Positions 1 to 33,182 of a stretch of DNA of 33,182 nt are shown here, piece by piece. This DNA comes from Leptolyngbyaceae cyanobacterium SM1_4_3. GTDB taxonomy: Bacteria > Cyanobacteriota > Cyanobacteriia > Elainellales > Elainellaceae. The first letter of the stretch is position 1, and each line of letters opens with the position of its first letter. The translations under genes were made by a program, and so were the position numbers. A model generated the notes under the pieces. That model had not been told where the DNA came from. It ran no database searches and worked only from the letters and a program-made list of their open reading frames with translations. The stretch is from positions 1 through 33,182 of the forward strand of contig JAAUTN010000037.1 in assembly GCA_012031415.1 (NCBI GenBank), read 5' to 3'.

Positions 1-1641
1 CATCAAAGATCTCTGCGTTGATGTTAATATCGTTCGCGGCTTGCAGCGTCAGCGTGTTGCTGCCCCGTCCCGTCGAATCCAGCGCTGTTTGAAGGGTAAT
101 GTTGCCAGCTTGCGTCCCGCCGTTCCAGTAGAGACAATCACATTCGCGCCTCCGGTTAAGGCGGCAATCAGATCATTTACGTCTAGAACAGCATCGTTGG
201 CGATCGCCAAAAACGGATCATCCGTCGCGTCAATTCGGTTGGTTGGCGCATCAGCAATCGTGATGTTGTAGGGGTCAATCAGCCAGGTTCCCGCCAAGCC
301 ATAGCGGGCAGAGACATCCGGTGCGCCTTCCACGTCTAGAAAACCGTGACTGCTAGTTTCCACCAGTCCACCGTTTCCGATTTGGGCCCCGCCCCTGGCG
401 CTCAAGCTGCCATAGACCCGCGTGGTTTCATCTGACCAAACAATGATGCGACCGCCATTTCCTCGGCTCAGCGCATCTGCACTCAGGACAGAATTTTCGT
501 CCACAAATGTAACGCTAGCATTGGGAACGCTGCCCGCTCCCTGGTAGTCGCCGCCTACGCGAATGGTGCCACCGTTGCCCTGCCCAGAAGCATTCAGAGT
601 GGCATCAAGAAGGGCCACGCGATCGCCCAAAATGTTGATTTCAGAAGATGATCGGGCGGTGCGGGAGGAGGCGTTGAGGGTGCCAGAGGCGATCGCCGTT
701 CCCGGTTCGGTAGAGAGAGCAATCCCAGAACCCGTCAGGCTAACGCTACCGTCGCGGTTAACCGTTACCCCCGTTGCATGATCAACCGCTCCTGCCGTCA
801 ACAATTCCGGCAGAGACAGCGGCGTAAACGGCAAACCCAACCCCCCAATTCCCGCTTCCCCAATCGTTTCTAACTCCAAACTCAGCAACTGCCCTGACTG
901 ACTGATTCGCACCAGGTTTTCTCCGGGCACCGCCGCAACGGTAATTTGTCCGCCCGGTGCAGTCAGGGTGCCTGTGTTGATTACAGTGCCGCCCAGCAAA
1001 GTAAGCTGCTGCCCTTCGCTCACTCTGAGGCTTCCAGAATTGAGAATAGAACCGGGCTGGACGCTAGTGAAGGCAAAGGAGCCAGGATTGCCCACCAGGG
1101 AAGCGTAGTTGTTGTCGGCGATCGCACTCATCCAGCGATTGCCAAACCCTACTCCGTCTGCTGTCGTAGCAGTAAAGGAACCGGACACATCCAAACGGGC
1201 ATCTGCACCAAAAATAATTCCGGCAGGATTGAGCAGATACAGGTTAGAGTCACCCCCCGTCACCTGAATCAAACCGTGAATAATGGACGCATCCCCTCCA
1301 GTAACCCGTCCCAAAATGTTTTGAATTTGAGAATTCGTGAGGAAGTTAGCGGTTTGATTTGCGTCTAGCCCGAACTGCTCGAAGCTGTGAAACAAATTGG
1401 CTCCATCACGGGAAAGTGCGCCTCCGTCGATGGTATAGCGATCGCCATTCTGGTTAACCCGTGTTCCTGCACCATCTTGGGCAGGTGTAACTTGGGCCAG
1501 AACTCGACTGGAGCTAACAAATCCTGCGATTGGAAGGCTCGCCAACAGCAGAACGATTCCTCGAATTACTCGGCTAATCACGGGTGATATGGTTTCCTTC
1601 TGATAAGGTAGCGCCCATCCAAGATAGACTTGACCATTCAA
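1..1641 (-). CDS. Filamentous-haemagglutinin/TPS-domain exoprotein, N-terminal part, frameshifted, runs off left edge
   Basis: This is the N-terminal part of a large secreted surface protein of the two-partner secretion (TpsA/FHA) type, exported through an outer-membrane TpsB partner that is not in the window. A signal peptide (Arg-rich start, hydrophobic stretch GIVLLLASLPIAGFVSS, cut near VLA|QV, residues about 25-50) precedes a TPS carbohydrate-dependent haemagglutination domain with the motif NLYLLNPAGIIFG (variant of NPNGI) near residue 140. Repetitive beta-helix sequence follows. The frame from 1641 ends at position 49, but its last 23 codons are out of register. In another frame the protein resumes as GTQAGNITLQTALDSTGRGS and stays open to base 1. 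One base is missing near the CCC run at 116-118. Known of the family: adhesins or exoproteins. Which substrate it binds cannot be told. Confidence 0.85.
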
Positions 1642-1739
1642 AACTCAAGCTCTTTCAGGCATCCCCATCATAAAACTTTAAATTTGCAATGGGTGGCAAT
1701 CCCCCCCACCCCCTCCCAACCCAGATTTTCACCAAGTTT

Positions 1740-1922
1740 CTAATGCTCAGCTTCTCCTCGAAGGAAGCTTTGTACAACCGTCCACACCGCCCAAATCAGC
1801 GTCGGCACAAACAGGGCAAGCATTAACAGCGCCAGGGCTGAGAAAGGAGATAACACGCTAATCAATACCAGCGCCAATATCAAGATCATCAACACAGATG
1901 GATTCATAAATTGATTCATCAC
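1740..1922 (-). CDS. Small hydrophobic membrane protein, 60 aa, hypothetical
   Basis: The 60 residues are almost entirely hydrophobic, with two likely membrane helices: residues about 8-24 (VLMILILALVLISVL) and about 29-50 (ALALLMLALFVPTLIWAVWTVV). A short charged tail RGEAEH follows. I do not recognise a family. It lies about 100 nt upstream of the FHA-type gene on the same strand, with a C-rich spacer between. No strong Shine-Dalgarno sequence is visible before the tandem ATG ATG start. Composition and length fit the many short two-helix proteins of cyanobacteria, but coding status is not certain. Confidence 0.5.
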   Translation of the reverse strand: MMNQFMNPSVLMILILALVLISVLSPFSALALLMLALFVPTLIWAVWTVVQSFLRGEAEH

Positions 1923-2169
1923 AAGCTCATGCTTCCACGCTAGAAATTGATTAGCAAGTTAGCCTCTAGCATTGGGAGAGTTTCATCCAACTCCACTAGC
2001 TCCATTAGAGAGTTTGTAAACTCATCAGTAGATGACAGCAAAGCCTCCATCCTCAGGCAGAAAAAGCTCTCACCCAAGCTGAATCTTGAGCCTGAGGTTA
2101 CATTCTCTCCATAACCGTACAATCCATATCTGGTTATCTTTATCCGCTTCAGCACATAGGGAGAAAACA

Positions 2170-2364
2170 ATGGCTTCTGTCAATCCAATTCAATTACAAA
2201 AACATCTTAAAGGCATCGACTATCCCGTTAACAAAGAGAACTTGATCAAACATGCTAAGAAACATGGAGCCGATGAAAACGTTATTTCAGTGCTAGATCA
2301 ACTGCCCGACAAAGAGTTTGAGACTCCAGCAGATGTGAATAAGGCAGTCGGTAAGGTTGATTAG
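2170..2364 (+). CDS. DUF2795 domain protein
   Basis: A 64-residue protein with the DUF2795 pattern: a start of the form NPIQLQKHLKGIDYPVNKE, then KHAKKHGADENVISVLDQLP and a C-terminal PADVNKAVG. These proteins are small, helical and of unknown function; some regulatory role is often guessed. An in-frame GTG-type extension to 2086 exists. ATG 2170 is chosen because AGGGAGA at 2158-2164 makes a good ribosome-binding site and the domain begins right at this Met. The stop codon lies inside the left copy of a 10-bp direct repeat flanking a putative MITE, so the 3' neighbourhood was rebuilt by insertion without changing the protein. Confidence 0.8.
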   Translation: MASVNPIQLQKHLKGIDYPVNKENLIKHAKKHGADENVISVLDQLPDKEFETPADVNKAVGKVD

Positions 2365-2368
2365 GGTT

Positions 2369-2458
2369 CAATGGCACTGACTCAAGGGGCAAGATCTGCG
2401 ACTTCTTCGAGAAGTCGCAGATCTGAGCGCTGCATTTTTGCTTATTTCAGTGCCATTC
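2369..2458. mobile_element. Putative 90-bp MITE with terminal inverted repeats and 10-bp target duplication
   Basis: The element is bounded by 11-bp perfect inverted repeats, AATGGCACTGA (2370-2380) and TCAGTGCCATT (2447-2457). It is flanked by identical 10-bp direct repeats GATTAGGGTT at 2359-2368 and 2459-2468, exactly 100 bp apart, which look like a target-site duplication. Inside is a perfect 15-bp hairpin, AGATCTGCGACTTCT (2392-2406) with its complement at 2410-2424 and a TCG loop. There is no ORF, so any movement would need a transposase supplied in trans. The hairpin could also act as transcription terminator for the DUF2795 gene. Confidence 0.65.
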
Positions 2459-2643
2459 GATTAGGGTTGATTTTTTGCCGTTAGTTCTTGATGCCGTTAC
2501 TAAGCAAGAGCCTGGTAACGAGGCTAACCTTGTATGTTGTTGAATTCTTGTTCCTAATGTAAAGCTAGCTTTGTGAACAAACCTGGATTATGAGATTATC
2601 CCTGTAAAGGAAATTTTTAACCGCTTGTTGTTTTGCTAAAGTA

Positions 2644-3144
2644 ATGCCAAAATTTGCCAACCCTGAAACGTGGCAACAGGCTGAGCTATTGATGCAGCCT
2701 GCTTTTATTCGAGTGATTGATAATATTCGTAAACAGCTAGAGCAGTCTTCCTGGAAGGGCACCTATCGAGACGTGCAGGTTTGGGCTGAGGGAGTTCCAG
2801 AAGAGACAAAGGCGATCGCCCTTCACCTGCAACAGCAATTAGCCAGCGCTACACCAGAACAGGCTATTGATATTGAAGAACAATTAGCTCGATTGCCTCA
2901 GCCTTATCCGGGCTACGAACTGTGTCTGCAAAAGCACAACCATCAAATCAATATCGATTTGTGGCAACTGTGTTACCAGATCTGTTTTTGCAACTACACT
3001 CAGCTTGACTTGGGTGAGACCGAAACGGTCGAAATTGACACCAGCCTGCTCGACGAAACGGGCAACGTAGACTGGCAGCGACTAGACGCAAAAGCGCAAC
3101 AGTTTGTCGGTCAGATTTTTGATGAATTACCTGTCGCCCCTTAG
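2644..3144 (+). CDS. Conserved cyanobacterial-type protein of unknown function, 166 aa
   Basis: A soluble, acidic 166-residue protein beginning MPKFANPETWQQAELLMQPA. It has no signal peptide or membrane segment. The N-terminal half is helical (IRKQLEQSSWKGTY), the middle holds YPGYELCLQKHNHQINIDLW, and the C-terminal part carries a Cys pair region YQICFCNY. I do not recognise a named domain, although the compact conserved-looking architecture fits a housekeeping protein of cyanobacteria. It lies 92 nt upstream of ygfZ on the same strand, so co-transcription is plausible. The start ATG is preceded by TAAAG only, a weak ribosome-binding site. Confidence 0.7.
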   Translation: MPKFANPETWQQAELLMQPAFIRVIDNIRKQLEQSSWKGTYRDVQVWAEGVPEETKAIALHLQQQLASATPEQAIDIEEQLARLPQPYPGYELCLQKHNHQINIDLWQLCYQICFCNYTQLDLGETETVEIDTSLLDETGNVDWQRLDAKAQQFVGQIFDELPVAP

Positions 3145-3236
3145 CCGTAGGAACAAGCGCTGTCTACTCTGCCGTTTGCGCTATGGAGTGCGGAACTCGG
3201 TAAGATCCAAACAGGTAGTCGCAAGCGCAAGAAAGC

Positions 3237-4331
3237 ATGAATCAGGAATTACAGAACCTCCAGGCGGCAGCGGGTGCAGTATTGACTGAAATCGCAGGGA
3301 CTTCAGTGCCCAGTCACTTTAGCGATGAGTCCGCAGCGCTTCAGGCAGTACGGGCAGGTGTGGCAGTATGCGATCGCTCTCACTGGGGGCGCATTCTGAT
3401 TTCTGGTGCAGACCGAATCCGCTTTTTACATAACCAAACCACCAACGACTTCAATTGCCTCCAGCCTGGGCAAGGCTGCGATACGGTATTTGTCACCTCT
3501 ACCGGACGTACCGTTGACCTTGTAACCGCCTACGCGCTAGAAGATGCCGTTCTGCTGCTGGTTTCCCCTAACCGTCGCCAGCACTTGATGCAGTGGATGG
3601 ATCGGTTTATCTTTTTTGCCGACCAGGTAGATCTCAAGGACATAACTGACTCCACCACCACCCTTAGCCTCCTGGGAACTGAAAGTGATGCACTGTTGCA
3701 GAAACTTGGACTGGATGAGGCGATCGCCCCAAGTGAGCCGTCTCGCATCGCCCACCCCCACGCAACTCATCATTTAGTCAATCTTGCTGGAATTGAAACC
3801 CGAATTGCTACTGGCAGCGGCTTAGCGACACCAGGGTATACGCTAATCGTGAACCGTGAGCAGGCAGCTAATCTGTGGCAACAACTCACTACGGCAGGCG
3901 CACTGCCGCTAGGCGAACAGCTTTGGGAACGTCTGCGAATTGAGCAAGGCCGCCCCATGCCCGACGCTGAACTGACAGAAGACTACAACCCGCTAGAAGC
4001 CGGACTGTGGCACACTATTTCGTTCAGCAAGGGTTGCTACATCGGGCAAGAAACGATCGCCCGCCTCGACACCTACAAAGGCGTAAAACAGCAGCTTTGG
4101 GGGGTGCGTCTAAGTCAACCCGCACCTCCAGGTGAACCATTGCTAGTGGGTGAGGAAAAAGTGGGCAAGCTCACCAGCCTCACCGAAACTGAAGCAGGAC
4201 TGTTTGGACTGGCCTACGTTCGCACTAAGGCAGGCGGAGCGGGGCTAACGGTCACTGTTGGATCTGGAACAGGTGAGATTGTGGATTTACCTTTTTTAAC
4301 CCGCGATCGCACTAATACTGATCCTGAATGA
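3237..4331 (+). CDS. ygfZ: YgfZ/GcvT-like folate-binding protein (Fe-S cluster maintenance)
   Basis: A 364-residue tetrahydrofolate-binding protein of the YgfZ branch of the GcvT family. Family members help assemble or repair certain Fe-S enzymes in the cytosol in a folate-dependent way. The diagnostic motif KGCYIGQE is at residues 265-272 with the conserved Cys267. The N-terminal GcvT-like fold includes RSHWGRILISGADRIRFLHN (residues 47-66) and the C-terminal barrel has GLAYVRTKAG. It lacks the glycine-cleavage operon context, which supports YgfZ over GcvT. ATG 3237 is near-adjacent to the preceding 166-aa gene. A near-perfect palindrome 10 nt after the stop probably ends transcription. Confidence 0.9.
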   Translation: MNQELQNLQAAAGAVLTEIAGTSVPSHFSDESAALQAVRAGVAVCDRSHWGRILISGADRIRFLHNQTTNDFNCLQPGQGCDTVFVTSTGRTVDLVTAYALEDAVLLLVSPNRRQHLMQWMDRFIFFADQVDLKDITDSTTTLSLLGTESDALLQKLGLDEAIAPSEPSRIAHPHATHHLVNLAGIETRIATGSGLATPGYTLIVNREQAANLWQQLTTAGALPLGEQLWERLRIEQGRPMPDAELTEDYNPLEAGLWHTISFSKGCYIGQETIARLDTYKGVKQQLWGVRLSQPAPPGEPLLVGEEKVGKLTSLTETEAGLFGLAYVRTKAGGAGLTVTVGSGTGEIVDLPFLTRDRTNTDPE

Positions 4332-4340
4332 AGTTGCACT

Positions 4341-4366
4341 GAACAAAGGGCTTAAGCCCCTTGTTC
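4341..4366 (+). terminator. Hairpin after ygfZ
   Basis: GAACAAAGGGCTT followed directly by AAGCCCCTTGTTC forms a 13-bp arm palindrome with one mismatch, 10 nt downstream of the ygfZ stop. There is no clear T-tract, so it may be a dispersed palindromic repeat as much as a terminator. Confidence 0.45.
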
Positions 4367-4428
4367 CACCAGAGTTTATTTGGAGGCTCTGCCTCTCAAA
4401 ATCCACTCAAGGAGAATTGCTCTAAAAG

Positions 4429-5208
4429 ATGAATAATTTCATTAAGTTATTTACTAAGTTACAAGCAATTCCCTTCTATCCAGTAGCCCATCCAGGCAAA
4501 ACAAACGGGAGCTTCACTCCAAAACTTCAACGCCCCAAATATCTGCTCATACTTTTGGCATCTATGAGTTGGTTTGTAGCTCCGCCCATTTGGGCAACCT
4601 CAGCAGGCGAATATCGGCAGCAGGGGTTGGCGTATCGGCAGCAGGAACAGTTTCCAGAGGCGATCGCCTCCCTCCAAAAAGCCGTCGAACTGGAGCCACA
4701 CAACGTCTCCGGACGAGTGCTGTTAGGCTGGACGCTACACTTGGCAAGGCAAGAAGCCGAAGCCGCCAACGCGCTACTAATGGCGTTTTACCTGAACCCG
4801 CAGGATGTTCCCGCCCTCAACGCTCTGGGAATCGTTTATCTGGTCAGTGGCGATCTGCCCGCCGCCGCTGTCACTCACACCTGGGCCGCCGCCCTTCAGC
4901 CCGACAACGAAATTGCTTACTATAATCTCAGCCTCACCTACCAGCGAATGCAGCAACATGACTGGGCGATCGCCACTGCTACTCGTGCCGCCGAGCTAGA
5001 GCCAACCAACCCCCATCCTTTGGTTGCGTTGGCGATCGCCCACCACAGCAAAGGCAACGAGTCTCAAGCAGAACAAACCTATCAGCAAGTGTTGAGATTG
5101 GATAGTCGATTTGGCGATCGCACCTTCCTCGACCTTGACCTAAAACGAGCTGCCTTCAGCCCCAACCAAATTCAACTGGCAAAACAAGTTCTCTCGAAGT
5201 CTGAATAA
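4429..5208 (+). CDS. Exported tetratricopeptide-repeat protein
   Basis: A 259-residue protein with a long N-terminal region ending in a signal-peptide-like segment (YLLILLASMSWFVAPPIWA, residues about 38-56, likely cut after ATA-type WA|TS). Four to five TPR units follow from residue about 60: GEYRQQGLAYRQQEQFPEAI, then PHNVSGRVLLGWTLHLARQE, PDNEIAYYNLSLTYQRMQQH and NPHPLVALAIAHHSKGNESQ. TPRs are protein-protein scaffolds; the partner is not known. It probably sits in the periplasm or on the outer face of a membrane. An internal ATG at 4564 would give a poorer signal sequence. AAGGAG at 4409-4414 is rather far (14 nt) from ATG 4429. Confidence 0.8.
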   Translation: MNNFIKLFTKLQAIPFYPVAHPGKTNGSFTPKLQRPKYLLILLASMSWFVAPPIWATSAGEYRQQGLAYRQQEQFPEAIASLQKAVELEPHNVSGRVLLGWTLHLARQEAEAANALLMAFYLNPQDVPALNALGIVYLVSGDLPAAAVTHTWAAALQPDNEIAYYNLSLTYQRMQQHDWAIATATRAAELEPTNPHPLVALAIAHHSKGNESQAEQTYQQVLRLDSRFGDRTFLDLDLKRAAFSPNQIQLAKQVLSKSE

Positions 5209-5399
5209 CTTCTCTGGATTGTAGGTGCTGCTTATGGGAGGCGATCGCCAACAGTAATGACTCGGCAATTTCATCTGACTTGACCCCTTAGAGCCACTCG
5301 TCTTTTCCCTATTGTTGAGAATGAAGGCATCAAGGATGTTTACTCGTATCGAAAGGTTGGCTAAAGTCAAAACAGGCAACCAATGAGGGCAAGGGCACG

Positions 5400-5992
5400 A
5401 TGATTGCGAATTCAGGGTTTCCTCAAATGTCTCCGCAGGAATACTTGGTGTGGGAAGAATCTCAACTGCTGCGCTATGAATACCTGCATGGGGAAGTGGC
5501 TGCCATGACTGGAGGCACCATTCCTCACAACCAGGTAGCGGTGAATTTGGCATCGGTGCTGAAGGCGCATTTGCGGGGAAAGGGATGTAAAGTGTTAACC
5601 AGCGATGCAAAGGTTGCGGTTTCAGAGCAAGGCCCGTTTCACAATGCAGACGTGTCGGTGACTTGCGATGAGCGCGATCGCGCTGCCCGTCAATTTATTC
5701 GCTATCCTTGCCTGGTGGCAGAAGTGTTATCGCCCAGCACTGAAGCGGTAGACCGGGGAGAGAAGTTTCGCCAATATCGACGGATTGAGACGCTACGAGA
5801 ATATTTGCTGATGACCCCGATCGCTCTAGTGTGGAATGTTATCGCCTGAACGAACGGGGCAATTGGGAGCTATTTCAGTTTGCGATCGAAGATTCTGAGC
5901 CGGAGGCAGAAACTTATGAAGTGGAGTTAACTAGCGTTGGGCTAACGTTTCCGCTGTCGCTGCTGTATGAGGATGTGGAACGACTTCCCTGA
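5400..5992 (+). pseudogene. Uma2-family (DUF820) endonuclease-like gene, frameshifted
   Basis: The first 149 codons match the Uma2/DUF820 family (PD-(D/E)xK nuclease fold, very numerous in cyanobacteria): an opening MSPQEYLVWEESQLLRYEYL, a core with LVAEVLSPSTEAVDRGEKF holding the catalytic-type Glu and Lys, and RQYRRIETLREYLL. The frame then breaks at about 5811-5813. One frame over, the family C-terminus is intact: DPDRSSVECYRLNERGNWEL through YEDVERLP to a stop at 5990-5992. One missing base (ATGAC for an expected ATNGAC) explains it. Length with the base restored is about 197 aa, normal for the family. It could be a true pseudogene or a sequencing error. Confidence 0.8.
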
Positions 5993-6003
5993 GCGTGAGC
6001 TAG

Positions 6004-6138
6004 CTACCGTTCGCCTTTGAAGGCTTTGTCAAGAATAGAAGGAAGTAGGGCCGCAGTTCCTTCTTCAATATCTTCTCGAAGTTGTTTGATTGCTTGAACC
6101 TTTGAAGGGTTTGTAAAGTAGTTTGTGTCAAGGTTGAG
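6004..6138 (-). pseudogene. Remnant of a type I restriction specificity subunit (HsdS) C-terminus
   Basis: A minus-strand open stretch of 44 codons has no start. It begins after TAA at 6139-6141 and reads LNLDTNYFTNPSKVQ, then QLREDIEEGTAALLPSILDK and AFKGER before TAG at 6004-6006. The ending LPSILDKAFKGE resembles the coiled-coil and terminal segment of HsdS subunits. No HsdM, HsdR or recognition domains are nearby. It is read as the debris of a lost type I restriction-modification locus. Recognition rests on the short C-terminal signature alone. Confidence 0.5.
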
Positions 6139-6180
6139 TTAGGAGCCAGAGAAAACTATTTTCTTCATTGCTAACTGCCG

Positions 6181-6222
6181 CTGAGTGATTCCTCCGTGCT
6201 GCTGAATGATTCCTCCGTGCCG
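6181..6222. repeat. Two tandem 21-bp repeats
   Basis: Two adjacent 21-bp units differ at two positions. Unit 1 at 6181-6201 starts CTGAGTGATTCCTCCGTG and unit 2 at 6202-6222 starts CTGAATGATTCCTCCGTG; a third partial unit CTGAGG follows. No function is evident. Confidence 0.6.
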
Positions 6223-6264
6223 CTGAGGAGCGTGGATTTAATAACTCCGAATTCTTGAGTAGGC

Positions 6265-6328
6265 TGTGTTAGCGCAGCGTAACCCATTAATCTTCAAAGA
6301 CGATGCGTTACGGCTAACGCTTAACACA
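6265..6328. repeat. Imperfect inverted repeat (dispersed-type)
   Basis: TGTGTTAGCGCAGCGTAAC pairs imperfectly with GTTACGGCTAACGCTTAACA further right. Such TGTGTTA...TAACACA hairpins look like dispersed repeat elements of cyanobacteria. It lies in the 6139-6649 spacer, where I see repeats but no convincing gene. Confidence 0.5.
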
Positions 6329-6445
6329 TCCAAAACAGTATCTACAAGTGCTACAAATTCGATCTTATTCAATTCCCATTCCTGAGGAATGAAAATTAAA
6401 GGCGTTGCTGAATACAGCGATGATTTACCTGTTCCGGTGTCTCCT

Positions 6446-6473
6446 GTAAGGGCGAACGGCCGTTCGCCCTTAC
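6446..6473. repeat. 28-bp perfect palindrome, copy 1 of a dispersed family
   Basis: The palindrome has core GGGCGAACGGCCGTTCGCCC extended by GTAA and TTAC on either side. The core recurs at 12891-12914 and, with one change, at 23481-23505. It is non-coding and can form a cruciform or a strong RNA hairpin. Confidence 0.75.
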
Positions 6474-6502
6474 GAAAATTCATCCCTTCAACCAGCAACG
6501 CC

Positions 6503-6536
6503 TTGAGCCTGAGATTGATAAGGCTCTAGTGCAATA
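6503..6536. repeat. Dispersed repeat, short copy of the 9183-9220 element
   Basis: TTGAGCCTGAGATTGAT followed by AAGGCTCTAGTGCAAT is shared with 9187-9220. The other copy has CTC inserted between the two blocks, which completes its stem. It lies about 110 nt before thyX. Confidence 0.6.
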
Positions 6537-6649
6537 CTTCTTGCCAACCTGTGTAAAAAACTTAAGGATTTATCGCATTGAGACAATCAGGGCTTATTCT
6601 AGAGAGCTTGATACATTCCGCCGCTCATCTCTAAATTCTCCCAAGTCCT

Positions 6650-8524
6650 ATGGATCGCTTTACCGTCGCCGTGATTTCCCAAACCCCAAACCCGCAGCAG
6701 GTGATTTATGCCGCGATGCACCAAGACTACGCGGAGGGGTTTGTCTGTGATGAGCGCGATCGCTGGCCCGACGAAGAAAAAGCCGGAGAAATCATCGTTA
6801 AGCAGCTTCTAGCAGGCAACCGGGGACACTACGGCCCCTTAGAGCATCCGCAAATCGTCCTCAACTGCGGCTGGTTTCCCCACAGCACCATGCAGCAAAT
6901 TCGGACTCATCGCGTTGGAATTAGCTTTGATGTTCAATGTCTGGCAGGAGATACAGAAGTCACCTTTGTTCATGCTTCAGGCGCACTCAGAAGAGTAAAA
7001 ATCTCTGCGCTTCATGACCTATGGGCAAACGGAGAGCAAGCAATTCGAGAGAGACAAATTCGAGGGCGCAAGGGCGAAGCTCCGGGGAGCTACCGGAGAG
7101 ATTGCAAAGCTCGTCTTCAAAAGATGAAGCTAAGAGTTTTGAATGAAGCAACTGGAATATTTGAAATCGGTCATATTCAGTCAGTCTTTGACCAGGGTAT
7201 TCAGCCCGTTTACCGTTTGACCCTGGAAGATGGCAAAACGCTGGATTGCACTGAAAATCACCGTTTGATGACCACTGAAGGTTGGCAGACGATGAAGCAA
7301 GCATTGGCACCTGTCACCACTGCTGAAGGAGAAGTGCTTTCCCACAAACAGGATTGTCATTTGATGACTAATGGAACAATTGTGGGTGAAGGATTATATC
7401 GAGATAAAGATTGGTTGCAGACAAAGTTAGCCGATGGTCTAACTGCAAAAGAAATGGCTAAAGCAGCGGGTTGCTCAGTCGAAGCCATTAAAAAATGGGT
7501 TTACATTCACGGTCTTGAGCTAAACAGATGCAAGCCTGGAACACCAAATCCCTGGAATCGAGGACTCAAGGGAGCTTATCGACTCAACTTGAATGCTGAA
7601 CAACGGCAAGCAAGGAGAGTGCGATCGCACCAGATTACTCGTCGAGGCTCAGAGAGTAATTTTTGGAAAGGAGGGGTTACAGAAGAGCGCGTTGCCATCG
7701 GTGCCTGGACACGAACAGTTGCTCCTCAGATTCATGAGCAGTTTGATTACACCTGCCAGAAATGCGGTAAGCGTGGGGGCAGACTTCATGCCCATCATCT
7801 ACTTCCTGTTTATTCTCACCCTGAGAAAGCGTATGATCTGGCGAATCTTGTATCAGTCTGCAAACCCTGCCATCAGGACATTCACCACCAGAGTTTGGAA
7901 CTTGAATTTGCTCAACAGTTTGTTCCAATTGCATCTCTTCCTCAGAAGCCGAAGCCGAGAGGAAACAAGCTCAAAGCTCATCCTGTGAAGGTTGTTCAAG
8001 TTCGCTACTTGGGGATGCAGAGAACCTATGACCTAGAAGTTGCTGGAGATTGGCACAATTTTGTTGCGAATGGCATTGTGGTTCACAACTCCTTTCGTTA
8101 CACTGGGCAGCGGATTGTAGATGTCATTGAGGGCAAGCGGGAAGTTGAAGATGTGTTCTACTTGCGTCCGGTGGGGGCTTACAGCGATCGCCAGGGCAAG
8201 CGCTACGAATACACCCTGGAGCAGCGGCAGCAAGATTTGGACTGGTGTTTGGCAGCCTGCAAGCGCTACCAGGAGCGCATCAACCAGGGCTTTTCAGAAG
8301 AACACGCACGGGGGCTAATTCCCTTTGATGTGCGGCAGCATTGGGTCTTGTCAGCAAACGTGCGATCGCTCCTTCACCTCTTAGACCTGCGCTGGAAAGC
8401 CGACGCTCAGCTTGAGGCGCAAAAACTGTGTGAATTGATCTGGGTGCCGTTTCGGGAATGGACTCCGGCGATCGCCGACTGGTATGAAACCAATCGCCTT
8501 AAGAAAGCTCGCTTAGCGCCTTGA
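6650..8524 (+). CDS. thyX: Flavin-dependent thymidylate synthase ThyX interrupted by an intein
   Basis: ThyX makes dTMP from dUMP using methylenetetrahydrofolate, FAD and NADPH in the cytosol. The 624-residue precursor is two ThyX exteins (residues 1-96 and 481-624, together 240 aa, normal for ThyX) split by a 384-residue intein. The N-extein ends in the ThyX signature RTHRVGISFDVQ (85-96) and the C-extein restarts with SFRYTGQR. The intein therefore sits inside the RHR-X7/8-S signature, immediately before its conserved Ser, which also serves as the +1 nucleophile for splicing. Without splicing the substrate-binding motif would be cut. The rest is typical (DVFYLRPVGAYSDRQGKR, later VRSLLHLLDLRW). 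No folate or nucleotide genes adjoin it. ATG 6650 matches usual ThyX N-termini; the ribosome-binding site is weak. Confidence 0.95.
   Translation: MDRFTVAVISQTPNPQQVIYAAMHQDYAEGFVCDERDRWPDEEKAGEIIVKQLLAGNRGHYGPLEHPQIVLNCGWFPHSTMQQIRTHRVGISFDVQCLAGDTEVTFVHASGALRRVKISALHDLWANGEQAIRERQIRGRKGEAPGSYRRDCKARLQKMKLRVLNEATGIFEIGHIQSVFDQGIQPVYRLTLEDGKTLDCTENHRLMTTEGWQTMKQALAPVTTAEGEVLSHKQDCHLMTNGTIVGEGLYRDKDWLQTKLADGLTAKEMAKAAGCSVEAIKKWVYIHGLELNRCKPGTPNPWNRGLKGAYRLNLNAEQRQARRVRSHQITRRGSESNFWKGGVTEERVAIGAWTRTVAPQIHEQFDYTCQKCGKRGGRLHAHHLLPVYSHPEKAYDLANLVSVCKPCHQDIHHQSLELEFAQQFVPIASLPQKPKPRGNKLKAHPVKVVQVRYLGMQRTYDLEVAGDWHNFVANGIVVHNSFRYTGQRIVDVIEGKREVEDVFYLRPVGAYSDRQGKRYEYTLEQRQQDLDWCLAACKRYQERINQGFSEEHARGLIPFDVRQHWVLSANVRSLLHLLDLRWKADAQLEAQKLCELIWVPFREWTPAIADWYETNRLKKARLAP
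6938..8089 (+). mobile_element. ThyX intein with HNH homing endonuclease domain
   Basis: The 384-residue intein begins at Cys97 of the precursor (block A CLAGDTEVTF) and ends VVHN at residue 480, followed by Ser+1. Block B is DGKTLDCTENHRLMT (TxxH type). Blocks F/G are TYDLEVAGDWHNFVANGIVV plus HN, so penultimate His and terminal Asn are present and all splicing residues look intact. The middle carries a helix-turn-helix-like stretch (AKEMAKAAGCSVEAIKKWV), NUMOD-like segments (NPWNRGLKG, GSESNFWKGG) and an HNH nuclease with CQKCG, HAHHLLP and CKPCHQDIH. HNH rather than LAGLIDADG endonucleases are the less common intein arrangement. The intein should be able to home into intein-free thyX alleles. 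Confidence 0.93.
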
Positions 8525-8546
8525 TTCAGTTGATTAGCTTAGACTT

Positions 8547-9050
8547 CTAGCCAACTTCAACGCCTTCATGCTGCAATAGCCAGCGTTTACGTTCAAGTCC
8601 ACCTGCATAGCCCGTGAGGTTTGCTTTTGCGCCAATCACACGGTGACAGGGTACCACGATCGCCACCGGATTGAGCGAATTTGCCATGCCAACTGCCCGA
8701 TAAGCCGTGGGTTTACCTAACTTTGCAGCCAGTTCCCCATAAGTGACAGCCGTTCCAGGCGGAATCGTTCGCAACGCGGCCCAAACCTGCTGCTGAAAAG
8801 CCGTTCCACCCGCGCTAACCGGGATTTGATCGAGACTGCTGTAGTCCCCTTCCAAGTAAGCTTGAATTTTGCTGCTCACCCCTACCGGATTTATCCTTTC
8901 CTGTAGGTGAAAGTGTCCGTACCGCACCTGAAGCAGTTGGGTCATGCGGTGTTCATAATCCGCGAAGTCTAATGCACACAAATTTTCTCCATCTGAAACT
9001 AGCAAAATGATTCCTAATGGGGAATTGAGCTTGTCGATAAAGAGTTCCAT
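8547..9050 (-). CDS. ogt: Methylated-DNA--protein-cysteine methyltransferase
   Basis: A suicide DNA repair protein that moves the methyl group of O6-methylguanine (or O4-methylthymine) to its own Cys. The 167 residues show the acceptor motif VVPCHRVIGA with Cys135, the helix-turn-helix segment TAFQQQVWAALRTIPPGTAV (83-102) and YGELAAKLGKPTAYRAVGMA, including the Arg finger. The N-terminal half is short as in Ogt, with no Ada zinc domain. It follows the Ada-AlkA fusion gene on the same strand, separated by a 180-nt spacer filled by a composite hairpin repeat. Together they form an alkylation-repair pair. Confidence 0.93.
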   Translation of the reverse strand: MELFIDKLNSPLGIILLVSDGENLCALDFADYEHRMTQLLQVRYGHFHLQERINPVGVSSKIQAYLEGDYSSLDQIPVSAGGTAFQQQVWAALRTIPPGTAVTYGELAAKLGKPTAYRAVGMANSLNPVAIVVPCHRVIGAKANLTGYAGGLERKRWLLQHEGVEVG

Positions 9051-9118
9051 GCTGTTTTCTCCTGAAGTAAGATGTACCAGACGACCCGTCCTGGAATCAA
9101 TTCCGGGCTAAAAGCTGA

Positions 9119-9212
9119 AGTCCGTTTCAACGGACTCCGATATCCCTGAAAAGACCATTTCAACTCGTTTTAACGAGTTTTAGCTTTGAGCCTGAGATTG
9201 ATCTCAAGGCTC
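9119..9212. repeat. Composite repeat of three consecutive hairpins
   Basis: Three stem-loops stand in a row between ogt and the alkA-type gene: AGTCCGTT/AACGGACT (9119-9136), AACTCGTT/AACGAGTT (9162-9179) and GAGCCTGAGAT/ATCTCAAGGCTC (9188-9212, one bulge). The third recurs at 6505. The unit resembles a dispersed intergenic repeat and could attenuate read-through from alkA-type gene to ogt. Confidence 0.6.
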
Positions 9213-9229
9213 TAGTGCAATGCCTTCTG

Positions 9230-10708
9230 CTACTGGTGCAAGATCTCAGCTAACCCTTCTGACAACCACAAATACATAGCCGCGTAAGCCCGCCAGGGTC
9301 GCCAGGATTGCGCCATTTCTAACAATTGCGCTTTTGTCAGAGGGTTGTCTGGGGATAGCGATCGCCGCAATCCCAAATCTGTTGCAGGGAAAGCATCCGG
9401 TTCCCGTAACGCCCGCATTGCAATGTAATGAGCCGTCCATTCTCCAATTCCGGGCAGCTTACACAGCGTCTGAACTGCACTCTCCAAGCTGGGAAAGTGG
9501 TGCAACTGCCCTTCCGCAACGGCAGTTGCCAGAGATGAAATGGCGTTGGCGCGGGCGCGGGTCAGCCCCAGTGGGGTCAGGTCAGCGATCGCCAACACCT
9601 CCGGGCGAGGAAACAGCAGTTTCAGTGAGTTTTCGGTCGGGGTTCCCAGGTTCAATGGCTCACCGTAGGCTTCTACCAGTCGCCCCGCCAGTGTAGTGGC
9701 CGCCGCAACGCTAATTTGCTGTCCGAGAATTGCCCGTACCGCCAGTTCAAAGCGATCCCACGTACCCGGAACGCGCAGCCCCGGCAAGGCAGCAACCCGA
9801 CCCCGAAGTTGGGGATCGCGTTCTAAATGAGCCGCAATTTCGGTTACATTAGCGTTCAGGTCAAAGAGGCGGCGCAACCGCTCAACGATGGGGGCGATCG
9901 CCCCCACTTTTGGGAATCGGATCTTGGCAAGCAAATGATTCTGCCCTTCAACCGGACGCACTTCAACCATGCCGTGCAGCCCATCTAGACAAATCGTGCG
10001 GCAATAAAAATCAGACGCGACTGCCTCCACTCCAGGAATAGCTCTAGGCAAGAGGAAACGCACCAGTGCCGACCAGTGATAGGGCGGACTAAAGGGTAGC
10101 TTCAGCGTAATTTCGGCGGGTGTAGGTGTGTTTTCTGGATTTTCCACAACATGAATTCGTCGCAGTTCGCGGGGCGATCGCTGGTAAGTTTTTTGCATCA
10201 CTTCGTTAAACCGTCGAATGCTCATAAACCCTGCTGCCATTGCCACATCGGTCATCGATAGGGAAGTTTCGTCAATCAACTGTTTGGCAAATAGGATTCG
10301 GCGGGTCTGCGCCACAGCCAGAGGGGATGCGCCCAAATGCTCCGTGAACAAGCGCCTGAGATGGCGATCGCCCACTCCCACTTGCTCCGCTAAATCCGCC
10401 ACTTTGCCATTATCTAATGCGCCTTCCGCAATCAGATTAAGCGTCCGTGAAACAACAGCCGCTCCCTCAAATTGGGCAAACAGACCGGGAGAAATTTCTG
10501 GACGACAGCGCAAACAAGGGCGAAACCCCTTTTCATGAGCCGCCGCCGCACAGGGCAAAAAGATACAGTTTTCTCGCTTTGGCGTTGGAGCCGGACAAAT
10601 CGGTCGGCAATAGATTTTAGTCGTCAGAACTGCGGTAAAAAACCGCCCATCAAAACGGCGATCGCGGGCTTGTACTGCTCGATAGCAGGTTTCATGATCA
10701 AGTTTCAT
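9230..10708 (-). CDS. alkA: Ada zinc domain - AraC HTH - AlkA 3-methyladenine DNA glycosylase fusion
   Basis: A 492-residue three-part repair/regulatory protein. Residues about 1-75 form the Ada zinc/methyl-acceptor domain with Cys34, Cys38, Cys65 and Cys68 (YCRPIC, FRPCLRCRP). Residues about 85-185 are an AraC-type double HTH (RHLRRLFTEHLGASPL, RRFNEVMQKTYQRSP). Residues about 200-492 are an AlkA glycosylase with N-domain, helix-hairpin-helix LCKLPGIGEWTAHYIAMRAL (415-434) and catalytic-type Asp444 in PATDLGLRR. It would excise N3/N7-alkylated purines while sensing phosphotriester methylation. The open frame extends to 10873, but Met at 10708 is where the Ada domain begins (MKLDHETCYRAV); the upstream 55 codons look non-coding. 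Lacking the Ogt domain of E. coli Ada, it complements the neighbouring ogt. Confidence 0.93.
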   Translation of the reverse strand: MKLDHETCYRAVQARDRRFDGRFFTAVLTTKIYCRPICPAPTPKRENCIFLPCAAAAHEKGFRPCLRCRPEISPGLFAQFEGAAVVSRTLNLIAEGALDNGKVADLAEQVGVGDRHLRRLFTEHLGASPLAVAQTRRILFAKQLIDETSLSMTDVAMAAGFMSIRRFNEVMQKTYQRSPRELRRIHVVENPENTPTPAEITLKLPFSPPYHWSALVRFLLPRAIPGVEAVASDFYCRTICLDGLHGMVEVRPVEGQNHLLAKIRFPKVGAIAPIVERLRRLFDLNANVTEIAAHLERDPQLRGRVAALPGLRVPGTWDRFELAVRAILGQQISVAAATTLAGRLVEAYGEPLNLGTPTENSLKLLFPRPEVLAIADLTPLGLTRARANAISSLATAVAEGQLHHFPSLESAVQTLCKLPGIGEWTAHYIAMRALREPDAFPATDLGLRRSLSPDNPLTKAQLLEMAQSWRPWRAYAAMYLWLSEGLAEILHQ

Positions 10709-10965
10709 GGGCACAGCATAGATCTGCCTCACGGGAAAATCTAGCCGTTTTCGGACATGGATATTGTGGATAGCAAATGATGGTGACTTATCTATGTAGA
10801 TTTGATAAAAATTGCGTACCCAAATCGTAAAAACTTGTACTAAAGGGAACTCGTGCCTCACCTGCCAGGTCAACTTAGCAAAACCGGGAACTGATTGGAG
10901 CGAGGCAGTTGAGCCGATCGTCGGTCATCAGTTCTTGTCCATTCACCGTAATTACCTCAACTTTC

Positions 10966-12651
10966 ATGAATACCAACAAAAAAGATGTAGCCAGCAGGAA
11001 ATTAGCTTTCTTCTGGAAAAAGGGTGCGATCGCTTTAATGGCTTCAACGTTAATCTTGGGCAGCTATTCTCAAGTTTTGGCAGACCCCGCACCGCTGCAA
11101 GTTAGTCAGCGTCAGCAAGAATGGGATAGCGTTCTAAGATTTGCACGGCTGGTGAATGCTCGTCAGGAAGTTACGTCGCTGGTGATGCAGCTAGATGTCC
11201 TAGAAAAGCCTGAAACGAGCTACGCAAATGCTGTTTACCAAATTTTTGCTCGTCAAGACGGGCGCTGGAGACTGATCTATAGCAGCACGGGTGCCCGCCT
11301 CATTACCAACAACCGAGGACGGGTAATGCTAGAGCCAGAGGTGATTTCGCTGAATGACTTGAGAGACGCGCTAGACGATGATGACCTGGATGACTTAGAA
11401 CTGCGGGCAGTAGCTCAACTGCGCTATGACGTGCGCGGTGGACAGCGCAATCGGCAGGTGACCTGGGAACAGGTGCAAAATTATCGGGCGATCGCTCAAA
11501 CCACCACCACCCAAATCGCCAGCAGCCAAACCAGCAGCACCCAGGTAACGAGCAGCCAGACAACTGCTCAAACCACTACTCAAGTCAGCACTCAGTCCAG
11601 CACTCAGTCCAGCACTCAGTCCAGCACCACTCAGCCCTCAGTTCCCGTTACTGTACAGGGTGTAGGACAGCCAAACAACACGTTAAATCCACTGCGAGGA
11701 CACTTTAGCCTAGCAGTGTTGCAATCCCAGCCAACCCTGGATAACGTCATCGTTCGCGTTTCGCTCAAGGCTCAGCGCCCCAATGCATTCCTGCAAGAGC
11801 GATTTGTGGGCGACTTTCGCTATCGGGTCAATCAGCGGGCACGGTTTATTCGCGGACTCAATCCGGGCGATCGCGTTGTTGTTCGCCTGTTCACCCCTCA
11901 AAACGTCCTTATTGGCTACAGCGAGTTTGAGCTACTGGATGACAACGCTGCTGTCAATCTGATTTTGCCTAGCCAGAGCAGTTCCTACGGCGTTGTTCGC
12001 ACCGTTTACGGCGTTGACAGTGATGAAAACGGGGTCATTGACACAAACCGCAATACCTACAGCTATTTCACTCAAGTGAGTGGTTCAAGCTACCGCGATA
12101 GCCGCGTCACTTTCCTCAGCGATACTCGAAACATCAACACGAGCCTGTTTCAAACCCAGAGCATCTCTACTTCTAGCAGTGCTGTCTACAGCAGTTCCTT
12201 TGAAAGCGGTACTTTCTCTCTGATCGGTCGTACCATTCCCTGCTTTATTTCTGGACTGGCTCCCGCCCTGACTGCCGCTCCTGGTGAAGTCGTCGAAATT
12301 ACTAACATCAGCAGTAGCAGCATCTCTACCTATGAGGTCAGCCAACTGATCCTGGTCTATCAAGAAGTCGGCTTTACAGAAGGCACCATCATCAGCATCG
12401 ATGACTACGATGATGACGACGATGACAATGGCGATGACGACAGTGAAAGTGACAGTGGCGACGACGATGATGATGACGACAGTGACGATGATGATGAGTA
12501 CGACGACGACGATGATCGTCGCTCTCGCCGTCGCAATTGCAACCAGGGCATCGGCAACGGAACTGAAGGATGCGATCCTGGCAACTCCCGTCCTCGCGGT
12601 GGCAGCAATGACGAAACCGGACGCACTCCCAATGGAAGTAGACAGCGTTAA
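10966..12651 (+). CDS. Secreted protein with Ser/Thr-rich linker and poly-aspartate tail
   Basis: A 561-residue exported protein. The signal peptide is KKGAIALMASTLILGSYSQVLA (cut before DPAP); ATG 10966 is preferred over an upstream in-frame GTG-type start because it sits right before it. Residues about 35-170 form a folded domain (SLVMQLDVLEKPETSYANAV). A T/Q/S-rich repetitive linker (STQSSTQSSTQSST) follows, then a beta-rich region to about residue 450. Next comes a stretch of about 50 residues that is mostly Asp (DDDDDDNGDDDSESDSGDDD and on), a basic patch RRSRRR and a Gly/Asn-rich end (GNGTEGCDPGNSRPRGGSND). The acid tract could bind Ca2+ or other cations outside the cell. No family recognised with certainty; three Cys are present near the end and middle. 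Confidence 0.8.
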   Translation: MNTNKKDVASRKLAFFWKKGAIALMASTLILGSYSQVLADPAPLQVSQRQQEWDSVLRFARLVNARQEVTSLVMQLDVLEKPETSYANAVYQIFARQDGRWRLIYSSTGARLITNNRGRVMLEPEVISLNDLRDALDDDDLDDLELRAVAQLRYDVRGGQRNRQVTWEQVQNYRAIAQTTTTQIASSQTSSTQVTSSQTTAQTTTQVSTQSSTQSSTQSSTTQPSVPVTVQGVGQPNNTLNPLRGHFSLAVLQSQPTLDNVIVRVSLKAQRPNAFLQERFVGDFRYRVNQRARFIRGLNPGDRVVVRLFTPQNVLIGYSEFELLDDNAAVNLILPSQSSSYGVVRTVYGVDSDENGVIDTNRNTYSYFTQVSGSSYRDSRVTFLSDTRNINTSLFQTQSISTSSSAVYSSSFESGTFSLIGRTIPCFISGLAPALTAAPGEVVEITNISSSSISTYEVSQLILVYQEVGFTEGTIISIDDYDDDDDDNGDDDSESDSGDDDDDDDSDDDDEYDDDDDRRSRRRNCNQGIGNGTEGCDPGNSRPRGGSNDETGRTPNGSRQR

Positions 12652-12753
12652 CAGGACTTACGCAAGTAGAACGTAAAGTCAGGCGATCGCCAATCAGCCA
12701 TAGGCAAGAGGCTTAGAGGATGTTTGAGATGTCTAATCTGTAACCCAAAAGTC

Positions 12754-12827
12754 TGTAGGGGCGTGGCATTCGGGCAAGGATTTTGGGTCTATTCCAGAGT
12801 TTATCTGCCGAATGCTACGCCCTTACA
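12754..12827. repeat. Inverted repeat, dispersed type
   Basis: TGTAGGGGCGTGGCATTCGG at the left end pairs with TGCCGAATGCTACGCCCTTA at the right end, with a loop of about 30 nt. It is part of a repeat-rich, gene-free spacer 12652-12990. Confidence 0.6.
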
Positions 12828-12857
12828 GGGGATATCAGCTACTTTTCAAACAACTTC

Positions 12858-12930
12858 TTACAGCGTCTCTCAAACGGGTAAACCAAAGACAGGGGCGAAC
12901 GGCCGTTCGCCCCTACCGGGATTTGTATTG
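12858..12930. repeat. Dispersed repeat copy 2, containing the GGGCGAACGGCCGTTCGCCC palindrome
   Basis: The block starting TTACAGCGTCTCTCAAACG, the palindrome at 12891-12914 and the following GGGATTTGT align with 23448-23520 over about 70 nt. This shows that the repeat unit is longer than the palindrome itself. Confidence 0.65.
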
Positions 12931-12936
12931 ACGTGG

Positions 12937-12980
12937 TTAATTAGCCTGCGATACCTTTAGAAGTGCCGCAGGCTAATTAA
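12937..12980 (-). terminator. Perfect 14-bp inverted repeat after the AHJR gene
   Basis: TTAATTAGCCTGCG (12937-12950) and CGCAGGCTAATTAA (12967-12980) are perfectly complementary around a 16-nt loop. The hairpin lies 10 nt beyond the stop of the minus-strand gene 12991-13302 and between convergent genes, so it may end transcription on one or both strands. Confidence 0.45.
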
Positions 12981-12990
12981 GTCATGACTT

Positions 12991-13302
12991 TTAGCTAGCT
13001 TTTTTACGAGGATTTGTTACAACAAGCTCAAACTCCCAACCGGGGACTTGCTTGACCAGACTAGTTATGCGGCGCAGGTCTGCGGCACCGTTTAGAGTTA
13101 GGCTCTCACGAGTGCGAATCTCAGCGGCGATCGCCCCGGTTCTGTTAACTGCTATCAGGTCAAATGAGCATTTAGCCAGCGCAGGCGGCAGATCTCCAGA
13201 AGTAGGATGCAGCGTCACGCTATATCCTTTCTGGCGATACTCTCTAGCTAATCTTAGCAAGCGCCGACGTTCTAATAAATTTTCTGGAATTGAATAAGTC
13301 AT
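12991..13302 (-). CDS. REase_AHJR-like nuclease-fold protein, 103 aa
   Basis: A small protein beginning MTYSIPENLLERRRLLRLAR. The helical opening LAREYRQKGYSVTLHPTSGD, followed by ALAKCSFDLIAVNRTGAIAAE and IRTRESL, matches my memory of the REase_AHJR-like fold (a PD-(D/E)xK relative). Candidate acidic residues are Asp48 and Glu61. The Lys expected two residues after the Glu is Arg63 here, so catalysis is doubtful and a DNA-binding or regulatory role is possible. The gene follows rusA on the same strand with 22 nt between, suggesting one transcript. Function inferred only from fold resemblance. Confidence 0.6.
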   Translation of the reverse strand: MTYSIPENLLERRRLLRLAREYRQKGYSVTLHPTSGDLPPALAKCSFDLIAVNRTGAIAAEIRTRESLTLNGAADLRRITSLVKQVPGWEFELVVTNPRKKAS

Positions 13303-13324
13303 ATTGATTCTTTGGCTAAAACCC

Positions 13325-13777
13325 CTACCTTAGCTCCGTAGGGTCGGGAGCAGCTTCGACAAAAATATGGAGGAACTCCTCACCCTTGCAAAAGCCCTCC
13401 GCAAGCACAGCAGACATACCCTTGACGCGAAAGGAACCATTCAAACTGCGACGACGACTCACGAAGTCAGTAATTTGATAGTCATCTACATAGATTAACC
13501 CATTCAAAGCGTCTCGCACAGGTTTAACGATATTATCGCTATCGGGTACGCCACTCTCGTCACCCGGCAGTGCGTCGTAGTAATGGGTAATTGTGACCCG
13601 CAAAGGATCGCCCACTGCCGTACCTGCCTTCCAACACAACTCAGCGGTACGACGGACTTCAGTTTTCCAAGCTTGCAGGCGCTTCCGATCCTTGGTTTGG
13701 TGGGAAATCGGTTTGCCAATGACGATGAACTCGAAAGGAATCACCGGAATGACCTGTAGGGTGGTCTGAGCATTCAC
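13325..13777 (-). CDS. rusA: RusA-family Holliday junction resolvase
   Basis: A 150-residue RusA-type crossover junction endonuclease that cuts four-way DNA junctions symmetrically. The family signature is clear: GKPISHQTKDR at residues 21-31, then PDSDNIVKPVRDALNG (78-93) with Asp79, Asp81 and Asp89, and YVDDYQITDF with Asp98/99. These give the acidic set used for metal binding. RusA is often phage-borne, but no other phage gene is visible here. It is the first gene of a two-gene unit with the AHJR-like protein. No strong ribosome-binding site precedes ATG 13777. Confidence 0.85.
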   Translation of the reverse strand: MNAQTTLQVIPVIPFEFIVIGKPISHQTKDRKRLQAWKTEVRRTAELCWKAGTAVGDPLRVTITHYYDALPGDESGVPDSDNIVKPVRDALNGLIYVDDYQITDFVSRRRSLNGSFRVKGMSAVLAEGFCKGEEFLHIFVEAAPDPTELR

Positions 13778-14104
13778 AAATTGAAGTTTATCTAAGGTTG
13801 ATCGTTGGAGATTAATACCTTCTTATGCTTTTGGCTGCACCCTAATTCGCGATCGCACGTTTAACTTAATTTTTTGACTGCGAACCTTAATCTTTACGCT
13901 GGAGCGCAAGAAAATTCTTTGACTAGGAAATTCCTCTGTTAGCACGATCGCTACGTGCAGCAGCAAAGTTCCCTAAGATAAAGCACCGTAGCGATTTGCA
14001 TCCCTATTTTAGCCAGCAAACTTAAATTGTGTGAACTTGGAGTAGACAGTAACTACATCGGTTTAAGAGTCTGATCCGAAAAACTACGACGCTAGTTTCA
14101 ACAG
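13778..14104. other. Gene-free spacer
   Basis: This holds the presumed promoter region of rusA on the minus strand and the 3' side of the WD40 gene. It contains one HIP1 octamer near 13849 but no ORF, RNA gene or strong hairpin that I can support. Confidence 0.5.
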
Positions 14105-17100
14105 CTAATCCTGATTAATCTCCAGCGCTGGACAGTCATCAGGAGCCAAACGCAGATAGCGAAGGCACTCCTCAGCAGTTAGTTGACGGAAACTGCGATC
14201 GCGGGCAAGCTCAAGCAGCATTTCCCACGTTGCAGCCCACAAATTTACCTCTCCTTCTTCACTCAGCGTTGCTATGTACTGACCATCGGGGCTAAAGAAC
14301 GCACGACGAATCAGCTTTGGCTCAAGTCCGGTATAAGTGGGATGAAGTTGCGCTTTTTCTACACCTGTTTCTGCATCCCAAATGCGGGCTGAGCCGTCTG
14401 CCCCAGCCGTGACAAGCGATCGCCCATCAGGACTAAATTGGGCATCTAAAACTAGCCCCCGATGCCCCGACAGAATTACCTTGAGTTCTCCCGTTTCTAT
14501 CTCCGAAACTCTAGCCGTACCATCCCAACTGGTCGTTACTACCTGCTGCCCATTAGGGCTAAAAGCAGCGCTGCTGACTGCATCCTGGTGGATCAATACT
14601 TTAACCGCTTGCCCAGAAACGACCTGCCAAATTCGCGCTGTCCGATCCAGGCTTGCAGTAATGATCTGTTGCCCATCCGGGCTAAACTGCGCTTGCTGAA
14701 TCATGGCCTCATGCCCATGCAAAGTCTGCAACAGTTGCCCGGACTGCACATCCCAAAGGCGGGCCGCAAAATCATCTCCTAAGCCTAGTAGCCGCCGCCC
14801 GTCAGCACTAAAAACTAATTGATGAAAAACTGCGGGAACATTTGAATGACGCAGGCTCGAAGTAGAGTCATCGCGAATTTCTGAAACCTGTACGCTTTGA
14901 ATCCGGCGTAGCGGTTCTGCAAGTTTGTTAGGCTGATTGCGACGAATTTCAACCCATCCATCGCTGGTCGCGGTTGCAATCATCTGTCCATTCTGGCTAA
15001 AAGCAACGCTGGTAAGCGTTGCTCTCCCATCTGCCGCCACTGCACCTGCTGGCTGTAGCTGCCCCATTCTCATTCCAACCGCTGCAATTGGGGCCTCTGA
15101 GACGGCAGGTGATTTCGCAGGGGGCAAGTTAGCCTGAGAATCTAATAGCGATCGCCACCCTGAAGGAGTCAGTCGCTGCCAAAATCGCGGCTGAATTGGC
15201 GCGTCGATCTGAGCGGTACTCGCAGAGGGTAAGCCATGATTCAGGTCTATTGCCAGATTGGGGTTAGCAACGGAGTTAGGAACAATATCCCAGCGTCGCA
15301 GTAATCCGTCTGCCGTCACCGTTACAAGACCTGCTGGAAGCGCTGGAGCGACACCTGCCTGTGCCTTAAAGTCAGGATTGGATTCTATCAACATAGAGGA
15401 TGGAGTCAGGTCTACGCTGGAGACGCTATCGGAGGCTGCTTCTAGGGGTGCTGCTGGTTGGACAAAGGCTGTCCACTGCACTAACCCATGAGGGATTTGA
15501 AGTGTGGGCAACTCGCCACCCGCCATCGCTGACCACAGGCGCACAGTACCTTCTTGGTTAGCTGTGACGAGATAAGCCCCGTTAGGGCTAAATTGGGCGG
15601 TGGTAATAGCAGCATGATTTCCGCGTAAAACACCTGTTTGGTGTCCGGTTTGCGCGTTCCACAGGTAAACGCTGTAGGAAGCTTCTTGGTTAACCTGACC
15701 TCGACTTGTGGTGATGATTTGGCGGCTGTCAGGGCTAAATGCGATCGCCCCTATCCCTTCATCCTGCTCCGTCTGAGTTGCAGATCCTTGCCCAGCAAGT
15801 CTAGCTCGAAGCCGACCTGAGCCGACTTCCCAGAGCCAGGTTTGGTGTTGAGTGTCCGTTGTTGCCAACAGTTGCTCATCTGGGCTGAACAGCACCTCCA
15901 TAACGGGGTCAATTGGATTAATAGTTTGAAGGGATGAATTCGACCCAGACTGAATGTTGCTGGCTCTATCTACGGGAGCATTTTGAGTCAGGGTGTGGCG
16001 CAGTTGTCCGGTGTTAATTTCCCACAGCCTGACCTTGCCATCATCGCAAGCAGTAGCAATCCAGCGTCCTTTGGGGCTAAAGCTGGCACTGTTGACCACA
16101 TTTGGATGCTGTAGAGATTTGATGAGCTTTGCAGTCAAAGGAGCCGTTGGAGATGTAGCCGTTAATTGCCAGAGATGGACAGTATTAGCTCCAGAGGTAA
16201 GCAAACGTTTCCCATCTGCACTAAACTGTAGGCTGTTGATGGTTCCTGGCTGAGTCAGGCGAATCTGGAGCTGACCTGTTTTGGCTTGCCAAATCGAGAT
16301 GCTTTGGTCGATGCTAGCTGTGGCAATCCATTTTCCGTCAGGGCTAAAACTAACTTGAGTAATGGCTTGAGCAGCTTCAATCTGCAAGGATAGGGTGCCA
16401 GATTCAGTTGACCAGATTTTGACGTGGGGAGAATCTTGGGCGATCGCCATCACCTGTTTACTGTCTGGGCTAAAGGCAACAGTCGTCAGGTTCGGCGTTT
16501 CTGTCCGTTGAATTTCACTTGTTGCAGCCGCATCCGGTGAAGAATCAGTCCAGGACAAAATCTTGAGTGGCTGAAGGTTGTCAGTTTGAATGGTGTGAGA
16601 ATCGACTGCCCAGAGGCGCACGGTGCCGTCAGCGCTAGCGGTCGCTAAATAGTTTTGATCGGGACTGAACTCAACCTGGTGAACCGCAGCCTGGTGTCCG
16701 TGCAGTTCCAATTGCAGCCGCAGATCTTGTAGGGCAGCCCGTAAACTGGATTGCGCTTCAAAGGTTTGACCCCCCTGTTCTGCGGCCAGACGGCTAATCA
16801 GCAGCGCTGCCATTGGGTCGCCGTCTGGTTCTTGAAGAATTGACTGGGCGATCGCCGCCCGCTCTCGGGAGGTTGAAACCTGAAGCTGATAGTCTTTTTC
16901 TGCCTGAGTCTGTACTGCTGTGCGGTATTGATTGAACGTCACCAACAGGGCAACCAGTAATACCGAAGGCACCGCAATTTGCAGCGACCTTAATTCCTTC
17001 CTGGCGCGGTAGCTTTCCTCTTGACTAACAGTAATGTAGCGCTGTGCTAGAGCCGACAGATCATCGGAATAGTGACTGAGAAAGTCTTCCGCATCAATCA

Positions 17101-18076
17101 GTCGTCCGCCGCGCAGCAAATACTCCACGCCTTTGGGCTGTCCGACATTGTTCCACTCCTGAGCAACCTGCTCAATGCGCCGTTGTCGGCGTAAGACTTC
17201 CCGATTTTCGTCCAGCCAACCCCGCAGCAGTGACCAGTTCCGAATCAGGGCTTCGTGGGCGACATCAATTGTTTCCTGGCAAAGCCAAGCTTGGGCAAAG
17301 CTAGCGACAGCCAGTGCTTTCTCGGCTGAAGAAATATTTGCAAGATTTTCCCCTTCCGACAGCCAGATCTCACTTTGGTTAGTCACGACCAGTTTGGCAG
17401 CAACCAGCTTTTCTAGGGTTTGTTCGACTAATTCCCGTGAAAAAGCAGAGTTTACCAACTCTGCCTTGAATACGCGCCGTCGGGTGTCTTCAGTTCCTTC
17501 TCCCAGTTGCGTGAGTGCCAGAAAGATGCGTTTGGCGACGCTCTGTTCTTCTAACGATAGGCTGTAAAAAATTTCAGTTGCGCGTTTTTGCAGCGTTCCC
17601 CTGACACCGCCCAGTTCTGTGTAAGCATCCAGGGTAAGGTAGGCAGCATCGCTGTTTGCTGCGATTTGCCGTCGCTGCCATAGCTCTAGCAGCGTATATT
17701 GCAGCAGCGGTAATTCACCGGGCGCACCGATGACATCTAGCAGCATTGTGTAGACCAAATTTGGCTCGCAGGTTAACCCTACCTTCTGGGCGGGCTGCAC
17801 GATGGTCGCTTTGATTTGCTCGTAGCTCAGCGGTGTGACAATCACCATGTTTTGCTCAATCTGCTGGGCTAACTTCTCATACAGAGAACATTTGCCAAAG
17901 AAATCTGCCCGCAGCACAATCACAATGCTGAGACAGTCACCTGCTGCTTGTAGCACTTCAGTAAGACATCGAAAAAACTGGTGGCGTTCCTGCTCTGACT
18001 GCGTTCCATGACTCAGGGTGAAGACTTCTTCAAACTGATCGATAACGAGCAGCAGATGGGGACGTTTTTCAGCTTT
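14105..18076 (-). CDS. nSTAND-WD40 protein: C-terminal part of the split caspase-nSTAND-WD40 gene
   Basis: This is the downstream part of one large gene starting at 19259. It opens mid-NTPase with the Walker B-like LLLVIDQFEEVF and the conserved VLRADFFGKC, continues through the STAND helical region (YLLRGGRLIDAEDFL) and one membrane helix (IAVPSVLLVALLVTF, about 16931-16990). It ends in about 15 WD40 repeats (for example VEFSPDQNYLATASADGTVR, QFSPDGRSLVTAGADGSARI), enough for two seven-blade propellers. The C-terminal helix ELARDRSFRQLTAEECLRYL is typical of such proteins. The first ATG-type start in this frame (17956) lies inside the domain, so independent translation is unlikely. The repeats probably sense a ligand or partner that releases the N-terminal protease. 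Confidence 0.9.
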   Translation of the reverse strand, partial: KAEKRPHLLLVIDQFEEVFTLSHGTQSEQERHQFFRCLTEVLQAAGDCLSIVIVLRADFFGKCSLYEKLAQQIEQNMVIVTPLSYEQIKATIVQPAQKVGLTCEPNLVYTMLLDVIGAPGELPLLQYTLLELWQRRQIAANSDAAYLTLDAYTELGGVRGTLQKRATEIFYSLSLEEQSVAKRIFLALTQLGEGTEDTRRRVFKAELVNSAFSRELVEQTLEKLVAAKLVVTNQSEIWLSEGENLANISSAEKALAVASFAQAWLCQETIDVAHEALIRNWSLLRGWLDENREVLRRQRRIEQVAQEWNNVGQPKGVEYLLRGGRLIDAEDFLSHYSDDLSALAQRYITVSQEESYRARKELRSLQIAVPSVLLVALLVTFNQYRTAVQTQAEKDYQLQVSTSRERAAIAQSILQEPDGDPMAALLISRLAAEQGGQTFEAQSSLRAALQDLRLQLELHGHQAAVHQVEFSPDQNYLATASADGTVRLWAVDSHTIQTDNLQPLKILSWTDSSPDAAATSEIQRTETPNLTTVAFSPDSKQVMAIAQDSPHVKIWSTESGTLSLQIEAAQAITQVSFSPDGKWIATASIDQSISIWQAKTGQLQIRLTQPGTINSLQFSADGKRLLTSGANTVHLWQLTATSPTAPLTAKLIKSLQHPNVVNSASFSPKGRWIATACDDGKVRLWEINTGQLRHTLTQNAPVDRASNIQSGSNSSLQTINPIDPVMEVLFSPDEQLLATTDTQHQTWLWEVGSGRLRARLAGQGSATQTEQDEGIGAIAFSPDSRQIITTSRGQVNQEASYSVYLWNAQTGHQTGVLRGNHAAITTAQFSPNGAYLVTANQEGTVRLWSAMAGGELPTLQIPHGLVQWTAFVQPAAPLEAASDSVSSVDLTPSSMLIESNPDFKAQAGVAPALPAGLVTVTADGLLRRWDIVPNSVANPNLAIDLNHGLPSASTAQIDAPIQPRFWQRLTPSGWRSLLDSQANLPPAKSPAVSEAPIAAVGMRMGQLQPAGAVAADGRATLTSVAFSQNGQMIATATSDGWVEIRRNQPNKLAEPLRRIQSVQVSEIRDDSTSSLRHSNVPAVFHQLVFSADGRRLLGLGDDFAARLWDVQSGQLLQTLHGHEAMIQQAQFSPDGQQIITASLDRTARIWQVVSGQAVKVLIHQDAVSSAAFSPNGQQVVTTSWDGTARVSEIETGELKVILSGHRGLVLDAQFSPDGRSLVTAGADGSARIWDAETGVEKAQLHPTYTGLEPKLIRRAFFSPDGQYIATLSEEGEVNLWAATWEMLLELARDRSFRQLTAEECLRYLRLAPDDCPALEINQD

Positions 18077-19259
18077 AAGGGAAGAGGGGCGATCGCCTCA
18101 TTTTTCCCTTTTCAGTTAATAAACTGGCCTGCACTAACTGCGCTAACCCCGCTCCACCGTCCTGCAAGAACACCTCTGCCCGTCGAAGCTGCTCTGCTCG
18201 CTCCAGATCAGAAACGTTCAGGTCTACAAAAGCAGATGCCAAACTCTTAAGCGGACGATGGGTTGGGGTGAGCAGCTTAATTCGCCAGCGATCGCTCCCC
18301 GAAAACTTTTGTCCCTGCCGCAGTTCCCAAATCAACCCGGCTCTGACTAGAGAAGACTTACCGCTGCCCGAAGCACCAACGACAGCAACAAAGCGCCCCT
18401 TTCTTAGCTCATCGAGAAGCTGATCGGTCAAATCCTCTCGCCCAAAAAAATACTCAGCATGGGCTTCGTCAAAAAATTCCAACCCTCGATAGGGGCAAAT
18501 GTCTGTCGGTTGTGGCAACTTCTTGGCTGTTGTCGAACTTGCGCCCCGCGTCAGAATAATCTCACTGCCCGAATTTTCAAATAAGGGCTGCTGCAATTCT
18601 CCCTTCAAAGCATTATTGACCGAGCTAGTCAGGGAGTGGTTGGTGACAATTCCGGTTTCGCTGTGTTGTGGGTCTAAGCCTGTTAGCAGGGCTTGGGTAA
18701 AAACACTGTAAGTTCCGTCTAGAGACTCATAGGCAGCTTCATACTCCCGTGATGCTGCCATAAATAGCCTATCCGTACCAGGACGCGCCCCTGGGTCAGC
18801 TTCCAGAAAGTTGAGAAATTCGCCGCTGTGACAGCAATCTAGCAAAATGATCCGCTGGCGCACTGGGCTTTCTTGCAGCAGTCGTCGCAACCAAAACAAA
18901 GATAAGCCGTAAAATCCGACATCAGGATTGGAATCACTGGGAGCCAGGTAGCCTTCCTGAATTCCGACTTCCCGCTGAATGCCATGTCCTGAAAAGTAGA
19001 ATAGTGCTGTGTGCGGAACGTTAGCGCCCTTTGGCTTAAATAAGCTGATCAGCGCAGTTTCTAAATCGCGCAGCGTCACCGGGGTTTTTAATCCAATCTG
19101 GGGTTGACCTGAATTGATGATTTCTGGCAGCCGATGGACGCGAAACTCGCCTTGACTGTGTAACTTTTGGGCGATCGCCTCAGCATCGTGGGCCGGAGCT
19201 TGTAAGCCAGACAAATACTGGTATGTATTAACTCCGACAACAAGTGCATCCCGTGACAT
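18075..19259 (-). CDS. Caspase-like (peptidase C14) - nSTAND1 protein: N-terminal part of the split gene
   Basis: Residues 1-235 are a caspase/metacaspase-type protease: His92 in YFSGHG and Cys143 in ILLDCCHSGEF form the catalytic dyad. Residues about 253-394 begin an nSTAND1 NTPase: CPYRGLEFFDEAHAEYFFGR, then Walker A VGASGSGKSS (294-303). The frame ends in MRRSPLFP at 18075. The expected continuation, KAEKRPHLLLVIDQFEE, is in the next frame, so one surplus base (or two missing) lies near 18070-18080. With repair the protein would be about 1,700 aa. Such caspase-NTPase-WD40 proteins resemble eukaryotic apoptosome components and are predicted conflict or cell-death effectors. Nothing here proves an anti-phage role. 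Confidence 0.9.
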   Translation of the reverse strand: MSRDALVVGVNTYQYLSGLQAPAHDAEAIAQKLHSQGEFRVHRLPEIINSGQPQIGLKTPVTLRDLETALISLFKPKGANVPHTALFYFSGHGIQREVGIQEGYLAPSDSNPDVGFYGLSLFWLRRLLQESPVRQRIILLDCCHSGEFLNFLEADPGARPGTDRLFMAASREYEAAYESLDGTYSVFTQALLTGLDPQHSETGIVTNHSLTSSVNNALKGELQQPLFENSGSEIILTRGASSTTAKKLPQPTDICPYRGLEFFDEAHAEYFFGREDLTDQLLDELRKGRFVAVVGASGSGKSSLVRAGLIWELRQGQKFSGSDRWRIKLLTPTHRPLKSLASAFVDLNVSDLERAEQLRRAEVFLQDGGAGLAQLVQASLLTEKGKMRRSPLFP

Positions 19260-19978
19260 TAATTCAGTTCCTTATAAAGCGGCGTGATATTTCTGTAGCT
19301 TCTGGAATGCCCTAACGTTGATGGGGCAGTTTTTACGAGACCTCATTGCTTACAGGCAAGAATACCCGTTCAGCAGAGGATAATCGCGAACTCAGTACTC
19401 TGCTATTTCCAGAGATCTTTCTCGTGCCTTACCTGCATCACAACAAGGCGCAGCCAAAACGCTTTGTCAAAAACTTTCAGGTTGGGCTATTTAGGGTTTC
19501 TGAGACCAATTGTTAAATTGGGTGAACCCAAACTTCTGAAAGTAGATGGCAAAGTTCATCTGAACCAGGGACAAACAGTTAGGTTTCTTAGTGATTTAAA
19601 TCATCTCGAAAAAGAATTTCATGTCACTATGATGACCGTCTAGAAGAGAAGATAGCGAACAGATTAACTCTTGTAAAAGGGGGTGAGAACCCTTGCTGGC
19701 TATTCGTCACCTCTATGCAGATAAATTTTTAATGAAGACAATTCCACAAAATTGGTTTTTATGAAACCTCTGAAACTAAATTCTTGATTTTCTATTGCAA
19801 GGTACTTTCTCCGTTGAACAAACGTTTGTGTAATCTACTAGTTAGCTACAAAAAACTTCATTGATTTAGGTAAAGAGGTGAGTGCGATCACTGATTTTAA
19901 GCGAAGATAGAGGATTAATACTAAGCTATAGGCTAAAACAGGCTCAATTTTTCTAGAATCCACAGCGTCGGGATCGGC
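19260..19978. other. 719-nt spacer without a recognisable gene
   Basis: The spacer lies between divergent genes, so it must hold the promoters of the caspase-nSTAND gene (minus) and the small TPR gene (plus). I see no ORF with family resemblance, no tRNA and only weak hairpins (AAGGG...CCCTT near 19677). It is AT-richer than its surroundings towards the right end. Confidence 0.5.
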
Positions 19979-20398
19979 ATGGATTACCCTCCTTTTAATT
20001 TCAATAAAGTCTTGGCAACTCCGACAGAGAGCAGTGCTGTTTGGGTCGCTAGAGGCGATGCCCTGGCTCGTTTAGGTCGCTATACAGAGGCGCTTGTCAG
20101 TTTTGATGAAGCCCTAAAAGTTGCTCCAAACGATTGTGCAGCCTGGGTGTTTCGTGGAGTGGTGTTGATTCATTTAGAGCGCTATCAGGAAGCTCTGTTA
20201 AGTTGTGACAAAGCTTTAGAAATTCAGCCAGCCCATTCAGAAGCCTGGATTTTTCGAGGTGCAGCGTTGCACCGTCTCGATCGCTATCAGGAAGCCTATG
20301 CTTGTTACCGCAGAGCGCTTGGAGTTGAGCGGCGATCGCTGTGGCAAAGATTTATGACAGCCTTAAGAAAAGTTTGCGTCTGGTTTATGTCCCGGTGA
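19979..20398 (+). CDS. Small TPR-repeat protein, 139 aa
   Basis: The protein consists of three consecutive TPR units and a basic C-terminal tail. The repeats are SSAVWVARGDALARLGRYTE (residues 18-37), DCAAWVFRGVVLIHLERYQE and HSEAWIFRGAALHRLDRYQE. The highly similar units (AW.FRG..L..L.RYQEA) suggest recent internal duplication. The tail LWQRFMTALRKVCVWFMSR is amphipathic and could contact a membrane. The partner is unknown. It stands between the caspase-nSTAND gene (divergent) and hflX (same strand, about 65 nt downstream). ATG 19979 has a modest CGGGA upstream. Confidence 0.75.
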   Translation: MDYPPFNFNKVLATPTESSAVWVARGDALARLGRYTEALVSFDEALKVAPNDCAAWVFRGVVLIHLERYQEALLSCDKALEIQPAHSEAWIFRGAALHRLDRYQEAYACYRRALGVERRSLWQRFMTALRKVCVWFMSR

Positions 20399-20461
20399 TG
20401 CCTCAAGCTTCACGTAGATCGATAGAATAGATGCGTTGGGTTCAGCAATCAGTGGTCGGTT

Positions 20462-22156
20462 ACGCCTATCGAAACTATTTACGGCAATCTTCAAGGTTTA
20501 AAGTCGAGCCAGCTTAAGCAGCTTCAGCGGCTTTATCATCAGCGGCTACCGGGCGATCGCTTCACTACGCCTGAGTTTGCTCAGCGCCTTGCTGCAATTA
20601 GTACTGACATCGATCAGCCAATTTGTGCTTACATCAATCGCCGAGGGCAGGTAATTCGTGTGGGAGTGGGCACAGTGGGCAAAACCCAGATTCCACCGAT
20701 GGAACTGCCGCGTTACGGGGCTGAGCGGCTCTCTGGAATTCGCTGTATCGCTACTCAACTAAAGTCTGAAGTTCCCAGTGAAGCGACCCTAACCGCGATG
20801 GCGCTTCAGCGGCTGGATGCACTGGTGATTCTAACGCTTTCCGGTAGCGGCTTTGAACGCAGAGGTGGAGGTGCAGCGGGGTATGTTCAGGAAACGTATT
20901 TAGCTCATCTAGTGCCTCATCCCGAAGTTAACTGGACTGTCTCCCCGTCTTTAAGCCTCGATTTGCTATCTCAGCAAGACTTTTTAGAGTTGACCGAGAG
21001 CCTGGAAGAGGAGTTTCGACGGGAATATGTTGCCCAGCAGGTTAGCCCCGACCAGGATCGGGTTCTGCTGGTCGGCGTAGCAACCAGTGGACTCGCACCA
21101 CAGCGCTTTCAGGATGGTTTGGCAGAGCTATCAAGGCTGGTTGAGACGGCCGGCGGCGAAGTTTTACAGATTTTGCAACAGCGGCGATCGCGCCCTCATC
21201 CTCAAACCGTTGTCGGTGAAGGTAAAGTTCAGGAAATTGCTCTGTCCGCCCAAACCGTCGGCGCAAATCTAATTGTGTTTGATCGCGACCTGTCTCCCGC
21301 TCAAGTCAGAAACCTGGAAATGCAAATTGGGGTACGGGTTGTCGATCGCACCGAAGTCATTCTGGATATCTTTGCTCAACGGGCCCAGTCTGGTGCAGGT
21401 AAACTTCAGGTTGAATTAGCGCAGCTAGAGTACATGATGCCGCGACTGGCAGGACGCGGGCGGGCAATGTCCCGATTAGGCGGTGGCATTGGCACCAGAG
21501 GCCCAGGTGAAACTAAGTTAGAGACAGAACGACGGGCAATTCAGCGGCGGATTACCCGCTTGCAGCAGGAAGTTAACCAGCTACAGGCTCATCGCTCACG
21601 CCTGCGGGGACAGCGCCAACACCAGGAAGTTCCTTCCGTCGCAATTGTTGGCTATACCAATGCCGGAAAGTCTACCCTGTTGAATGCGCTAACGAATGCT
21701 GAGGTCTACACGGCTGATCAACTATTTGCAACACTTGACCCGACTACTCGACGGCTGGCGATCGCTGACCCCCTCACTCACACAACTCTCTCCATTGTCC
21801 TGACAGATACCGTTGGCTTCATTCACGAATTGCCCCCTTCTCTTATGGATGCTTTCCGCGCCACCTTAGAAGAAGTCACCGAAGCTGACGCTTTACTGCA
21901 CGTAGTAGACCTCTCCCATCCAGCGTGGCAAAGTCAGATTCGCTCAGTCATGGCAATTTTGTCGGATATGCCCGTAACGCCCGGGCCAATCCTGTTGGCG
22001 TTCAACAAGATTGATCAAGTAGATAGTGATACGCTCACTCTGGCTAGGGAAGAATTTCCTCAGGCAGTGTTTATCTCAGCGGGCGATCGCCTCGGTCTAG
22101 AAACCTTGCGCCAGCAGCTTGCCCAACTCGTCTACTATGCAACCTTTGCTTCCTAA
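20462..22156 (+). CDS. hflX: Ribosome-associated GTPase HflX (cyanobacterial long form), start codon unclear
   Basis: HflX is a GTPase that binds the large ribosomal subunit and rescues or splits stalled ribosomes under stress. The C-terminal two thirds show the HflX N-domain (RVLLVGVATSGL, VVGEGKVQEIALSAQ), the hallmark GTRGPGETKLETERRAIQRR, and the GTPase motifs G1 GYTNAGKST (about 21650), G3 DTVGF and G4 FNKID. An extra N-terminal region of about 190 residues reads IETIYGNLQGLKSSQLKQLQ and continues without stops. Between the in-frame TAG at 20423 and this region there is no ATG, GTG or TTG. The first standard codon is GTG 20660, which would cut off a conserved-looking segment. ACG 20462 (T-P-I-E-T) or ATC 20468 are candidate non-standard starts, or a base is wrong. 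Confidence 0.88.
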   Translation, partial: TPIETIYGNLQGLKSSQLKQLQRLYHQRLPGDRFTTPEFAQRLAAISTDIDQPICAYINRRGQVIRVGVGTVGKTQIPPMELPRYGAERLSGIRCIATQLKSEVPSEATLTAMALQRLDALVILTLSGSGFERRGGGAAGYVQETYLAHLVPHPEVNWTVSPSLSLDLLSQQDFLELTESLEEEFRREYVAQQVSPDQDRVLLVGVATSGLAPQRFQDGLAELSRLVETAGGEVLQILQQRRSRPHPQTVVGEGKVQEIALSAQTVGANLIVFDRDLSPAQVRNLEMQIGVRVVDRTEVILDIFAQRAQSGAGKLQVELAQLEYMMPRLAGRGRAMSRLGGGIGTRGPGETKLETERRAIQRRITRLQQEVNQLQAHRSRLRGQRQHQEVPSVAIVGYTNAGKSTLLNALTNAEVYTADQLFATLDPTTRRLAIADPLTHTTLSIVLTDTVGFIHELPPSLMDAFRATLEEVTEADALLHVVDLSHPAWQSQIRSVMAILSDMPVTPGPILLAFNKIDQVDSDTLTLAREEFPQAVFISAGDRLGLETLRQQLAQLVYYATFAS

Positions 22157-22180
22157 GAATCATGAATTAATTAACCTGTA

Positions 22181-22218
22181 ACAATTTTTTGAAGTGCCGC
22201 GCGCACTTCAAAAATTGT
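22181..22218 (+). terminator. Hairpin terminator after hflX
   Basis: ACAATTTTTTGAAGTGC and GCACTTCAAAAATTGT pair over 16 bp with one bulged T and a CGCGC loop, 25 nt past the hflX stop. The stem itself carries A/T tracts on both sides, so it could function in either direction. Confidence 0.6.
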
Positions 22219-22273
22219 CGGATCTTTATTTTAATCCATGATCCTAAAGGTATACAGAGCAAATAAATTTTGA

Positions 22274-22307
22274 GTTAGGAGTGAGGCACCAGGTTCTCAC
22301 TCCTAAC
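22274..22307. repeat. Perfect 12-bp inverted repeat before the oxygenase gene
   Basis: GTTAGGAGTGAG (22274-22285) and CTCACTCCTAAC (22296-22307) flank a 10-nt loop, about 50 nt upstream of ATG 22360. This may be a dispersed repeat or a leader hairpin. Confidence 0.5.
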
Positions 22308-22359
22308 ATCTTTAACTTCAACAATCACGCTCCCTAACTGAAGCCAACTCAAACCAGTC

Positions 22360-23289
22360 ATGGAATCCCCTTCCCAGTCACCTTTACCGAAAGAGATCCA
22401 GGTCAAAATTTTGCTCGCTGGTGGTCATGAGTATGAAGTATCCCTTCCACCGGATGCGCCACTCCTGCACAACCTTATCTCAGCCCTCGTAGCACACGCT
22501 CACGGGCAAGAAAATAGTTCCAGCGGACTCTTTCAAATTCCCATTGAGCAGGGACGCTCAGCGCTTTGCTTTGCCAGCAAACAGCTAGTTGGACTAGTAA
22601 CAGAACCTCCCATCTTCGTACAGCAAAATCAGGTTGTCCAACCTCAAACACAGCAATCTGAGCAAATTTGGGCAAATCCTGCACCAAAAGATACCTCACT
22701 CGGAATCATTCCCTCTGAATATGTCCAGATCGATAACTTCTTGAATACAGAAGAAACTATCCGACTCTTAAACTTTGTTTTGAGTCAGGAAAAGGCCTTT
22801 GTTCCTACCAGCACCTCAACAAACGACATTAACTACCGTCGCTCTATGGCACTTTATGACTTTCCAGAATTCTCTGAACTGATAGTAAATCGCATTCAAG
22901 AAGTCATTCCGGACGTGTCAAACAAGCTAGGACTCCCCTCTTTCCCAGTTTCTCAGATAGAAGCTCAACTCACCGCTCACAAGGATGGTAACTACTACAA
23001 AATCCACAACGACAACGGCAGCACAGACACAGCCACACGAGAGCTTACCTACGTTTACTACTTCTATCAAACCCCAAAGCCCTTTACAGGTGGAGAGTTG
23101 CTAATCTATGACAGCAAGGTTGAGAACGGTTTCTTTGTAGGCACAGAAACCTTCAAAACTGTAGACCCACGCCACAATAGCATTGTTTTCTTCCTGAGCC
23201 GCTGTTTACACGAAGTATTGCCCGTACATTGCCCCTCTCAAGCGTTTGCTGATAGTCGCTTTACTGTCAATGGTTGGGTTCGACGCTAA
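22360..23289 (+). CDS. 2-oxoglutarate/Fe(II)-dependent oxygenase (prolyl-4-hydroxylase type)
   Basis: A 309-residue protein with two parts. Residues 1-115 are an unassigned N-terminal region that includes Pro/Gln-rich sequence. Residues about 118-309 form a P4H-type double-stranded beta-helix oxygenase. Iron ligands are His216 and Asp218 in YYKIHNDNG and His284 in RCLHEVLPV; Arg300 (DSRFTVNGWVRR) would bind 2-oxoglutarate. Family members hydroxylate proline or other residues in proteins or peptides, coupled to decarboxylation of 2-oxoglutarate. The substrate is not evident. The next gene downstream on the same strand is a glycosyltransferase, 380 nt away, so co-transcription is uncertain. Confidence 0.87.
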   Translation: MESPSQSPLPKEIQVKILLAGGHEYEVSLPPDAPLLHNLISALVAHAHGQENSSSGLFQIPIEQGRSALCFASKQLVGLVTEPPIFVQQNQVVQPQTQQSEQIWANPAPKDTSLGIIPSEYVQIDNFLNTEETIRLLNFVLSQEKAFVPTSTSTNDINYRRSMALYDFPEFSELIVNRIQEVIPDVSNKLGLPSFPVSQIEAQLTAHKDGNYYKIHNDNGSTDTATRELTYVYYFYQTPKPFTGGELLIYDSKVENGFFVGTETFKTVDPRHNSIVFFLSRCLHEVLPVHCPSQAFADSRFTVNGWVRR

Positions 23290-23447
23290 CCTAACCGCTT
23301 CATCCTTGCGCTAGCTCTTGGGTTATCTGTTCTGTCATTAGATCTAACTAAAATTATTGGACTCCCTTTATAGCGCTCCTAAATGAGTTGTGAGAATCGC
23401 ATTTTGAAGGAGTATACTTCCCACACCTTGCTCATCCTATAAATGAT

Positions 23448-23520
23448 TTACAGCGTCTTGCAAACGCATAAACTACAGGTGGGGCGAACAGCCGTTCGCC
23501 CTTACAGAGATTTGTGTTTT
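23448..23520. repeat. Dispersed repeat copy 3 with the GGGCGAAC...GTTCGCCC palindrome
   Basis: The block TTACAGCGTCTTGCAAACG, the palindrome at 23481-23505 (one change, GAACAGCCG instead of GAACGGCCG) and GAGATTTGTGTTTT align with 12858-12930. It occupies the middle of the gene-free spacer 23290-23671; nothing else is supported there. Confidence 0.65.
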
Positions 23521-23671
23521 ATGCAAGTGAAATTTAGCTGCACGTGCAGTTCGTGAGGCATGATACGAGAAAGAACGCGACGAAGATAGAAACCTGTTTC
23601 CTTACAGAATTCTATTTTTTTGCTCAGATGATGGTTTATGTGTGATGGTTTTGGTGAAGAGGGAGGGAAGT

Positions 23672-24676
23672 GTGAGAAGTCTGTGTTTTTTGATTCCTGG
23701 AACAGGGGGTAAGTTTGCCTGTGGAGGACTGTGGGCAGAGTTGAAAACACTACGTCTAGCGCAAGAAGTCTGTTCAGCTAAAGTTGTGACTTATCGCCAA
23801 CGTGAAAAGGAAACATTGTTTTTAGACGATGTACTTCAGAAACCACAGTTAGAAGATGTCATTTTTGTGATTAGCTGGGGATTTGATGTTCCTAAACTTT
23901 CTGCCAGATTAAAGTCCTACAATGTGGTCTATCATGCCCACAGTGCAGAGTATGGGTTTAAGTTACCGTCTAGTGTTCCAATTATTACTGTTAGCCGAAA
24001 TACAATGGGATACTGGGGACAGCGATCGCCCCACTCCTTAATCTATTATCTACCCAACCAAATCTCAGATCAGTTCCACAATCTAAATTTGGAGCGAGAT
24101 ATTGATGTGTTGGTGCAGGCGCGGAAATCATCGGAATATTTGCTTAAAGAATTAGTACCCGCTTTGCAGCAAAAGTGTAATGTCACTGTCGTCAATTCTT
24201 ACGTTGAAGATCTGGCAGGGTTATTTAATCGCGCTAAGGTTTACCTTTATGATTCGGCAGAATATTGGGCAATGCAGGGTGTGAGTGAAGGATTTGGATT
24301 GCAGCCAATGGAGGCGATCGCCTGCGGTTGTCAGGTTTTCTCTAGCGTCAATGGCGGTTTGTCAGATTATCTCGATCCGGGATTTAACTGTTACAAAATT
24401 GCCGCATATTCTAAAGAATTTGATGTTCAGCGTATTCTGAGGGTAGTTCACAATTTACCCCCAATTGCCTTACCTGAAGAGTTTTTTGCAGAATATCGCA
24501 CCAAAAATATCATCCAACGGCTTGAGCAAATTCTGACTGATATCAATTATTTCTTGGATCACAAAGATCAACATTCGTCTCATATTCAGTCACTAACTTC
24601 ACTACGGCTGACAAAATTACGCACACAGCGCATCTTCGCTAAGCTCAAAGAGCGATATCTTAGTTCCAAAACTTGA
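23672..24676 (+). CDS. Family 4-like glycosyltransferase (GT-B fold)
   Basis: A 334-residue glycosyltransferase. The C-terminal half carries the retaining GT-B signature GVSEGFGLQPMEAIACGCQV with the E-x7-E pair, followed by FSSVNGGLSDYL. The N-terminal domain starts RSLCFLIPGTGGKFACGGLW, with a glycine-rich loop for the acceptor side, and contains VVYHAHSAEYGF. It probably acts at the cytoplasmic face in polysaccharide or glycan synthesis; donor and acceptor are unknown. The frame opens at GTG 23642 (ATG 23645), but GTG 23672 is preceded by the strong GGGAGGGAA and begins the Rossmann strand directly, so I prefer it. AT content is higher than in neighbours, a possible sign of transfer. Confidence 0.85.
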   Translation: MRSLCFLIPGTGGKFACGGLWAELKTLRLAQEVCSAKVVTYRQREKETLFLDDVLQKPQLEDVIFVISWGFDVPKLSARLKSYNVVYHAHSAEYGFKLPSSVPIITVSRNTMGYWGQRSPHSLIYYLPNQISDQFHNLNLERDIDVLVQARKSSEYLLKELVPALQQKCNVTVVNSYVEDLAGLFNRAKVYLYDSAEYWAMQGVSEGFGLQPMEAIACGCQVFSSVNGGLSDYLDPGFNCYKIAAYSKEFDVQRILRVVHNLPPIALPEEFFAEYRTKNIIQRLEQILTDINYFLDHKDQHSSHIQSLTSLRLTKLRTQRIFAKLKERYLSSKT

Positions 24677-24750
24677 TGTGTCTCTAGAATGAAACCTTAA
24701 TGATAAAAGTTTCCTGTGCAATCAACAAAGTGCCGGAAACTTCGATTTCT

Positions 24751-24803
24751 GTAGGGCGGACATCCTGACTGATTAATTGGAATGAGCAAGATGCCCATCC
24801 TAC
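24751..24803. repeat. Imperfect inverted repeat GTAGGGCGGACATC...GATGCCCATCCTAC
   Basis: The arms at 24751-24764 and 24790-24803 pair with a few mismatches around a 25-nt loop. It looks like one of the GTAGG...CCTAC dispersed repeats of cyanobacteria. Confidence 0.5.
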
Positions 24804-24885
24804 TAAGAAGCTTAAAAAGTTACACATCGCGTACCTGAAGTGTTGGATTCTACGACACGACACATTTCTTCCAGGAGATCAAGAT

Positions 24886-25943
24886 ATGACTTCTCAAACA
24901 CCTTCTGATGCTGAAAAACCTAAAGCTAAGCGAACGGGAAAACCTCTGCCGCCGAAGTTAATTATTTGGTTAGGTAAGTTGATTTGGACGACAATGTGGC
25001 AAGTAATGATGTCTAACCTTGCCCCGCGCAGCAAATCGGGGGAGTACATTCGTCCTAGCAGCCAATTCCGCAATTTTATTAGCACTGAGGAGGGTAATCT
25101 CTATCTGCCCGAAGCAGGTCGCTATCGCCTCTACGTCGGTATGAGTTGCCCCTGGGCACACCGTACTCTAGTTGTTCGCGCTTTGAAAGGACTGGAGGAC
25201 GCGATCGCGCTCTCTATCGTCTCGCCCCTCGATAGCGGCTGGGCACTCGATCAGCCCGAAGCCGAAATTCGCACCCTGGCTGACCTGTACCAGCTAGGGG
25301 AACCGGGCTACAGCGGTCGTAGTACTGTTCCTGTGCTGTGGGATACCCAGACGCAGACGATTGTGAACAACGAGAGCGCAGAAGTTATCGTGATGCTGAA
25401 CTCAGAGTTTAATGCGATCGCACCCACCCCACCCTCGACCTCTACCCCGAAGCGCTCAAGCCAAAAATTGACGAGTGGAACGAGAAAATTTATCACTCCG
25501 TAAATAACGGCGTTTATCGCTGCGGTTTTGCTCAAACCCAGGAGGCATATGACGTTGCCTGTAAGCAACTGTTTAACACACTCGATGAAATTGACGCTAT
25601 TCTAGAGAAGAATCGCTACCTGTGTGGCGATTACCCCACCCTAGCTGATGTTCGCCTGTTTACCACGCTGTTTCGCTTTGATGTAGCATACTACGGACTG
25701 TTTAAATGCAACCGTCGTAGAATCCAGGATTACAAAAATCTGGGTGCTTATCTGAGTGACCTTTATCAACTCCCTGGTGTAGCTAGCACCTGCGACCAGG
25801 AAAGCGTCAAGCGAGACTACTATGGCAACTTGTTTCCGCTAAATCCGGGCGGGATCATTCCCTCTGGACCTGATCTGACCAATATTTCAGAACCGCACGG
25901 GCGCGAAATGCTGGGCAAAGCTGGTAGGGCGATCGCCCCATAA
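24886..25943 (+). CDS. Glutathionyl-hydroquinone reductase / Xi-class glutathione transferase, frameshifted
   Basis: The protein reduces glutathionyl-hydroquinones using glutathione. The N-terminal thioredoxin-fold domain shows the Xi-class motif MSCPWAHRT with nucleophile Cys88 and, later, TVPVLWDTQTQTIVNNESAE. The frame from 24886 ends at 25503, but its last 24 residues are out of register. The helical C-terminal domain is intact one frame over from about 25425: LDLYPEALKPKIDEWNEKIY, then RYLCGDYPTLADVRLFTTLF, ending REMLGKAGRAIAP with TAA at 25941-25943. One missing C in the CCC run at 25423-25425 (GCACCCACC for GCACCCCACC) restores about 352 aa, in the normal range. Neighbours give no pathway clue. 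Confidence 0.85.
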
Positions 25944-26040
25944 CGACCGCCCTTCAAAAGTGTGGCACTTACAACCTAATCAAATTCCCTATACGTCGCA
26001 AAAGTATTTTAAAATTATTAACAATTAGTATAGTCGCCAC

Positions 26041-26058
26041 GAGAATCTAGCGATTCTC
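26041..26058. repeat. Short hairpin before the EF-G gene
   Basis: GAGAATC and GATTCTC pair over 7 bp with a 4-nt loop, between the GST gene and the EF-G gene. No T-tract follows. Confidence 0.35.
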
Positions 26059-26170
26059 AAACTCCAGGTGGTGGGATCTGCCCGTGCTGCTGTGAAAGCA
26101 ACGCCGTTCCCCTTGAGTGCCACTTGCGAGTGATTGTCACTGGTTTGTAGAACCTATCTGTAGAGCAATT

Positions 26171-28257
<2,087 letters not shown>

Positions 28258-28262
28258 GCAGG

Positions 28263-28295
28263 GAGGGAGGGGCGATCGCCTATCACCCCTCCCTC
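28263..28295 (+). terminator. Perfect 10-bp hairpin after the EF-G gene
   Basis: GAGGGAGGGG (28263-28272) pairs with CCCCTCCCTC (28286-28295) around a HIP1-containing loop. It starts 6 nt after the restored EF-G stop. Confidence 0.5.
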
Positions 28296-28310
28296 AAATT
28301 CTGAGTGAAA

Positions 28311-28353
28311 GGGTAGGGGAAGGGAAAGCGTTGCCCGTTCCCCTTCCCTTTTA
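28311..28353 (+). terminator. Rho-independent-type terminator
   Basis: GGGTAGGGG pairs with CCCCTTCCC (one mismatch) and is followed by TTTTATTT, the classic layout. It probably ends transcription of the EF-G gene before the DUF6464 gene begins at 28402. Confidence 0.55.
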
Positions 28354-28401
28354 TTTAATTTGGTAGAATATCTGGCCACTCGCTGATTGCGCTCAATTGC
28401 T

Positions 28402-28767
28402 ATGGAGTCAAATTTGCTGCTGCCCACCGAGATCATTCTGAGCAACACCCGCTCGACTTTGGGGCATCTCTACCTGGACTGGAACCCTCAACCCGGTGCA
28501 TACCTGGAAGTAGAAGGGCAAACCTATCTGGTGTTAGAGCGTAAACACCGCTATTTGCTAAAATCGGGTCGCTATCAGATACACAAAATTGCCCTCCACG
28601 TTCAGAAGACGCATACGCCAGTTGAAAAAAGTTTGGTGGATGGTCGTTGGGTGATTGGCGACACGACCTGTACCTATAATGCGCGATCGGAACTGCTGCG
28701 CTGTGCGGTCAATCCGAGTGGGCCATGCGATCGCTGCCTTCACTATCACCCTTCCGAAAACTTCTAA
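28402..28767 (+). CDS. DUF6464-type conserved cyanobacterial protein
   Basis: A 121-residue soluble protein beginning MESNLLLPTEIILSNTRSTL, with a beta-rich core (GAYLEVEGQTYLVLERKHRY) and an ending NPSGPCDRCLHYHP with a CxxC pair. This matches my memory of the DUF6464 family, common and nearly restricted to cyanobacteria, function unknown. The Cys pair may bind metal. ATG 28402 is chosen over an in-frame TTG at 28387. It is transcribed toward the minus-strand F420-type oxidoreductase gene, and a long inverted repeat separates the two. Confidence 0.7.
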   Translation: MESNLLLPTEIILSNTRSTLGHLYLDWNPQPGAYLEVEGQTYLVLERKHRYLLKSGRYQIHKIALHVQKTHTPVEKSLVDGRWVIGDTTCTYNARSELLRCAVNPSGPCDRCLHYHPSENF

Positions 28768-28771
28768 CGTT

Positions 28772-28840
28772 CCCAATCACTCACCGCTGATGGACTAGAA
28801 CTACTAACCGATGGACTATCAGCGGTGGGTGTGCATTGGG
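28772..28840. terminator. Long inverted repeat between convergent genes, likely bidirectional terminator
   Basis: CCCAATCACTCACCGCTGAT (28772-28791) pairs with ATCAGCGGTGGGTGTGCATT and following GGG (28818-28840), with one mismatch and a small bulge. The loop carries two copies of GATGGACTA. It lies 5 nt past the DUF6464 stop and about 55 nt past the stop of the convergent gene. Confidence 0.5.
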
Positions 28841-28895
28841 GCTGTTAGCTTACGCCTGAAAACAACATTTCTGGCTGAAATTTAACGGCTGGTAG

Positions 28896-29543
28896 TCATC
28901 GCCGTAATGCTTTGAGTCCGAGATTCGGAAATAATTGACTGGAAACGGCAAATTGTACCCAGGCAGTTGCCAAGGTTTCTAAGGATCGAGCAACGATTAG
29001 ATCACCTGCGTCTATTGCTTCATAGCCACAATCTACAATCAATCCTGCAACCGTTTTCTTTGCCTCTTCGTCATCTCCACAATAAAAAATACTGGGATAC
29101 TCAACCCCAAATTGTCGGGTATTTGAAGCCAAAATTTCTGCAAAGGTCATGTTGAAAGCTTCTACAACTTTGGCTTTGGGCGCAACCTGTTGAATGGCTT
29201 CTGCGATCGACAGTTTGAGATCGGTCACAATCCCAATCGTCTGCCCTGTAAAGTCTGGATGTAAAGCACTAATACAAGTGATGATGATTTTGCCCTCTAG
29301 GGAGCATATCATACGAAGGATCGCTTCCAAAGAAGGAAACCCGACTGCTAGCATCACAGTGTCACTTTGAGTAACAGCTTCTTCTGGTGTCCCAACTTTA
29401 GCATTGCTCCCTGCCGCCATTGCCAAATCTTGCAATTTGTTCGCGTCTCTAGAATAAGAAAAAATGACCTGATGCCCAGCTTGCGCCCAGAGTTTTCCCA
29501 GTGCAGCGCCCATGTTACCCGATCCAATAATGCCAATGTTCAT
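28896..29543 (-). CDS. NADPH-dependent F420-reductase-like NAD(P)-binding oxidoreductase
   Basis: A 215-residue Rossmann protein of the F420_oxidored family. The nucleotide-binding motif GIIGSGNMGAALGKLW starts at residue 4, and FSYSRDANK (residues about 29-37) fits NADP preference. ISALHPDFTGQTIGI and AFNMTFAEIL are typical positions of this group. Bacteria lacking coenzyme F420 carry many such proteins with unknown substrates, so a simple F420 assignment is unsafe. Its ATG overlaps the stop of the upstream membrane-protein gene by 4 nt (ATGA), so the two are translationally coupled. Confidence 0.8.
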   Translation of the reverse strand: MNIGIIGSGNMGAALGKLWAQAGHQVIFSYSRDANKLQDLAMAAGSNAKVGTPEEAVTQSDTVMLAVGFPSLEAILRMICSLEGKIIITCISALHPDFTGQTIGIVTDLKLSIAEAIQQVAPKAKVVEAFNMTFAEILASNTRQFGVEYPSIFYCGDDEEAKKTVAGLIVDCGYEAIDAGDLIVARSLETLATAWVQFAVSSQLFPNLGLKALRR

Positions 29544-30018
29544 GCGTTCTCTTTTAGGCGCGATCGCTCAATTAATGTAGCCTGATTCGCAAACCAATAG
29601 CCCGCGATCGCAATTACAATTGTTATGATTGCTGCCACAACATTTGGATAAATCACGATGCCAAAGAGTTCAGGTTCACGAATATTGCCAAGAACCGGAT
29701 CATTGAGAAATCCATAGGACGTTCCACTCCAAAAGCCAGATGCAATCAACCCAATCCAAAAGGCTGAACCGAGAAATGCTGCCAGCCCCATCGAAAAAAG
29801 GTCATAAGCCGGACGAACATTCAAAATTGCCAACGCAGAAATCCCCAGCGATGCTGCGGCAAAAAAGGACATTGCACAGTGGAGTTTAGCATGGGGCAAC
29901 CAAGCAGGGTTGTTCATATGACCACTTGCTAATAGAATGGCATCCACACCAATAGGAATAACCAGCGTTGACACGGCCGCCAGGGTCAGTAGCGATTTAG
30001 CTATTTTTTTCGGTGCAT
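29540..30018 (-). CDS. Membrane protein, DUF6640-like, with a start-proximal homopolymer frameshift
   Basis: An integral membrane protein with about four helices: LVIPIGVDAILLASG, MSFFAAASLGISALAIL, LGSAFWIGLIASGFW and VVAAIITIVIAIAGYWF. The segment HMNNPAWLPHAKLHCAM is a conserved-looking polar loop. The uninterrupted frame begins only at GTG 29974. An excellent ribosome-binding site AGGAGG lies 7 nt before ATG 30018, and from there MHRKK runs into TAG. If the A7 run (T7 at 30004-30010 on the plus strand) is read as A8, the protein continues IAKSLLTLAAVSTLVIP in frame. I therefore set the start at 30018. It is the first gene of a pair with the overlapping oxidoreductase. Confidence 0.7.
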
Positions 30019-30197
30019 ACCTTATCCTCCTTACTACTAAGAATCAAGTATTATGATTGCAACTCATCATTGCTTATGGGGAGCTTACCATAGCTATGAC
30101 TAGAGAAGCGATTGCCTGATTAGTAACTTTGCAATCACTAAACTCTTAACACTAGCGGATTGACCTTCACATCCGCCCTGACCAATAACTTAAGCAA

Positions 30198-30284
30198 GCT
30201 AACGTTCCTGATCAGCGGTTGCAAGCAACCTTTGTATTCACACCAGGGAATTTTGGCAGTCCGCTCCAACCGGGTTGTTATGCC
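30198..30284 (-). other. attC-like recombination site 1 (downstream of the PIN toxin gene)
   Basis: On the minus strand this 87-bp element reads GGCATAAC, an 11-nt spacer, AGCGG, a variable central part, CCGCT, a 10-nt spacer, GTTAGC. Outer TAAC/GTTA and inner AGCGG/CCGCT boxes are complementary, giving the R''-L''...L'-R' layout of integron attC sites. The inner boxes are followed by further imperfect pairing (ACTGC with TTGC). It begins 7 nt after the full-length PIN stop, the place expected in a gene cassette. Confidence 0.55.
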
Positions 30285-30291
30285 GTGCTTT

Positions 30292-30699
30292 TCAAGGAAC
30301 TTTGAATGGATTAACAGTGCCTAGCCCATCAATACTTGAATATCCAAGCTTCTCTGTGTAAAGCGTTTGAACGTTTGCTTCCAAACAAGCAGCAATAATC
30401 ATTGAATCCCAATGAGATAGGCTAAAACGGTTCATTAGATTCTCAGCACGATCAATAACGTTCCATGCTGGAAGCGCCGTTTACCAAACCTGTTGCAAAT
30501 CATGAATATACTGATAGGCTTGCGCTCTATTATATCCCAATGATTCCAATTTGCGATTGGCTGCTAAATACTCATAAGCAACTTGCCACAACAAAACACC
30601 TTCCGTCAGAGCAGATACAGGGGAAATTGCTACTCCTTGCGTGACTGGATTACGAGGATCATTGACATAAATCAAAATATTAGTATCAACGGCATTCAT
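30292..30699 (-). pseudogene. PIN-domain toxin (VapC-like) with an in-frame stop codon
   Basis: PIN toxins are Mg2+-dependent RNases. The first 73 codons read MNAVDTNILIYVNDP (first Asp5) through EYLAANRKLESLGYNRAQAY and DLQQVW, and then TAA at 30481-30483. In the same frame the domain resumes as TALPAWNVIDRAENLMNRFS, then HWDSMIIAACLEANVQTLYT with the later acidic residues, ending NPFKVP at TGA 30292-30294. A K or Q codon changed to TAA (one base) explains it. It overlaps the antitoxin gene by 14 nt. Inactivation of a toxin is easily tolerated, so this could be genuine decay. Confidence 0.8.
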
Positions 30700-30928
30700 G
30701 CAGCATATCCCGTGTGAATTGAGGAGCATCCATTGAAATTGGGTTTTGCTGCATTCGTTCAACAAGCGCTTTCAAAAACTCCCGTTTGGTCTCTACATCA
30801 GCAATTGGCGGTGACACAACTTGAGGGGACTGAATTAACAACTCAACCTCAGTCCCTTCAGGTAACTCAAAAGCTATTTGGAGGATAAATGTACCGTTAC
30901 GGTAAATTGCTTTCAGGTCCTGAGGCAT
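30686..30928 (-). CDS. AF2212/PG0164-type (DUF104) antitoxin
   Basis: An 80-residue partner of the PIN toxin. Residues 1-35, MPQDLKAIYRNGTFIL then LPEGTEVELLIQ, match the DUF104 antitoxin fold (AIY.NG.F...LPEG..V.L.I). A longer, charged C-terminal segment (TKREFLKALVERMQQNP) probably wraps the toxin. The start precedes the toxin gene and the two overlap by 14 nt, the usual antitoxin-first order. Together they form a type II toxin-antitoxin module lying between two attC-like sites. Confidence 0.75.
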   Translation of the reverse strand: MPQDLKAIYRNGTFILQIAFELPEGTEVELLIQSPQVVSPPIADVETKREFLKALVERMQQNPISMDAPQFTRDMLHECR

Positions 30929-31085
30929 AGAAAATACTCCATGCTGATTGCTTAACCATGTTCTCTAGCATAGCCGATCGCCCTATCATCAACCTTAACA
31001 TACCGTCTCATCGACAACCTCAATCTTGCTTAATCCCGAACGCTGACAGATAAGCTTTCGGCTATCGTCCCTACAGAGGACTTGA

Positions 31086-31172
31086 GGCATAACGCCAAAA
31101 GTCAGCGGCGGTAGGTAACCCTGAAACGAAGTGCGAAGACTCTGTACCGTCCGCTCCACTGTGTTGTTAGCC
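31086..31172 (-). other. attC-like recombination site 2 (downstream of hicA)
   Basis: On the minus strand the 87-bp element reads GGCTAACAACACAGTGG, then AGCGGACGGTA, a central loop of about 30 nt, TACCGCCGCTGAC, then TTTTGGCGTTATGCC. AGCGG(A)CGGTA pairs with TACCGCCGCT leaving one extrahelical A, and GGC-TAAC pairs with GTTA-t-GCC. Bulged bases of this kind give attC sites their strand polarity. It begins 13 nt past the hicA stop. Length, box spacing and position match site 1 although the central sequence differs. Confidence 0.58.
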
Positions 31173-31185
31173 TGCAATTTACGCG

Positions 31186-31410
31186 CTATTTAGCAGCAAC
31201 AAATTCCTCTACGGTTAATCCAGCAGTGCGTATTAAACTTCGCAAGGTTCCTTTCGCTACTTCACGGTGATCAGGAACCGAAAGCGTGACAAGCTCTTCG
31301 TCTTTCGTCATGATGATGTGGCTACCCGTCTGCCGCACAGCTTCCCAACCCAATGACTCAAACACGCGCACGACTTCGCGCCCACTCATTACAGGTAAAG
31401 CAGAACCCAT
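31186..31410 (-). CDS. hicA: HicA-type mRNA interferase toxin
   Basis: A 74-residue toxin of the HicA/YcfA family, a double-stranded-RNA-binding-fold ribonuclease that cuts mRNA. The pattern MSGREVVRVFESLGWEAVRQ, then TGSHIIM with catalytic His31, and SVPDHREVAKGTLRSLIRTA is typical. Its ATG overlaps the hicB stop by one base (TAATG), so the pair is coupled, with the antitoxin first. The first Met (MGSALPVMSG) or Met8 could be the true start; the overlap favours the first. An attC-like site follows 13 nt after the stop. Confidence 0.88.
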   Translation of the reverse strand: MGSALPVMSGREVVRVFESLGWEAVRQTGSHIIMTKDEELVTLSVPDHREVAKGTLRSLIRTAGLTVEEFVAAK

Positions 31411-31616
31411 TACGCAACGACCTCAACCTGGTAGGTCTCTACGGTCAGCGGTATTCCACGCTCTGCTCGAACCTGTAGACAACCTGCGATGGCATCTTTG
31501 ATATTTTCGAGGGCTTCCTGTTTAGTTTGACCTTGACTCACACACCCTGGGATACTGGGGCACTCCACAATCCAAACTCCATCCTCATCACGATCAAGCG
31601 TTACGCTAAATCTCAT
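31410..31616 (-). CDS. hicB: HicB-type antitoxin
   Basis: A 68-residue HicB antitoxin consisting of the partial RNase H-like N-domain: VTLDRDEDGVWIVECPSIPG, then CVSQGQTKQEALENIKDAIA. It lacks the C-terminal DNA-binding domain of long HicB proteins, so it may neutralise HicA without strong autoregulation, or use another factor. It is upstream of hicA, the reverse of the E. coli hicAB order. The next upstream 180 nt hold no gene. Confidence 0.88.
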   Translation of the reverse strand: MRFSVTLDRDEDGVWIVECPSIPGCVSQGQTKQEALENIKDAIAGCLQVRAERGIPLTVETYQVEVVA

Positions 31617-31797
31617 AGCATGTTTCCTCAGTAAAAGGTGTTATGTCTACATTTTATCTCACCCTTTTCTCAAATTCAGGACAACTGCATCGTAGATGCC
31701 CTCTCAACCACAATTAACAACCTAGCGTCTCCCTCAATTCCCACGAATGATTCAGCAAACAAGGATTCTCAAGTGAACTCATCGAATTTTGTTTACA

Positions 31798-32575
31798 TCA
31801 TGTGTTGAAAACATTGCATAATTCGTCTTGAATGCACTTACCTCTCGGAAGATCAATCATTAGTTCTTGGCACTCAATCGTTTGTAACCGATTGAGAAGT
31901 CCCAAATCATAGAAGTTCTTTGCATTGTGGATAGGTTCCCCCCTCCTGCAATCATATAGAAAAGAATCACAACCTCGTAGCGCGTCAACTGTGCATTAAT
32001 GAACCTAGCGTACAAATCTTTGTTACTACTGGCAGCGGCTACCTCGACAACGAATAACAGATTTCTGAAATACCCATCAAGGAATTCCCCGTGGTCAGAC
32101 ATGATACGACGGAGGGCTTCTGAATAATGATGCTGCCGATCTTTAAAGGGAATTTTGTAGAAATTAGCACTTCCTGTATGTTGAAGTGCCTTTCTTACCT
32201 TGTCAGATTCTGCACCTCCTGAGCCGACATAATTCTTTAATTGCTCTCTCTTTGCAATGTACTTGAGACATTTGTAGGCTGAAATTTCTTCATCGTCCAC
32301 AATGATAATGCTGTTTTGGATTCGGTTCTGCAGGCCTTTAAAGAGCTTAAAAAATATACCGTCCTCGTTCTGGCGTTTGAATTGTTCACGAGTTAGATAA
32401 GTTGTATACGCGACAACAATAAGTGCTAAGACTTCCATAAACACCGCTCAAATATGATCCAAATTCGCCCCGTTTGTTGTACTCTTTGGACAAATTCCCA
32501 TAAAATTGAGGTAAGTAGATAAAGACCGGACATAGAATCCAACCGAAAAAGTAGGAATACTTTATATCTCTTCAA
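31798..32575 (-). pseudogene. Putative phage abortive-infection protein (AbiC-like), several frameshifts
   Basis: The longest intact piece (31860-32444) reads LTREQFKRQNEDGIFFKLFK, then HGEFLDGYFRNLLFVVEVAA and FINAQLTRYEVVILFYMIAG. This layout of FRNL, then AQL..YE..LLFY, matches my memory of the putative AbiC family. At the C-terminus the C6 run at 31938-31943 appears one base short. Restoring it gives EPIHNAKNFYDLGLLNRLQT and a stop at 31798-31800. At the N-terminus another frame carries a membrane helix YFFGWILCPVFIYLP and LSKEYNKRGEFGSYLSGVYG before the intact piece, so a second break lies near 32430-32440 and the start (TTG near 32575) is uncertain. It would be a membrane-anchored anti-phage protein if functional. 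Confidence 0.65.
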
Positions 32576-32604
32576 AACAGTGAAAAGCAGATATGCTCTA
32601 GTTC

Positions 32605-32817
32605 TCAATCAACATCCTCATGAAAATAGTATAGTGGCTCTTCGTTGAAATCAGAACTATCTATGTCAGTCTCCTCATCAAACTCATCCCCTTCATACCA
32701 AATCGACCACCAAAAACCACTAGCGTGAGCTTCTTTAAGTAATTGATGTCGGACTTCATTCATGTCCTGGTTATCAGCTTCAACATAACCAGAAACCGTA
32801 TCAAGGCAGAGTTCCAA
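32605..32817 (-). CDS. Small acidic protein of unknown function, probably truncated
   Basis: A 70-residue open frame with TTG start, rich in Asp and Glu (EGDEFDEETDIDSSDFNEEP) and Trp (GFWWSIWYEG). The frame is open further upstream for nine codons (DKYGSGGN) before a stop, and the opening GGNLELCLDTVSGYVEADNQ looks like the inside of a domain. It may therefore be the 3' end of a longer gene. I do not recognise a family. It ends about 30 nt before the AbiC-like gene on the same strand and may share its transcript or cassette. Confidence 0.5.
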   Translation of the reverse strand: MELCLDTVSGYVEADNQDMNEVRHQLLKEAHASGFWWSIWYEGDEFDEETDIDSSDFNEEPLYYFHEDVD

Positions 32818-33182
32818 GTTTCCGCCGCTACCGTATTTATCCTGCTAACTACAACTCCAGTCCCCCTCTGAATTAAAATCAAATCTTTGGCTTTTGCTTT
32901 TACCTATCTGCTACTACTCCAAACCAATTCAATTGGAATCAGGAGTTACTCTATCGCCATCACCAACATAATTCTTGCAGGTTAACGGTTCGATCGAGGG
33001 TCCGCAAACGACCTCGCACTCAATACCAGCGGACTTCTTCAGTCCGCTCCAGCCGGGTTATGGGAGGACGAGACTGAAATTGAGGAGTACACTCAATTTC
33101 AGAACTCGAAGGAGGCGGGCGACGACTTTCCAAGCGGGTGACACTCGATGTCTATAACAATATCGCACGCACTCGCCTCTTG
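32818..33182. other. Gene-free right end with hairpins
   Basis: I can support no complete gene here. On the minus strand a frame is open from the edge to TAA at 33058-33060 (end LSVLLNFSLVLP), directly before a partial attC-like element. This is compatible with another cassette ORF ending here but is weak. A perfect hairpin CTGAAATTGAG/CTCAATTTCAG sits at 33074-33102. Confidence 0.4.
32983..33060 (-). other. Partial attC-like element 3
   Basis: On the minus strand CATAACCCGGCTGGAGCGGACTG resembles the left arm of site 1 (ATAACAACCCGGTTGGAGCGGACTG, split here by indels). The element continues through a tight hairpin AGCGGACT/AGTCCGCT (33028-33048) to GTTAAC at 32983. The right arm lacks the 10-nt CCGCT-to-GTTA spacing of sites 1 and 2, so it is degenerate or truncated. 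Confidence 0.3.

Follow-up and report, generated by a model that had tools for sequence, protein, structure and literature searches.

The window, a stretch of 33,182 nt from Leptolyngbyaceae cyanobacterium SM1_4_3 (contig JAAUTN010000037.1), carries a thyX open reading frame at 6650-8524 on the plus strand, which encodes 624 aa with no interruption along its whole length. The two halves of the Thy1 domain (PF02511, E 2.6e-33 in Pfam) lie on both sides of an intein that occupies residues 97-480 of the ORF (Table 1), and the ThyX ends also match TIGR02170 with 146 bits in NCBIfam. The NCBIfam matches of the ORF are thyX, intein_Cterm and intein_Nterm, the last of these near threshold. The junctions read RTHRVGISFDVQ^CLAGDTEV...NGIVVHN^SFRYTGQR (carets mark junctions here and below), and the insertion point is directly 5' of the ThyX signature Ser. 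When aligned with spliced ThyX from a mycobacteriophage, Geothrix and a viral contig, the +1 Ser of the intein shares a column with the last signature Ser. A first-pass annotation had proposed an HNH-type intein with exactly these borders and had equated its +1 residue with the signature Ser; the Pfam and NCBIfam matches, the junctions and the alignment column agree with both proposals. Its description of the signature as RHR-X7/8-S holds for the Ser and the spacing (X8) and fails for the first Arg, which is replaced by Thr in the THR-X8-S of the window. After the predicted splicing, ThyX would possess a Thy1 domain and a signature of the RHR-X7/8-S type. Directly downstream of thyX, on the minus strand at 8547-9050, is a methylated-DNA methyltransferase gene (PF01035, PF02870).

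Table 1. Features of the intein-bearing thyX in the window, and inteins at a second site of the same signature in other loci
Feature	Position	Strand	Evidence or remark
thyX N-extein, 96 aa, ending RTHRVGISFDVQ	6650-6937	+	
Intein, 384 aa	6938-8089	+	PF14890, PF01844; Hint fold; 52 further in-frame inteins share the site
N-terminal splicing region, Cys1 at 6938-6940	6938-7312	+	
Block B TENH (T105-H108)	7250-7261	+	T105 and H108 unchanged in all 26 inteins aligned
Predicted HTH, helices 157-165, 170-177, 181-190	7406-7507	+	Presumed DNA-binding part of the endonuclease
HNH nuclease core, CxxC...HAHH...N...CxxCH	7754-7891	+	PF01844, residues 273-318
C-terminal splicing region, ending HNFVANGIVVHN	7973-8089	+	TIGR01443; invariant residues
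thyX C-extein	8090-8524	+	8090-8092 = Ser+1 = ThyX signature Ser
Putative co-conversion tract	8090-8104	+	6 of 19 window-specific substitutions against two congeners
Second-site inteins	L056 3001-4689 (Geothrix); L183 841-2319 (mycobacteriophage Norm); L095 718-2409 (viral)		

The intein matches Intein_splicing (PF14890) in Pfam with 42.8 bits against a cut-off of 35.8, and all of the splicing residues named in the first-pass annotation are present, namely Cys1, the block B motif T105-E-N-H108, H383-N384 and Ser+1. Across 26 aligned inteins, C1, T105, H108, H383 and N384 are invariant. The AlphaFold2 model of the intein (mean pLDDT 78.6) has a Hint fold, and the nearest solved fold to this model is the NpuDnaB intein 4o1r (Z 19.7, 1.8 A over 139 residues), with SspDnaB 1mi8 (Z 19.4) also among the closest. 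These cyanobacterial DnaB inteins differ from that of the window in that they reside in another host protein and have been solved as mini-inteins of 141-142 residues, which lack an HNH nuclease. A position-1 nucleophile, the block B TxxH, a C-terminal His-Asn followed by a nucleophilic +1 residue and the Hint fold together characterize a class 1 intein. With high confidence, we regard the window element as a mobile class 1 intein with a complete Hint splicing domain, which would be expected to splice.

In its middle part the intein matches HNH (PF01844) in Pfam with 32.1 bits against a cut-off of 21.4, and the HNH catalytic motif with its Cys-pair zinc site is intact (CxxC, HAHH...N...CxxCH). 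The HTH assignment is based on helices predicted at residues 157-190 of the intein insert in the AlphaFold2 model; the related segment of locus L008 matches HTH_23. Pfam yielded no NUMOD or HTH family match in the window intein, with NUMOD considered at E up to 1, and NUMOD4 is matched by the intein of the viral locus L095. Of the HTH/NUMOD-like segments described at first pass, the HTH therefore stands on the predicted helices and the L008 match, and the NUMOD part finds no Pfam match in this copy. An IscB identity of the HNH region was considered and dropped, as the score of about 40 of 175 bits is far under the IscB cut-off and the HNH domain is all that the two have in common. Because synonymous sites were saturated, dN/dS was not computable for most pairs and pN and pS are given in its place; pN was 0.06-0.21 and pS about 0.7-0.95, indicating strong constraint on amino-acid-changing sites in the splicing and nuclease parts alike.

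The locus was scanned for in 85,000 species genomes and the best 80 loci were kept. Among these 80 are 52 further cyanobacterial inteins in frame at the exact site, for a total of 53 with that of the window, alongside 2 frameshifted copies and 24 empty sites. The comparison with other cyanobacterial thyX alleles suggested at first pass thus returned 52 further in-frame inteins at the same position. Inteins at this site range in size from 182 to 456 aa. The HNH core is kept in 34 of 34 full-length copies (353 aa or more, window included), therefore HNH is the standard endonuclease at this ThyX site and no rarity, contrary to the earlier view that it makes this a less common intein type. All 19 shortened copies (311 aa or less) lack the HNH and keep the splicing residues, and the forms of 444-456 aa possess an additional HTH-like segment ahead of the one common with the window. 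By a count of strong matches in a sample spread over the phylum, about 20 of 386 genomes have a clear ThyX intein. A reading of the frameshifted inteins (L032/L083 and L046/L084) as split or decayed copies was dropped; they lie on MAG contigs, and their frameshifts are probably assembly errors because these contigs have low coverage (2.4 and 3.5 in their titles). Locus L045 (2977-4266, Laspinema palackyanum D2a) has a Planktothrix-like HNH-type ThyX intein whose N-terminal part and N-extein are absent from the matched frame, and it is possibly disrupted. In the literature searched, which lay mostly outside subscription journals, we found no paper on distribution or homing at this ThyX site in cyanobacteria.

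The 19 nuclease-less relatives with splicing residues show that decay is common at this site, and by the same route the window intein might by now be a passive passenger in which splicing works and the HNH nuclease is inactive. We consider this rather unlikely, since the HNH and zinc-ligand motifs of the window are intact, the domain is constrained and the arrival of the intein appears recent.

The case for a recent arrival comes from two congeners with empty sites. G021, the closest relative compared, has no intein at the site and matches the window at 96.6% identity over 5.6 kb across the gene; its assembly is a draft of 83% completeness, with a frameshift in thyX downstream of the site. The site is also empty in G022, which was used as the outgroup to assign substitutions over 722 compared thyX positions and whose right flank is the same as that of G021. 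Of 19 window-specific substitutions in these 722 positions, 6 fall in the 15 nt that adjoin the intein on its 3' side (hypergeometric P=6e-7, or P=5e-5 for junction clustering at third positions alone, for a stretch picked after the data were seen), where ATG-AGA-TAT-ACC of G021 and G022 is changed to TTT-CGT-TAC-ACT in the window. Between the window and G021, 11 of 40 differences lie within 37 nt around the site (P=1.1e-6, this stretch also being picked after the data were seen). The left flank is ambiguous, with the majority of differences there on the G021 side. This flank pattern fits a probable co-conversion of adjoining DNA during double-strand-break repair. In base composition, the intein has a GC of 47% and a GC3 of 40%, compared to about 55% and 62-63% in the exteins. 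The converted flank matched none of 76 other alleles, among which intein-bearing alleles were no closer than empty ones; a donor search by intein DNA reached a best identity of only 71%, to Fortiea, and plasmid records gave no match. Parsimony with two empty relatives places a probable gain of the intein later than the divergence from the closest sequenced congener.

The intein and its host protein also differ in their phylogenetic placement. In the intein tree, the window is placed among 384-type inteins and shortened relatives of Nostoc, Fortiea, Atlanticothrix and a few other cyanobacteria (SH-aLRT 100), and thus groups with Nostocales inteins, whereas the ThyX exteins do not group in this way and the ThyX tree places the window with Leptolyngbyaceae and kin. 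Forcing the intein group together in the ThyX tree was rejected (AU p about 1e-68). The window and L008 are 84% identical in the exteins and 60% in the intein, and the window and Fortiea (L009) are 70% and 75% identical, respectively. Two empty congener alleles, clustered flank substitutions and the tree conflict fit homing into cognate empty alleles, an activity that is predicted here. These results suggest a recent arrival of a selfish intein by homing, with a short scar of donor DNA remaining alongside it. An ancient intein, inherited vertically in the genus and precisely lost in G021 and G022 via recombination with empty alleles, would be another way to reach the same distribution: 7 of the 30 ThyX-bearing genomes of the window's family have an intein at the site, so the element could be old, and a tract would also remain if conversion with an empty allele had removed it precisely. 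However, this history requires two losses, it is the window that is the odd one while G021 and G022 share their right flank, the GC of the intein is well under that of the gene and the intein and host trees disagree, so we judge it unlikely.

Inteins at the same ThyX site were also found on two phage-like viral contigs, a full HNH intein in L093 and a shortened one in L094. Genes nearby gave PHROGs matches, some of them weak, to a DNA methyltransferase and a transcriptional repressor in L093 and to tail-fibre families in L094. These contigs are candidate rather than proven vectors of the intein. More tentatively, the ThyX signature Ser site could be an actively circulating homing locus common to cyanobacteria and phages, at which phage thyX would shuttle HNH inteins between cyanobacterial orders, and the window could be a transfer caught shortly after the event. 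If this is true, tests can address the converted flank as well as the site in its empty and occupied states.

Family searches found no thyA, second thyX or thymidine kinase in the window's own genome, which is 95.9% complete and in which thyX is single-copy; the same searches gave matches in control genomes. None of 36 genomes from the window's family combines ThyX with ThyA; ThyX is present in 30, ThyA in 3 others and neither in 3 that are 72-78% complete. Judged from the gene content of an incomplete genome in which none of these genes was found, dTMP formation very probably depends on intein splicing. This supports the first-pass annotation, which had made dTMP synthesis dependent on splicing unless a second synthase exists and had pointed to thyA elsewhere in the genome as the gene to look for. 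Family genomes without an ordinary ThyX match include G027 (L091, 381-2009), G034 and G035, which have a 542-aa ORF with two tandem ThyX domains. In G004 (L092, 385-1929), G002 and G015, family genomes without ThyX, the ThyA match lies in an ORF of about 515 aa, far longer than the 266-position family.

We infer the splicing reaction, the DNA cleavage and the gain over loss, and the proposed course is as follows. The thyX mRNA would be translated into a single 624-aa precursor. Its Hint domain would begin with an N-S acyl shift at Cys1, after which Ser+1 would attack in a transesterification, Asn384 would cyclise and a last acyl shift would follow. The intein would thereby be released and the exteins joined at Q^S, so that the ThyX signature would be whole again. 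A thyX allele that lacks the intein would presumably be cut here by the HNH nuclease with its HTH, and repair from an intein-bearing allele would copy the intein together with a few flanking bases. Regulatory inteins have been proposed in other systems, and the present one immediately precedes the signature Ser in the sole thymidylate synthase detected. Its domestication into a regulatory switch, in which redox- or stress-gated splicing at Cys1 would control dTMP supply, is nevertheless highly improbable, as patchy presence, empty close relatives and recent horizontal arrival favour a selfish element and the Trichodesmium mini-intein, the only one with splicing data among the ThyX inteins compared, splices nearly completely (~100%) in E. 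coli and is also active in trans (Lin et al. 2013, PMC3620165).

ThyX inteins are a known kind. One was described in Trichodesmium erythraeum (Liu & Yang 2004, J Bacteriol 186:6316, via PMC4649490); this Ter ThyX intein resembles that of the window in lying inside a cyanobacterial ThyX. By its title, that description also covers a group II intron in the Trichodesmium gene; the window gene has none. Those of mycobacteriophages are known as well (PMC5050341), and in cluster C1 the ThyX (TdS) inteins, such as that of phage Norm gp94, are likewise HNH-type and inside the ThyX signature. The Norm intein differs in lying before the first signature Ser (RHRSGF^SYNEESGRY), whereas that of the window lies before the last, and the two are only 32% identical over residues 251-384. 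What is new here is a natural pair of alleles with and without the intein and with a probable homing scar, as well as the extent of invasion, decay and transfer at this ThyX site. Because the alleles are matched (96.6% identity) and one bears the probable co-conversion scar, it becomes directly testable whether a bacterial HNH intein homes in an essential gene. The full-length, shortened and empty loci compared display the life cycle of an intein, from invasion through nuclease decay to absence, at one residue of one enzyme.

HNH inteins occupy a second site in the same signature, before the first Ser, in Geothrix (KHRIG^SEFNEISGRY), in phage Norm and in the viral locus L095 (RTHRIGC^SFDVQSGRY), the last of which has NUMOD4 and HNH_3 in place of PF01844. 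Five viral thyX genes (L101, L102, L107, L108, L111) possess a different in-frame insert, roughly 330 aa long, at GHYG^C...GN^C(L/T)EHP, which starts with CYS(S/A)DTEVLT and has a GFFxGDG stretch that is LAGLIDADG-like by eye only. The Pfam intein model did not match this insertion in the two copies scanned; it is probably a third ThyX intein site. In Virus Rctr197k (L184, 1348-3147), a ThyX-like protein annotated merely as a putative HNH endonuclease has an HNH intein after MTHRAF.
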